Part shown: positions 1 through 47,413 of the stretch, one piece after another | Position numbering within the stretch: position 1 is the stretch's first letter | Layout: each line of letters begins with the position of its first letter | Virus record (IMG/VR): IMGVR_UViG_3300043436_001902 | Location: 1 to 47,413 of that record | Reading direction: 5' to 3' (one strand) | From: a virus | Length of the DNA: 47,413 nucleotides | Made by a program: the position numbers and the translations under genes | The notes under the pieces: generated by a model | Seen by the model: the letters and a program-made list of their open reading frames with translations, nothing else | Databases searched by the model: none | What the model was told of the DNA's origin: nothing

Positions 1-16
1 CTAAATAAATATTTAT

Positions 17-24
17 TAACTTTG
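17..24 (+). promoter_or_regulatory. Bacteroidota-type -7 promoter box (TAACTTTG)
   Basis: TAACTTTG matches the Bacteroidota -7 consensus TAnnTTTG and lies 16 nt before the ATG of the scaffold-like gene. The -33 TTG would fall at or before the window edge and cannot be checked. Confidence 0.5.
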
Positions 25-40
25 TTGAAAATTAAATTAA

Positions 41-1150
41 ATGGAAGGTGAATTTAAAGTGAGAGCTGTAGATTTCGAGGAGAAGTCTGTGGCCGAAAAA
101 GAAGCAGCGCTTCTTGAAGGTTTAGAAGATCATAGTGGCGATCAAGACACAGTAAAGATTGACTTAACTGAAGAGCAGCCAGTAGCAGATCCAATTCAAC
201 CAGTAGAGGTTGATTTAGATGATAATAAAGTTCTTTCATATCTTGGTAAAAGATGGAACAAAGAGATTACATCTTTGGATGAATTAGTTCAGGAGCGTGA
301 ACAAGCTGAAGAACTACCTGAAGATGTATCTGCGTTCCTAAAATACAAAAGAGAAACAGGACGTGGTATTGAAGACTTCATGAAGTTGAATGTCGACTAC
401 AATACCATGGATGAAGATTCTCTACTTTATCAATACGCTAAAGAACAAAACCCAGGGCTAGATGCTGATGAGGTTAAGTTCGAGTTAGAAACCAAGTTTT
501 CATATGATGAAGACTTCGATGATGACAAGCATATTAAGAAGGTAAAGCTAGAGAGAAAAAAAGAGCTCAATAAGGCTCGTGAGTATTTTAATAAGCTTAA
601 AGAACAGTACAAGGCGCCGCTTGAGTCAAGGGATGCCTTTGTTCCGCAAGAAGAAAAGGAAGCTTACGAATCTTATAAGCAATATAAACAAACCGCGACT
701 AGCGAGCAAGAGGAGCAACAAAAGCGGTCTAAGTATTTCGCCGATAAGACGAATGAATTATTCTCTGATAAGTTTGAAGGTTTCAAATTTAATATTGACG
801 AGAATAAGGCAGTAACGTTCAAGCCGGCAGATGCAAAGACACTTCTTAACGAGCAGTCTTCATTAGGTAACTTTGTAAATAAGTTCTTAAACGAAGATGG
901 CTACTTAAAGGATGCTGAGACGTTCCATCGAGCAATAGCGATTGCTTCGAATCCCGAAAAGTTTGCAAAGTTCTTCTATGAGAAGGGTATGACAGAAGCT
1001 GTTGAGACAGTTTCTAAAGAGTCTAAAAATATTGACATGACTCGTCAAGCCACTCAGGTGACTAATAAAACTGAAGGTACATTCCAAGTAAGAGCCGTAG
1101 AGTCTGGTTTCGGTAACAGATTAGTTATTAAACAAAAACCTAAAAATTAG
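41..1150 (+). CDS. Putative capsid scaffolding protein
   Basis: A 369-aa, strongly charged, Glu/Lys/Asp-rich protein with long predicted helical and coiled-coil stretches (about residues 130-260) and no recognised enzyme motif. It ends 5 bp before the major capsid gene, the usual place and composition for a scaffold. The two ends of the protein carry nearly the same motif: GEFKVRAVD near residue 3 and GTFQVRAVE near residue 345. This could be a repeated capsid-binding element, which is inference. A -7 promoter box lies just upstream. The role rests on position and composition; another head-assembly protein is possible. Confidence 0.65.
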   Translation: MEGEFKVRAVDFEEKSVAEKEAALLEGLEDHSGDQDTVKIDLTEEQPVADPIQPVEVDLDDNKVLSYLGKRWNKEITSLDELVQEREQAEELPEDVSAFLKYKRETGRGIEDFMKLNVDYNTMDEDSLLYQYAKEQNPGLDADEVKFELETKFSYDEDFDDDKHIKKVKLERKKELNKAREYFNKLKEQYKAPLESRDAFVPQEEKEAYESYKQYKQTATSEQEEQQKRSKYFADKTNELFSDKFEGFKFNIDENKAVTFKPADAKTLLNEQSSLGNFVNKFLNEDGYLKDAETFHRAIAIASNPEKFAKFFYEKGMTEAVETVSKESKNIDMTRQATQVTNKTEGTFQVRAVESGFGNRLVIKQKPKN

Positions 1151-1155
1151 AAAAA

Positions 1156-2580
1156 ATGGCTGGTACATTACAGGCGTCTCCGGGTGTAAATTTAACCCCA
1201 AGCGCAGTCAAGGCAACATTGCCTACAAACTACATCACTAACTTCGATTTCTTGAATCAGTATCTTCCTGATACTTATGAGCAAGAATTCGAGCGCTATG
1301 GTAACCGTTCAATCGCATCTTTCTTGCGTATGGTTGGTGCCGAGCTTCCTACTAACTCTGACCTCATCAAATGGGCAGAACAAGGTCGTCTTCACACAAA
1401 GTACACGGCAGTTACTGCTGTTGGCGCTGCAGGTGGTGATGATACTGCTACTTTTGATATCGGTACAGGAACTTGTGTTTTCCGTATTGGTCAAACAGTT
1501 TTCCTTTCAAACAATGCATCTTCTACATCTTCTTACAAAGCTGTAGTAACTGCTCTTCCTGCTGCTGACCGTTTCACTGTTGCTTTCTACAATGCTTCTG
1601 GTATTGCTGCTGGTGACACTGGTGCTACATTCACTGCATTTGTTTATGGTTCTGAATTCCAAAAAGGTACTAGCGGTATGCAAGGATCTTTGGAAGCACA
1701 AGATTTGTTCTTCGACAACAAGCCAATTATCATCAAAGACAAGTACACTGTTGCTGGTTCTGACATGGCTCAAATTGGTTGGGTTGAAGTAACAACTGAG
1801 AATGGTGCTACTGGATACTACTGGTACATGAAGTCTGAGCACGAAACTCGTTTGCGTTACGAAGACTATCTTGAAATGTCAATGGTAGAAGGTGTTCCTG
1901 CTGAGGTTAACTCAGGTGCAGCTGCTGCATTAGGTAATGCTGCATATCCTGCAGGATCTACAATGCCTTACAACGCTGGTACTCAAGGTATGTTTGCTGC
2001 TATTGAATCTCGTGGTAACGTTTGGGCAGGTGGTAACCCATCTTCTTTAGGTGACTTCGATACAATCGTACAACGTCTTGACAAGCAAGGTGCTATCGCT
2101 GAGAACGTATTGTTCTTGAACCGTCAGTTCTCTTTTGACATCGACGATATGTTGGCTGCTCAAAACTCTTACGGTGCTGGTGGTACTTCTTACGGTTTGT
2201 TTGACAACAGCGAGCAAATGGCTCTTAACCTTGGTTTCTCTGGATTCCGTCGTGGTTATGAGTTCTACAAGACTGATTGGAAATACCTTAACGATGCTAC
2301 TCTTCGCGGTGGTCTTGTTGGTGGTGCTATCAACGGTGTTTTAGTTCCTGCTGGTACAATGAGCGTTTACGATCAAGTACTTGGTAAAAATGCTAAGCGT
2401 CCATTCCTTCACGTTCGTTACCGCGCTTCTGAAGCTGAAAACCGTCGTTACAAAACTTGGATGACTGGTTCAGCTGGTGGTGCACAAACTAGCGACCTTG
2501 ATGCTATGGAAGTCAACTTCTTGTCAGAGCGTGCGCTTTGTACAATGGGTGCTAACAACTTCTTCATCTTCAAAGGATAA
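1156..2580 (+). CDS. Major capsid protein
   Basis: A 474-aa protein directly behind the scaffold-like gene and followed by a strong terminator. The N-terminal part (LTPSAVKATLPTNYI onward) and the mixed alpha/beta C-terminal part fit HK97-fold capsid proteins of Bacteroidota and aquatic phages. A Gly/Ala/Thr-rich beta segment at about residues 75-165 could be an inserted surface domain. Codon use is much more uniform than in neighbouring genes (GCT, GGT, TCT, CGT dominate), as expected for the most abundant virion protein. Assignment is by position and general resemblance, not by a search. Confidence 0.85.
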   Translation: MAGTLQASPGVNLTPSAVKATLPTNYITNFDFLNQYLPDTYEQEFERYGNRSIASFLRMVGAELPTNSDLIKWAEQGRLHTKYTAVTAVGAAGGDDTATFDIGTGTCVFRIGQTVFLSNNASSTSSYKAVVTALPAADRFTVAFYNASGIAAGDTGATFTAFVYGSEFQKGTSGMQGSLEAQDLFFDNKPIIIKDKYTVAGSDMAQIGWVEVTTENGATGYYWYMKSEHETRLRYEDYLEMSMVEGVPAEVNSGAAAALGNAAYPAGSTMPYNAGTQGMFAAIESRGNVWAGGNPSSLGDFDTIVQRLDKQGAIAENVLFLNRQFSFDIDDMLAAQNSYGAGGTSYGLFDNSEQMALNLGFSGFRRGYEFYKTDWKYLNDATLRGGLVGGAINGVLVPAGTMSVYDQVLGKNAKRPFLHVRYRASEAENRRYKTWMTGSAGGAQTSDLDAMEVNFLSERALCTMGANNFFIFKG

Positions 2581-2595
2581 GAACACCAATAATAC

Positions 2596-2626
2596 GAGAG
2601 GGGTTACGGCCCCTCTCTATTTTTTT
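2596..2626 (+). terminator. Rho-independent terminator after capsid gene
   Basis: An 8-bp perfect stem (GAGAGGGG / CCCCTCTC) with loop TTACGG is followed by TA and seven T. It sits 16 nt after the capsid stop codon, so it probably caps or attenuates the capsid transcript and sets capsid excess over downstream genes. Confidence 0.9.
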
Positions 2627-2646
2627 AATAATTTAAATTATATCAA

Positions 2647-3408
2647 ATGAACAGAGTAAAACTAGAGGCGAAAGATCGCACCTATCTATTAAAGATTGAC
2701 AATGCTCCATTGAGCTATTTTATTGCGCATAAAGACACTCCGCGCAAACGTCTTCTTTACTACAATGAAGAGACAAATACAAACCACCCACTTCGCTATG
2801 CGCGAAATTCAAATTCACCATTTCAAGACGAACAAGATGCCAATGTTATTGTTGAGCCTATCGTATTTGAAGATGGCGTATTAAATGTTCCAAAAAACAA
2901 TCCTGTACTTCAAGAGTTCTTACATTATCATCCAGGTAATGGTTCTGAATTTTATGAATTTGACTCAGAAAAAGATGCTCAAGAAGATGTTGAGGAATTA
3001 TTCTCAGAAATTGATGCATTGTTATTAGCTCGTGATTTAGCAGACAAAGACATTAATACATTAGAAGCAGTCGCTAGATTGGTTTTAAAAGGTAATGTAG
3101 ATAAGATGAGTTCTGCTGAGATCAAGAGAGATATGATGTTATTCGCTAAGAGATACCCTCAAGACTTCATGGAAGCAGCATCTGACCCAATGCTTAAGAT
3201 CAACAACTTTGCAGCTCGCGCATTTACGGCAGGATATTTAACATTCAGAGGAAACAAAGACATCCATTATAACTTCAAGGACAATAAGAAGCGTCTAATG
3301 ACCGTTCCGTTTGGTCACGACCATATCCATGCATTGGCTTCTCATTTACAGTCTGACGAAGGGTTAGAGCTATACAAGTATCTAGAAGATAAGTTTTCTG
3401 AGAATTAG
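2647..3408 (+). CDS. Hypothetical virion/head-associated protein
   Basis: A 253-aa soluble protein with no signal peptide or membrane segment. The middle (residues about 105-190) is acidic and helical. Near the C terminus is a His-rich segment (FGHDHIHALASH, about residues 218-229). It lies between the capsid gene and a small virion-like gene, so a structural or head-completion role is plausible. I do not recognise the family with confidence. The stop codon is immediately followed by the next promoter box. Confidence 0.7.
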   Translation: MNRVKLEAKDRTYLLKIDNAPLSYFIAHKDTPRKRLLYYNEETNTNHPLRYARNSNSPFQDEQDANVIVEPIVFEDGVLNVPKNNPVLQEFLHYHPGNGSEFYEFDSEKDAQEDVEELFSEIDALLLARDLADKDINTLEAVARLVLKGNVDKMSSAEIKRDMMLFAKRYPQDFMEAASDPMLKINNFAARAFTAGYLTFRGNKDIHYNFKDNKKRLMTVPFGHDHIHALASHLQSDEGLELYKYLEDKFSEN

Positions 3409-3416
3409 TATATTTG
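3409..3416 (+). promoter_or_regulatory. -7 promoter box (TATATTTG)
   Basis: TATATTTG matches TAnnTTTG and begins on the base after the upstream stop codon, 30 nt before the ATG at 3447. No TTG is seen at the usual spacing, so only the -7 part is supported. Confidence 0.5.
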
Positions 3417-3446
3417 CATAGTTATTAACTATTAAAACGTTTTAAG

Positions 3447-3767
3447 ATGAACAAGAAATTTTTACAATTTACGATTGGAGCAGCTGATGCACTAGTAAAA
3501 AAATTAATTCCAGTAAATACAGAGTGGTTTATTGAATATACAAGCACTACTGTATTAACTCTTACCGCTGTAGGTGGTGTTGCTACTGCTGATATTATTA
3601 CAATTACATTTACAACTGCTGATGCTACTTACGCGTCTCATGCAGCTGTAGTAAATGCATTGGCTTATGCTAATCAAGCTCTTTCTAATCCAGATGCAAT
3701 TATCATTCCTGCACTTCCTTTGGTTGGTGCTACACAACAATTGATTACATCTGTAGCTATTGCTTAA
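3447..3767 (+). CDS. Small Thr/Ala-rich putative virion protein
   Basis: A 106-aa protein with a beta-prone, Thr/Ala/Val/Ile-rich composition and alternating hydrophobic residues in the middle (about residues 30-60). There are no catalytic motifs. It has its own -7 promoter box upstream and a terminator downstream, so it is a monocistronic unit inside the late block. This suggests it is made in quantity, for example as a head decoration or small tail protein. That role is inference. Confidence 0.65.
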   Translation: MNKKFLQFTIGAADALVKKLIPVNTEWFIEYTSTTVLTLTAVGGVATADIITITFTTADATYASHAAVVNALAYANQALSNPDAIIIPALPLVGATQQLITSVAIA

Positions 3768-3786
3768 TCATTAGTAAACTACTACT

Positions 3787-3818
3787 AAAAGGGCACTTCT
3801 AATGGAGTGCCTTTTTTT
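3787..3818 (+). terminator. Rho-independent terminator
   Basis: The stem GGCACT (3792-3797) / AGTGCC (3806-3811) is extended by an A-run pairing with the T-run. The loop is TCTAATGG and seven T follow. It ends the 3447-3767 unit. Confidence 0.88.
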
Positions 3819-3821
3819 ATT

Positions 3822-3829
3822 TATCTTTG
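3822..3829 (+). promoter_or_regulatory. -7 promoter box (TATCTTTG)
   Basis: TATCTTTG starts four bases after the terminator T-run and 23 nt before the ATG at 3845. The terminator-promoter pair restarts transcription for the tail genes. No clear -33 TTG was found. Confidence 0.55.
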
Positions 3830-3844
3830 TACAAAAGCAGTCAG

Positions 3845-4543
3845 ATGATCAATGACGTTCGAAATACCGTCCTATCAATAATTAGCAAAGACAACCGTGG
3901 CTTCATTACGCCATTTGAGTTTAACTTGTTTGCAAAGCAGGCACAGCTTGAGATTTTCGGGCAGTATATGTACAATTACAGCAATGCAATCAACAAGCAA
4001 AATACTCGCATGCATGGTGAGGGGTATACTGACATACCTAAAAACATGGCTGAGGTGATTGATACTTTTTCTGTATTCACAGCTACAACTTATAATATTG
4101 GTACAAGTAAGTTTAACTTTCCTAGTGACTATTTCTTCTTAGAGAAGCTTGTTTACAATAACTCAACAGAGATTGAGAAGGTTAGCCATAGAAAGATATT
4201 GAATCTAGTAAATTCAAACCTTACGGCTCCAACGACAAAATACCCTGTATACACAATGGATCAAAATGGTTTATTGGTTTATCCTACAACCATCACATCT
4301 AACGTCACTATACAGTATTTAAGATATCCAAAAGATCCAAATTGGACCTATTCAACAACTCCACTTGGTGATCCTTTATTCAATCCTGGAGCTGCTACAT
4401 ACCAAGACTTTGAGTTGCCGTTAGATGACTTTGCAAATTTAGTTATCAAGATACTAGAGTATTCTGGCATATCAATCAGAGAGCAGGACGTTGTATCTGC
4501 TGCTAAAGCTGAAGAAGTACAAGACATTCAACAGAAACAATAA
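3845..4543 (+). CDS. Putative head-tail adaptor / tail tubular protein
   Basis: A 232-aa protein starting MINDVRNTV. I chose ATG 3845 because an upstream in-frame TTG at 3827 lies inside the -7 promoter box. Composition and layout resemble podovirus adaptor or tail tubular A proteins: helical N terminus, a beta-rich middle with Tyr/Pro-rich motifs such as YPVYTMDQNG and IQYLRYPKDP, and a helical C terminus. It shares a TAATG junction with the next gene, a similar-sized protein also with ring-protein character. The role is inferred from position upstream of the nozzle-like protein. Confidence 0.6.
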   Translation: MINDVRNTVLSIISKDNRGFITPFEFNLFAKQAQLEIFGQYMYNYSNAINKQNTRMHGEGYTDIPKNMAEVIDTFSVFTATTYNIGTSKFNFPSDYFFLEKLVYNNSTEIEKVSHRKILNLVNSNLTAPTTKYPVYTMDQNGLLVYPTTITSNVTIQYLRYPKDPNWTYSTTPLGDPLFNPGAATYQDFELPLDDFANLVIKILEYSGISIREQDVVSAAKAEEVQDIQQKQ

Positions 4544-5451
4544 TGGCATATATAACTAATTATCAGTACTATACCAACAATGGTAATGTCCCTGAAGATG
4601 CAAACTGGGGGTCTTATCAATATGTTACGCTTGACTATATGGTCAACAACTTCATATTAAATTATGTTGGGAATGATAAGTTGATTAACAATGTAGATCG
4701 ATATACCATTCTATTTCACGCAAAGAGAGCCATTCAAGAGTTAAACTACGACGCACTCAGAAACATCAAGGTTCTTGAGTTTGAGTTGGGTGATCAGCTT
4801 AAGTTGGTATTACCACCTGACTACGTTAACTACGTTCGTATCTCAATGCTTAGGGGTGGTGTATTATATCCACTTACAGAGGCTAGACAGAGCATCACAG
4901 CTACAGCATACCTTCAAGATAATAACGGTCAGGTTATATTTGACTCGAATGGAGAGGTAGTTATTGGCGAGTCAAGACTAGATATTTTACGACAAGAAAA
5001 CAAGTTATATGTAGGTCCTGGCGCATACTACAACCAATGGGGTTGGGAGTATGACGGGGAGTGGTATTTTGGATACCCAGTTGCACAGAACTTTGGATTA
5101 AACACAGCTGACGCAAATATCAATCCTAAGTACTACATCAACAAAGCAGCCGGTGTAATTGACTTTACATCAGGTGTAGAGAACTCTTATATTGTACTTG
5201 AGTACATATCAGATGGCATGGAGAACGGAGATACAAGCGCTATCTCTATCAATAAATTAGCAGAAGAATATATCTATGCTTACTTGAAGTGGGCCCTACT
5301 CACCAATAAGTTTGGCATCCAAGAGTATATTGTTAGCAGGGTAAAGAAAGAAAAAACAGCTGCCCTTAGAAATACCAAAATCAGATTGAGCAACATGCAC
5401 CCAGGCCGATTGTTAATGGCAATGAGAGGCAAGGATAAATGGATTAAGTAA
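4543..5451 (+). CDS. Putative tail ring/adaptor protein
   Basis: A 302-aa protein whose ATG overlaps the preceding TAA by one base (TAATG), implying translational coupling. It is Tyr/Trp-rich (for example NQWGWEYDGEWYFGYP near residues 166-181). Motifs such as FHAKRAIQELNYD and LPPDYVNYVRIS recur in structural proteins of aquatic podoviruses. It probably forms part of the neck or tail ring, stacked with its neighbours. Which ring it forms cannot be told from sequence alone. Confidence 0.6.
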   Translation: MAYITNYQYYTNNGNVPEDANWGSYQYVTLDYMVNNFILNYVGNDKLINNVDRYTILFHAKRAIQELNYDALRNIKVLEFELGDQLKLVLPPDYVNYVRISMLRGGVLYPLTEARQSITATAYLQDNNGQVIFDSNGEVVIGESRLDILRQENKLYVGPGAYYNQWGWEYDGEWYFGYPVAQNFGLNTADANINPKYYINKAAGVIDFTSGVENSYIVLEYISDGMENGDTSAISINKLAEEYIYAYLKWALLTNKFGIQEYIVSRVKKEKTAALRNTKIRLSNMHPGRLLMAMRGKDKWIK

Positions 5452-5453
5452 TT

Positions 5454-8400
5454 ATGGCTGACCTACAAAGAACATTTCTTGCCGGGAGAATGAATAAAGA
5501 CCTCGATGAGAGGTTAGTTCCTGATGGAGAATACCGTGATGCGGTAAACATTACTATTGATACATCTGAGGGATCAAATATTGGAGCTGTTCAGAATTCA
5601 CTTGGCAACACAGTAACAACAAGTATAAATACCATACTGTCTCAATATCAAATATCCGGAGCTGTAAATGCAGTTACGATTGGGGCTTTAGCATATGAGC
5701 CTTCTAATTTAATATATTGGTTTGTAAAAGCAGACAACTTTGAGGGTATATTTGAATACAATCAGATTACTAATGCATCAGTGTTAGTGCTTGGATGTCA
5801 AATACCAAACTCTAATGGAGTTAGATTGAATTTTGACGCTAATTACCTAATCACTGGTGTTAACTATATCACTGATGGAATGGGTGGTGGATTCCTTATC
5901 TGGAATGACAACTTAAACCCACCTAGAAAAATCAACATTAATAGATGTAAGACATATAGCATTAATGATCCTAGAATTAATGATGACATTAATTTAATTG
6001 TCGCTCCTCCACTTAATTCACCTTTTATATCATTAAGCACACTTCAGTCTGCAACATTAGATCCAAATAATATTGAGGATAAGTTTATTTACTTCAGCTA
6101 CCGATATAAATATTTGGATAACGAGTACTCATCGATGTCTCCATTTTCAGCTACAGCATTTAATCCGAAGGCTTTAAATATTGACATAGAGACAGGCGAG
6201 AACAAAGGAATGCTCAACAAATTCAATCAAGTTGAAGTTAGTTTTGAAACTGGTAATGAGTTTGTTACAGAAATTCAACTATTGGTTTGGGAGTCTAGGA
6301 CTCTTAACGTAAAAATTGTTGAGACGTTAAATAAAGAAGAACTAGGCATACAAGATAACTCTACGTATAGCTTCTTCTTTATGAATAACAAAACATACGC
6401 AGCTCTTCCTTCAGATCAAGTAACTAGATTATTTGACAACGTACCTCTTAAAGCTTTAGCTCAAGATGTTATTGGAAGTAGATTGGTTATGGGTAATTAT
6501 ACTCAATTCAGAGACTTAATAGGATACAGCACAAATGATTTTATAGATGTCAATTATACTGTAGATTATATATCTGAGCCTGTTACATCGCTTCCTAAAC
6601 AAACTTGGAGAAGTGATCGTGACTATGAGATTGGTATTGCATACTTAGATGACTATGGTCGAATGACCACTGTATTAACATCTGTTGATGGTACATCCAC
6701 TAGTTCAATATCAGGTAATAATCAGTCAAACTCTGTATACATATCACCTGATAACTCAAGCACTGCTAATTCATTAGTAGTCAATATAAAGAATGAGGCT
6801 CCTATATGGGCAACTGGGTATAGGTTATTTGTTAAGCAGTCAAAGACTGAGTACTATAACTTATTTCCTGTAACGTTCTTAAAGAGTGGTAATTACAGAT
6901 ATTTCTTAATCAATGAAGCTGATAGGGATAAGATAAAAGTAAATGGATATATCGTATTCAAATCATATGGTTCAGGACCAACGAACTCAAACAAAAAATT
7001 CAAAGTCCTAGAGCTTGAATATAAGCCAGTTGGTTTTATAGCTGGCGCCTTAGAGGGTTTATACTTTAAAATTAAGGCTGATGCTTCAGATACTTTTTTA
7101 AATGTTAGCTCACAACAGATTTTTAATTTTAATGGCTCAGGAAGGGGTTTAAGAACACCTGTATTCAACAGATCGCAACATGTTGATACAGCTTACTATA
7201 GTTATACTGGAGATAATACAATAACCCCAACTGCTCAAGATGTAACAGCTTCAGCAATTTCAACCTCTGATTTTAGGATTAATGTTGAAATACTTGCAAA
7301 TGATGAGTTCAGATGGACTTCAAATTTAGCATTATCATCGTGGTCTGCTAATATACCAATTCCATTTGGAGGTAGTTACACATCTACATCAACCGTTCTT
7401 AGCATGGTGTTAAATTTTGCTAACACATCATATAATGTTGGAGATAGATGGGTTTTTAATATTAGAGGATACGGCAACTTAGCTGGAACACCTAGCTATC
7501 CTTATGTTGGGTATGGATTAGGTACATCTATTAATACTTCTTATGGTGGAGGATCTATACTTAAGGGACCTGGAGCTATATTTCCAGGATCTGTTATAGA
7601 ATTAGAGGTTTTATTTGACTCTGCTCCTCAGAACCCAACAGGTGCTACAGGTATTCAATCTTTCACTTCTAATAGTTATTACAAAAACTTAGAGGAGTGG
7701 TTTTATGAATCTGGTGCATATGCCACTTATATACAATATAATCCATTAGGTACAAACATTGGATCACGTGGCGTTACATTTAGATATGGAACAAACTATC
7801 AAAATACTGGCAACCCTGTAAGTAATCAAATAGATCAGTCCAACATTGGAGGTGATATTTATATGATTATACAAGGATTTAATGATGGGTCTAATTCTAG
7901 TCTAAATGAAATTAAAACTAGATTAAAGGTGACGCAGACACCTATGGGTGGCAAATTAAATGCTGAAACAGTACCAGCAAATGACGATGTGGATATCTAC
8001 TATGAAATGAGTAGAACATATCCAATTCAGGCAGGTAATCACATGGTATTATGGAAGTATGATATATCTACAATTGCAGCCAATACTACGTTAATACAAA
8101 ACGGAAACAAACAACCACATTATTTTGATGTAGGTCAATCTGTTTATATTACTGCATCAAATATACCTCCAGCTTATTATACAATTGTTGCTACACCAAG
8201 CAGATACGCTATAACGATTAATCATGCTGCAGGTTCTTCAGCTCCTGGTTCGGTATCAAATAGTGATATTGAGAAAGACCAATCAGGTACTTTAAATCAG
8301 GCAGTTATTAAGTTAAATAACACAGATAACAAGAATTCAGACTACAATGCATACTGCTATGGCAATGGCGTTGAATCTAATAGAATTCTTGATGGATTTA

Positions 8401-9329
8401 ATCAGCCGTGGTTAAAGTATAGTTTGAGAGCTAGTGGCGTTATTGAAGACTACGAACAACAAGTCAAAGACGCATCACTCACCTATAGTGGTCTCTATAG
8501 ATGGGATTCATCAATAAATAGACTCAATGAGTTTAACCTATCTACAGCAAACTTTAAAAACTTAGATAAGAACTTTGGGTCTGTTCAGAAACTATATGCT
8601 AGAACTACTGACTTAGTTGTATTGCATCAGGATAAGATTACATCAGTTTTGTATGGTAAAAACTTATTGGTTGATGCTGTTGGTGGTGGATCAGTTGCTT
8701 CGGTTCCTGAAGTACTTGGAACTCAGATTGCTCTACCTTATGAGTTTGGTATATCATCAAATCCTGAAAGCTTTGCTACTTGGGGTAGCAAGATATACTT
8801 CTCTGATGCTAGAAGAGGTGCTGTGCTTGAAATGCAAGGTGATCAAGTAATGGAGATATCTAGAATGGGTATGTCTGACTACTTTAGAGACTTGATGATT
8901 AGCACACCAAATACAGCTAAGCTTGGGGCTTATGACCCATACAATCAAAACTATGTATTTGCATCTACAACTAGAAGAAATACACCTTGCGATATAACCA
9001 TCAATCCAACTGCAGATAGTTTCCCGTATAATACTGCAGGTGGGCTTGAGTATTTATTTGCTTTATCTGGCACTACAAGTTGGTCTATTACTGTAATCAA
9101 TAATGGTTTTGGAACCAACTGGGTTGAATTACCCCCATATTGCCAATCAGGTGTTGGGTCTCAAGATATATACGCAAGAATCCAAAATAATACTACACTT
9201 GCGCAAAGAAGCGTGGTATTTAGAGTTGCTTATTGTAGTACATATGTGGATTATACACTTACACAAGGACGTGGACCTAGAACAGATTTTAATATTATAA
9301 CGTTAGGTAAAGATGAGTTCAAAAACTAA
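5454..9329 (+). CDS. Large tail nozzle/stabilisation-like protein with C-terminal BACON domain
   Basis: A 1291-aa protein. The N terminus (RTFLAGRMNKDLDERL, then a GEYRDAVNI motif) is the hallmark start of a family of big tail structural proteins in aquatic and Bacteroidota phages, comparable in place to P22 gp10 or T7 gp12 nozzles. The body is beta-rich. Residues about 1176-1273 look like a BACON domain: FPYNTAGG start, SWSITV, W-x-E-L-PP, a conserved N-x-T..R-x-V-x-F strand and a terminal T-x-T-Q. BACON domains are linked to carbohydrate or mucin binding and occur in crAss-like phages. The gene overlaps the fibre gene by 17 nt. Confidence 0.75.
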   Translation: MADLQRTFLAGRMNKDLDERLVPDGEYRDAVNITIDTSEGSNIGAVQNSLGNTVTTSINTILSQYQISGAVNAVTIGALAYEPSNLIYWFVKADNFEGIFEYNQITNASVLVLGCQIPNSNGVRLNFDANYLITGVNYITDGMGGGFLIWNDNLNPPRKININRCKTYSINDPRINDDINLIVAPPLNSPFISLSTLQSATLDPNNIEDKFIYFSYRYKYLDNEYSSMSPFSATAFNPKALNIDIETGENKGMLNKFNQVEVSFETGNEFVTEIQLLVWESRTLNVKIVETLNKEELGIQDNSTYSFFFMNNKTYAALPSDQVTRLFDNVPLKALAQDVIGSRLVMGNYTQFRDLIGYSTNDFIDVNYTVDYISEPVTSLPKQTWRSDRDYEIGIAYLDDYGRMTTVLTSVDGTSTSSISGNNQSNSVYISPDNSSTANSLVVNIKNEAPIWATGYRLFVKQSKTEYYNLFPVTFLKSGNYRYFLINEADRDKIKVNGYIVFKSYGSGPTNSNKKFKVLELEYKPVGFIAGALEGLYFKIKADASDTFLNVSSQQIFNFNGSGRGLRTPVFNRSQHVDTAYYSYTGDNTITPTAQDVTASAISTSDFRINVEILANDEFRWTSNLALSSWSANIPIPFGGSYTSTSTVLSMVLNFANTSYNVGDRWVFNIRGYGNLAGTPSYPYVGYGLGTSINTSYGGGSILKGPGAIFPGSVIELEVLFDSAPQNPTGATGIQSFTSNSYYKNLEEWFYESGAYATYIQYNPLGTNIGSRGVTFRYGTNYQNTGNPVSNQIDQSNIGGDIYMIIQGFNDGSNSSLNEIKTRLKVTQTPMGGKLNAETVPANDDVDIYYEMSRTYPIQAGNHMVLWKYDISTIAANTTLIQNGNKQPHYFDVGQSVYITASNIPPAYYTIVATPSRYAITINHAAGSSAPGSVSNSDIEKDQSGTLNQAVIKLNNTDNKNSDYNAYCYGNGVESNRILDGFNQPWLKYSLRASGVIEDYEQQVKDASLTYSGLYRWDSSINRLNEFNLSTANFKNLDKNFGSVQKLYARTTDLVVLHQDKITSVLYGKNLLVDAVGGGSVASVPEVLGTQIALPYEFGISSNPESFATWGSKIYFSDARRGAVLEMQGDQVMEISRMGMSDYFRDLMISTPNTAKLGAYDPYNQNYVFASTTRRNTPCDITINPTADSFPYNTAGGLEYLFALSGTTSWSITVINNGFGTNWVELPPYCQSGVGSQDIYARIQNNTTLAQRSVVFRVAYCSTYVDYTLTQGRGPRTDFNIITLGKDEFKN

Positions 9330-11958
9330 ACAATCTTTTAGCTACACAGGTAGCTCAACATATACCATTGACAATGTAGTGCTAAGTGGAAGCGCAATTG
9401 CTTTGTTTGATTCATCAACAGGAATTGGTGGTGTTGGGTATGTGCCATATGATGGTGCATCAGTAACTGTTGTAGCTGGAGATGCTTTATCAGATTACAG
9501 AAAACTTGCCCCAACGTTAAATAATAAGCTATACTATTTGGTTTCAAATGTAGCGTATACTGCTGACGAAAAAACAACTATACTTAGCCTAGCTACTGAA
9601 ATTCCTGTTGTTTATTCGGCTGGTGTTTTTACCGGGCAGTTTGTGTTTTTAAATCCAAACAACTATGAGTACGTCTATTTGTTGTGGGATTATGAAGATA
9701 AAATGGATACAGTTGCATCTTACAAAGGCATAACTGAAAGCCGTTCTATCGACATGAATTACGGCTCTAATATTGGGCGTGCTGGTATTAGTTTTAATAC
9801 CATTGATCCTGATCAACCAACAAGATACCAAGTTGAGTGGAATGGAGAGATTGTAGTTGATACTAAATATGTTGGCGTTAACTCAACAGTTAATTATGAC
9901 GCTCTTATTGCAGCAGGCATTCCAGCTGATGAGATTGGATTAGTCGCTCCATACGACGGACTTGTTGACAATGGTACTGGTGTTATTGAGTTTTATAAAA
10001 ATTTACCTACCGGAGAGGCAAGCTTAATTGTATCATCTCCGTTTAGCGGATCAACATGGATAGTTAATAAAATTAGCCCATACTTAACTAGGTTGTTTAT
10101 AGATACAGCACCTGGAATACCTTCTGATGTCTGTGCTCAGTGTCCTACATTAGAGATATGGCATAATGGAATAGATGATTTACCTAATATTGGTGATCAG
10201 TTATTTAATGATGCTGCAGGAACCGAAGTGTATATTGGTGATGAATATTTGCATCTAATAGATATTGACGACACATGTATCTCAGCTACTTACTATATAA
10301 CCGCAAGCTCCACAGGTGAAGTCCTATCGAAAGAAAGTTGTACATGCTCTGAGTTTGCTGTGCCTTTTATTATTGCAGACCCAATCACAGCTAACACAAA
10401 TACATCCGAAAGTATAACTATAGAGGTTATTAATAACCCAACATCATGGGGTTTACTTGCTAGCACGTTGCCTAGTGAGGCAACTTTTTCAAGCGGAATT
10501 GTATACTTTGATAATTGCCCTGCAGGTGTTTACTCAATAACAGTTAGAGCTACCAATTGTTTTGGGACTAGCTCATCAGCTGTAATATCTGTAACCGTAT
10601 CTGATCCAGGAGATATGAAGCCATTCTTAATTGATGTTGAGCAATTTAAGGAGTCTGGATCTGATGCTTGTTTAGTCATTCCTACGTTCACTCTAATGTA
10701 CTTTGATGGCGATGGCTATATACCAAATACAGTTGACACAATTTTCTATGACTCAGAAGGAAAGCGTCCATTTATGGGTGGTAAAAAATGGTACCAAATA
10801 AATGATTCTGATTACACAATACAGATTGATCAAAACGGAACAGTGATTGGTAAATCTACCTGTGCTGGCACAACTACAACAACTACAACAACTAGTACAA
10901 CTACACTTCCTTCAGGTACATATTTTACAGCTACATCTTGTGTTGATAATACAGTAAATGTTGTATTAAGAAATTCATTAGGAACTTCAATAACTACTGG
11001 CTTAGTTGTAAAAACAACAGATGGCAACTGCTGGAGAATAGATGGATCAACAACAGCTACATTCCCATACTATAATGTTATTACACCTATAGTTACTTAT
11101 GCAAACTGCACATCATGCACTGGTACCACGACAACTACAAGTACTACGACAACCACAACAGCAACTCCTGTAACTGGTTTTGATTTAGATACAAGTGGAT
11201 TTACATCAGCTAGATTAGCTTGTACATCTACTCCTACATATGTTACTCACTACCATACAGGTACATTTGCAGTAAACAGTTTTGTTTACACTGATGCAGG
11301 GGCTACAACATTATTTGATGGAGCTTTCTTATGGTATCTAGTTAGAAAGTCTGGTGTAACTTATGCCTGCTTAATTGCTGATACAGGTCAAATATTAAAC
11401 TTGTCAGCATGCTCGGGAGTTACCACAACTACAACCACAACAACTATTCCTGTTAGATATTATTCAGGAACAAAGTGCGTTGGTGGTGCTGCTGTATTAC
11501 TATCCTATACAGGTTTTAGTGCATTAAGTCTACCTAATTACGTAAAGGATAGCAATGGAGATTGTTGTACCATAACAGCATCTGTGGCACCTGGAGTAGC
11601 TAATGGAACTATATTGTATACGTATGGAAGCTGCTCAGAGTGTGCGGCAACTACAACAACGACTACAACAACGACTACAACGACAACGACTACAACGACA
11701 ACGACGACAACTACGACGACAGCTGCACCGTTGACGCCTATTACGCTGTCATACTCTTCTTCACAATCATCTGTTTGCTCAGTTCTTGATATTGATAATT
11801 ATTATGTCAATGGCGCAATTGGTGTCCCTGGAAATTATATCTTTACAAACTTAGTTGGCTCAGATCCTGCGCCTGCTGGCTGGTACTTGAATTTAATTAC
11901 AAATGTTGCGTATGAGTGGAACGGATCAAACTGGACCGGCGCAAGTAAAACCTGTTAA
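9313..11958 (+). CDS. Modular tail fibre with poly-Thr linkers
   Basis: An 881-aa protein. The N-terminal half (about 1-340) is beta-rich and probably attaches to the tail. An Ig/cadherin-like segment follows (about 345-435, with VYSITVRATNCFGTSS). The C-terminal half is four Thr tracts separating Cys-containing modules of about 70-90 residues: 10870-10905, 11125-11160, 11422-11445 and 11650-11721 (24 Thr in a row). Modules appear to alternate between two types, one with an FxxxxxC-W/Y-I pattern ending in paired Cys, the other ending near a W/Y-L-x-x-I motif. Poly-Thr stretches resemble mucin-type O-glycosylation substrates. Its stop overlaps the start of a glycosyltransferase gene. Confidence 0.75.
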   Translation: MSSKTKQSFSYTGSSTYTIDNVVLSGSAIALFDSSTGIGGVGYVPYDGASVTVVAGDALSDYRKLAPTLNNKLYYLVSNVAYTADEKTTILSLATEIPVVYSAGVFTGQFVFLNPNNYEYVYLLWDYEDKMDTVASYKGITESRSIDMNYGSNIGRAGISFNTIDPDQPTRYQVEWNGEIVVDTKYVGVNSTVNYDALIAAGIPADEIGLVAPYDGLVDNGTGVIEFYKNLPTGEASLIVSSPFSGSTWIVNKISPYLTRLFIDTAPGIPSDVCAQCPTLEIWHNGIDDLPNIGDQLFNDAAGTEVYIGDEYLHLIDIDDTCISATYYITASSTGEVLSKESCTCSEFAVPFIIADPITANTNTSESITIEVINNPTSWGLLASTLPSEATFSSGIVYFDNCPAGVYSITVRATNCFGTSSSAVISVTVSDPGDMKPFLIDVEQFKESGSDACLVIPTFTLMYFDGDGYIPNTVDTIFYDSEGKRPFMGGKKWYQINDSDYTIQIDQNGTVIGKSTCAGTTTTTTTTSTTTLPSGTYFTATSCVDNTVNVVLRNSLGTSITTGLVVKTTDGNCWRIDGSTTATFPYYNVITPIVTYANCTSCTGTTTTTSTTTTTTATPVTGFDLDTSGFTSARLACTSTPTYVTHYHTGTFAVNSFVYTDAGATTLFDGAFLWYLVRKSGVTYACLIADTGQILNLSACSGVTTTTTTTTIPVRYYSGTKCVGGAAVLLSYTGFSALSLPNYVKDSNGDCCTITASVAPGVANGTILYTYGSCSECAATTTTTTTTTTTTTTTTTTTTTTTTAAPLTPITLSYSSSQSSVCSVLDIDNYYVNGAIGVPGNYIFTNLVGSDPAPAGWYLNLITNVAYEWNGSNWTGASKTC
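11650..11721 (+). repeat. ACN trinucleotide repeat encoding 24 consecutive Thr
   Basis: Twenty-four in-frame Thr codons (residues 780-803) use ACA, ACG and ACT in a patterned mix in which ACAACGACT-like units recur. Three shorter tracts (12, 12 and 8 codons, the first two each with one Ser) lie upstream in the same gene. Repeats of this kind can change length in steps of three without breaking the frame. Confidence 0.9.
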
Positions 11959-12875
11959 TGAAAACACTTAGGATGTTGTCAGCGCAGCCAGCGCTTGACT
12001 ATTATGCATGGCAGATTGAGGTATGTATACACAACTTCGCTTCGTTAGGTTACAAAAATATTGACATAGTTGCCGGTTATCAAGATGAGATACCTGAGTC
12101 GTGGAATAAATTATACCAAACGTACAGCGATATTGCTAGGTTCTTTTTCTATAAAGACACCATGGGCGAATGCGACTATCCACCAGCTATACAGGCACAC
12201 CTATTGCAAAAGCATTTCAAAAAGCATCCTGATCTGACAAACGATGCAATCTTTTTTCATGACGCTGACTTTGTATTCACTAAATACTTAGACTTTACAC
12301 CATACCTAGATAATAATATTTGGTACTTCTCAGACACTATCTCATACATAGGCTATGATTATATCATGAGTAAGGGTGAAGAGGTGTTAAAGGCCATGTG
12401 CAACCAAGTAGGTATATCTAGAAAACTAGTTGAGTTTAATAAGGATAGAAGTGGTGGAGCTCAAAAGCTAATGAAAAACTTGACGCATCACTATTGGAAG
12501 AAAGTAGAAGAGGACAGCAAAGGGCTATACAAACTACTGACTGGTATGCAGGACGTCAAAAAGGAAGGCGATCCAAACGGCATACAAGCATGGACGGCTA
12601 GCATGTGGGCCGAATTATGGAATGCTTGGTTTTTTGGACATCACGTAACGGTGCCAAAGAACTTTGATTTTGCTTGGGCTACATGTCCATCAAGTATATG
12701 GGATGACGTATATTTTTTCCATAACGCAGGTGTGATGAACAACCAGCAGGGTATGTTCCATAAAGCATCATACATGCATACATTACCGTTTGGTACAGAT
12801 CTGACGGTAGATCCTAATAGATGTTCATATCACTATTATGAAATGATCAAAAGCATGAAAAGCTGCTTGGTCTAA
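11958..12875 (+). CDS. GT-A-type glycosyltransferase-like protein
   Basis: A 305-aa protein coupled to the fibre gene by a TAATG overlap. It has an alpha/beta layout, starting with a beta strand and a helix. A clear DxD motif sits in a hydrophobic strand (IFFHDADFVF, Asp102 and Asp104), as in GT-A enzymes where DxD binds the metal and nucleotide-sugar. Downstream are aromatic-rich segments (GIQAWTASMWAELWNAW, about residues 213-229) and a HNAG motif. I infer that it modifies the adjacent poly-Thr fibre or another virion glycan target. A host-surface target cannot be excluded. Donor sugar unknown. Confidence 0.65.
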   Translation: MKTLRMLSAQPALDYYAWQIEVCIHNFASLGYKNIDIVAGYQDEIPESWNKLYQTYSDIARFFFYKDTMGECDYPPAIQAHLLQKHFKKHPDLTNDAIFFHDADFVFTKYLDFTPYLDNNIWYFSDTISYIGYDYIMSKGEEVLKAMCNQVGISRKLVEFNKDRSGGAQKLMKNLTHHYWKKVEEDSKGLYKLLTGMQDVKKEGDPNGIQAWTASMWAELWNAWFFGHHVTVPKNFDFAWATCPSSIWDDVYFFHNAGVMNNQQGMFHKASYMHTLPFGTDLTVDPNRCSYHYYEMIKSMKSCLV

Positions 12876-12881
12876 AATTCG

Positions 12882-12889
12882 TAACTTTG
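12882..12889 (+). promoter_or_regulatory. -7 promoter box 4 nt before a start codon (TAACTTTG)
   Basis: TAACTTTG lies 4 nt before ATG 12894. In Bacteroidota transcription starts a few bases after this box, so the message would be leaderless or almost so. No TTG at 19-21 nt spacing. Confidence 0.45.
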
Positions 12890-12893
12890 CTAT

Positions 12894-13679
12894 ATGGTTA
12901 TAGATACGATTACTTTTTCTGACAAGTCTGAGGGATGGACTTCTAGATGGACTTATCGACCTGAATGGATGATTGGTTTAAATAGCTCATTCTATTCATT
13001 TAAGGATGGTAATCTATATAAGCACGATACCAATTCAAATAGAACTACATTTTACAATACAATAGGTGGGTTTTCTATATCAACTGTAATGAATCAATCA
13101 CCAACAGAGATAAAGATGTTTAAGACATTAGCTCTTGATTGTACTCATTCATTAAATTTTGTTGGCTATACAGATCTTGATCAGACTGAGATGAGCATGT
13201 CTCAGTTTGTAAACAAAGAAGGTGAATGGTTCTCATACATGAGAAGACCTGTGAATGATAATAATTTGCAGTTAATATCAGCGCAAGGTGTAGGCATTAT
13301 AGATTCTATAGCTGGCTTTCAATTAACAATGGATTCAGAGGTTAGTAACGCATCTACAGGTGACTTAATAATAAGTGGTATCGTTGATTCAAATAACAAC
13401 ATAGTAACAAATACACAGGTTGGATATGTTGTAGATGTAGTTGGAAATATAATATCTGTATCAAATAACAACCCTACTCCACCTACTCCACCTACTCCTG
13501 GATTCATAAATACACCAACAGCAGGTAACTACGTTTATATACTTAAAAGCTCTGTGGCTGAGTCATACGGGACTAGAGGTTACTTTCTTCATCTCGCATT
13601 ATCAAGAAGTGGTGTTGATGCTACTTCAGAGATAGAGCTATTTGCTGTAAGTACTGAAGTATTCAAAAGTTTTCCTTAA
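12894..13679 (+). CDS. Fibre-like virion protein with Pro-Thr hinge
   Basis: A 261-aa protein. Residues 1-190 are beta-rich and aromatic (segments such as YRPEWMIGLNSSFYSF and LYKHD), similar in style to baseplate or fibre proteins. A short PTPPTPPTP hinge near residue 196-204 joins a C-terminal module of about 55 residues containing SYGTRGYFLHLALSR. It sits between the glycosyltransferase and the acetyltransferase genes, in the host-interaction part of the late block. The function is inferred from composition and place. Confidence 0.6.
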   Translation: MVIDTITFSDKSEGWTSRWTYRPEWMIGLNSSFYSFKDGNLYKHDTNSNRTTFYNTIGGFSISTVMNQSPTEIKMFKTLALDCTHSLNFVGYTDLDQTEMSMSQFVNKEGEWFSYMRRPVNDNNLQLISAQGVGIIDSIAGFQLTMDSEVSNASTGDLIISGIVDSNNNIVTNTQVGYVVDVVGNIISVSNNNPTPPTPPTPGFINTPTAGNYVYILKSSVAESYGTRGYFLHLALSRSGVDATSEIELFAVSTEVFKSFP

Positions 13680-13684
13680 ATTTG
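13677..13684 (+). promoter_or_regulatory. -7 promoter box 4 nt before a start codon (TAAATTTG)
   Basis: TAAATTTG overlaps the stop of the preceding gene and ends 4 nt before ATG 13689, the same spacing as the box at 12882. No -33 TTG at the right distance. Supported as a -7 box only. Confidence 0.42.
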
Positions 13685-13688
13685 TTAC

Positions 13689-14096
13689 ATGGAAGTTAGG
13701 TTTTTAGATGACCACGACTACGATGTATTATCCCAATGGTGGAAGGACTGGAGATGGTCAGCACCACCTAAGGATATGCTACCACAGGATGGCCGAGGTG
13801 GGCTGATGGTAAGTAAAGACGGTGAAGATATTTGCGCCGGATTTGTTTACTTCACTAACTCAAAGACAGCTTGGATTGAGTACATTGTGTCAAACTTTCA
13901 CTACAGACAAGACGATCGCAAAGAGGCGATAGAATTATTGATTAACTCACTTGTTGAGGTCGCTGCCGAAACAAATGGAACTAAATACTTCTACACTTCT
14001 TTAAAGAACGAAAATTTGATTAACCGATATGCAGCATGTGGATTCCAGAAAGGGACAAGCAACTGCACTGAAATGATAAAGATATGGCAGCAGTAA
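13689..14096 (+). CDS. GNAT-family N-acetyltransferase-like protein
   Basis: A 135-aa protein, close to a minimal GNAT domain. The order of elements fits: N-terminal beta-helix (RFLDDHDYDVLSQWW), central strands with ICAGFVYFTN and AWIEYIVSNFHYR, a long helix after RKEAIELL, then a strand (TKYFYTSLKN) and the typical late N-x-x-L/I-I-x-x-Y-x-x-x-GF pattern (ENLINRYAACGF). The acetyl-CoA loop (usually R/QxxGxG/A) is degenerate here (YRQDDRKE), as in many phage versions. Target unknown. Such genes occur in late blocks of podoviruses next to internal virion proteins. Overlaps the next gene by 13 nt. Confidence 0.65.
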   Translation: MEVRFLDDHDYDVLSQWWKDWRWSAPPKDMLPQDGRGGLMVSKDGEDICAGFVYFTNSKTAWIEYIVSNFHYRQDDRKEAIELLINSLVEVAAETNGTKYFYTSLKNENLINRYAACGFQKGTSNCTEMIKIWQQ

Positions 14097-14809
14097 CATC
14101 AACATTAGTAGCCTTAGGCGGGATTGGCGTTAGTGCCGCTCAGGCTATCAAATCACAAAACCAAATGAAGCAAGCCACGCAGGCTGGCGCATTGGCAAAG
14201 CAGCAATTAAAGCAGATCAAAGAAACCAATCCATTCAAGGCGCTACAGGTGCCTACACTTGGTCTTGAGATGGCTCAGCAACAACAGTCTCAACGAGAGG
14301 CTCAGATGGTTGGAGCACTACAAGGTGTAGGTGCAGAGGGCGTCATTGGTGGAATTGGTCAAGTGGCTGCAGCAGGTAACGAGCAAGACATGGCTCTTGC
14401 AGCTCAAGCAAATCAAGCTCAGTATAATAGAGATGTGGCTCAAGCTGAGGCTCAACTTGGTATTGGAGCTCGTCAAGCTGAGAGAGATTGGATGGCAGGC
14501 ATTGGTGAGGTTCAAGAGCAAAATATGCGTCGATCTGAAGCTCAAGCAAATCGTAATGCTGCTATTGAGGGAGCACTTGGATTTGCAGGATCAGCAGCAT
14601 CAAGTTTGGATGATATTATTGGTCTTTATAGAAAGAAAAAATCTGGAACAAATACTGGTGCTGGTGGAGGAATTAACTGGGATTACTTGTATGGAAATAA
14701 AGCTAATATCCCAGGTTTACAGCAACCAACAAATATAATTACTGGATCTAATATAAATAATCCTAATGCAGTATTAGGTAATCAAGGTAATCAAGTACTT
14801 CTTCCATAA
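14084..14809 (+). CDS. Putative internal virion protein (T7 gp14-like in character)
   Basis: A 241-aa protein rich in Ala and Gln with long helices (residues about 15-160) and a Gly/Asn-rich C terminus. The start has a short hydrophobic segment (VTSTLVALGGIGVSAAQA). Size, composition and position ahead of two larger internal-protein candidates match the small core/ejection proteins of podoviruses. No sequence motif proves it. It ends in a TAATG overlap with the next gene, indicating coupled expression of the ejectosome-like set. Confidence 0.6.
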   Translation: MAAVTSTLVALGGIGVSAAQAIKSQNQMKQATQAGALAKQQLKQIKETNPFKALQVPTLGLEMAQQQQSQREAQMVGALQGVGAEGVIGGIGQVAAAGNEQDMALAAQANQAQYNRDVAQAEAQLGIGARQAERDWMAGIGEVQEQNMRRSEAQANRNAAIEGALGFAGSAASSLDDIIGLYRKKKSGTNTGAGGGINWDYLYGNKANIPGLQQPTNIITGSNINNPNAVLGNQGNQVLLP

Positions 14810-16299
14810 TGGCAACTAGCAATCAAAACATATTTGGCTATATTCCTACCGAATCGGTAGATTGGTCTAAAGCATTGGGTGGTCTTTATACCACTGTCAA
14901 AGGTATTGAGGAGGGCCGCGAAGAACTGAAATTAGAGCTCGATCAGCTTAAGACTGACAACATAAAGACCATTCAACAGTCTGATAATTTTACTAGTCAG
15001 ACGTTTCAACAGATGATGCTTGGCGCATCTCAAAATGGTGTGTCTACAATTAAAGGCTGGAATGATGCTCTCAAAAGAGGCGAACTTGATCCTAAAGAGT
15101 ACAAGCAAAGGATGAATAACTTCATGGAAAATTGGGGAAGTCTTGGAGCTAGTGTAAAAGGATTTGATGCAAAGAATGCTGAGATTCAAAAGCAAATACA
15201 AGACGGAAATGCTTCTCAATTATCTGTTGAGGCAGCTGAGTATTTTGCAAGAGCAGCTGATCTTAAAAACCTACAGGTATTTATTGATCCATCTACTGGT
15301 ATGGTTAGTACGGGTAGATTGGATGCCAATACAGGTCAAGTAATTCCTGACTCAATTGAAAGCGCAAAATCACTAGCCGATCCAAGTAATGCTGTGTTTA
15401 ATAAAGTTAATCTAGATACAGAGGTAAATAAATCTGTTAAGCTATTTGGAGACGTTGTTCAAGAAAATGGTATTACTACGGTTACAGATGCCACAAAGAA
15501 CCCAAGATTTGCAGCGAAATTAGCTGACCTTACTGGATCATTAACTAGTAATGATAGATACACAGCTAGTATTCTTGTAGATAACACAGGAGAAGGATAT
15601 ACAACTTACTTCACTGAGCAAGATCGTCAAAGCAAAATTGCTCAGATGGTTGAAAGAGAAAACAATATTCTCGAATACCAAGATAAGCCGAGATTAGCTG
15701 GTGAGGAATTGGATGCATTTGTTCAAGAAGCTGAGGGTAAATTGATAGCCATGAAGAAAGATTCTTCAGGTGTGTATCAGCCAATGATTACAGAAGACCA
15801 AAGAGATAGAGCTAAAAGGGCTGTTGAGGACACGGTTTATTCACAACTTGATTTCAAGTCGATACAAGATGAACCTAAATTACCTACAGGTGGATCAACA
15901 ACTACTACTAAAAAAGAAGACGATCCTCAATATTATAGAATTGCCACTAATGTGATAAACGCATGGACAGGAGGTAACGTTGAAAAATTAAATGAGCTTT
16001 CTGGAGGCAAGTATTTATTTCAGAAAAAAGGCACAAATACATATTTAATTATTGACGCGCAGAACCCTAAAAAAGTATTTGGACCTATTACTAGTATAGA
16101 TAATGCTGGTGATTTCTTTGGCGAAACAACTAATTCAACGTGGGCAAGAAAATTATCTAAGGCTAGAGTTGCCGCTAAAACACCGGCGCAGCCTGCTAAA
16201 ATAACACAAGCCGACTTTAATGCTAAGTGGGCAAAATTAAAACCTGGGCAAACACTAGTAGGTCCTGATGGTATAACTTATACAAAGAAAAAGAAATAG
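14809..16299 (+). CDS. Putative internal virion protein
   Basis: A 496-aa mainly helical, charged protein, starting by TAATG overlap with the gene before and followed directly (no gap) by the 3000-aa gene. It has a heptad-like region at about residues 30-65 and a basic C terminus ending in KKKK. The gene order small, medium, giant resembles the internal core gene order of podoviruses (T7 gp14-gp15-gp16). Function by synteny only. Confidence 0.58.
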   Translation: MATSNQNIFGYIPTESVDWSKALGGLYTTVKGIEEGREELKLELDQLKTDNIKTIQQSDNFTSQTFQQMMLGASQNGVSTIKGWNDALKRGELDPKEYKQRMNNFMENWGSLGASVKGFDAKNAEIQKQIQDGNASQLSVEAAEYFARAADLKNLQVFIDPSTGMVSTGRLDANTGQVIPDSIESAKSLADPSNAVFNKVNLDTEVNKSVKLFGDVVQENGITTVTDATKNPRFAAKLADLTGSLTSNDRYTASILVDNTGEGYTTYFTEQDRQSKIAQMVERENNILEYQDKPRLAGEELDAFVQEAEGKLIAMKKDSSGVYQPMITEDQRDRAKRAVEDTVYSQLDFKSIQDEPKLPTGGSTTTTKKEDDPQYYRIATNVINAWTGGNVEKLNELSGGKYLFQKKGTNTYLIIDAQNPKKVFGPITSIDNAGDFFGETTNSTWARKLSKARVAAKTPAQPAKITQADFNAKWAKLKPGQTLVGPDGITYTKKKK

Positions 16300-19200
16300 A
16301 TGGAAAACGAGTGGACACCCCCTAGCGATGCAGTAGAAGTAAAAGGATCATCTAGCTTTGTTCCACCTTCAGATGCTGTTGAAGTAGTAAAAAAAAAAGA
16401 TCTTACGGGATCTGGATTGGAAGAACCTTCATCGGAGCGCTTAACCACAACGACAACAAAGGCTACGGTATCTTCGTCTTCAAAAGGAAAGCGTGATGGT
16501 GTATACTCATTCCCTGGACAAGATAATGCTGTCTATAAAAAAGAGGGCGGCCAGTGGTTTAAAGCATCAAAGTCTGACTATAAATACTTTCCAATATCTA
16601 AGGGTGACGTTCAAGGACGTATTGATTCATTAGAAAAAAATGCTGTCTCGCTAGAGCAGTATGGTTTTGAGACAGAGCCAAGAAAAGAAAAGCCGCTAAA
16701 ATACACAGCAGCTCCTGCACCCACACCTATAGCAAAGCCAAAAACAGAAGCACAGAAGAGAGAGCAAGAGTTATTTGAAACTTCATTTAAAGCTCTCGAA
16801 AAGACAGACCCTGAGTACTTAAGAAGAAAAGCTCAGTCAGATGCTATTGACGCTAAGGTCAATCAGATCAACGCCGACTTCATAAATGACAATGAAGAAG
16901 ATGTTGTGCCTAAAGTACAGCAGCTCATAAAAGACTATCCATATCTACAGGTCAATCAATCAGGCGCTGGTTATGACGAACTAGAAATAGTAAACACAGT
17001 TACCAACGAGAGAAAGAAAATCAACCTAGAAAACTGGACGTCAGATAGGGATAAAGAAGAAGCCAAAATATTGAGTGGATTCTTAGATGTTCAGATGACA
17101 TCAAAAGACTATGTCAACCAATACCAAAAGGTAAATAAGATAAAGGAGCAGATGCAATCAGCTACTCCTACACAAAGAATTGAACTATCTCAACAATTAC
17201 TAGATGAGCAAGCTAAGTTACAAGACCTATCTAATGGTAGATATAACTATGCTAAAAATGACAAGTATAAGTCATCAGCCATTTACGACAAGAATGCAAA
17301 AGAGAACGTAAAGACAGACTTTGCTAGACTACAACTTCAATCTATTGACTACGCAGAAAAAGCGAAGAGCTATGCTGAGTGGAATCAAACAGTAACTGAA
17401 GCTAGACAAAAGGGGTTAATTACTGAAGAGCAATATCAGAACGATTACCTTCCTAAGTTAGCTCAGGAAAAGAATATGCTTGTTGATGAGCGTAATAAAA
17501 TCAATGATGACTTTAGACAAACCCAATATAACAGCACGTCAATTGATCGAATAGCAGCTGATGAGTTTGCCATTCAGTCTGAAAGAGGTAACGTATTAAC
17601 AGGTGCTACATATTCAGCATTACAAGGTGCAGAGAACTCATTGAGATTTTTGCTTGAGACAGGTGACTTTCAAGATGGTGAATTCAAAGGATTCTTAACA
17701 GGAGCTGCTCCAGGATCAATAAGTGATTTCTACACATCATCTGAAAACAGAAGCGCATTTGAGCAAATTGTATTTGGTCTTGCTAACTCAGGAGGGTCTG
17801 CACTAGTTGGCGCTGCCGCTGGATCTCCATTCCTTGGTTTATATGCATCATCTTATGTGAACACTAAAGACCAAATGAGTGGGCCTGAGTTCAAGGATGT
17901 ACCTGAATATCAAAAGATATTATTCTCAGGAGCACTTGGCGCTACAGTTGGTTTACTAGAAAAGTATGGTATCAGCAAGTGGTTCTCTAAGACACCGGCA
18001 GGTAAAGGACTTACTAATTGGGTGCTAAAGAAAACAGTTGCTGAACTAGGCAAGGATGCATCTTCAGAAGCTATTGAGTTAGCTGTAAAGAAAAACTTGG
18101 GCTCAGCAATAACAAATGGACTTATTCAAGTTACATCAGCCGGATTGGTAGAAGGATCTACTGAATTAGCTCAAGAGGCAGCTGACATGGTTTATAAGGA
18201 TGTCTTTAATAAGATGTCTGATAAAGGTCAGTTTGAGAATCCAAAATCATGGGCTGGAGTTGCCGATCGATTAAGCCAATCATTTATGCTTGGTTTTGCA
18301 GGTGGTGCTGGAATGCAATCCATTACACAGACATTACAAGTTGCAGCAGGTGAAATGAATAAAGCTCAGATAAATAATATTGAGCAGCTTATCGATAGCC
18401 CTGAACTTAAGGATACGTTTAGATTAAACATTAAAGACCAAATACTTTCTGGTCAAATAACTAAGCAAGAGGGTCAAGCAATTGCTGAGAGACTGAATGA
18501 AGTAGAAGGTACCCTCAATAAGATACCAAAGAATGTAGATCGTTATGAAGCGTTCAAGTTGATCAACGAGCGTGATGAAATAAATAGAGAAATTGCAGGG
18601 AAAGACCCTGATCTTGTAGTCGTTCAAACTGAGCGAGTAAAAGAAATTAATGAACAACTGAAACAATTAAGCAAAGATGCCGTTCAAAAGCAAACAACAA
18701 GTGAAGTATCTGTACAGCCAGGAGCCGAAATTAGCGGAGAAATGGCGCAAGGAGAACCCGAAGCAGGACCTCAAGAAGTTACCCAAGAAGGTCAAAAGTA
18801 CCAAGAAGTAGGAGAGCAAACTACAACACAGATTAATGTTGCTCCTTTGTTTGATACTAAGGTTAAGACTGTAGAAGAGGCTGATGCTATCAGACAGTCT
18901 GATATGTATAAACAATATAAGGACAACCTATCAAAAGTTGCTACCGACTTCAATGTTACTGTTGATAATATTGATGATACTATTGGAGGTTATGCAGGTG
19001 TAGCTGAGGTGTCAACTGTTGCTACCGTTTCAGGAGACTGGAATGATATCATCAAGTTCGCAGCTGCATACGGAGCATTGACACCTGAAGTACAAGACTC
19101 AACAATTGCCGGAAGGACTGTTGAGCCACAAACTACTGAACATAATGCCGATCGTTTTGACATTGGTATTAACAACCAAGAGGCCGCTCTAAAGGCAGCT

Positions 19201-22200
19201 GAGGATGCTGGTTTCAGTGAAGATGGTTTTACCCTTTCTGGAGATAAGATTATGTTTTTCAACATTTTTGACTTTCCGGTAAAGGATTTTGATAATAAAT
19301 ACGCTACATTTGTAGACAAATACTTAGAATATGGAGGACAAATCACTTCAGAATCAAAATCAGCAGTCCAGTCAGAGTTCATCGACTCTTTCAGAAGGGC
19401 AGAAATCCTTACAGAGGCTGAGAGAAATGCAGTACAGCAAGCCGGACGGGAAGGGATTCGTAATGCCGTACAAGAAGCAAAGCAAAGAAACTTCCCCTAC
19501 ACAGTAGCGAAAGCTAAAGCTGAACAAATCAACCTGGTTTCTAAAGAGAATATCGATGAGGTAATCTCAAACCAAGATACTGCTACTAAACAAAAGCTTG
19601 CAAAGAATGCAAAGCTCGCGCTAAGAGCAATTCCTGACGCTAAAATTTATTTACACAATACACAGTCTGAATATGATGCAGCTGTAGGTGAAGAAACAGA
19701 TGGTACTGAAAAAGGAGCGTTTATTGCTAGTGATGGTGCTATCCACATAAACATGCAAGAAGCTTTACCTAACACATTGCTTCACGAGGCGTTCCATTAT
19801 GTCATATTAAACAAAGGTATAGATGGTAAGACTTTAACTGCTTGGGCTAACTCTTTAAAATCAATTGTAAAAGACAGAGCTCTAGTAGATAAGATTGACA
19901 AACTTACCAGTAAGTACGACCCAACAGAACAAAGCGAAGAATTTATTGCTGAGTTAGGGTCTATAATGGCAGACGCTAAAGATACTTTATCTACGTCAGC
20001 ACTTGTTAAGTTCAAGGCTTTGATCAATAAGATTGCAGCTAAGATTGGTTTACCTCAAATATTTTCTGCTGAAGCAACCACACAGGATGCTGTTGATTTT
20101 ATCAATAGAATTGGTAAGCAACTTGTTAAAGGTGAGCAAATACTTACACAAGGAGTTCAAACTACAATTGTAAATACAGACTTATCTAGAAAGAAGCAAG
20201 TAAAAGCAACTGAAGATCAAAAACTTACATTTGTTAAGAAATCTGACATAATTGATTTTAAGGCATTAGTTGATGATATAGTATCTAAAGACCAAACAGT
20301 TTGGTTCTGGGTTGCTGATCAACTAGGACGAGGTATGTATTTTGACTCTGTGCTTAATGGAGAACATTATCTAGATGCAGGCCCATCGTTTGCATTAGAT
20401 CCTGAGAATAGAAAAGATGGAATTATATGGGCATCTGGTGCCAATAAATCTACTCTTGAAAATTTGATCAAGTCTAGTGACTATATATTTATAATCAGTG
20501 GATCGCCACAACAATCAAAACTATTCAATAAGAGAGTTGCTGATCTAGTAAGAAGAAGAATTGAAGCTAAAGTAGACTTCAATACATTCAAGAAGTCACT
20601 TCTAGATAATAAGCCAACTAAGGGAATCAAAGATGTACTAGATAAATACAATTCATTTGATGAAGTGTTTAGCGGGTCAGATAGAAAGAAATTTATCATA
20701 GCTATTAATGAACAGAAATCTAAATCTACTCCTGTAAAAAAACTACTTGAGTCTTATGATGCGTTTGTAGATACTAATGAGCTTAGAGATGGTTTCTACA
20801 AGGATAACAACTTCGACATTGGTGATGTAATGTTGGTATTAAAGCCTGAGTCAGTAGGTGGAAAATCAAAACATTCTACATACGAGAACGATATCATGGG
20901 TCAAGTTATTGGTGTTCCAGATGTTATCGTGAACTCATATGATTTGATGCCAAATGAGATCCGTGAGAAATATAGAGAAGATCTCAACAGAGTACAACAA
21001 CAGCAAGTGGTTGCTCCTTATGGTATTGGTAAAAAGAAAATACAGGCACCTGCAAGAAAGAAACAGCTATCATCAAAACAAGGTCCTCAAATAAAAATTT
21101 ATGGAGAGGATTTTACAGATGTGTTTAATAAATTAGGAATTCCTTTTGAGTATTTGAAGGATATAAAGAATAGAAATATTCCTGATTGGCTTGGAGGAAA
21201 AAATAAAAAAATAACAGAGTTAAGACAATCCATTCTTAGGTCAATAGAAAATAGGATTGATTTACTGCAAAAAGATCTTGAAAAACAATCAAGAAAAATT
21301 ACTAGCTCAGATAGTGATCTTGAATTTAGAAAATCATTAATAAACAAAATAACTGATAAGATATCTTCTTTAGAAGAACTTAGATCCTCTGTTCAAGAAA
21401 ATTTATTATCTGAATCAGATATTGAGATATTAATGCCTGAGCGCAATCAACAAAAAGGCTTAAGCAAAGCACAGGCTATCAATGCAGCAAAAGATAAGTA
21501 CGACTTATCTGTTAAACAGAGAGGTAATACTCATGAGCAAGGTGTTGAGTCAGCGCTTAATGACTTAAGAAAGTCAGACTGGTATGTAGAGTCTGACGAC
21601 ATAATGAGAGAAGAAGCTGAAAGAGAACTCAATAAGTTCTTTGGACAACGTATTAAGTCGGCGCCATCTGTAGGCAGACTCATGGGAGTTAAGCCAACAA
21701 AGGTACAAGTAGATGAAGCAGCTGCACTCAAGTCACAACTCAGATTAGAAGCCAAAGCAGCGCGCGAGGCTAAGATGGATCTAAATGCTAAACGAAAGGC
21801 ATTGGTTTCAGCTATATCAGCTATGGTTAAGGACGGTAAAATATCTACTCGTCAATCAAATTCAATCATTAATAAGATAGGTAAGGTAAACCTTGACAAC
21901 CCGGTTATGGTTGAGCGATTGATTAACTATGCTGAGAAGGTATTCTTAAGAGCTGACTACCAAGAAAGACTGTCTGAAGCATCTAAGATTAGAAAGTCAA
22001 TCAGACGTGCATTGAAGTCAAAAGAACTTCAGGCTGAGGTTGCTGGTATGGCTAAGATGTTTACTAAGGTTGATCCTTTCTTAGTTGAAGATATTGATCA
22101 ATACATCTCAAACGCAGAGAACGTTCTGAATGCAGTTAGACCGGTAAGAGGCTTAGAGGTGGCAATTAGACAGACAGCAGACATTGCAGCCATCAATGAG

Positions 22201-25200
22201 TTTGTTACAGAACAGATCGAGCTTCAAGAAAAGAACAAGAAGGCTGAGCTAATGGCTGTACATAACTATTTAGTTGAGTCAGGAGCCATTACTGAGGATA
22301 TGACTTCTAAAGAGATGCAGGAGATCATTGACATCATTAATACAGAGGAATCTGAGATTAATGATCCGGAGAAGAAGATGAACTTTTTGAAAAATCGTTT
22401 TGAGTTCATGGCCGGAATTATACAGAAGATGATTGTGAACAATGAGGATCCGTTCACAGAGGAGTCACTTGATCTAAATGATAGACAGAAAGAATTGATG
22501 CGTAAGTTGTTGAAGATTGACATGGATAGATTGTCAGTTAAGCAGGCTGCATTAGTTCTTGAGGCTATGGATAACTTTATGAATAACGGTATCACAAGTG
22601 GTGTTGAGGCAGTTGTAAATAACTACGAAGGTACATTTAATGCTGACCGATTAGCTTCTTCCGGAAAAAGAGCCAGACAATTATCAATGTATTTTAATAA
22701 GAGCATTGGTAGAATTTTCGGTGAGCAGGTGGTATCATTACCATTGTTAATAGAGCGCATGTTCCCAGGAATTGAAAATACAACAGCTGTTATCAAAGGA
22801 ATGGGTTTAAATGATTTAATGAGAGGTTCGGCAAAAGCAGATTATGATCATAAGCAATTGATAAAGCAATACTCAGAGCAAGCATTCTATAAGAATAAGA
22901 AATTTATGGATGCAGAAAACGTATACGAGAGAGGTATGCTTGCATTCTTAAGTAGAAATCTAATTGGCACTGAGACAGAAAGACGAAATGAATTCATTAG
23001 ACGTATTAATATTTTAGAAGAATCTATCAAAGTTCTAGAATATGGAACTAAGGAAGAGTCTAAAATGGCTGAAGTATACCAAAAAGTATATGATAAGTTA
23101 AAAGTATCGGACAGAGATTTAGATGTTATTAAAGCAAATGCTGAGCAGATGAACTTAGATGCAGTTGATTGGATAACTAATCAATGGGCTTCTAAGTATA
23201 GCCAACTTGCTGACGTTAGCTTATCTGTATATAACTCAATTCTTGGTAGCGATACTAACTATACACCTGATAGATTAAAATTACTAGATACATCTGACGT
23301 AGAATTAGGTGAAGATATACTTAGTAAAGGTGGGGCATTTATGTCTTCAATTGAATACGTAGACAAAAACAAATCAGGCGTATTAATAGAAAGCACTAGA
23401 CCAAAGACTTTGCCTAAAGATAGATTTGTAAGTCTAGACTTTGATGCCAATAATTTTAGAAGCCTAAAAGCTGCAATGATTGACATTGAAACTGCTGCAT
23501 CAATTAGAAAGATTGATGGGTTTATATCATCAGATGGCTTTAAAAAGATGATAAAGAGCGGTGATGATAGAAAATTACTTCAACGCAGATTAACTTCATA
23601 TATAAAGAAAGTCAAAGGTAAAGAATCTTTTGATAGAGATACATTAAACGATATAAGCAGACTTGCAAACTTCTTTGCTACTCTTGGTGTTGGTAAAGCA
23701 CTAGGTGGATTAGATCAACCTATTAAACAGGTAGCTCCTGTTATTATTAACACATTAGCAAACGCTGGTAGATTTACTCCTGTAAATGCTGAAATGAATG
23801 AGGCAATTAACAGAAGCGGAATGGCTATTGCAAACAGAGGTCTAGAATCTATAAGCTCTGTTGAGTCAATTGACTCGACTCTAGAGAAAAGTGTTGGTTT
23901 AGGCAAAAAAGCAGTTAGAGGTATAGAAGATTTAAGTCAAGTATACATGAAGGCTTTTATATCTAAGCCAGACGTATGGGTTGCTAGGTCATCATTTATC
24001 ACATACTATGAGAAGTATTTGCGCGATAATGGCATGGATACTGACATTGATTGGAAAGATCATGAGTGGAATCAAGAAGCTATGGATTATGCTCAGATGA
24101 TGGTTGACCGTCAGCAGAATATTTCTGACGACAAACTTGCTGGTAAATTATTATCTAGCTCTCAGCCAGGTGCTGCTATATTTAGAAAAGTAATGTTGCC
24201 ATTTGCTACATTCATTCTTAACCAGAAGGCTCGTATGTATAATGACTTTATTACATTATTTGGTAGTGGAGTATCAACTCAAGATAGAGTAAGAGCTGGT
24301 AAATCAATAGGTGGTTTAGCAGGTGAGATGATTACATACCACGCGCTTTCTTACTTTATAAGAACAATGGTTTATGACTATTTTGCTGAATTGTACGCAG
24401 GCGTTGATGATGAAGAGGAAGAAAAAGACCGCAGATTCATCTTCGGGAAGACAACAAGAAAGCAATGGAATGCTACAAAATTCCCTGTTAAGAGTTTTAT
24501 AACTGACTTGCTATCACCATTCCCTTTAATAGGAGATGATATTATAGCTGAATCTTTTGATTTTGTAATGTCTTTCTATCCTATGATAACTGAAGAAGAC
24601 ATAGACCAAGCTATTGCTGATAAAAATGCAACACTTGTATTAAGAGGCGGTGAGCCAATGAATGAAAAGCAAGAAGCTAAGTTTGTTGAAAAGCTAAAAG
24701 AAGCCAATACATACTCTGTTAATAGCTTTAAAAATAAGAAATGGGCTGACTCTTATGGTGTACCAGGTATTGCATTTGACACATACATAGAATTGTTTGA
24801 TCTAGGTAAGATGGCTACTACTGGCGAATTTACAGAAGATATAGGATATGGACCAAAAACAAAATATCTGACTAAAGAAGGTCAAGATCTTGCAAGAGAA
24901 ATGATCCTGCCAATGGTTTTATTTTCAACTGGTGTAGCACCTAAAGATTTAGGAACTTTTGCTAGAAAGGTTATTAATATAGCTAAGAAGACATCTATAA
25001 GTGAAACTAAGAAAGAGAACATAGGACTTCTTAAAGAAGAGCTAGGACGTCAGCCAAAAGAGTGGGAGAAAAACCTTGTTATAAATACTGATAAACGTAT
25101 GACAGGTCTTGTTGATGCAATTAATTTTGCAGATAGATTTGCGAATCTAACACCCGAACAAGGCGAAGAATATGTTAAAGTACTAAAAGAGTACAGTGAT

Positions 25201-25302
25201 TATGATTTCTTTATCTTACAAGCTTTAGAGAAAAACATCAAAGCTGAAGATATCATCAAGTCAATTAAAGAAACAGGAAATACTAGAAGTCTATTAGACT
25301 AA
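16300..25302 (+). CDS. 3000-aa polyvalent internal virion protein with zincin-like domain
   Basis: A very large protein, likely injected with the DNA. The N terminus carries PPSDAVEV twice (about residues 6-13 and 22-29), then a low-complexity Thr/Ser stretch. Coiled-coil regions lie at 200-400. A Gly/Ala-rich possibly membrane-active part spans about 490-520. A metallopeptidase-like domain holds HEAFH at residues 1162-1166, with a downstream EEFIAELG segment that may give the third ligand. More helical domains occur at 1600-2200, and the C-terminal 600 residues resemble the giant internal proteins of podoviruses. It can be compared with the 'polyvalent proteins' described by Iyer and colleagues. 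No transglycosylase motif was identified. Its stop overlaps the stop of the converging gene by 4 nt. Confidence 0.75.
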   Translation: MENEWTPPSDAVEVKGSSSFVPPSDAVEVVKKKDLTGSGLEEPSSERLTTTTTKATVSSSSKGKRDGVYSFPGQDNAVYKKEGGQWFKASKSDYKYFPISKGDVQGRIDSLEKNAVSLEQYGFETEPRKEKPLKYTAAPAPTPIAKPKTEAQKREQELFETSFKALEKTDPEYLRRKAQSDAIDAKVNQINADFINDNEEDVVPKVQQLIKDYPYLQVNQSGAGYDELEIVNTVTNERKKINLENWTSDRDKEEAKILSGFLDVQMTSKDYVNQYQKVNKIKEQMQSATPTQRIELSQQLLDEQAKLQDLSNGRYNYAKNDKYKSSAIYDKNAKENVKTDFARLQLQSIDYAEKAKSYAEWNQTVTEARQKGLITEEQYQNDYLPKLAQEKNMLVDERNKINDDFRQTQYNSTSIDRIAADEFAIQSERGNVLTGATYSALQGAENSLRFLLETGDFQDGEFKGFLTGAAPGSISDFYTSSENRSAFEQIVFGLANSGGSALVGAAAGSPFLGLYASSYVNTKDQMSGPEFKDVPEYQKILFSGALGATVGLLEKYGISKWFSKTPAGKGLTNWVLKKTVAELGKDASSEAIELAVKKNLGSAITNGLIQVTSAGLVEGSTELAQEAADMVYKDVFNKMSDKGQFENPKSWAGVADRLSQSFMLGFAGGAGMQSITQTLQVAAGEMNKAQINNIEQLIDSPELKDTFRLNIKDQILSGQITKQEGQAIAERLNEVEGTLNKIPKNVDRYEAFKLINERDEINREIAGKDPDLVVVQTERVKEINEQLKQLSKDAVQKQTTSEVSVQPGAEISGEMAQGEPEAGPQEVTQEGQKYQEVGEQTTTQINVAPLFDTKVKTVEEADAIRQSDMYKQYKDNLSKVATDFNVTVDNIDDTIGGYAGVAEVSTVATVSGDWNDIIKFAAAYGALTPEVQDSTIAGRTVEPQTTEHNADRFDIGINNQEAALKAAEDAGFSEDGFTLSGDKIMFFNIFDFPVKDFDNKYATFVDKYLEYGGQITSESKSAVQSEFIDSFRRAEILTEAERNAVQQAGREGIRNAVQEAKQRNFPYTVAKAKAEQINLVSKENIDEVISNQDTATKQKLAKNAKLALRAIPDAKIYLHNTQSEYDAAVGEETDGTEKGAFIASDGAIHINMQEALPNTLLHEAFHYVILNKGIDGKTLTAWANSLKSIVKDRALVDKIDKLTSKYDPTEQSEEFIAELGSIMADAKDTLSTSALVKFKALINKIAAKIGLPQIFSAEATTQDAVDFINRIGKQLVKGEQILTQGVQTTIVNTDLSRKKQVKATEDQKLTFVKKSDIIDFKALVDDIVSKDQTVWFWVADQLGRGMYFDSVLNGEHYLDAGPSFALDPENRKDGIIWASGANKSTLENLIKSSDYIFIISGSPQQSKLFNKRVADLVRRRIEAKVDFNTFKKSLLDNKPTKGIKDVLDKYNSFDEVFSGSDRKKFIIAINEQKSKSTPVKKLLESYDAFVDTNELRDGFYKDNNFDIGDVMLVLKPESVGGKSKHSTYENDIMGQVIGVPDVIVNSYDLMPNEIREKYREDLNRVQQQQVVAPYGIGKKKIQAPARKKQLSSKQGPQIKIYGEDFTDVFNKLGIPFEYLKDIKNRNIPDWLGGKNKKITELRQSILRSIENRIDLLQKDLEKQSRKITSSDSDLEFRKSLINKITDKISSLEELRSSVQENLLSESDIEILMPERNQQKGLSKAQAINAAKDKYDLSVKQRGNTHEQGVESALNDLRKSDWYVESDDIMREEAERELNKFFGQRIKSAPSVGRLMGVKPTKVQVDEAAALKSQLRLEAKAAREAKMDLNAKRKALVSAISAMVKDGKISTRQSNSIINKIGKVNLDNPVMVERLINYAEKVFLRADYQERLSEASKIRKSIRRALKSKELQAEVAGMAKMFTKVDPFLVEDIDQYISNAENVLNAVRPVRGLEVAIRQTADIAAINEFVTEQIELQEKNKKAELMAVHNYLVESGAITEDMTSKEMQEIIDIINTEESEINDPEKKMNFLKNRFEFMAGIIQKMIVNNEDPFTEESLDLNDRQKELMRKLLKIDMDRLSVKQAALVLEAMDNFMNNGITSGVEAVVNNYEGTFNADRLASSGKRARQLSMYFNKSIGRIFGEQVVSLPLLIERMFPGIENTTAVIKGMGLNDLMRGSAKADYDHKQLIKQYSEQAFYKNKKFMDAENVYERGMLAFLSRNLIGTETERRNEFIRRINILEESIKVLEYGTKEESKMAEVYQKVYDKLKVSDRDLDVIKANAEQMNLDAVDWITNQWASKYSQLADVSLSVYNSILGSDTNYTPDRLKLLDTSDVELGEDILSKGGAFMSSIEYVDKNKSGVLIESTRPKTLPKDRFVSLDFDANNFRSLKAAMIDIETAASIRKIDGFISSDGFKKMIKSGDDRKLLQRRLTSYIKKVKGKESFDRDTLNDISRLANFFATLGVGKALGGLDQPIKQVAPVIINTLANAGRFTPVNAEMNEAINRSGMAIANRGLESISSVESIDSTLEKSVGLGKKAVRGIEDLSQVYMKAFISKPDVWVARSSFITYYEKYLRDNGMDTDIDWKDHEWNQEAMDYAQMMVDRQQNISDDKLAGKLLSSSQPGAAIFRKVMLPFATFILNQKARMYNDFITLFGSGVSTQDRVRAGKSIGGLAGEMITYHALSYFIRTMVYDYFAELYAGVDDEEEEKDRRFIFGKTTRKQWNATKFPVKSFITDLLSPFPLIGDDIIAESFDFVMSFYPMITEEDIDQAIADKNATLVLRGGEPMNEKQEAKFVEKLKEANTYSVNSFKNKKWADSYGVPGIAFDTYIELFDLGKMATTGEFTEDIGYGPKTKYLTKEGQDLAREMILPMVLFSTGVAPKDLGTFARKVINIAKKTSISETKKENIGLLKEELGRQPKEWEKNLVINTDKRMTGLVDAINFADRFANLTPEQGEEYVKVLKEYSDYDFFILQALEKNIKAEDIIKSIKETGNTRSLLD

Positions 25303-26453
25303 AAGAAGTAAGGCATAACAACCTTACGATTGGACTCAAGGTCGATCTGGAAGAACACAAATCCGGATCGGCCTTTCTTAAAGTTGGTCTGAACCCACTC
25401 TGAACTTGGCGAGAATGCCGGGAAGTTGAAGTAGTCAAACTCATCAGAAGAACAATAGTCAAATAGCATCTGGTGAGAGTCACCCTTGCTGAACTCTACA
25501 TAGTCACAAGATCTTAGCTCATGCGAGTGTCTAATGTACTGAGATATTTTCTCAACACCTCTTGGATCAAGTTGGACCTTGAATCCGAACTTAAGGTTGC
25601 GAGAGTCTTTGCCATGGCTAATGATAAATCCATGTCTTCCAATTATGTAGTGGTTTATAAACTTCTTGTGGTTAATAACATTGACGTTGCTATACTTACG
25701 ATCAATGACATGCTTGAATGCTGAATTAACTATGTATCCAAACGCACCTGAGTGGTTGTCTTCACAGATATTATTGCAAAGAATGTTCTTATACTGAGGG
25801 GCTAGATAATCAATCAACAATACTTTAGCCTTGAGCCCCGCATCAAACGCTTCTTCGTTTGTCATGTTCTGTGGTAGCTTATGTCCCTTACGGGTAGTCT
25901 CACCATCCCATCCGTCCATAAAGTCTCCTAGATCATCTATTACGAGGCTGTCTGATGATTTATTTGCTAGAACAAATTCAGCCATCTCCTCAACTCTCTT
26001 GTTAAGCAGGTCGCTATTCCAATCAGTAGCATATAAAGCCAATCCCTTACGACTAGCATCCATACCTACGTGAACGTCTGTCCAGACTAAACGATCAACC
26101 GTCTGCCCTGGCTTCCAATCTGACTTAGGTACCGGTGATTTTCCTTCAATGCATTTTGATATGATGGACTCATAGTCAATTTGATCAACACGATAGGCTG
26201 GGTTCTTGATAAATAAAGAAGCCTGCTTGGTCTTAAGCCAAAGGTATGGAACATTTGAAGGAGCTACTTCTAAGTCATTACATGCATCCTTAACACCTTT
26301 ATTATTATGCTTAGTAACAGCGCGAGAGACATATATTCTCATCGTCTCTTCTCTGGTATCAAGTTTATTTTCTGAGATGATTTGCCGAGCAATATCAGCC
26401 TTTGTCATTCCCGACGCTAGTAGCTCCAGGATTCTGTCCATATACTGTTTCAT
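25299..26453 (-). CDS. Calcineurin-like metallophosphoesterase with N-terminal HTH-like region
   Basis: A 384-aa protein. Residues 5-50 look like a helix-turn-helix (GMTKADIARQII). The phosphoesterase motifs follow in order: D126-x-H128 (TDVHVG), G176-D177 with D180 (LGDFMD), N233-H234 (EDNHS), H280 (ISHGKD) and H309-311 region (HSHE). Members of this superfamily cleave phosphodiesters in nucleic acids or cyclic nucleotides using two metals. The HTH plus nuclease-like layout suggests it acts on DNA. It is the last gene of the leftward operon and converges with the 3000-aa gene, stop codons overlapping. Confidence 0.75.
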   Translation of the reverse strand: MKQYMDRILELLASGMTKADIARQIISENKLDTREETMRIYVSRAVTKHNNKGVKDACNDLEVAPSNVPYLWLKTKQASLFIKNPAYRVDQIDYESIISKCIEGKSPVPKSDWKPGQTVDRLVWTDVHVGMDASRKGLALYATDWNSDLLNKRVEEMAEFVLANKSSDSLVIDDLGDFMDGWDGETTRKGHKLPQNMTNEEAFDAGLKAKVLLIDYLAPQYKNILCNNICEDNHSGAFGYIVNSAFKHVIDRKYSNVNVINHKKFINHYIIGRHGFIISHGKDSRNLKFGFKVQLDPRGVEKISQYIRHSHELRSCDYVEFSKGDSHQMLFDYCSSDEFDYFNFPAFSPSSEWVQTNFKKGRSGFVFFQIDLESNRKVVMPYFF

Positions 26454-26610
26454 CGTAATGGGTTTTATGCAGATCCCTAAGGACTACGATTAGATTTTGA
26501 ATTGTGGGAATCAATGCGTCATAGTCTTCGTCCATGAGTTGCTCATAGATGCTGTCAGTTAGCTCGTTGATTTCGAGCATAGTTGAGTTGACATAATTGA
26601 CATTCTGCAT
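26395..26610 (-). CDS. Small helical protein of unknown function
   Basis: A 71-aa protein with a helical body (EINELTDSIYEQLMDEDYDA, residues 13-32) and a Gly/Asn tail. Its last 59 nt overlap the start of the phosphoesterase gene in another frame, so the tail sequence is constrained by that gene. Not recognised. Confidence 0.5.
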   Translation of the reverse strand: MQNVNYVNSTMLEINELTDSIYEQLMDEDYDALIPTIQNLIVVLRDLHKTHYDETVYGQNPGATSVGNDKG

Positions 26611-26634
26611 TACGCATGCTAATGTACGAAAAAT

Positions 26635-26877
26635 TTAAACAGTATAATTAAATGTTGATAAAAAAACTATTGGATCTATTTGGTAATTTATCCGATATTT
26701 ATTAATATTCTCCCTTTTAATCACCTTAGCTATAAAGTATGGATCAACAACTGACCCATCTTCCTTAAGACCAACAGGCCATTTCTCAAGAACTTTATTT
26801 ACTGGTGCCAATCTAGTGCCATGTTTTAATGGCATGGCCTTGATTGTTATGTTGGCAGCGTATACACCTGGCTTCAT
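26635..26877 (-). CDS. Small beta-rich protein, unknown
   Basis: An 80-aa basic protein coupled to the previous gene by an ATGA overlap (start 26877, upstream stop 26874). Strand-rich with Val/Ile/Lys and no Cys. It contains a PVNKVLEKWPVG stretch near residue 25-36. Family not recognised. Confidence 0.55.
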   Translation of the reverse strand: MKPGVYAANITIKAMPLKHGTRLAPVNKVLEKWPVGLKEDGSVVDPYFIAKVIKRENINKYRINYQIDPIVFLSTFNYTV

Positions 26878-27107
26878 GACTCTAAGTTTAGTCCATCATC
26901 ACTAACTAATTGTCTAAGTTTTTTTCGACAATACTCAGCCATTTCAATCTCTGTGTCAGTAGCCTCTCGGTTGCCGATGTATCCGTGCTTGACTATACCG
27001 CGTAGGTCTTGGTCTAGCTCCCAAACAATAAGCCTCCATTTCAATCCGTTGAGCGCATCTTGCAGCTCATCCTGCTCCTCGTGTTCGAAGTGTAGTGTTG
27101 CTTTCAT
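26874..27107 (-). CDS. Conserved small phage protein, unknown
   Basis: A 77-aa acidic helical protein. The sequence pattern (EEQDELQDALNGLKW, then a helical C terminus with EMAEYCRKKL) is of a type repeatedly seen in Bacteroidota phage early regions. Its N terminus overlaps the end of the zinc-ribbon gene by 41 nt in another frame. No function assigned. Confidence 0.6.
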   Translation of the reverse strand: MKATLHFEHEEQDELQDALNGLKWRLIVWELDQDLRGIVKHGYIGNREATDTEIEMAEYCRKKLRQLVSDDGLNLES

Positions 27108-27345
27108 TTTTCCAAAATTTAAGTGCTTGGTTTTTATTTTTAAAATAGTGTATTACAAATTTTCTTGTATCAAAGTCATATCTAACTGCTCGTAGTTCAC
27201 GCAACAATCTTGCTCTTGTGCATTGCTTACAGCTTGCGACCTTTCCTTTATAGTGTGGTAATTGATATTCTCGTCGGTTGTCTTGGAATCTATCAATTCG
27301 TTTGTATTTTTTACAGGTAAAGCATTTAAGTCTTTCATCGTTCAT
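27067..27345 (-). CDS. Small zinc-ribbon protein
   Basis: A 92-aa basic protein with two CxxC pairs, C9-x2-C12 (CFTC) and C38-x2-C41 (CKQC), spaced as in a zinc ribbon or treble clef. The rest is Arg/Lys-rich (RARLLRELRAVRYDF). It probably binds nucleic acid. First of three consecutive Cys-rich small genes in this operon stretch. The last 41 nt overlap the next gene. Confidence 0.65.
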   Translation of the reverse strand: MNDERLKCFTCKKYKRIDRFQDNRREYQLPHYKGKVASCKQCTRARLLRELRAVRYDFDTRKFVIHYFKNKNQALKFWKNESNTTLRTRGAG

Positions 27346-27386
27346 AATTAAGTGTTTTTCACCATACTTAATCGGTTTTCCTCCGA

Positions 27387-27749
27387 TTATGGATAAAATA
27401 TTTTACATTTTTCGCACTTCATATCTTTGGTTAGACCCTCAGATATAATCACTCCGCAGTCATGACATAGTGTAGCACCAACACCATTGTTGTACTTATG
27501 TATAGGCTTGCCGTATTTCCTGATCAACATAAAGGTTGTCTTGATGTCTTCCCAATTCAGTTTGATCTCCTCTCCATTTTTAATAGGGTACCAAGCAATT
27601 GTGTACCCGTGGTCAGCGTTTATCCAGTCCACACTATTTACTATGTTGCCATTAACTGAATGAAGGTATATCCAAGGTACGTTACCAGCAAGCTTGATGT
27701 CGTAGCCAATCTTCTTAAGGCGCTCTCTAAATTTTACTACTTCGTTCAT
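27387..27749 (-). CDS. Hypothetical protein with C-terminal zinc finger
   Basis: A 120-aa protein. Residues 1-85 are alpha/beta with many aromatic residues. The C terminus carries CHDC and CEKC pairs (about residues 95-98 and 113-116), a likely structural zinc site. It overlaps its upstream neighbour by 23 nt. Function unknown. The zinc site suggests nucleic-acid or protein binding. Confidence 0.6.
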   Translation of the reverse strand: MNEVVKFRERLKKIGYDIKLAGNVPWIYLHSVNGNIVNSVDWINADHGYTIAWYPIKNGEEIKLNWEDIKTTFMLIRKYGKPIHKYNNGVGATLCHDCGVIISEGLTKDMKCEKCKIFYP

Positions 27750-28116
27750 GTTCTCTATATTTAATCTCTTTTCTAATCAAATCAAGGTGCCAATCTGCAC
27801 CACCATACTCAAGGACTGACTGCAAGTAGTCGTCGTCCATGTCCTTTAGCGGTATCCAAGTGAGTGGTTGCTTACCATCTTTACCTCGGCTACCTCGTGT
27901 GGCGTAGCATCGAACTACGTCAAATGGGTCGTCAGTGTAGTAGTTGTGGATAATCAACTTGTCAAGGTCCTTTGCTCCGTATCTCTCGTAGCTAAGACCA
28001 CCATCCACCATTGCCTCGTTAGGACAGCTACATGTCTTGTAGTCGTGCACAGTGTAGCTGACCAATAGCTCCTTACATTCTGTGCAGGTTACTGCGTTGT
28101 AAACTAGTTGTCTCAT
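27727..28116 (-). CDS. Conserved phage protein with N-terminal Cys cluster
   Basis: A 129-aa protein with CTEC at residues 11-14 and a CSC motif at about 29-31, likely one zinc site, followed by a basic region with RCYATRGSRGKDGKQPLTWI and an acidic helical end. It seems related to hypothetical proteins common in Bacteroidota phages, from memory. Starts by ATGA overlap with the gene upstream. Unknown role. Confidence 0.6.
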   Translation of the reverse strand: MRQLVYNAVTCTECKELLVSYTVHDYKTCSCPNEAMVDGGLSYERYGAKDLDKLIIHNYYTDDPFDVVRCYATRGSRGKDGKQPLTWIPLKDMDDDYLQSVLEYGGADWHLDLIRKEIKYREHERSSKI

Positions 28117-28484
28117 ATCTTTTCAACTTTAGTAATAAACTCAGGACTTATCCACGTATTTCTTTTGACATAGTAAAGCCCATTCCATTTGAATGTATGT
28201 GTTGAATTATCTTTACCATTCATTGTTGTATGAACTAAGTATTGATTGTCTGGATCAAAACGAGCATTGAATATTTTTGTTTCTGGCTCAGCTATTACAC
28301 TCTTCTGATATCTTTCGTCCTTATTAATCCATTCAAATAACCTATCTCTCTCATTTTTAGTCATCTGCTCCCAATACACATCAGTTAAATGTTGCCAAAA
28401 CATTGCTCTTGCTATTGGTCTTGGTGGTATACATGCTTCAGCTAAGAAGCATAATTCAAAAAAATCGATGGTGAAATTGCTCAT
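28113..28484 (-). CDS. Hypothetical protein
   Basis: A 123-aa protein. The N-terminal half is helical (FFELCFLAEACIPPRPIARAM), with a WEQM-like segment after it. The second half has strands with Trp and Thr. It is coupled by ATGA overlaps to the small basic gene upstream (28481-28609) and to the gene downstream. Family not recognised. Confidence 0.6.
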   Translation of the reverse strand: MSNFTIDFFELCFLAEACIPPRPIARAMFWQHLTDVYWEQMTKNERDRLFEWINKDERYQKSVIAEPETKIFNARFDPDNQYLVHTTMNGKDNSTHTFKWNGLYYVKRNTWISPEFITKVEKI

Positions 28485-28609
28485 AATTTAAAGTAATTAA
28501 TAATCATTCTTGTTCTGCACATCCACAGCCAACGCTTAAACTTCCACCATCTTCTTAACTTCTTATGCCAAGGGTCATCCTTTAATCTTTTAGCTGCTTC
28601 TTTTATCAT
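28481..28609 (-). CDS. Small Trp/Arg-rich basic protein (42 aa)
   Basis: A 42-aa ORF reading MIKEAAKRLKDDPWHKKL at its start and very rich in Arg, Lys and Trp after it (RRWWKFKRWLWM). It ends TGA inside the ATG of the next gene (ATGA), a coupling that supports it being real. It is strongly cationic and amphipathic. A nucleic-acid or membrane role is possible, but this is inference. Confidence 0.55.
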   Translation of the reverse strand: MIKEAAKRLKDDPWHKKLRRWWKFKRWLWMCRTRMIINYFKL

Positions 28610-28619
28610 TGTTATTTAA

Positions 28620-28627
28620 TATCTTTG
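28620..28627 (+). promoter_or_regulatory. Plus-strand -7 box (TATCTTTG) upstream of a small RNA candidate
   Basis: TATCTTTG on the + strand, opposite to every surrounding gene, 8 nt before the first structured bases of the ncRNA candidate. The -33 TTG at N19-21 is absent. Confidence 0.45.
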
Positions 28628-28631
28628 TATC

Positions 28632-28693
28632 TACCCCACTTACAGAGAAGTTTGTAAGTCCCCCTCTATTCTCCGGTGTAGAGGGTTTTTTAT
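28632..28693 (+). ncRNA. Plus-strand small RNA candidate ending in a terminator
   Basis: Between two - strand genes, the + strand shows a -7 box, then a hairpin (ACTTAC / GTAAGT at about 28638-28659), then a second hairpin (CCCTCTA / TAGAGGG, 28662-28685) followed by TTTTTTATTTTTT. The second hairpin with its T-run is a textbook terminator on the + strand only. Together they define a transcript of about 60 nt running against the operon. It could act as an antisense or trans regulator, or titrate a protein. Function is inference. Confidence 0.5.
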
Positions 28694-28698
28694 TTTTT
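28662..28698 (+). terminator. Rho-independent terminator on the + strand
   Basis: A 7-bp stem CCCTCTA / TAGAGGG with loop TTCTCCGGTG, followed by six T, A and six T. Neighbouring genes are on the other strand, so it serves the small RNA candidate. Confidence 0.7.
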
Positions 28699-28899
28699 AA
28701 AGGTTTCGTTGTAGTATTCTATTGCTTTATCTGGTGTTATAAATTGAAAACCGTGATAGTCAGACTCTTCATCAGAACCTTTAGCAAAGGCCTCAATAAT
28801 CTGCTCCTTCTCAATTTCAATAGCTTTATCAATGTCATCTTGGTATATAGCACCTTGAAGAGTATACACATACGATAAGTATTCTACTGCTGTTTTCAT
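28690..28899 (-). CDS. TAVE(Y/F)L-family small phage protein
   Basis: A 69-aa protein starting MKTAVEYLSYVYT and ending with AIEYYNETF. The same start/end pattern occurs in the genes at 35281-35538 (MKTAVDFLHSEY ... EQYYNQTF) and, for the start only, 39208-39591 (MTAVEYLVKKMNEMG). I know this as a repeated family in Bacteroidota phages, without an assigned function. An acidic Lys/Glu helix lies in the middle (residues 25-42). Confidence 0.7.
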   Translation of the reverse strand: MKTAVEYLSYVYTLQGAIYQDDIDKAIEIEKEQIIEAFAKGSDEESDYHGFQFITPDKAIEYYNETFKK

Positions 28900-29004
28900 T
28901 GTATTACATTTTGGTTTAACTTATGTGGCAATTTTTACCACTTATCTTAACTTGTCTTGTAAGGCACAAATTCACGTATAATTGTGACATTTATGACCAC
29001 TTAG

Positions 29005-29158
29005 GCACGGAGGCAGGACTCGAACCTGCATGGAGCTTATCCCTCGTATCTACTTCTGCTCAATAGGTATACAGCTGATAACCTATGACTTTTGCATTTT
29101 CGTCTACTAGCGTCTCCCCACAACTGAACAGTATCCAATTGCTTTCCGCCACTCCGTG
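29005..29158 (-). tRNA. tRNA-like element, class II-like, abnormally long (154 nt)
   Basis: On the - strand, a 7-bp acceptor stem CACGGAG / CTCCGTG encloses a perfect T-arm (GCAGG TTCGAGT CCTGC). After the 5' acceptor comes TGGCGGAA...TTGG...AGACGC, which reads like the D-arm of tRNA-Leu but with about 20 extra nt in the loop. The rest is longer than any normal anticodon plus variable arm. CCA is not encoded. The anticodon could not be assigned. It may be an interrupted tRNA or a tRNA-like structured RNA. Confidence 0.45.
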
Positions 29159-29249
29159 TTGCTCGCCTTTCCGAGACTGTCAACTATTTACTGCTTCTTT
29201 ATGGCTGCATAGCTACAAACCCTCATAAAACCCTCAGCAGTAAGGGTAG

Positions 29250-29374
29250 TAGTGAGGGTGAGATTCGAACTCACTCGGTAGGATTATCGCGAACTCCGTT
29301 TGAAGTACCTTATTCGGATGGTCTTATGCCGTAAGCTGCCTTCCTGTTTAACTGAACCAACAGTTTTCCTCACT
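29250..29374 (-). tRNA. tRNA-like element, abnormally long (125 nt)
   Basis: On the - strand, acceptor AGTGAGG / CCTCACT pairs perfectly over 7 bp, followed by A as a possible discriminator. The T-arm is canonical (GTGAG TTCGAAT CTCAC). A 5-bp D-arm-like stem CTGTT / AACAG follows the acceptor. The remaining 67 nt between D-arm and T-arm are too long for a standard anticodon and variable arm. The anticodon is unresolved and CCA not encoded. Same caveat as the neighbouring element. Confidence 0.45.
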
Positions 29375-29472
29375 ATGCCTTTTTTCTCGGAAAGGCTAAC
29401 CTATCTCCCTACGATGAGAACCGCAGCCAATGCACGGCAGGTTACGATCCACTCGTCAGTGGCATATTTCGT

Positions 29473-29733
29473 TTAGTTTTTAAATGCTTTAGCGATGCCC
29501 TTTACACCATACATCTGAGCAGTTTCTAAATGCTCCATTGCAATTATAAAGCATCTTTGTTGTTCACCCCATTCTTCATCTGTAAGGTTAGAATTATGAC
29601 CTGCTTCATTCAAAAAATCAATTGCGTCAGCCATCATGCGTTTGAAAATTGCAATCTTATCATCTGAAGATGGATTGAATCCAATATGACATCTCTTCTC
29701 TCCAAGTGTCATTTCTCTTTGTGGTGTTTCCAT
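29473..29733 (-). CDS. Acb2/Tad1-hairpin-like protein (candidate anti-CBASS sponge)
   Basis: An 86-aa protein. The N terminus MTLGEKRCHIGFNPSSDD (from residue 8) closely resembles the LGEKRVRT-x-FNPS signature of Acb2, and the C terminus (AMEHLETAQMYGVKGIAKA) follows the family's EYE-x-A-AMWAVKAAT pattern. Between them are two long helices. Acb2 is a small helical hexamer that binds cyclic di- and tri-nucleotide signals and so blocks CBASS (and, for related Tad1, Thoeris) immunity. The match here is by eye; function would be inferred from the family. It lies among early genes, a sensible place for a counter-defence gene. Confidence 0.65.
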   Translation of the reverse strand: METPQREMTLGEKRCHIGFNPSSDDKIAIFKRMMADAIDFLNEAGHNSNLTDEEWGEQQRCFIIAMEHLETAQMYGVKGIAKAFKN

Positions 29734-29737
29734 TATA

Positions 29738-29932
29738 TTAATTTAATTGGTTACTTTTTCTATAGTCCAACCAGAATCCAAGTGCGACTATTATGTTCAT
29801 GCCCATAGAGCTGATAATCTCTATGATATCCCCATAGACAGTTGTCATCAAGTGAATATGACCAACCGTCCAAAACGGAATGGCTAGATTCTGACTGATC
29901 CAAATGATGGTATATCTTATGAAGCCAGCCAT
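29738..29932 (-). CDS. Small membrane protein
   Basis: A 64-aa protein with two hydrophobic segments, about residues 3-24 and 40-56, separated by a short polar loop. It sits 4 nt upstream of the Acb2-like gene. A holin-like or superinfection-exclusion role is possible, but nothing in the sequence proves it. A competing frame (29760-29969) is less protein-like. Confidence 0.55.
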   Translation of the reverse strand: MAGFIRYTIIWISQNLAIPFWTVGHIHLMTTVYGDIIEIISSMGMNIIVALGFWLDYRKSNQLN

Positions 29933-30186
29933 TGATTGAATGCAGTGCTAATGTTCTGAACCTCATCAAAAAACTCTATCGATCCATCCATATCTTTTAC
30001 CGGATTAAACACAGCCTTGGATAGCTTCTCTACCTCGTCAATAAAATCATTACCGGCCTTCTTAACTCCCTTGCTGTATATTCTTGGGTAGTCTTCTCTA
30101 ATGTCTTCCATGTAGTCCATTAAGACCGGAAGTACGCCCAATAAGGCTGCCATTTTTCTTTCATTCGATATCATAATATTCTCCAT
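29917..30186 (-). CDS. Small helical protein, unknown
   Basis: An 89-aa acidic helical protein starting MENIMISNERKM. I prefer ATG 30186 over 30210 because the longer N terminus (MVSRLPGL) lies entirely inside the VRR-NUC gene. Helices fill residues 10-85. It ends overlapping the small membrane protein gene by 16 nt. Not recognised. Confidence 0.55.
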   Translation of the reverse strand: MENIMISNERKMAALLGVLPVLMDYMEDIREDYPRIYSKGVKKAGNDFIDEVEKLSKAVFNPVKDMDGSIEFFDEVQNISTAFNQWLAS

Positions 30187-30418
30187 TAAACCAGGTAGCC
30201 GAGACACCATGGTTGAGCAGCTCCTTGATTCTATAAATCTGTAGTGGCCTCGGCTTTTGTCCTGGACGTTTTACTTCAATAAATTTTACATCTGAGTTTC
30301 TTGGTATGGCAATAAGATCAGGAATTCCCGGCTTGTTTGTTACTGATAACTTCAGCACATAGTAACCCTCCTTCTCTAGGCTCTTGATTAGCTTCGCTTG
30401 TATCTGCTGCTCGGTCAC
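30161..30418 (-). CDS. VRR-NUC domain nuclease
   Basis: An 85-aa protein, the usual length of phage stand-alone VRR-NUC proteins. Motif order: KxGIPD with D34 (NKPGIPDLIA), E48-x-K50 (FIEVKRPG), then a Q60 (PRPLQ). These are the PD-(D/E)xK active-site residues. Members are Holliday-junction or replication-repair nucleases. The start is GTG 30418, matching the family N terminus (EQQIQAKLI). It overlaps the upstream DnaA-like gene by about 100 nt and has its own consensus promoter inside that gene. Confidence 0.82.
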   Translation of the reverse strand: MTEQQIQAKLIKSLEKEGYYVLKLSVTNKPGIPDLIAIPRNSDVKFIEVKRPGQKPRPLQIYRIKELLNHGVSATWFNGEYYDIE

Positions 30419-30833
30419 CTACAAATGTAGATGTTTTTTCATAAATACCCAACTTCAACCTGCGTTTTATTCTTAAAAATTCTTCTAACCATTTAGCCTC
30501 TAATATGTCTTGTTCTAGGTTGTACTCTTTTTTTCTTCTGTATGTTCCTGCGCTGTGCATAAACTTACTGTCTCCTAGATAATCAGCCACACACTTGGTC
30601 TCTGATGCATACACAGCATCTCTAAACCTAATCATGTCGCTATGCATGCGAAGACCGTGAAATATACTTGCATGATTTTTTCCAAATACTTCAGCCGTCT
30701 GCATTAGGTTTAAGCCTGCCTCTCGTAGCTCGTTGTAGATGTAGTATCTCTTGTATACCAGCTCTCTCTTTCTTAATTTGTTCTTTAGTCCATGAATCTC
30801 AATGAAGTCATGTATTAATGCTAGTCTGTTCAT
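30318..30833 (-). CDS. DnaA domain IV-like DNA-binding protein
   Basis: A 171-aa protein. Residues 20-65 resemble DnaA domain IV: a helix with KRELVYKRYYIY, then a helix-turn-helix ending in the signature-like GKNHASIFHG (residues 51-60; DnaA has GRDHTTVLHA). The rest is basic. It lacks the DnaA AAA+ domain, so it can bind DNA but not unwind it alone. The last 100 nt overlap the VRR-NUC gene and read through its start region. It may recruit the replication genes around it to an origin, or regulate transcription. Confidence 0.6.
   Translation of the reverse strand: MNRLALIHDFIEIHGLKNKLRKRELVYKRYYIYNELREAGLNLMQTAEVFGKNHASIFHGLRMHSDMIRFRDAVYASETKCVADYLGDSKFMHSAGTYRRKKEYNLEQDILEAKWLEEFLRIKRRLKLGIYEKTSTFVGDRAADTSEANQEPREGGLLCAEVISNKQAGNS
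30422..30452 (-). promoter_or_regulatory. Consensus promoter inside the DnaA-like gene, for the VRR-NUC gene
   Basis: On the - strand TTG (30452-30450), 20 nt, then TACATTTG (30429-30422), and a GTG start only 3 nt later (30418). Both boxes and their spacing fit the Bacteroidota consensus, and would give a leaderless message. Confidence 0.6.
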
Positions 30834-32052
30834 AGTCTTTCTTAAAAATGTTTAACGTATAACTTCTCTTGCTTTTGACAGCCTTGTAGATTTTATCCTC
30901 TATTCCGCCTACACTGAATATCCAATACACTTTATTGAACTTCCGGTCCATTGTAGTCATCCTATCGCGCGCTTGCCAGTACGACGTCGCGCTGAAGTCA
31001 ATGTTGTAGAACACCACGTAGTCAGCATTTTTTAAGGATATACCCTCACGACCGGAGACTATTTGTAAGGCTATAGCCTGAGACTTACCGGCATCAAAGT
31101 CTTCCAAACTCTCAGTCAATTGGTCTCCATATACCTGCTTTAATGCCTTCAGCTCGGCCTTAAACTTATAGAAGATGCCAATTCTTGATGTCGCAAATTG
31201 CGACATTATGAACTCAGCCTTAGTGGTGTCAATGACCATGCTGTTACCACTCTCAAACTTCACAGTGCCACTGCATAGCTGGTGTACCTTCTGCATCAAC
31301 TTAACAGGCGTGTCGGCCAAAATAACTTCTTCACGACCCTCCACAACCAAGTCGCGCTCCAACTTCTTCACAATCATCTTTGTCTTCTCAGACATGTCGA
31401 CATAAATAATTTCCTCCTCGATCGACGTCTCAAAACCTGACTGCTGCTGCGTATGACTGATCATTAGATAGGCGAGTTTAGTCATGATGTCGATCTCCCT
31501 TCCGTTCGAGTACTCAGTTACCTTAAAACCATTGATCACCCGGTCAAACTTAATGACGTAGTCATCTGCCCATCGGTAGAAGTTCTTGTACTCACGGAAT
31601 GGCGAGTAGTCGCTTACCCAGAACTGATGGTACATCTGTGAGTATGACTCAGGGCATGGTGTACCTGATAGAAAGATCATTGGCAAATGACCAAACATCT
31701 TTTTATACACTTTAGTATACAACCCCGGCTTAGGGAAGGCGCCGAATCTATGGTGCTCATCGTGTATTACTAGGTCATAATCATTAGACGGTAGCTTATG
31801 CATTGACTCATCGTTAATGACATCAATATGATATGTGTGACCAAACTCCTTGTAGTCATCAAGTATTGATCCGATAGCCTTCTTCTTTGTAAGGAACAAC
31901 ACCTTCTTAGCACCAAACCTGTTAGCTATCTCCAAAGAGGTGCTGGTCTTACCAGTTCTCACCTCCATGGCTAGGTATACAATGTTGTGCTTAAGTAGTG
32001 TGTATGTTGCCTTCTCAGCTATATCAATTTGATAGCTTCTTAGACTCTTCAT
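30808..32052 (-). CDS. SF2/SNF2-type DNA helicase
   Basis: A 414-aa protein. The N-terminal RecA-like domain has a Walker A motif (VRTGKTS, residues 31-37) after an N-terminal QID that fits the Q-motif. Motif II is DEHH (98-101) and motif III is SGTPCP (129-134). The second domain carries SGREGISLK near residue 335 and QARDRM near 367, matching motifs V and VI. This resembles SNF2/RecG-like ATPase helicases used by phages for DNA replication, repair or transcription. It is adjacent to the DnaA-like and VRR-NUC genes. Confidence 0.85.
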   Translation of the reverse strand: MKSLRSYQIDIAEKATYTLLKHNIVYLAMEVRTGKTSTSLEIANRFGAKKVLFLTKKKAIGSILDDYKEFGHTYHIDVINDESMHKLPSNDYDLVIHDEHHRFGAFPKPGLYTKVYKKMFGHLPMIFLSGTPCPESYSQMYHQFWVSDYSPFREYKNFYRWADDYVIKFDRVINGFKVTEYSNGREIDIMTKLAYLMISHTQQQSGFETSIEEEIIYVDMSEKTKMIVKKLERDLVVEGREEVILADTPVKLMQKVHQLCSGTVKFESGNSMVIDTTKAEFIMSQFATSRIGIFYKFKAELKALKQVYGDQLTESLEDFDAGKSQAIALQIVSGREGISLKNADYVVFYNIDFSATSYWQARDRMTTMDRKFNKVYWIFSVGGIEDKIYKAVKSKRSYTLNIFKKDYEQTSINT

Positions 32053-32317
32053 CCTTTAGTTTTTTGATTGCTTGAGTTAACTCTTCAGTTAACTCGATTG
32101 AATTCCTAACCGATGACAACTCACGACGTAAGGCCATGATAGCATGGTATGGATCGTAGTACAGATCTTTATTCTCACCGCTAATGAATCTCAATGCTGA
32201 TACATATGATACCATCATGCTAGACAGCTCAGCATCTATCTTCTTACCTCTCGGTTTCTCAGCTACCTCTACTATTGCTTCGAAGCGCTTCTTTAAAATT
32301 ACTTGTGCTAGATTCAT
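32024..32317 (-). CDS. Small helical protein, unknown
   Basis: A 97-aa charged helical protein with a leucine-rich C-terminal helix (residues 65-95). It overlaps the helicase start by 29 nt and its own start overlaps the stop of the upstream gene (ATGA-like). It could be a helicase accessory factor by position. Not recognised. Confidence 0.6.
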   Translation of the reverse strand: MNLAQVILKKRFEAIVEVAEKPRGKKIDAELSSMMVSYVSALRFISGENKDLYYDPYHAIMALRRELSSVRNSIELTEELTQAIKKLKDEESKKLSN

Positions 32318-32568
32318 ACCATATACATATCATCGCACCATATAGGTGTTTGCTCACCTACATAGCTTCCGCGAATGTTAAACTCAAAGTGTTCAAGAGC
32401 GTCCTCAAGCTCCATCTCATCCTCAGTTATTAAGATCTCAATGACCTTTGATACTGAATAGATTAATCGCATTGGCTCACCAATCTGAACACCGATCACA
32501 GCTCCATCCAACCCATCTGCCTTCAAAAAAGTCTCGTCTGGATAGTAATCTAAAATTTCTTCTAACAT
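32314..32568 (-). CDS. Conserved phage protein (ADGLDxAxIG family)
   Basis: An 84-aa acidic alpha/beta protein with the pattern ADGLDGAVIG (residues 18-27), then ALEHFEFNIRGSYVGEQTPI (58-77). I recall the same pattern in many unrelated tailed phages as a conserved protein of unknown function. Start overlaps the end of the large primase-helicase gene by 7 nt. Confidence 0.7.
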   Translation of the reverse strand: MLEEILDYYPDETFLKADGLDGAVIGVQIGEPMRLIYSVSKVIEILITEDEMELEDALEHFEFNIRGSYVGEQTPIWCDDMYMV

Positions 32569-34871
32569 AACTTTAACTGTTTTAATTCTTTAACAACAAA
32601 ATGAATCTGCTTACCTAGTGTAGCACGATTTACTCTTGGCTTCATACCAAATGCAAACTCACCGTAAGCGTCAAGCCAGTGGTAAAACTTAGCGTTTGAC
32701 AGTTTATACCTTCCGTACCTTCCATAGTCAGGATACTCATCGATAAATCTATTAAGCATGTCTTGGCCTAGTGTCTTGGCATTGGGCTTGGTGTCCATGT
32801 TATCCCTAGACGTAGCCCATTCATAGAACTCTGACGATGTCTCAGCAATAAGCTTACGAACTTTTAAGTTCTTGAACTCGCTACTCATCAGACCTTTCTT
32901 AAGATACAGCTGAAGGTTTGATATCATGTAGTTGTCAAACCTGATCCACTCCTCTTCATGCCATCCGCTGTACAACATGTGACCAAACTCCTGCTCAGGT
33001 GTCTTGTTCTTAGTGTAGTACTGCTTAAATTCTAGGTCCCACTTGCGTCTGTCGAATGAGTTTCCTGCACCCCTGATCGCATAGTTAGTCGTAATAACAA
33101 TCTTAGGTGAGCGCTCAAATGGAACATGAATCTCATCCTTGTTCTTCTTCTCCAAGCTTATGCCCTCAGTGATGACACTGAATAGGTTCTCAAACGCAAA
33201 GTTCTTAGCGACGTCATCAAACACCAACACCTGTGTGTCAACCTGAACGCGTTGGTATGGGAATGACTTCTGGAAGCTGAACCCCTTTCCGTCAATCTTA
33301 ACCATCTTCTTCATGTGATTGATTGAGTTTACAAAGATACCCTTACCTGTACCACCCTCAGGGTTGTCACTGATGACCTCATCGTTTAATATGACAGCTG
33401 GGCAATAGCTTGCTGGCTTATGGCTATGCATAAGATATCCAAGTGTCGAGCGCATCGATCGAATTCTATCTGACTCACCTCCTGAAATATTGCTGACAAA
33501 CGTATTAAACTCGCAGTCCTCAACGTTAGGACGGTAAATGAAGTCTCTTTTTATTCGCTGCATTTCCCACACATGGCCATCCAAATCCTTGTAGTCAATC
33601 ACATCCACCTTATCCTTAGTGACGTGCACAGCGCAGTTCATATAGTACAGATAGGCTGACTCATTGGTGTCCTCCTTAAACGTCGCCTCAATCTTTGGAA
33701 CAAAGTTTAGGAACGCCTCTTGGAAGAACTTGGTGTTCATGGCGAAGTAGTTGTACACCATCAAGTCATCATAGTCCATCAGATAGTCAAGCACAAAGTC
33801 CTTGATGATATCCTCGTTGACATCACTTATCAGGTTGTCAATCACTCTGACAAATACAAACGTCCTTGATCCTGGTGGGTAGTACTTAAAGAACCCATTG
33901 TTATTTAGAAACGTTCTAAATAAGTGCGGCACTGCCTCAACCTTCCCTTTGCTCGACTTGGTCCAGAACTCTTCACAATCATCTTCTTGAGGAGATGTAC
34001 TCATCTTCTCAATCCTTTTGATTTCATCCAACTTCTCAACGTCCTCATAGAACTTAGTACCAAATGATGACATGTCACGATAGGCCGATCGAACAATCGT
34101 TGGTATCTCAGCATGCATCTCACCCGATGGGTCTTGATTCATTAATACAGACTGAGCCTCAGATTGATTGACTCCGAACTCCTTTAAGGCCACAGCAAAT
34201 ACATACAGGTTGTTGTTGCGCTGTCCTGGAACCATACCGTAGTTCTTGCCCCACCAAATGCTTAGTCGTCTGATGATTTCATTGGTGTCGTCTACTCGGA
34301 TGGTTGTCGTTTGCGCAACACGCTGTTGCGGTAATGGTCGGACCATATCAATGAACACCTTACTATCCTCGTTAACATACATATCTGGGTCATACGACTC
34401 ATAGCATACGCGGCTGAGGTTCTTACTTGTGGTGTCAAATTCATTGCAGAAGAACAGCGAGTGAAGGCCATCAAAGTAGTACTTATGGTTCTCAATGTCG
34501 GCAGGTATCTTTACCAATACCTTCAACCCATCACCTGATGGCGACATGAAGATAGCATAGGTGTAAGGGCTGAGCTGTAGTTCAAAGCGTTTGTCTTCTA
34601 AGGCCTGCTGATTTTCAAAGGCATCGAAATCGAGGCATATAAGACCACTGTGCTCTATGCAGGCAGTGTCTGCACGCTTCTCAAACTTACCACTGAAACA
34701 TATGGCAGGTAGTAGTTTCTTTCGCTCATTGCGTTCGTCCTTAGTCGAGGCAGCTCTGACCGATTCTACCAACTCCTTCGACTTCCCCTCCCTGATCCTC
34801 TTCAGCGCTTGGCTTACGTCCACGTGGAAAGGTGTGGAGGTTTGTGTAATCGATTGAAAATAAGTCACCAT
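32562..34871 (-). CDS. VirE_N/BT4734-like primase fused to SF3-type helicase
   Basis: A 769-aa protein. Residues about 1-190 look like the VirE_N/BT4734-type domain common in Bacteroidota mobile elements (LPAICFSGKF, then LICLDFDAF). The C-terminal half is an SF3/D5-like helicase: Walker A GGTGKG near residue 505, Walker B VLVFDD near 547, a conserved Asn in ITTN and an arginine in DRRKW. Such fusions act as primase-helicases opening and priming the origin. It is probably the central replication protein in this window. It overlaps the DnaA-like gene upstream by 131 nt. Confidence 0.82.
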   Translation of the reverse strand: MVTYFQSITQTSTPFHVDVSQALKRIREGKSKELVESVRAASTKDERNERKKLLPAICFSGKFEKRADTACIEHSGLICLDFDAFENQQALEDKRFELQLSPYTYAIFMSPSGDGLKVLVKIPADIENHKYYFDGLHSLFFCNEFDTTSKNLSRVCYESYDPDMYVNEDSKVFIDMVRPLPQQRVAQTTTIRVDDTNEIIRRLSIWWGKNYGMVPGQRNNNLYVFAVALKEFGVNQSEAQSVLMNQDPSGEMHAEIPTIVRSAYRDMSSFGTKFYEDVEKLDEIKRIEKMSTSPQEDDCEEFWTKSSKGKVEAVPHLFRTFLNNNGFFKYYPPGSRTFVFVRVIDNLISDVNEDIIKDFVLDYLMDYDDLMVYNYFAMNTKFFQEAFLNFVPKIEATFKEDTNESAYLYYMNCAVHVTKDKVDVIDYKDLDGHVWEMQRIKRDFIYRPNVEDCEFNTFVSNISGGESDRIRSMRSTLGYLMHSHKPASYCPAVILNDEVISDNPEGGTGKGIFVNSINHMKKMVKIDGKGFSFQKSFPYQRVQVDTQVLVFDDVAKNFAFENLFSVITEGISLEKKNKDEIHVPFERSPKIVITTNYAIRGAGNSFDRRKWDLEFKQYYTKNKTPEQEFGHMLYSGWHEEEWIRFDNYMISNLQLYLKKGLMSSEFKNLKVRKLIAETSSEFYEWATSRDNMDTKPNAKTLGQDMLNRFIDEYPDYGRYGRYKLSNAKFYHWLDAYGEFAFGMKPRVNRATLGKQIHFVVKELKQLKLC

Positions 34872-35130
34872 CTCCTAATTCTTTTTTGTATTCAATTATA
34901 TTGTCCTCTATGTATGGATCGCCCTTAAGCGTCCTTGCAATATGCGTGTCAATAGCGCGCATGATTGACGTGTGCCTGCGATTGAACTCACTTGCGATGT
35001 CATTAAGACTCATGTGGTAATGGTGTCTCATGACAAACGCTAGGTAGTTCCGAACGTCGGCAACGGCCTTACACTGGCTATCTCCGTCAAGATGGTCTCT
35101 CTTGATTATTCCCTTAATAACTTCTATCAT
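34741..35130 (-). CDS. Second DnaA domain IV-like DNA-binding protein
   Basis: A 129-aa protein from ATG 35130 (a longer frame to 35184 would lie inside the upstream gene). Residues 20-62 follow the DnaA C-terminal fold: helix with DVRNYLAFVMRHHYH, then SLNDIASEFNRRHTSIMRAI, where RRHTS matches the DnaA box-recognition loop. The C-terminal 43 codons read into the primase-helicase gene in another frame. With the first DnaA-like gene this gives two AAA+-free DnaA-IV proteins flanking the helicase genes. Confidence 0.65.
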   Translation of the reverse strand: MIEVIKGIIKRDHLDGDSQCKAVADVRNYLAFVMRHHYHMSLNDIASEFNRRHTSIMRAIDTHIARTLKGDPYIEDNIIEYKKELGDGDLFSIDYTNLHTFPRGRKPSAEEDQGGEVEGVGRIGQSCLD

Positions 35131-35284
35131 AACATCTCTTTTGTATTTCAGTGGTACATTCACTAAAGTCAGTTGGTATCTCAATGACAGTGTGCTCTAC
35201 TTTTGGTTTGCTATAGAATAGCCAGTACCCTATAGCTATGCCTGCCAACGTGTGCAGGATTCGGTAATAGTATTCTCGTTTCAT
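35114..35284 (-). CDS. Small membrane-anchored protein
   Basis: A 56-aa protein from ATG 35284 (ATGA overlap with the upstream stop). Hydrophobic segment YRILHTLAGIAIGYWLFY at residues 7-24, then a polar tail with two Cys near the end. The longer upstream frame to 35386 is out of the way of the neighbouring gene and is rejected. Likely single-pass inner membrane protein. Confidence 0.55.
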   Translation of the reverse strand: MKREYYYRILHTLAGIAIGYWLFYSKPKVEHTVIEIPTDFSECTTEIQKRCYDRSY

Positions 35285-35538
35285 TGTTGGTTTGAACTTG
35301 TCGGAATTTCCGGAGAGTTGGTAAATGTTTGGTTGTAGTATTGTTCTCCAGTTTCGGGAAATCCTTCTCCGTGCGGGCAACTCCATCCTTCAAAATATGC
35401 CTTACTTATATGCCCCTTCTCTATTTCTTTGGCGTTTTCTAAAGCATCACTCATTTCAATAATTTGTTGAGGAGTTACCAATACACTACCAAGTATTCTA
35501 TTGTATTCTGAATGCAAAAAATCTACTGCTGTTTTCAT
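35281..35538 (-). CDS. TAVE-family small phage protein
   Basis: An 85-aa protein starting MKTAVDFLHSEYN and containing an ENAKEIEKGHI helix and EQYYNQTF, the same layout as the gene at 28690-28899. Likely a paralogue or the same family. Function unknown. ATGA overlaps join it to both neighbours. Confidence 0.7.
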   Translation of the reverse strand: MKTAVDFLHSEYNRILGSVLVTPQQIIEMSDALENAKEIEKGHISKAYFEGWSCPHGEGFPETGEQYYNQTFTNSPEIPTSSNQQ

Positions 35539-35726
35539 TGTTCTAATATTTTAATGTCAACGATTACTTTATTATCCTCACTTAGTATCTGAGCCAGGTC
35601 ATCAACTACGTCTTGAATCAATCGCCAGTTAGTTGATGATAGTTTTTTAAGGGTTTGCGTTTCGAAATACTGCTCGAAGTAGGTAGTTGCCTCACCTACT
35701 CTTAAAAATTCTGTTTGTATCTTCAT
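35535..35726 (-). CDS. Small helical protein, unknown
   Basis: A 63-aa protein from ATG 35726, MKIQTEFLRVGEATTYFEQ. I chose this start because it forms an ATGA overlap with the upstream stop; a longer frame to 35915 lies inside the MazG-like gene in another phase. Helical, with TLKKLSSTNWRLIQ. Not recognised. Confidence 0.55.
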   Translation of the reverse strand: MKIQTEFLRVGEATTYFEQYFETQTLKKLSSTNWRLIQDVVDDLAQILSEDNKVIVDIKILEQ

Positions 35727-36058
35727 AGCCCTTGTTTTAGTTGTGCAATTTTGGCCTCCATGTCTTCCCAATGAATGGTACCCCTGTCCTTCATTTGTTG
35801 CATGTACCACGCGTGATATTGATCGAGCAATTGGCCCTCGGCTCTCTTTCTCACAATCATCTTCTCTAGGTACAGCGTCAAGTCCTGAGCTTCCTCCTGA
35901 GCATGTGTAAGCCAATCAATGTCCGACAAATCATTGCGGTCCATTGTTACGCCATACTTATTGATTCCTGTTTGTGAACGCTGTCTATACTTATTGATTA
36001 CCGACTCAACGATAGAATCTTTTATCGGCCTGTCAGCCGTTGAAGTTTTAAACCACAT
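35723..36058 (-). CDS. Possible MazG-like / dNTP-pyrophosphohydrolase-type helical protein
   Basis: A 111-aa protein. Residues 20-70 (KYRQRSQTGINKYGVT, then DIDWLTHAQEEAQDL) match a pattern widespread in phages, an RxxxGxxKYG segment followed by D-W-x-x-H-A-x-E-E-A-x-D. The E-E-x-x-D arrangement resembles the metal-binding motif of all-alpha NTP pyrophosphohydrolases. The C terminus is a second helix. Enzymatic activity is inference. A nearby terminator separates it from the SSB-like gene. Confidence 0.55.
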   Translation of the reverse strand: MWFKTSTADRPIKDSIVESVINKYRQRSQTGINKYGVTMDRNDLSDIDWLTHAQEEAQDLTLYLEKMIVRKRAEGQLLDQYHAWYMQQMKDRGTIHWEDMEAKIAQLKQGL

Positions 36059-36072
36059 AATTAGATTAGATT

Positions 36073-36101
36073 AAAAATGGGTGCACTAGGATACACCCAT
36101 T
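36073..36101 (-). terminator. Rho-independent terminator behind the SSB-like gene
   Basis: On the - strand AATGGGTG / CACCCATT (8 bp, 10-nt loop) is followed by a T-rich run (TTTTTAATC). It lies between the SSB-like gene and the leftward genes, so it may cap the SSB message or attenuate the replication genes. A second weaker hairpin ACCTG/CAGGT (36119-36134) lies just upstream. Confidence 0.7.
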
Positions 36102-36140
36102 AAACCAAAACAACAAACCTGTCCTAGCAGGTGCTATGAA

Positions 36141-36494
36141 CTAAAATGGCAAATCGTCAGTGTGCCCTGATCCTGGAGCGCTAGGCGCTACTTGTGGAGC
36201 GAATGCCGGGTTAGATGTGGCCGTAACAGCAAAGCCCTCAATAGTAGAGAAGTACTTCACCTGCCCATCCTTTGGATTGGTCCACTCACGACCCTTCAAA
36301 CTGAACGATACCTCAACCTCTTGGCCTTCAGCGATACTATTCAATAAGTCACACTTGTCATTAACAAATGTGAATGGAATGTACTGTGGGTATTGGTCAG
36401 CACCATCGGTTACAATGAACTCACGCTTGCGAAATTTGTCGGAGATGGTCTCCACATTGCCCACTTTGTAGGCAATCCCTTTGAATTTAAACAT
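36141..36494 (-). CDS. SSB-like OB-fold protein (DUF3127-like)
   Basis: A 117-aa protein. Residues 1-90 resemble the DUF3127 family: KREFIVTDG early, FVNDKCDLLN, then EVEVSFSLKGREW and a YFSTIEGF strand. A flexible Ala/Pro/Gly linker leads to the C-terminal tail DDLPF, the acidic tail used by SSB proteins to recruit partners. Most likely binds single-stranded DNA during phage replication and recombination. It sits downstream of the exonuclease-like gene. Confidence 0.75.
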   Translation of the reverse strand: MFKFKGIAYKVGNVETISDKFRKREFIVTDGADQYPQYIPFTFVNDKCDLLNSIAEGQEVEVSFSLKGREWTNPKDGQVKYFSTIEGFAVTATSNPAFAPQVAPSAPGSGHTDDLPF

Positions 36495-36503
36495 ATATAT
36501 TAA

Positions 36504-36767
36504 TTAAAAGATTACAGAAAATATTACCGCAATACATATTACGGTAATGAGTATTACGATACCATAGCTTGCTAACTCTACACGATTTGACTCCTTCTCC
36601 AAGAAGTATACATGCTCAGTGATTACCTCGACCTCGTCAGGATAGAAGACATACTCCTTCTTATTTATTGTAACGTAGTACAAATATTGCTTCTTATAGC
36701 TTTGGAATACCTCGCCAACATAATTGTCGAGCTCCTCATAACCACCGTTAGTTAATAAGCGTATCAT
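36504..36767 (-). CDS. Single-pass membrane protein
   Basis: An 87-aa protein with a soluble N-terminal part (Tyr/Glu-rich, residues 1-62) and a C-terminal membrane segment (YGIVILITVICIAVIFSVIF, residues 68-87). Tail-anchored topology. ATGA overlap with the upstream exonuclease-like gene. Function unknown. Confidence 0.62.
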   Translation of the reverse strand: MIRLLTNGGYEELDNYVGEVFQSYKKQYLYYVTINKKEYVFYPDEVEVITEHVYFLEKESNRVELASYGIVILITVICIAVIFSVIF

Positions 36768-37549
36768 TGGTTCTTGGTTTTTAAATAGTCAGTGTACCAC
36801 TTAGCATACTCAATGCTAGCATCTAATGCAGCGTCCATCACAGCTATCTCATCGTCGGTCAATGTGACCTTAACAATAGTAGCGCGAAGTTGATCAGGCA
36901 CGTCACCCATGTAATGCAACGTCGGCTCGTCCCATTCATTGAGCAAATCCTCAGGCGTGTCGCTTAACATGTATGCCACCTCACCATCACGCCAATCAAG
37001 ACCAGTCATCTTGCGCAGCATAAATAGATAACTCTTTATCTGCCAGTCATAACCTGCCTCTTTGACTTTCTTCTGAGCCTTACTCTCCAACTTAGGGAAC
37101 GTCTTCTTAGACCATGGGCTCTTGATGTCGACGACCTTCAATCGCTTTTTGTCAGCGATGTCAGGGTGACCACCCAAGCACTTGTAAACAAGCTCATAGA
37201 ACTCATCACCCTCGACCAACTTCTTGTAGTCAGTGAAGAAGATGCGGTTGTATAGCTCAATCGAGTCGTCCTCAACGCGCGTACCCTTGTCAGTCTCACG
37301 GCTACCAAACGAGTCTTTGTATTGGTATGCCGTGGTGTTGACGATGTCCTCGATGATAGTCTTTGCACCATCACTGAGCTCAGGCTTGGCGTCACGCTTG
37401 GCAATCAACTCATCACGCTTGGCTGCTTGGATTTCAGTTAGCTTAACCTTGGCCAATAAGCCATCAAGAGTGGCTGATTGAACCGGTGTTAAACCTCCGC
37501 TCGCGCCCGAAAATATTCCTGAACTATTGGATGCCCTTAATCTGATCAT
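36764..37549 (-). CDS. PD-(D/E)xK exonuclease (lambda-exo/Cas4-like)
   Basis: A 261-aa protein. Motif order fits the family: G89..E93 (GTRVE), GHPD at 127-130, D141-x-K143 (VVDIKSP) and Q170-x-x-x-Y174 (WQIKSY). These are the metal and DNA-binding residues of 5'-3' exonucleases acting with an SSB or annealing protein. The N-terminal 60 residues are low-complexity or coiled. Upstream is a conserved partner gene and downstream, past a membrane gene, an SSB-like gene, so it looks like a recombination module. No RecT-like protein recognised. Confidence 0.75.
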   Translation of the reverse strand: MIRLRASNSSGIFSGASGGLTPVQSATLDGLLAKVKLTEIQAAKRDELIAKRDAKPELSDGAKTIIEDIVNTTAYQYKDSFGSRETDKGTRVEDDSIELYNRIFFTDYKKLVEGDEFYELVYKCLGGHPDIADKKRLKVVDIKSPWSKKTFPKLESKAQKKVKEAGYDWQIKSYLFMLRKMTGLDWRDGEVAYMLSDTPEDLLNEWDEPTLHYMGDVPDQLRATIVKVTLTDDEIAVMDAALDASIEYAKWYTDYLKTKNQ

Positions 37550-38003
37550 GTTGCGCCTGGTTTAAATTAAAATCACTAGTTAACTTCTCAACGGTTGTCT
37601 TGCCTTCCTGCAAAGCATGCAACGCCTTAGCAAAGCGAGCGTCGTCAAGTGTTGGCTTCTCCTGCTTAGGTAACGGACGCGTGCTGAAACGCAACGCATC
37701 AACCATACCCTGTGGACTCTTGACCTTCTCTACCGACATGACAATCTGCTTGCCTAGGTAGTCGTTGAAGTCAAACGAGTTGAAGAAAACTTCGAGTCTT
37801 CTAAAGTTTGAGCGATTACACACCATGGACTTAGGGTATTCCTTGAACTTGACGAAGACCTTGTCTTCCTTGCCCATCTCACCGACCATGACGTCTTGAT
37901 AAATTTTTTCGATTGTAACGATTCGTGGCTCGTACTTGCCATCGACCTCCAAGTCCCAACTCCCTAGGTACTTGTTGTCTTTCATTAAATTTCTCCAGTG
38001 CAT
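37524..38003 (-). CDS. Conserved partner gene of the exonuclease, unknown function
   Basis: A 159-aa alpha/beta protein. The N terminus carries YLGSWDLEVDGKY and strands with VFVKFKEYPKSMV (about 48-60). The end is a helical tail (residues about 115-155). A similar gene precedes phage exonucleases of this kind in other Bacteroidota phages I recall, without a known role. It overlaps the exonuclease start by 26 nt and starts 8 nt after a consensus promoter. Confidence 0.65.
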   Translation of the reverse strand: MHWRNLMKDNKYLGSWDLEVDGKYEPRIVTIEKIYQDVMVGEMGKEDKVFVKFKEYPKSMVCNRSNFRRLEVFFNSFDFNDYLGKQIVMSVEKVKSPQGMVDALRFSTRPLPKQEKPTLDDARFAKALHALQEGKTTVEKLTSDFNLNQAQHDQIKGIQ

Positions 38004-38010
38004 TAGATTA

Positions 38011-38041
38011 CAAATTTAGTTAAAAAATATTAAACATTCAA
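38011..38041 (-). promoter_or_regulatory. Consensus Bacteroidota promoter (TTG-N20-TAAATTTG)
   Basis: On the - strand TTG (38041-38039), 20 nt, TAAATTTG (38018-38011), and ATG 7 nt later at 38003. This is the best promoter match in the operon and probably drives the recombination module. Confidence 0.7.
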
Positions 38042-38043
38042 AA

Positions 38044-38517
38044 TTATTTTACATATTCTAGGATAACAAAGTCCTCCTCAAAATCAATCGACTCGTTGGG
38101 TAGGAACTTGAACCATACCACGTAGTCATTTGACTTTGTTCTAGTGATATAAACAACGTATACCATGTGCTCCTCTTCATCTCTAATGAAGTAGTTGAAC
38201 AGCGGTGTGTCAGTGTCACTCTTGTCAATAGCAAGGGTGTGCATCTTGGCTCCGTTGTGCTGCAAGGTTGGTAGAGCGATAGACAAAGCGGTGTTCATGT
38301 CAGGCGATGTGGTGTAAAAGTTACCATTTGATACCACGTTGTACTCGGGCCGATCAGGGATCCATTGGGCTGCTATGCCTTGCGTTAGAGCCATAAGACC
38401 ACAGAAGAACATTGTTACAACCAATGGGATGCCGAGGCTTGCCCGTAGAACTGTGTTGTTAATCTTGGCGACATGCAGTAACCCTGCATATGCGCCTACT
38501 GAAATTAGTGCATACAT
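38044..38517 (-). CDS. Membrane protein with soluble C-terminal domain
   Basis: A 157-aa protein. Hydrophobic segments at about residues 2-20 and 30-50, then a soluble alpha/beta domain of about 100 residues, with NYFIRDEEEHMVYVVYI and WFKFLPNESID. Topology suggests two N-terminal helices anchoring a cytoplasmic or periplasmic domain. Not recognised. Confidence 0.65.
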   Translation of the reverse strand: MYALISVGAYAGLLHVAKINNTVLRASLGIPLVVTMFFCGLMALTQGIAAQWIPDRPEYNVVSNGNFYTTSPDMNTALSIALPTLQHNGAKMHTLAIDKSDTDTPLFNYFIRDEEEHMVYVVYITRTKSNDYVVWFKFLPNESIDFEEDFVILEYVK

Positions 38518-38518
38518 A

Positions 38519-38713
38519 TTAATTAGGATTTATAAATTCAATTTTGATTTGTACTTTGGCTTCATTAATAGACTCTATCGGCATACTTGACATAATAGCA
38601 CATAGGTCAAGCGCCCGCCATCTGTTAACTGCAAATAGCTTTAGAGTCTGGCCATTCTCGAACGTCACGATGTATCTCTTCAAGACTGGCGACATAGATG
38701 ATGGTGTCTTCAT
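38519..38713 (-). CDS. Small basic protein, unknown
   Basis: A 64-aa protein with a strand-helix look (RYIVTFENGQTLKLFA, then WRALDLCAIM). It overlaps the end of the gene upstream by 89 nt in another frame, and ends 2 nt before the membrane protein gene. Unrecognised. Confidence 0.5.
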   Translation of the reverse strand: MKTPSSMSPVLKRYIVTFENGQTLKLFAVNRWRALDLCAIMSSMPIESINEAKVQIKIEFINPN

Positions 38714-38822
38714 TGATATTTGATTTAGTGATTGCCTCTCTTATACTACGAGCCTCAACCGTCACACCTGTGCACAAGATTGGACTAACGTGGTAGCACA
38801 CATGATAATTGCTATACCTCAT
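38625..38822 (-). CDS. Small protein, unknown
   Basis: A 65-aa protein, N terminus with two Cys (YHVCYHV, ILCTG) and a helical middle (VEARSIREAITK). The C terminus reads into the neighbouring gene by 89 nt. Both overlapping frames look protein-like, so both are listed. Unknown function. Confidence 0.45.
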   Translation of the reverse strand: MRYSNYHVCYHVSPILCTGVTVEARSIREAITKSNINEDTIIYVASLEEIHRDVREWPDSKAICS

Positions 38823-39105
38823 AAGTGATAAGCCCCCATAATAGTTTAACTACTCGCTTCTTTGGTTTCTGCATCGACTCAAGCTCATGCTTGATACGGC
38901 CGAGATGACGCTTGGTCGGTAAACCTTTTGACCACTTGTACCATGTGCCCTTGGTCTTCTGAACGTAGCCTAGCTTGACACAAATGGTGATCAGGTATGC
39001 GCTTACTCTATGCTTCGAGCGCATCTCTTGTAACTTGAAACCATCGCTTAAATACATGTCCTCTAAGACCGTCATGTACTTGGTCTGCATTCTTTCGTTC
39101 ATCAT
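38812..39105 (-). CDS. Putative winged-helix-type small DNA-binding protein
   Basis: A 97-aa basic protein. Residues 25-65 have a helix (LQEMRSKHRV), then SAYLITICVKLGYVQKT and a strand-rich wing-like GTWYKWSKG. The pattern is of a type seen in Bacteroidota phage early genes. A regulator role is plausible but unproven. It follows the attenuator-like region 39106-39207. Confidence 0.5.
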   Translation of the reverse strand: MMNERMQTKYMTVLEDMYLSDGFKLQEMRSKHRVSAYLITICVKLGYVQKTKGTWYKWSKGLPTKRHLGRIKHELESMQKPKKRVVKLLWGLITYEV

Positions 39106-39207
39106 AACTTTATAGATATTCCGTGTAATAAAAAATGGATGAGTATCTCCCTGTCATCCAAACTCAGGGACACTGACAGGCCGATAGTCCTACCGGCCGG
39201 CCAACTT
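39106..39207 (-). promoter_or_regulatory. Attenuator-like structured intergenic region
   Basis: On the - strand the first stem is GGCCGGTAG / CTATCGGCC (39179-39198). A possible antiterminator pairs CCTGTCA with TGACAGG (39150-39156 and 39174-39180). A terminator pairs GGATGA with TCATCC (39138-39159) and is followed by ATTTTTTATT. The last two share bases, so they exclude each other. This is the classic layout of a transcription attenuator for the gene at 38812-39105. Confidence 0.5.
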
Positions 39208-39591
39208 TCAGTTATTCTTATCTGCATAAAATTTAAGGGATTGTGCTAGCATCTCAGCGCTCATGAACTCTTGGTCAAACATCTCGATGAGGTAGTCCTG
39301 GAATTCAACTTGGCGTCGCGTTGATAGCGATTGATATAACTCTTTGCTCTGCTTCTTTTGGCCGTTCAGTTTGCTCTCATAGATGTAGTCGAACAACTGC
39401 TCCCATGTCTCTAGGCCTAGAAGGGTAGGTAGTACGGTTTCGGTTGGGTGTTCTACCATAGATTGTGCACCTCTCGACTTGGCTAGGGTCTTTGCATCTC
39501 TTTCCATCTCCAATGCATTATTTAACATAAATGGTGGGATGTCGTATCCCATCTCATTCATCTTTTTTACTAAATATTCTACTGCTGTCAT
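39208..39591 (-). CDS. TAVE-like early protein
   Basis: A 127-aa protein starting MTAVEYLVKKMNEMGYDIPPF, like the other TAVE-type genes, but longer. The C-terminal half is helical (SKELYQSLSTRRQVE, then YLIEMFDQEF). It does not end with the YYN-TF motif. The family relation rests on the N terminus. Stop overlaps the downstream non-coding structure. Confidence 0.6.
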   Translation of the reverse strand: MTAVEYLVKKMNEMGYDIPPFMLNNALEMERDAKTLAKSRGAQSMVEHPTETVLPTLLGLETWEQLFDYIYESKLNGQKKQSKELYQSLSTRRQVEFQDYLIEMFDQEFMSAEMLAQSLKFYADKNN

Positions 39592-39800
39592 AACTTTTGT
39601 ATTTCTTGTTTAACTTCTTTCCAATATGATATAAAGCCTTCGTAGTCATGTTGACGATACGCCTCTTCCATTAATAAATTAACTGCAATCAATGTAAATA
39701 CTTTAACTTCTGGACCTATTTTCATAATAGATTTACCATTAACATTATATACAGAATACTTATTGTATAGCTCTTTTGCTTTCTCTTTTGGTGTCATCAT
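39588..39800 (-). CDS. TPKEKA-family small phage protein
   Basis: A 70-aa helical protein starting MMTPKEKAKELYNKY and ending YWKEVKQEIQKL, a pattern I know from many Bacteroidota phages (unknown function). ATGA overlaps join it to both neighbours. Confidence 0.7.
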   Translation of the reverse strand: MMTPKEKAKELYNKYSVYNVNGKSIMKIGPEVKVFTLIAVNLLMEEAYRQHDYEGFISYWKEVKQEIQKL

Positions 39801-40003
39801 AAGTCATCCATTAGTTCATAATAATACGCCTCGTCTAGAAACTGCTCGAAGGCTAGCAGTTGGCCTTTGGATAGCTTGGCCTGCATCTCACGGGCTACCG
39901 AATGCTCGTTGGCCTCGATGTGTTGGCAGATTGATTCGAAGTAAGCTTCCATGGTTTCATAACCATGGTAGTCAAGGTCGTGTTTGGTTATCATGTTCTT
40001 CAT
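39797..40003 (-). CDS. Small acidic helical protein
   Basis: A 68-aa protein, acidic and helical (DYHGYETMEAYFESICQHIE). Joined by ATGA overlap to the next gene and overlapping the HNH gene by 32 nt. Not recognised. Confidence 0.55.
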   Translation of the reverse strand: MKNMITKHDLDYHGYETMEAYFESICQHIEANEHSVAREMQAKLSKGQLLAFEQFLDEAYYYELMDDL

Positions 40004-40394
40004 GTTTGCGATAGCGTTCGGCCATCAGGTTATTAATCTCTTCTAATAAATTAGGCGATATGATGCCGTTCTTTTTACGTAAGTTGGCCTCACGCCATAA
40101 AGGCTGAATGTTCTGCCATCTGAATCGCATCATTAATTGCTTCTCAGTTTTAGCCGTGCTTAATGGCTTGATGTGGTCAATGTGCCACCATCCATGATTT
40201 TCCCACGTCATGCCCGGTTGAAATTGGCTCTCAATGTGCTTGCGGATTTTGTTGTGGTTGCATCCGAGCAACTGATTGATTGATGTTTTGTCGGTTGGGT
40301 TGGACATGATGAACTTCATTGTCTCATAGCGGCCGTTGCGGATGATTGGTTTCATCCATTCAGGTGTCTTCATAGTAAAAAGAAACGCCCCCAT
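39972..40394 (-). CDS. HNH endonuclease
   Basis: A 140-aa protein. The core is HHI-type: WWHIDHIKPLS (about residues 69-79) gives the His-x-x-D-H pair, followed by IQPLW and an N-x-x-K (NLRKKNG) close. N-terminal region has a HTH-like KTSINQLLGCNHNKIR. A downstream start, MKTPEWM at 40373, is also possible because the first seven residues lie in a structured leader. Free-standing HNH enzymes may be homing or packaging nucleases; here it is alone among early genes. A pseudoknot-like RNA precedes it. Confidence 0.78.
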   Translation of the reverse strand: MGAFLFTMKTPEWMKPIIRNGRYETMKFIMSNPTDKTSINQLLGCNHNKIRKHIESQFQPGMTWENHGWWHIDHIKPLSTAKTEKQLMMRFRWQNIQPLWREANLRKKNGIISPNLLEEINNLMAERYRKHEEHDNQTRP

Positions 40395-40463
40395 GAATCA
40401 ATAGTGCCTCACTACTATATCATCACAAGGGCGTTGTAAAGTTGTAATTAATGGTGTGAGGCA
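40384..40463 (-). promoter_or_regulatory. Possible H-type pseudoknot in the HNH gene leader
   Basis: On the - strand four segments follow in order: TGCCTCAC (40463-40456), AACGCCC (40435-40429), GTGAGGCA (40412-40405), GGGCGTT (40390-40384). The first pairs with the third and the second with the fourth, which is the topology of an H-type pseudoknot. The fourth ends just after the ATG at 40394 and is followed by TCTTTTT, so the second stem could also terminate transcription. Confidence 0.45.
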
Positions 40464-40466
40464 TTA

Positions 40467-40474
40467 CAAATGTA
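40467..40474 (-). promoter_or_regulatory. -7 promoter box (TACATTTG) ahead of the HNH leader
   Basis: On the - strand TACATTTG starts about 70 nt upstream of the HNH ATG and would place the pseudoknot-like leader in the 5' untranslated region. No -33 TTG at standard spacing. Confidence 0.42.
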
Positions 40475-40767
40475 CAAATTAATGTTGACTTATGTTGACT
40501 TTTTACGAATTTATGTCAAGAATTTCTAGCAATATAAAGGGCTATGTCGATTTTTGGTTACCAAGGTTCTTTTTAAAATTTTCAAAATAAAAATAATAAA
40601 TAGTATATATATAGTAAGTATATAGCGATTTATTTCTCTAGATATTGAAGGAAAAGTTGACATTCCGACATAAAAGGGGGTTAAGTCTCTCACAATCATC
40701 ATGTTACGCGTTTAAAAGTTGACATACGGCCAACATGGCGTAACATGAGGTCCTGAGAATCAGGCAT
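40475..40767. other. AT-rich non-coding stretch with repeats, candidate origin or operator region
   Basis: The stretch has a very AT-rich core (about 40560-40630) and four GTTGAC copies (40484, 40494, 40656, 40718). A 12-nt direct repeat AAAAGTTGACAT occurs at about 40652 and 40714. An 11-bp inverted repeat TCATGTTACGC / GCGTAACATGA spans 40699-40748, and a perfect hairpin CCTGA/TCAGG lies at 40752-40764. A weak 58-aa ORF on the - strand is listed separately. Iteron-like repeats plus AT-rich DNA suggest a replication origin or repressor site. Confidence 0.4.
40526..40702 (-). CDS. Possible small membrane protein (58 aa), uncertain
   Basis: The frame starts MMIVRDLTPFYVG and has a hydrophobic stretch (YILTIYILFIIFILKIL, about residues 27-43). 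AT-rich DNA favours such residues, so this may be chance. Its start codon lies inside one arm of the 11-bp inverted repeat, so translation could be occluded. Confidence 0.25.
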   Translation of the reverse strand: MMIVRDLTPFYVGMSTFPSISREINRYILTIYILFIIFILKILKRTLVTKNRHSPLYC

Positions 40768-40920
40768 TTAGCTGACATACTCCTTTATGTAGTAGTTCAC
40801 TAGCTCTTTAAGAGTTAGTGAATTGGCATACTGACTGCACTGAGTGGCATACCGGCCGTTTGGTTTGACAATGACGTTGCCATCAGCGAGCCATTGTTTT
40901 AATCTGCTACTAAGTCCCAT
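40768..40920 (-). CDS. Small protein (50 aa), unknown
   Basis: The frame reads MGLSSRLKQWLADGNVIV at its start and ends LKELVNYYIKEYVS, clearly protein-like. It overlaps the upstream gene by 22 nt. Basic and helical, not recognised. A near-perfect 23-bp palindrome (40798-40820) lies within it. Confidence 0.6.
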   Translation of the reverse strand: MGLSSRLKQWLADGNVIVKPNGRYATQCSQYANSLTLKELVNYYIKEYVS

Positions 40921-41168
40921 GGTTGTAAATTTTTAAAGTCGATCAAGTGTGTTTCCTTTAATGTCTTGACGATGAACTGAGCTAACTTCTTGTTGGTCTT
41001 CTCATTTGTCAGGTCGTTGTCACCGATTGAGCGGACAACGTCGCGTGGATGCATTTGAAGGATGCGGTTGCAGAACTTTACGTCTTGACCTAGATAGAAA
41101 CGTTTGTTGCGATAGATTAATGTCCAATAGTGGGCAAATCCGTAGTGTTGTGTGATTACGATTTTCAT
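40899..41168 (-). CDS. Conserved Bacteroidota-phage protein, unknown
   Basis: An 89-aa protein with the pattern YLGQDVKFCNRILQMHP, then IGDNDLTNEKTNKKLAQFI and PWDLVA at the C terminus. I recall this three-part pattern from other Bacteroidota phage small proteins, unassigned. ATGA overlap with the upstream gene. Confidence 0.68.
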   Translation of the reverse strand: MKIVITQHYGFAHYWTLIYRNKRFYLGQDVKFCNRILQMHPRDVVRSIGDNDLTNEKTNKKLAQFIVKTLKETHLIDFKNLQPWDLVAD

Positions 41169-41446
41169 GGCTTATAGAATAAAATGTATTTGTTAACTGA
41201 TTTGAATTGTATCTCATCTCCTACTATTGAAATGATAATGTCTTGTTCATCTTTCATTAAGTCGATGATTCGTTGTACCTCTTTGTCGTCAGGACATAAG
41301 TCAAACTTGGCATATGGATTCTTTTTTCTCCATTCAGTATTGGCTTCTGTAGTAAATACATAGCTACCCTGACAACCGCAAGTACATCCCTCAGTGTAGC
41401 CTACGTATACTTGCTTTACGTTTTGTAGTTTGATTTGAACGTTCAT
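41165..41446 (-). CDS. Conserved phage protein with GCxCGC motif
   Basis: A 93-aa protein. EGCTCGCQGSYV (about residues 19-30) resembles a Cys-rich loop in small phage proteins, possibly binding zinc. The rest is helix-strand (KEVQRIIDLMKDEQDI). Function unknown. Joined to neighbours by short overlaps. Confidence 0.62.
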   Translation of the reverse strand: MNVQIKLQNVKQVYVGYTEGCTCGCQGSYVFTTEANTEWRKKNPYAKFDLCPDDKEVQRIIDLMKDEQDIIISIVGDEIQFKSVNKYILFYKP

Positions 41447-41451
41447 GATTT

Positions 41452-41730
41452 CTAGTTTTCGTATTCGTTACCTTCTGCATCGTAGTAGCAGTCGTCGTCA
41501 ATTTCTTCCCATTCGGTGTAGTAGTAGTAGTCTTCGTCGTAGAAGAACTCTAAGAGCTCGTCGTCATCCTTGCATAGCTTACTTACCTTCACACCGCAAA
41601 AGTCTTGTATGCTTTTTAGGTGGTCTAGTAAGTCATCCTTGCTAGCGTAGTACAACTCGCCGTCACCTACTACATATCCTTCGTTGATGCCTTTGCCCGT
41701 AGCGTCGCATCGTCTTGCAAATTTTTCCAT
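41452..41730 (-). CDS. Acidic conserved phage protein
   Basis: A 92-aa protein starting MEKFARRCDATGKGINEGY, a start I associate with many Bacteroidota phage small proteins, then a very acidic, Tyr-rich C terminus (YDEDYYYYTEWEE). Possibly a DNA mimic or ligand of a basic protein, which is inference only. Confidence 0.65.
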   Translation of the reverse strand: MEKFARRCDATGKGINEGYVVGDGELYYASKDDLLDHLKSIQDFCGVKVSKLCKDDDELLEFFYDEDYYYYTEWEEIDDDCYYDAEGNEYEN

Positions 41731-41735
41731 GATTT

Positions 41736-41885
41736 CTAGTTGTTATTCCAAACCTCATCGAGTTGGTAACCATAGGTCACTAACATAAAGTTTAGGTAGT
41801 TATTGAAATGATTCTTGTCACTAAATTCTTTAGTAACATAGATGACTTGACACCATCTATTGACAAACTTAATCTTGAATTTCAT
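41736..41885 (-). CDS. Small protein (49 aa), unknown
   Basis: The frame starts MKFKIKFVNRWCQVIYVT and ends LDEVWNNN. It overlaps the upstream gene by 17 nt and follows the operon packing, which supports it. No motif recognised. Confidence 0.5.
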   Translation of the reverse strand: MKFKIKFVNRWCQVIYVTKEFSDKNHFNNYLNFMLVTYGYQLDEVWNNN

Positions 41886-42078
41886 AATACTTGTTTTCTA
41901 AATGTAACTTGCAGATTTGTATTGCGACTTTCTGAAAGTCCTGATTGTAGTCTTCATTCAGATACCTGAATGCGTAGTCGTCATTTGTATGGGCAATGTA
42001 ATGAACATCATTTACGTTACCACTAATCGTGTATCCCCCAAGGATGCATCGTTTGATGTTTATGTTTGTAATTCTCAT
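41869..42078 (-). CDS. Small beta-rich protein, unknown
   Basis: A 69-aa protein, strand-rich N terminus (RITNINIKRCILGGYTISG) and helical C terminus (QKVAIQICKLHLEN). Not recognised. Confidence 0.5.
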   Translation of the reverse strand: MRITNINIKRCILGGYTISGNVNDVHYIAHTNDDYAFRYLNEDYNQDFQKVAIQICKLHLENKYYEIQD

Positions 42079-42083
42079 GGCTT

Positions 42084-42206
42084 TTAGATTGACATGCCTG
42101 TGGCTTGGTTTGTGACTACTTTGTACAAGGCGAATGCTACTGCAATACCTACTGAACTTGCCATGCAGATTTGGATGGCCTTTGCGATGATGAGTGCTAG
42201 TTTCAT
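42084..42206 (-). CDS. Small membrane protein (40 aa)
   Basis: The frame starts MKLALIIAKAIQICMASSVG and continues IAVAFALYKV, a single membrane-spanning helix. It sits two bases from the previous stop and before the next gene. Likely a membrane-anchored early peptide. Confidence 0.52.
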   Translation of the reverse strand: MKLALIIAKAIQICMASSVGIAVAFALYKVVTNQATGMSI

Positions 42207-42208
42207 GA

Positions 42209-42403
42209 TTATTTTATTTGAGGGTTAAGTTTCCAAAAGTTATCTGCGCTGAGCGTTTGCTCGTCATATGTCACAGTATATCCATTGTTGACATACTGTG
42301 TGCGATGCAATTTGTAGCGGATGTCTTGGCCACCGAAATGTTGTTGGTCTACCTTTACCAACGTCCCGTTGATAAGTGCTTTGAATGTCTTTAAAGTTGT
42401 CAT
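42209..42403 (-). CDS. Small protein, unknown
   Basis: A 64-aa protein with a strand-rich character (TFKALINGTLVKVD, then YTVTYDEQTL). ATGA overlap with the gene upstream. Not recognised. Confidence 0.5.
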   Translation of the reverse strand: MTTLKTFKALINGTLVKVDQQHFGGQDIRYKLHRTQYVNNGYTVTYDEQTLSADNFWKLNPQIK

Positions 42404-42600
42404 TTTAATTGATTAATTAGTTCGTTTAATTGATTAGTTTTTTTGTCTAAGAATTTAAATCCTGAACTTTCATCATGAAGGCTAAAACCTAGCTCTTCCA
42501 ATTTGTTATAAGACTCAGTGTTTTGAAATTCATTAAATACCTTTTCAGGAATTTGGTAGAAGGTTTCAAACTCATCCACCCAAACTAGTACTGCTTTCAT
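42400..42600 (-). CDS. Small acidic helical protein
   Basis: A 66-aa protein with MKAVLVWVDEFETFYQI at its start and a helical, Asn/Leu-rich end (NQLNELINQL). Joined to the next gene by ATGA overlap. Unknown. Confidence 0.52.
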   Translation of the reverse strand: MKAVLVWVDEFETFYQIPEKVFNEFQNTESYNKLEELGFSLHDESSGFKFLDKKTNQLNELINQLK

Positions 42601-42602
42601 AA

Positions 42603-42714
42603 TTATCTATATCTAAAAGGGATTAATAACTTGCGTGTCTTAACTAACACACCTTCCTGAAAGAAGCCGATGATTTCGTAACGGCCCTCGATTCTGATTA
42701 CTCTAGTTTCCATG
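42603..42714 (-). pseudogene. Frame-interrupted small gene
   Basis: From ATG 42714 the frame reads METRVIRIEGRYEIIGFF and then hits a stop after 24 residues. Shifting by one base at the T-run (TTCTTTTCAGG, 42659-42668 region) continues the same style as QEGVLVKTRKLLIPFRYR, which ends at TAA 42605-42603. Either a single-base change broke a small gene, the assembly has an indel, or ribosomes shift frame there. Confidence 0.35.
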
Positions 42715-42720
42715 GTTACT

Positions 42721-42936
42721 TTATTTTAGTTGTTTGATTCTTTCTTTCTTGTCTAACACTTGAGCAGGTATACTAATGATTCTTTTTTCTACATAGCTTT
42801 CCGTGTATGGTAGTTTGTAAATACCTTCTTTTTTAATCTTTTCCAATCTTACCAATTCTCTATGTAGACTTTCAATTTGTCCATGTAGTTCGTTAGTTAG
42901 TTGTTCTTTGCTGATACATTCATTTGATAAATACAT
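42721..42936 (-). CDS. Small coiled-coil protein
   Basis: A 71-aa, Lys/Glu/Leu-rich protein with heptad-like spacing across most of its length (LHGQIESLHRELVRLEKIKK, residues 18-37, then IPAQVLDKKERIKQLK). Probably dimerises by a coiled coil. Unknown function. Confidence 0.55.
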   Translation of the reverse strand: MYLSNECISKEQLTNELHGQIESLHRELVRLEKIKKEGIYKLPYTESYVEKRIISIPAQVLDKKERIKQLK

Positions 42937-42982
42937 ATCTATTGTGTTTAATTGGTTTGCGGTGCAGTGGATATCGCTTCCA

Positions 42983-43093
42983 TTAATTAGTCATTCTAAC
43001 TACACCTAATGCTTGCACGTCACGTGAAACTACGTGCTCTCTTTTAATCTCTACAGGCATCACCATTTGGCCTGTGAGGTTGACGTCGACCAC
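42983..43093 (-). CDS. Small protein (36 aa, GTG start), uncertain
   Basis: From GTG 43093 the frame reads VVDVNLTGQMVMPVEIKREH and ends GVVRMTN. The open frame continues upstream without a start to about 43148 (SIKTQRSRGARYTTQ), in a protein-like way. A GTG at 43164 starts MSHTRPVL in a frame that meets this one by a -1 shift. So the real gene may be longer, or interrupted. Confidence 0.35.
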   Translation of the reverse strand: MVDVNLTGQMVMPVEIKREHVVSRDVQALGVVRMTN

Positions 43094-43192
43094 CTGAGTA
43101 GTGTATCGAGCGCCCCGGCTTCGCTGAGTCTTTATACTTACAGCACCGGCCTAGTGTGACTCACCTAGTTAGTTTATAGTCTTACCAATATG

Positions 43193-43316
43193 TCAAAGAA
43201 CCTCCTGAGCTAGTGTAGCAGACCTACCTTTGAACCACTTTACCTCGGCGTGCTCCCCGAAGGGCGCTTAGTAAAGCTTTATCGTTTCGGTCACCCTGAG
43301 TATACTGATTCGTCAT
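43193..43316 (-). pseudogene. Frame-interrupted small gene near the early promoter
   Basis: From ATG 43316 the frame reads MTNQYTQGDRNDKALLSAL and stops at 43224. In the +1-shifted frame the same stretch continues APFGEHAEVKWFKGRSATLA and ends QEVL at TGA 43195-43193. Both halves look like protein. A small gene broken by a shift, or a recoded one. Confidence 0.3.
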
Positions 43317-43373
43317 CGTAACGCCTGAGGGCTTGCTAGTAAGAAGTGTTGTTGTTAGCTCGTTTGCTTGATA

Positions 43374-43403
43374 CAAATATACGGCAAGTTTTTAAATGTG
43401 CAA
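43374..43403 (-). promoter_or_regulatory. Main early promoter (TTG-N19-TATATTTG)
   Basis: On the - strand TTG (43403-43401), 19 nt, TATATTTG (43381-43374). This is a complete consensus Bacteroidota promoter reading leftward into the long early operon. Transcription would start near 43370. Confidence 0.7.
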
Positions 43404-43910
43404 TACTTTTCTACAATTATTTTCACTTTTCATGCTAATTTATAATCATTCTAAATAAGAGACATGTTTGTCTAGCGGCTAAATGCTTGACAATTAGATA
43501 GTTATGTACTACGTAAACGCATGATGCTAGGTAAATATTTATTGTGTGAAATGATTACAAGGTGTAACCTCCTCCCTTCAGGCGCGCAACCAACCGCGCA
43601 AACGAACGAACGGCAGGCCTTCAGGCGTGCAGATTGGACGGCTAATTGATTGGTCTCAAAGTCTATTCTATTTAACATAATGCAAATTATAAGACAAGCC
43701 TAGCAAACGTAACGACAAACGGCAGCACGGCCTAGGGCACGTCTGTATTGGTTTCCATGACAAACCAACACCCCACCCAAAAAGCCAAAAAGTTCGGCCG
43801 AAAAGTTCGAAAAGCAGACCCCCCACCCCGAAATGCAAACCGTTTTCCTTTCGCGCCGGCTCGCGCGGATTGGGGGTATTACCCGCTACTTCTATATATC
43901 TGATAATCCT
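43404..43910. other. Divergent control region with short repeats
   Basis: No ORF of support in this stretch between the leftward early promoter and the rightward box at 43911. It holds two near-identical 14-mers (CCTTCAGGCGCGCA at 43575-43588 and CCTTCAGGCGTGCA at 43618-43631), two AAAAGTTCG copies 13 nt apart (43788 and 43801) around the palindrome TTCGGCCGAA (43793-43802), and C-rich tracts near 43770-43830. Likely operators controlling the early/late switch. Confidence 0.5.
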
Positions 43911-43918
43911 TATATTTG
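43911..43918 (+). promoter_or_regulatory. -7 promoter box (TATATTTG)
   Basis: TATATTTG lies 15 nt before ATG 43934 and matches TAnnTTTG. No -33 TTG at standard distance. Likely drives the + strand genes to the right. Confidence 0.55.
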
Positions 43919-43933
43919 TAGAAAAAAAAGATC

Positions 43934-44329
43934 ATGAAAGATTACGGTATGCCGTTCAAGAACGCGGCCATTGATAAGTTAGGAGGCAAGTTCGGAAAAG
44001 GTCAAACGACTAAAAATGTAACAGTTCGTCCATCTGCTGAGCAGGTATCACGTGTAAAAGGGCGTATGGAGTCAGACATCAACCGAATGGATGCTGAGAT
44101 CAAGGGGTATGAATATGCAACTCCAAAATCAGTAACAGGTTTAGCTTGTTCAATGAAAAATAACAATTGCAGTAAAGAGACTAGAGATCAATATAGAGAA
44201 GTGGTCACTGATAGTGCTTTATCTGGCAGTAATAAATTTGTTGGAAAGAACATCCAATCAACTAGAGAGGCCTATCAGGGTGCCAAGAAGGCTCATTCTT
44301 ACGCTAAGGCCAATTTTTATAAATCATGA
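43934..44329 (+). CDS. Basic protein of unknown function
   Basis: A 131-aa basic, Lys/Gly/Ser-rich protein without membrane segments. Central helical part (about 38-65) and a low-complexity N terminus. The stop overlaps the start of the next small gene (ATGA). The neighbouring 251-aa gene is of similar basic composition. Possibly DNA-associated or a late virion protein, by inference. Confidence 0.65.
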   Translation: MKDYGMPFKNAAIDKLGGKFGKGQTTKNVTVRPSAEQVSRVKGRMESDINRMDAEIKGYEYATPKSVTGLACSMKNNNCSKETRDQYREVVTDSALSGSNKFVGKNIQSTREAYQGAKKAHSYAKANFYKS

Positions 44330-44463
44330 CAATTATACTCGTACCTACTTTCGGCCTAGCGGTCGGCCTGGAGATCTTTCCGGCAGACGTTGACTACGAA
44401 GTGAATGAGTTGGTATTAAACATAGTAATTTTTAAAATCGTTATACAATGGCAAGAAAGATAG
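44326..44463 (+). CDS. Small hydrophobic protein (45 aa)
   Basis: The frame starts MTIILVPTFGLAVGLEIFPA and ends VIFKIVIQWQER. Coupled by ATGA overlap to the gene before and overlapping the gene after by 16 nt. The hydrophobic N terminus could be a membrane anchor. Confidence 0.5.
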   Translation: MTIILVPTFGLAVGLEIFPADVDYEVNELVLNIVIFKIVIQWQER

Positions 44464-45203
44464 TCGACCCAAAGACGGGCGCAAGGGTAGCCGACCCAGA
44501 ATTTACTGGCGTTAAGCTTACAAGTGGATCAACAGGTTCAAGTTGGCCTGAAGTAAGATCACAATATCAAAAAGGTCTTCGTTCGGCTGAATTCAACAGA
44601 AGAGGTGTAGACCCTGAATTGAAAAGCTACCTAACAGGTAAAACCAATAAACTCAGCGAGGATTTTGATGAGCCTATTATTTCAAGTGGAGGTGACGTTC
44701 GTTGGACAAAAACATTAAAGAATCCACCAAAGGCTGATTTTAATGCTCCAATGGCTAAAATGCCGACCAAACGTCCTACAAAGATTGAAACAAACAAATC
44801 ACTTAAGGGGCCACAAGCTAAAAAGACAGCTACACAGGGTTGGTTTGGTGATGTTAATCCAAATACAGCGGGCACTTCAAACAAGCAGCTTAAGCAATTT
44901 GCTTCGTATGCGTCTAAAACCAATCTAGGTGAGAGCTTTATTGCAAAGCCAAAGACAGCCATTAATGAATATAAGGGCGAGATGAAATCTCAGCGCAAGC
45001 AGTATATCAAAGAAGGCAACAAAGCTGGTATTAAAGCGACTACTGCTGACATTCGTCAGGCAAGAAGTGCTGCCAAGTTCACTGGATCGAATAATCCGCT
45101 TGACGTCCCCGGCATGGCTACTGGCTACAGAGCTGCTCAAGACAACGCTGCCAACCGAAACACTATAAAGGCACAGGTTAGCAATCTAAAGAAGCTACGA
45201 TAA
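44448..45203 (+). CDS. Basic low-complexity protein, unknown
   Basis: A 251-aa protein rich in Lys, Asn, Thr, Ala and Pro, largely disordered in look, with some helical parts (about 165-240). No motifs. Similar style to the 43934 gene. It ends just before a strong terminator. Could be a virion or packaged nucleoid-like protein, by inference. Confidence 0.65.
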   Translation: MARKIVDPKTGARVADPEFTGVKLTSGSTGSSWPEVRSQYQKGLRSAEFNRRGVDPELKSYLTGKTNKLSEDFDEPIISSGGDVRWTKTLKNPPKADFNAPMAKMPTKRPTKIETNKSLKGPQAKKTATQGWFGDVNPNTAGTSNKQLKQFASYASKTNLGESFIAKPKTAINEYKGEMKSQRKQYIKEGNKAGIKATTADIRQARSAAKFTGSNNPLDVPGMATGYRAAQDNAANRNTIKAQVSNLKKLR

Positions 45204-45210
45204 ACAACTC

Positions 45211-45236
45211 AAACCCCTCCAAGTGAGGGGTTTTTT
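45211..45236 (+). terminator. Rho-independent terminator
   Basis: A 9-bp stem AAACCCCTC / GAGGGGTTT with loop CAAGT, then TTTTTT. It separates the basic genes from groEL. Confidence 0.88.
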
Positions 45237-45268
45237 CATTATAATTAGACTAATGTCTCAAATTTGAC

Positions 45269-45276
45269 TAAATTTG
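45269..45276 (+). promoter_or_regulatory. -7 promoter box (TAAATTTG) for groEL
   Basis: TAAATTTG lies 19 nt before the groEL ATG and 33 nt after the terminator. No -33 TTG at the usual spacing; -7 box only. Confidence 0.5.
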
Positions 45277-45294
45277 TGACATAAATCTAATAAA

Positions 45295-46863
45295 ATGGTA
45301 GTAAAACATGTTCATTTAGGCGACGAAGGTCGCAAAAAGCTCATTAAAGGCATCAAAACGATCGCTGGAGCAGTAAAAAGCACATTAGGTGCGCGAGGAC
45401 GCACTGTTCTCATTGAATCAGAGCATCATGTGGGTGGTATTACGGTCACAAAGGACGGTGTAACGGTCGCTAAGTCGATCAATCTATATGACCCGGTTGA
45501 GAACTTGGCTGTTATGATGGTCAGACAGGCTGCTGAGAAGACAGCAACCGTTGCAGGTGATGGTACCACGACAAGTGTTGTGTTGGCTGAGGCTATTGTT
45601 GATGCTGCTGAGGAGGTGCTCTCTCCGGAAGACAATGTCACTGAGGTAATCCGTGAGATTAATCAAATTACTGACAAGGTTGTCAGCAATCTAACCAAAC
45701 GCTCAAAGAAGTTATCCGGAAAGAAGCTCCGTGATGTGGCTTCAATCAGTGCAAACAATGACACTGAGATTGGTGGTATGATCGCTGACGCGTTCAGTGA
45801 GGTCAAGATGGTATCAGTTGAGAACAGTAAGGACCACAACACGTATGTTGAGGTGATAAAGGGGATCAAGGCTGACCGTGGTTGGACTAGTCGTCATTTT
45901 ATTACTGACTACAAGCGTCAAGAGGCTGTGCTGGACAACCCATACGTGTTGATCACTGACCAAGAGATCAGTAACTTGTTGAATATTGAGAAGGTGCTAC
46001 AGCACATTGTAGCACAGAACAAGCCATTACTTATCATCGGTGAGTTGAGCCCTGCTGCACTTAATACGCTGAATATCAACGTGGTTCAGGGCAAAATCAA
46101 GGCATGCAACATCCTGCCTCCAAACTTCGGGTACCGTCAGAAAGACTTACTAGAGGATCTAGCGATCGCTTTGGACGGCACATACTTCAGTGAGGACACT
46201 GGTGATGACTTGTCATTGATTGACGTAGCACATCTAGGCAGATGCGCCAAGGTAATCGTTGGTAAGGATAATACGATCTTTATGCCCTATGCTAGCTCTC
46301 AAGATAGCATAGACAATAGAATCACCGATATCACCGAGACAATCTTCGAGAGCGTAAGCAAAGAGGAGACTGACTTCCGTAAGGAGAGAGCTGCCAACCT
46401 ATCGGGTGGTGTGGCTGTCATCTATGTTGGTGCGTTAAGTGACATTGAGCAGAAGGAGAAGAAGGACCGCATTGACGACGCTGTGTGTGCTGTTGAGGCG
46501 GCCTTAGAGGAGGGTATTCTTCCTGGTGGTGGTGTAGCATTGTTCAACGAGGCAACAGAGCTTGGACGCAGCGAAATCACTCCTGCATTAAATATTATGA
46601 TCAAGGCTTTGAGAGCTCCAATGTGGCAGATCATCACAAACGCAGGTAAGGACGCATATAGTATCATGGATGGAATCATGCCAATACCTAACGAGGGCTA
46701 TGACGTGAAGGCTGAGCAGTATGTTGACATGATCAAGGCTGGTATTGTTGACCCAACGAAGGTGACAAAGAACGCTCTATTGAACGCTGTGTCGGTCGCT
46801 ACGACAATCTTAAGTACAAACGCTATCATTACAAATATCAGAGCAGATGAGAGTACTAAATAA
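45295..46863 (+). CDS. groEL: Phage GroEL-like chaperonin
   Basis: A 522-aa protein with the family landmarks: STLGARGRTVLIE near residue 29-41, KDGVTVAK (53-60), the nucleotide motif GDGTTT (88-93), a central apical-domain region and a C-terminal GILPGGGVALF (about 404-414). The usual C-terminal Gly/Met-rich tail is missing, ending RADESTK, which is seen in some phage chaperonins. Likely helps fold a large virion protein such as the capsid or the giant internal protein. The next gene encodes its co-chaperonin. Confidence 0.9.
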   Translation: MVVKHVHLGDEGRKKLIKGIKTIAGAVKSTLGARGRTVLIESEHHVGGITVTKDGVTVAKSINLYDPVENLAVMMVRQAAEKTATVAGDGTTTSVVLAEAIVDAAEEVLSPEDNVTEVIREINQITDKVVSNLTKRSKKLSGKKLRDVASISANNDTEIGGMIADAFSEVKMVSVENSKDHNTYVEVIKGIKADRGWTSRHFITDYKRQEAVLDNPYVLITDQEISNLLNIEKVLQHIVAQNKPLLIIGELSPAALNTLNINVVQGKIKACNILPPNFGYRQKDLLEDLAIALDGTYFSEDTGDDLSLIDVAHLGRCAKVIVGKDNTIFMPYASSQDSIDNRITDITETIFESVSKEETDFRKERAANLSGGVAVIYVGALSDIEQKEKKDRIDDAVCAVEAALEEGILPGGGVALFNEATELGRSEITPALNIMIKALRAPMWQIITNAGKDAYSIMDGIMPIPNEGYDVKAEQYVDMIKAGIVDPTKVTKNALLNAVSVATTILSTNAIITNIRADESTK

Positions 46864-47104
46864 ATACTTGCTTGCTCAGAAGATTTCTGAGCAGAAAAAA
46901 ACAAAAAGCGGTCTTCTATTAACCGGTGAGGACTCAAGCGATATGCGTTACCACAAGGCGACTGTCTTTGACGTTGGTATTCAAGTGTCTGGAATTCAGT
47001 ATGGCGACGTCATTCTGTACGACAAGGTCAACAGCCATGACGTGTTGATCAACGAAACTCGCTATGTAATTCTCCAGGAGAAGGACGTTGTTGTTGTTCT
47101 TTAA
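46847..47104 (+). CDS. groES: GroES-like co-chaperonin
   Basis: An 85-aa protein with GroES features: the N-terminal strand VLNKYLLAQ, the mobile loop region KKTKSGLLLTGED (residues 17-29) that contacts GroEL, then a Gly-containing turn and the YGDVILYDKVNSHDVLINE segment near residues 53-71. It starts inside the groEL end (17-nt overlap). Gene order EL then ES is the reverse of the usual bacterial operon. Confidence 0.8.
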   Translation: MRVLNKYLLAQKISEQKKTKSGLLLTGEDSSDMRYHKATVFDVGIQVSGIQYGDVILYDKVNSHDVLINETRYVILQEKDVVVVL

Positions 47105-47413
47105 ATCGGTCGTTAAAATCTAGTATAGCTTTTGCTAATGTTTTTTGATGGAATGGGGCGTTCTTACGGAACGCCTTATTTCGTCTTACTGACGTGGGAA
47201 TTGGCTCTAGGCCGGTCAGTTTCTTATAGATAGACGTCACCATCTTCTTAGCCTTAAATGACACCTCATACATATTGGTCTCACCAAAGCCGCGCTTACG
47301 CCATATGTAGACCCATTCCTCTCTTAGCAGCCTATCAAAGCGGTTGCGATCCCACAGCATGAAGTTTGCGTAGTCGGCAAAGTCTGCCCTTGTGAACAGT
47401 CTCTTTTTATGTA
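47049..47413 (-). CDS. Partial gene, unknown, cut at the window edge
   Basis: The reading frame is open to the window end (HKKRLFTRADFADYANFML, then WDRNRFDRLLREEWVYIWRKR), so the N terminus lies outside. The visible part is basic and helical with Arg/Trp-rich segments. It converges with groES and overlaps its end by 56 nt. Not recognised. Confidence 0.6.
   Translation of the reverse strand, partial: HKKRLFTRADFADYANFMLWDRNRFDRLLREEWVYIWRKRGFGETNMYEVSFKAKKMVTSIYKKLTGLEPIPTSVRRNKAFRKNAPFHQKTLAKAILDFNDRFKEQQQRPSPGELHSEFR
47157..47180 (+). terminator. Hairpin with T-rich tail after groES
   Basis: GGCGTTC / GAACGCC (7 bp, loop TTACG) followed by TTATTT, 52 nt after the groES stop. It lies inside the opposing - strand gene. 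The T-run is weak, so it may be a moderate terminator. Confidence 0.45.

What the first reader, a model, noticed from the sequence alone, without database searches (positions are those of the whole stretch)
29004..29374. Two tRNA-like elements with 7-bp acceptor and perfect T-arm but abnormal length
Both elements on the - strand have a perfect acceptor stem and T-arm, yet are 154 and 125 nt long. The first shows a tRNA-Leu-like D-arm interrupted by about 20 nt. Both contain an ACTGTT..TTCAGTT segment near the D-arm, suggesting a shared extra sequence. No anticodon arm could be closed. They may be tRNAs with unusual inserts, or tRNA mimics acting as RNA baits or packaging signals.
Basis: partly seen in the sequence, partly recalled or inferred. 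Interest (0 to 1): 0.65.

Follow-up and report, generated by a model that had tools for sequence, protein, structure and literature searches.

The report
Phage tRNA shells lacking anticodon arms
Many bacterial viruses carry genes for RNAs that keep the outer frame of a transfer RNA but have the code-reading arm replaced by another folded structure, so they probably do something other than translation, and standard gene finders miss them.

Summary
Two oversized tRNA-like elements lie on the minus strand: W1 (29374-29250, 125 nt) and W2 (29158-29005, 154 nt). Both have perfect 7-bp acceptors and T-arms and no anticodon arm. ARAGORN and Rfam miss both.

They belong to a widespread class of phage RNAs. 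Scans found 222 different interiors inside tRNA-Leu-type shells (169 clusters), in viral contigs and prophages, many of Bacteroidota, with up to seven per phage. The shell is strongly kept: U8 (123/123 cluster representatives), U48 (115/123), A73 (93/123), and an encoded C74 as in ordinary phage tRNAs. The anticodon arm is replaced by 45-110 nt of variable sequence whose last helix ends 2 nt before the T-stem (z -6.1). Paired changes support that helix; pseudoknots are predicted in many.

Introns are unlikely: removing one insert restores an anticodon arm no more often than chance. An antisense role was not supported either.

Most likely these are anticodon-less tRNA scaffolds matured by the host tRNA pathway, acting as decoys or effectors on a host tRNA-binding factor; that function is inferred. 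W2 has C73, so it is probably not leucylated; most relatives might be. Phage T4 rnaC, a stable RNA of unknown function, is the closest precedent.

The parts
29250..29374 (-). W1, tRNA-like shell of 125 nt: acceptor AGTGAGG/CCTCACT, T-arm GTGAG-TTCGAAT-CTCAC, A73 then encoded C; D-side hairpin AACTG-TTGGTT-CAGTT (29365-29350), not of Leu type; no anticodon arm
   Evidence: same over its length in L033, L002 and L441 apart from end positions
29005..29158 (-). W2, tRNA-Leu-like shell of 154 nt: acceptor CACGGAG/CTCCGTG, T-arm GCAGG-TTCGAGT-CCTGC, U8, A14, A15, U48; C73 then encoded C
   Evidence: homolog in L033 scores 30.0 bits with Rfam tRNA, over the gathering score of 29
29116..29143 (-). D-loop insert of W2 (AGCAATTGGATACTGTTCAGTTGTGGGG), predicted hairpin; shared with L447, absent in L033, L157, L384, L415, L383
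29030..29109 (-). interior of W2 in place of anticodon and variable arms (80 nt); a possible last helix GGA/TCC ends 2 nt before the T-stem
   Evidence: whole interior found in shells with CACGGAG and AGTCAGG acceptors, its ends also in a GGTCAGG shell (L031)
29377..29465 (-). conserved structured leader RNA just upstream of W1; in most phages it ends in its own terminator (GCCTT..AAGGC-TTTTTT), here and in relatives the T-run is replaced by a shell or a tRNA
   Evidence: 78 stretches in viral contigs, read; present without shells in L010, L011, L044
29162..29175 (-). hairpin CTCG-GAAAGG-CGAG shortly upstream of W2; related hairpins NNNNG-GAAAGA-CNNNN with differing stems sit 9-11 nt upstream of other shells
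28925..28941 (-). hairpin GTGGTAAAAATTGCCAC downstream of W2, present at the same place in L002, L005, L010, L033 (near-identical in L007)

Best explanation
W1 and W2 are members of a class of phage-encoded, anticodon-less tRNA-scaffold RNAs ('shells'). Shown from sequence: the acceptor, T-arm and (in most) a host-like tRNA-Leu D-arm and core are kept, while the anticodon and variable arms are replaced by a variable structured domain, often predicted as a pseudoknot, whose last helix ends 2 nt before the T-stem. Inferred: the shells are transcribed with neighbouring phage genes, cut out at both ends by the host tRNA maturation enzymes and given CCA, so they accumulate as stable tRNA-like RNAs that cannot decode. 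Inferred, most likely function: the shell brings the RNA to host factors that handle tRNA (synthetase, maturation or modification enzymes, or tRNA-targeting defence or toxin proteins), and the variable domain makes it a decoy or effector there.
For: Shell selection although not required by the pattern: T8 123/123, U48 115/123, A73 93/123; AGTCAGG clusters A73 94/98. Last helix ends 2 nt before the T-stem, z -6.1 against dinucleotide shuffles; interleaved helix given that one, z -4.0 (nested helix also z -4.2). Changes on both sides: A2, 5 pairs, 0/500 shuffles reach it, one of them in the last interior helix and four in the acceptor; single pairs in the last helix of A1 and A3, not significant alone. 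Same 3' flank as ordinary phage tRNAs: C74 in 214/222 shells and 314/335 tRNAs. No restorable or intact anticodon arm beyond chance. Same strand as flanking genes 127/150 and 125/150. Arrays of up to seven AGTCAGG starts on one strand, in phages that also carry ordinary tRNAs, tRNA-Leu included in some. Prophage neighbours (terminase, portal, Erf, transposase) in several isolates. D-arm same as host tRNA-Leu but different acceptors. Setting: W1 and W2 lie just downstream of an anti-CBASS Acb2-like ORF.
Against: No expression, processing or binding data. No conserved protein partner nearby, so the target is unknown. Interiors are so variable that one common target is hard to argue. The decoy role rests on analogy with the phage tRNA-versus-defence literature (PMC10264068, abstract), not on a test. 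Nested helices are as enriched as interleaved ones, so pseudoknots are a frequent prediction, not a proven rule. W1 does not have the Leu-type D-arm and has only near-identical homologs, so its fold is untested.
Confidence: 0.45

Rival explanations
1. Aminoacylated adaptors: the shells are charged with leucine by host LeuRS, which does not need the anticodon arm, and act as leucine donors or as LeuRS or EF-Tu substrates outside translation, by analogy with tmRNA and alanine.
For: E. coli tRNA-Leu lacking anticodon and variable arms is still leucylated; leucine identity rests on A73, A15-U48, G18G19 and A20a (PMC9976931), and those elements are what most shells keep. A Ser-type D-arm is seen in one shell family (L025, L026, L032, L034).
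Against: About a quarter of cluster representatives lack A73. W2 itself has C73, which abolishes charging of such truncated E. coli tRNA-Leu. W1 lacks the Leu D-arm.
Confidence: 0.2
2. RNA punctuation: the shells are cis-acting sites where host tRNA nucleases cut long phage transcripts; the interior only has to block decoding.
For: Strand agreement with neighbours; some shells lie 28-48 nt upstream of a terminase gene; C74 3' flank.
Against: Does not explain constrained interior helices, recurrence of one interior under different acceptors, or arrays. An ordinary tRNA would do the same.
Confidence: 0.13
3. Intron-bearing tRNA genes whose insert is spliced out to restore a working tRNA.
For: Insert-like anatomy; the W2 D-loop insert is a discrete change; in L007 one excision could give a Leu UAA anticodon loop (own reading).
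Against: Restorable anticodon arm with a Leu anticodon 4/169, chance 1.8 +/- 1.4; any anticodon 9, chance 8.7. Rfam gave no self-splicing intron family hit. Lengths and positions vary freely.
Confidence: 0.04
4. Decaying tRNA pseudogenes picked up by phages.
For: Phages gain and lose tRNAs; relatives differ in which elements they carry.
Against: Acceptor, T-arm, U8, U48 and C74 are near-perfect while only the anticodon region is replaced; paired changes keep helices; W1 is the same in three other contigs apart from end positions.
Confidence: 0.06
5. DNA-level signal such as a packaging, integration or recombination site that happens to look like tRNA.
For: A terminase family near shells in 12 of 208 loci; integrases often use tRNA genes (general knowledge).
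Against: Paired changes and tertiary-core conservation are RNA features; many genomic settings; up to seven acceptor starts per genome.
Confidence: 0.03

Closest known systems
Phage T4 rnaC (species 1 RNA)
   Same: 139-nt phage RNA in the tRNA cluster with a tRNA T-arm whose stem varies with pairing kept between relatives (CCGGG/CCCGG, CCTGG/CCAGG, CCAGG/CCTGG) and an acceptor-like pairing CGRUUCG/CGUUYCG at its ends; expressed late, function unknown (PMC9697503, PMC3014915)
   Different: no Leu D-arm, two U-U mismatches in the acceptor, two predicted hairpins instead of a short domain; rnaC is one sequence family, the shells are a class with unrelated interiors
Class II tRNA-Leu
   Same: D-arm, U8, A14, A15-U48, T-arm, usually A73; D-arm same as host tRNA-Leu in the five host genomes where one was found
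   Different: no anticodon arm; different acceptor stems; 45-110 nt replacement domain
tmRNA
   Same: tRNA-like acceptor and T-arm with the anticodon arm replaced, pseudoknot component, its synthetase (AlaRS) does not read an anticodon (general knowledge)
   Different: no tag ORF recognised, Leu rather than Ala type, full D-arm kept, about a third of the length
Phage tRNAs that evade anticodon nucleases (PMC10264068)
   Same: phage tRNA genes shaped by tRNA-targeting defence, a likely selective setting
   Different: those keep decoding with altered anticodon loops; shells cannot decode
Plant-virus tRNA-like structures
   Same: viral tRNA mimics that can be aminoacylated (general knowledge)
   Different: those are at RNA genome ends; these are separate genes in DNA phages with ordinary acceptors

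Membership tests
canonical tRNA (Rfam RF00005) | 7-bp acceptor and 5-bp T-arm with TTCRANN loop | tested here: met
canonical tRNA (Rfam RF00005) | anticodon arm with 7-nt loop | tested here: not met
   9/169 against 8.5 in shuffles; none closes in W1 or W2
canonical tRNA (Rfam RF00005) | reaches the Rfam gathering score | tested here: not met
   none in the window; several relatives do (L007, L015 twice, L025, L033)
leucine-accepting RNA | A73, A14, A15-U48, G18G19 | tested here: inconclusive
   class: U48 115/123, A73 93/123; W2 has C73 (not met); W1 has no Leu D-arm
leucine-accepting RNA | charged by LeuRS | not testable with these tools
   needs enzyme assay
intron-containing tRNA | exon junction restores an anticodon arm | tested here: not met
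intron-containing tRNA | self-splicing intron core | tested here: not met
   no Rfam intron family hit at these loci
tmRNA | tmRNA gene call | tested here: not met
   ARAGORN reported no tmRNA in the window or in 47 relative loci
tmRNA | tag-encoding ORF conserved in the insert | not tested
   none recognised by eye in W2 and its relatives
T4 rnaC family | sequence homology to rnaC | tested here: not met
   blastn of the window region against phages gave only short matches and no rnaC among the rows shown; rnaC matches listed are T4-like phages
T4 rnaC family | discrete stable RNA in infected cells | not testable with these tools
   no transcriptome available

The most novel reading that the evidence does not exclude
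Phages across several bacterial groups encode a large, previously undescribed class of anticodon-less tRNA-Leu-like RNAs, many of them chargeable with leucine, each displaying a different structured domain, deployed singly or in arrays as decoys or effectors against host tRNA-binding proteins.
Probability: 0.35. Interest if true: 0.92.

Novelty: new variant of a known kind. Interest (0 to 1): 0.75.

Why it matters
A standard tRNA finder is blind to these genes (ARAGORN called none of the shells at 141 loci), so they have probably been overlooked in many phage genomes. If they are processed and stable, phages possess a natural tRNA-scaffold format for displaying structured RNAs, and anticodon-independent charging by LeuRS may have been exploited. 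It also gives a comparative handle on the open question of what T4 rnaC does, because many relatives lie in prophages of culturable bacteria.

Tried and rejected
Intron hypothesis: chance level. Self-dimerisation through palindromic loops, prompted by CAGCTG/CGGCCG in W2 relatives: palindromes are depleted class-wide (109 against 173 +/- 14), and counts for W1 and W2 alone are not significant, dropped. Antisense to the phage's own locus: longest complementary match equals shuffles, 9.41 against 9.44. Reverse-transcription primer-site idea: the matching sequence is rare (7 in all loci). Conserved protein partner: none. Whole-region folding energy: unremarkable, z -1.2. Rfam at permissive threshold on the region: only weak unrelated hits. 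Named-phage search with an AGTCAGG shell: only tRNA-arm fragments. The shared ACTGTT..TTCAGTT segment: chance level. The first alignment of the W2 family contains misplaced rows (L384, L415) and was not used for pairing claims.

Full report
WHAT IS IN THE WINDOW. The window is a 47.4-kb IMG/VR virus record. Its virion protein has relatives in Flavobacterium, Cellulophaga and Maribacter phages. The noncoding stretch 28900-29472 (minus strand) follows an 86-aa ORF matching the Pfam Acb2/Tad1 hairpin family, an anti-CBASS family. In transcript order it holds a leader RNA (29465-29377), shell W1 (29374-29250), a small GAAAGG hairpin (29175-29162), shell W2 (29158-29005) and a conserved hairpin (28941-28925). 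Acceptor and T-arm are perfect in both shells and no anticodon arm closes. ARAGORN and Rfam find nothing.

RELATIVES SHOW THE ELEMENTS ARE MODULAR. Loci brought in by the phage's primase were searched with the region. W1 is the same over its length in L033, L002 and L441 apart from end positions. W2's interior is found in L033, L157, L384 and L415 with the same acceptor, in L383 with acceptor AGTCAGG and A73, in L447 (diverged, with the window's D-loop insert), and in L031 with acceptor GGTCAGG (ends of the interior only). In most of these the D-loop insert is absent and the D-arm is a plain tRNA-Leu D-arm; that form scores 30.0 bits with the Rfam tRNA model, above its cut-off. Other relatives carry different oversized shells, for example L007, L015, L025, L029 and L031; L007, L015 and L025 pass Rfam's tRNA cut-off. 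A scoring scan gave 23 hits, almost all shells or normal tRNAs, against 1 in shuffled sequence.

A LARGE CLASS. The same pattern over 84,980 bacterial and archaeal genomes gave 70 stretches, some of them duplicated or adjacent tRNAs. The true shells include many in Bacteroidota isolates, plus Paenibacillus and lactobacilli; proteins near several of them are phage proteins (terminase, portal, Erf, transposase). With the AGTCAGG-only scan the set reached 222 unique interiors in 169 clusters. ARAGORN called none of the shells at 141 loci, and 95 of those loci have no ordinary tRNA within 1.5 kb. Some phages carry three to seven AGTCAGG starts on one strand, next to ordinary tRNAs, in some of them including tRNA-Leu, so shells do not simply replace missing tRNAs.

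THE SHELL IS UNDER SELECTION, THE INTERIOR IS STRUCTURED. In 123 cluster representatives U8 is present in all, U48 in 115 and A73 in 93, none demanded by the pattern; AGTCAGG clusters have A73 in 94 of 98. The base after N73 is C in 214 of 222 shells and in 314 of 335 ordinary phage tRNAs from the same loci, which argues for the same 3' maturation; CCA itself is rarely encoded. The most constrained interior feature is a helix whose 3' strand ends 2 nt before the T-stem (z -6.1); helices interleaved with it (pseudoknot) and nested inside it are both enriched (z -4.0 and -4.2). Paired changes occur in the final helix of three subfamilies: A2 shows five double-changed pairs in all (one in that helix, four in the acceptor) with 0/500 shuffles reaching that; A1 and A3 show one each, not significant alone. 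Shells lie on the strand of their neighbours in 127/150 and 125/150 cases.

WHAT IT IS NOT. If the inserts were introns, removing one should restore an anticodon arm; it does so at chance level, and intact anticodon arms are also at chance level. Interiors are not antisense to their own locus. Palindromic loops are depleted. No protein family is a constant neighbour.

HOW IT LIKELY WORKS. Shown: tRNA shell, no anticodon arm, constrained alternative domain. Inferred: maturation by the tRNA pathway, then action on a host factor that handles tRNA. The literature supports one route directly: E. coli tRNA-Leu lacking anticodon and variable arms is still leucylated, leucine identity rests on A73, A15-U48, G18G19 and A20a, and the truncated tRNA loses charging with C73 (PMC9976931). 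Most shells meet these rules, but W2 has C73 and W1 lacks the Leu D-arm, so charging cannot be the general function. A decoy or effector role in phage-host conflict fits the variable domains, the arrays, the Acb2 neighbourhood, and the reported pressure of tRNA-targeting defence on phage tRNAs (PMC10264068, abstract). I give that 0.45 as a whole statement; the descriptive half alone I would put near 0.85.

COMPARISON WITH KNOWN SYSTEMS. T4 rnaC is the nearest precedent: 139 nt, in the T4 tRNA cluster, with a tRNA T-arm whose stem varies with pairing kept in relatives and an acceptor-like pairing at its ends. It is expressed late and of unknown function. It lacks the Leu D-arm and shares no interior, so the shells are not filed as rnaC members. 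tmRNA shares the principle of an anticodon-less tRNA domain, but no tmRNA was called and no tag ORF was recognised. A review of non-canonical tRNAs does not mention phage, and searches of the open-access library found no description of the class; subscription papers and preprints were not searchable.

LIMITS. Counts are lower bounds and biased toward Leu D-arms by the patterns used. W1 has only near-identical homologs, so its fold is unresolved. No expression data were available.

Noticed in passing
window 29465-29377 (-); L010, L011, L044, L387-L460: A conserved leader RNA of about 90 nt (core TCTCATCGTAGGGAGATA, 78 stretches in viral contigs) that ends in its own terminator in most phages; in others the T-run is replaced by a shell, an ordinary tRNA (L403, L436, L444, L456) or another tRNA-like element. 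Rfam does not know it.
   Followed up: partly
window 29175-29162; L103, L120, L123, L156, L160, L197, L239, L242, L317, L335: Hairpin NNNNG-GAAAGA-CNNNN with differing stems that keep pairing, 9-11 nt upstream of shells; hairpins of this type also occur downstream of 14 shells.
   Followed up: partly
window 29396-29385 and 29176-29165: 12-bp perfect complementarity between the leader and the GAAAGG hairpin, enclosing W1; a possible alternative fold.
   Followed up: no
L007 9640-9780, L015 8510-8620, L031 16000-16140; L025 1830-2055, L029 650-855: Two further structured upstream RNAs, different from the window's leader, directly before shells in related phages; one with an apparent pseudoknot (TAGCT/AGCTA).
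   Followed up: no
L015 8831-8915; L427 from about 3517; L406: Class I tRNA-like shell with a 20-nt anticodon-loop region and an extra small hairpin (TGGT/ACCA in L015 and L427, CGGT/GCCG in L406).
   Followed up: partly
L226 2474-2584, L239 2526-2633: Class I tRNA-like shells with inserts in the anticodon region in the same loci as Leu-type shells.
   Followed up: no
window 29473-29733 (-): Acb2/Tad1-hairpin anti-CBASS-like ORF immediately upstream of the leader (Pfam PF24729, E 8.5e-8).
   Followed up: partly
window 45295-46863 (+): Phage-encoded GroEL-like chaperonin (phrog_5725, PF00118).
   Followed up: no
T4 rnaC (NC_000866 70908-71046) and relatives L468-L471: rnaC relatives keep a tRNA-type T-arm and an acceptor-like pairing with paired changes, suggesting rnaC is itself a tRNA-like RNA.
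   Followed up: partly
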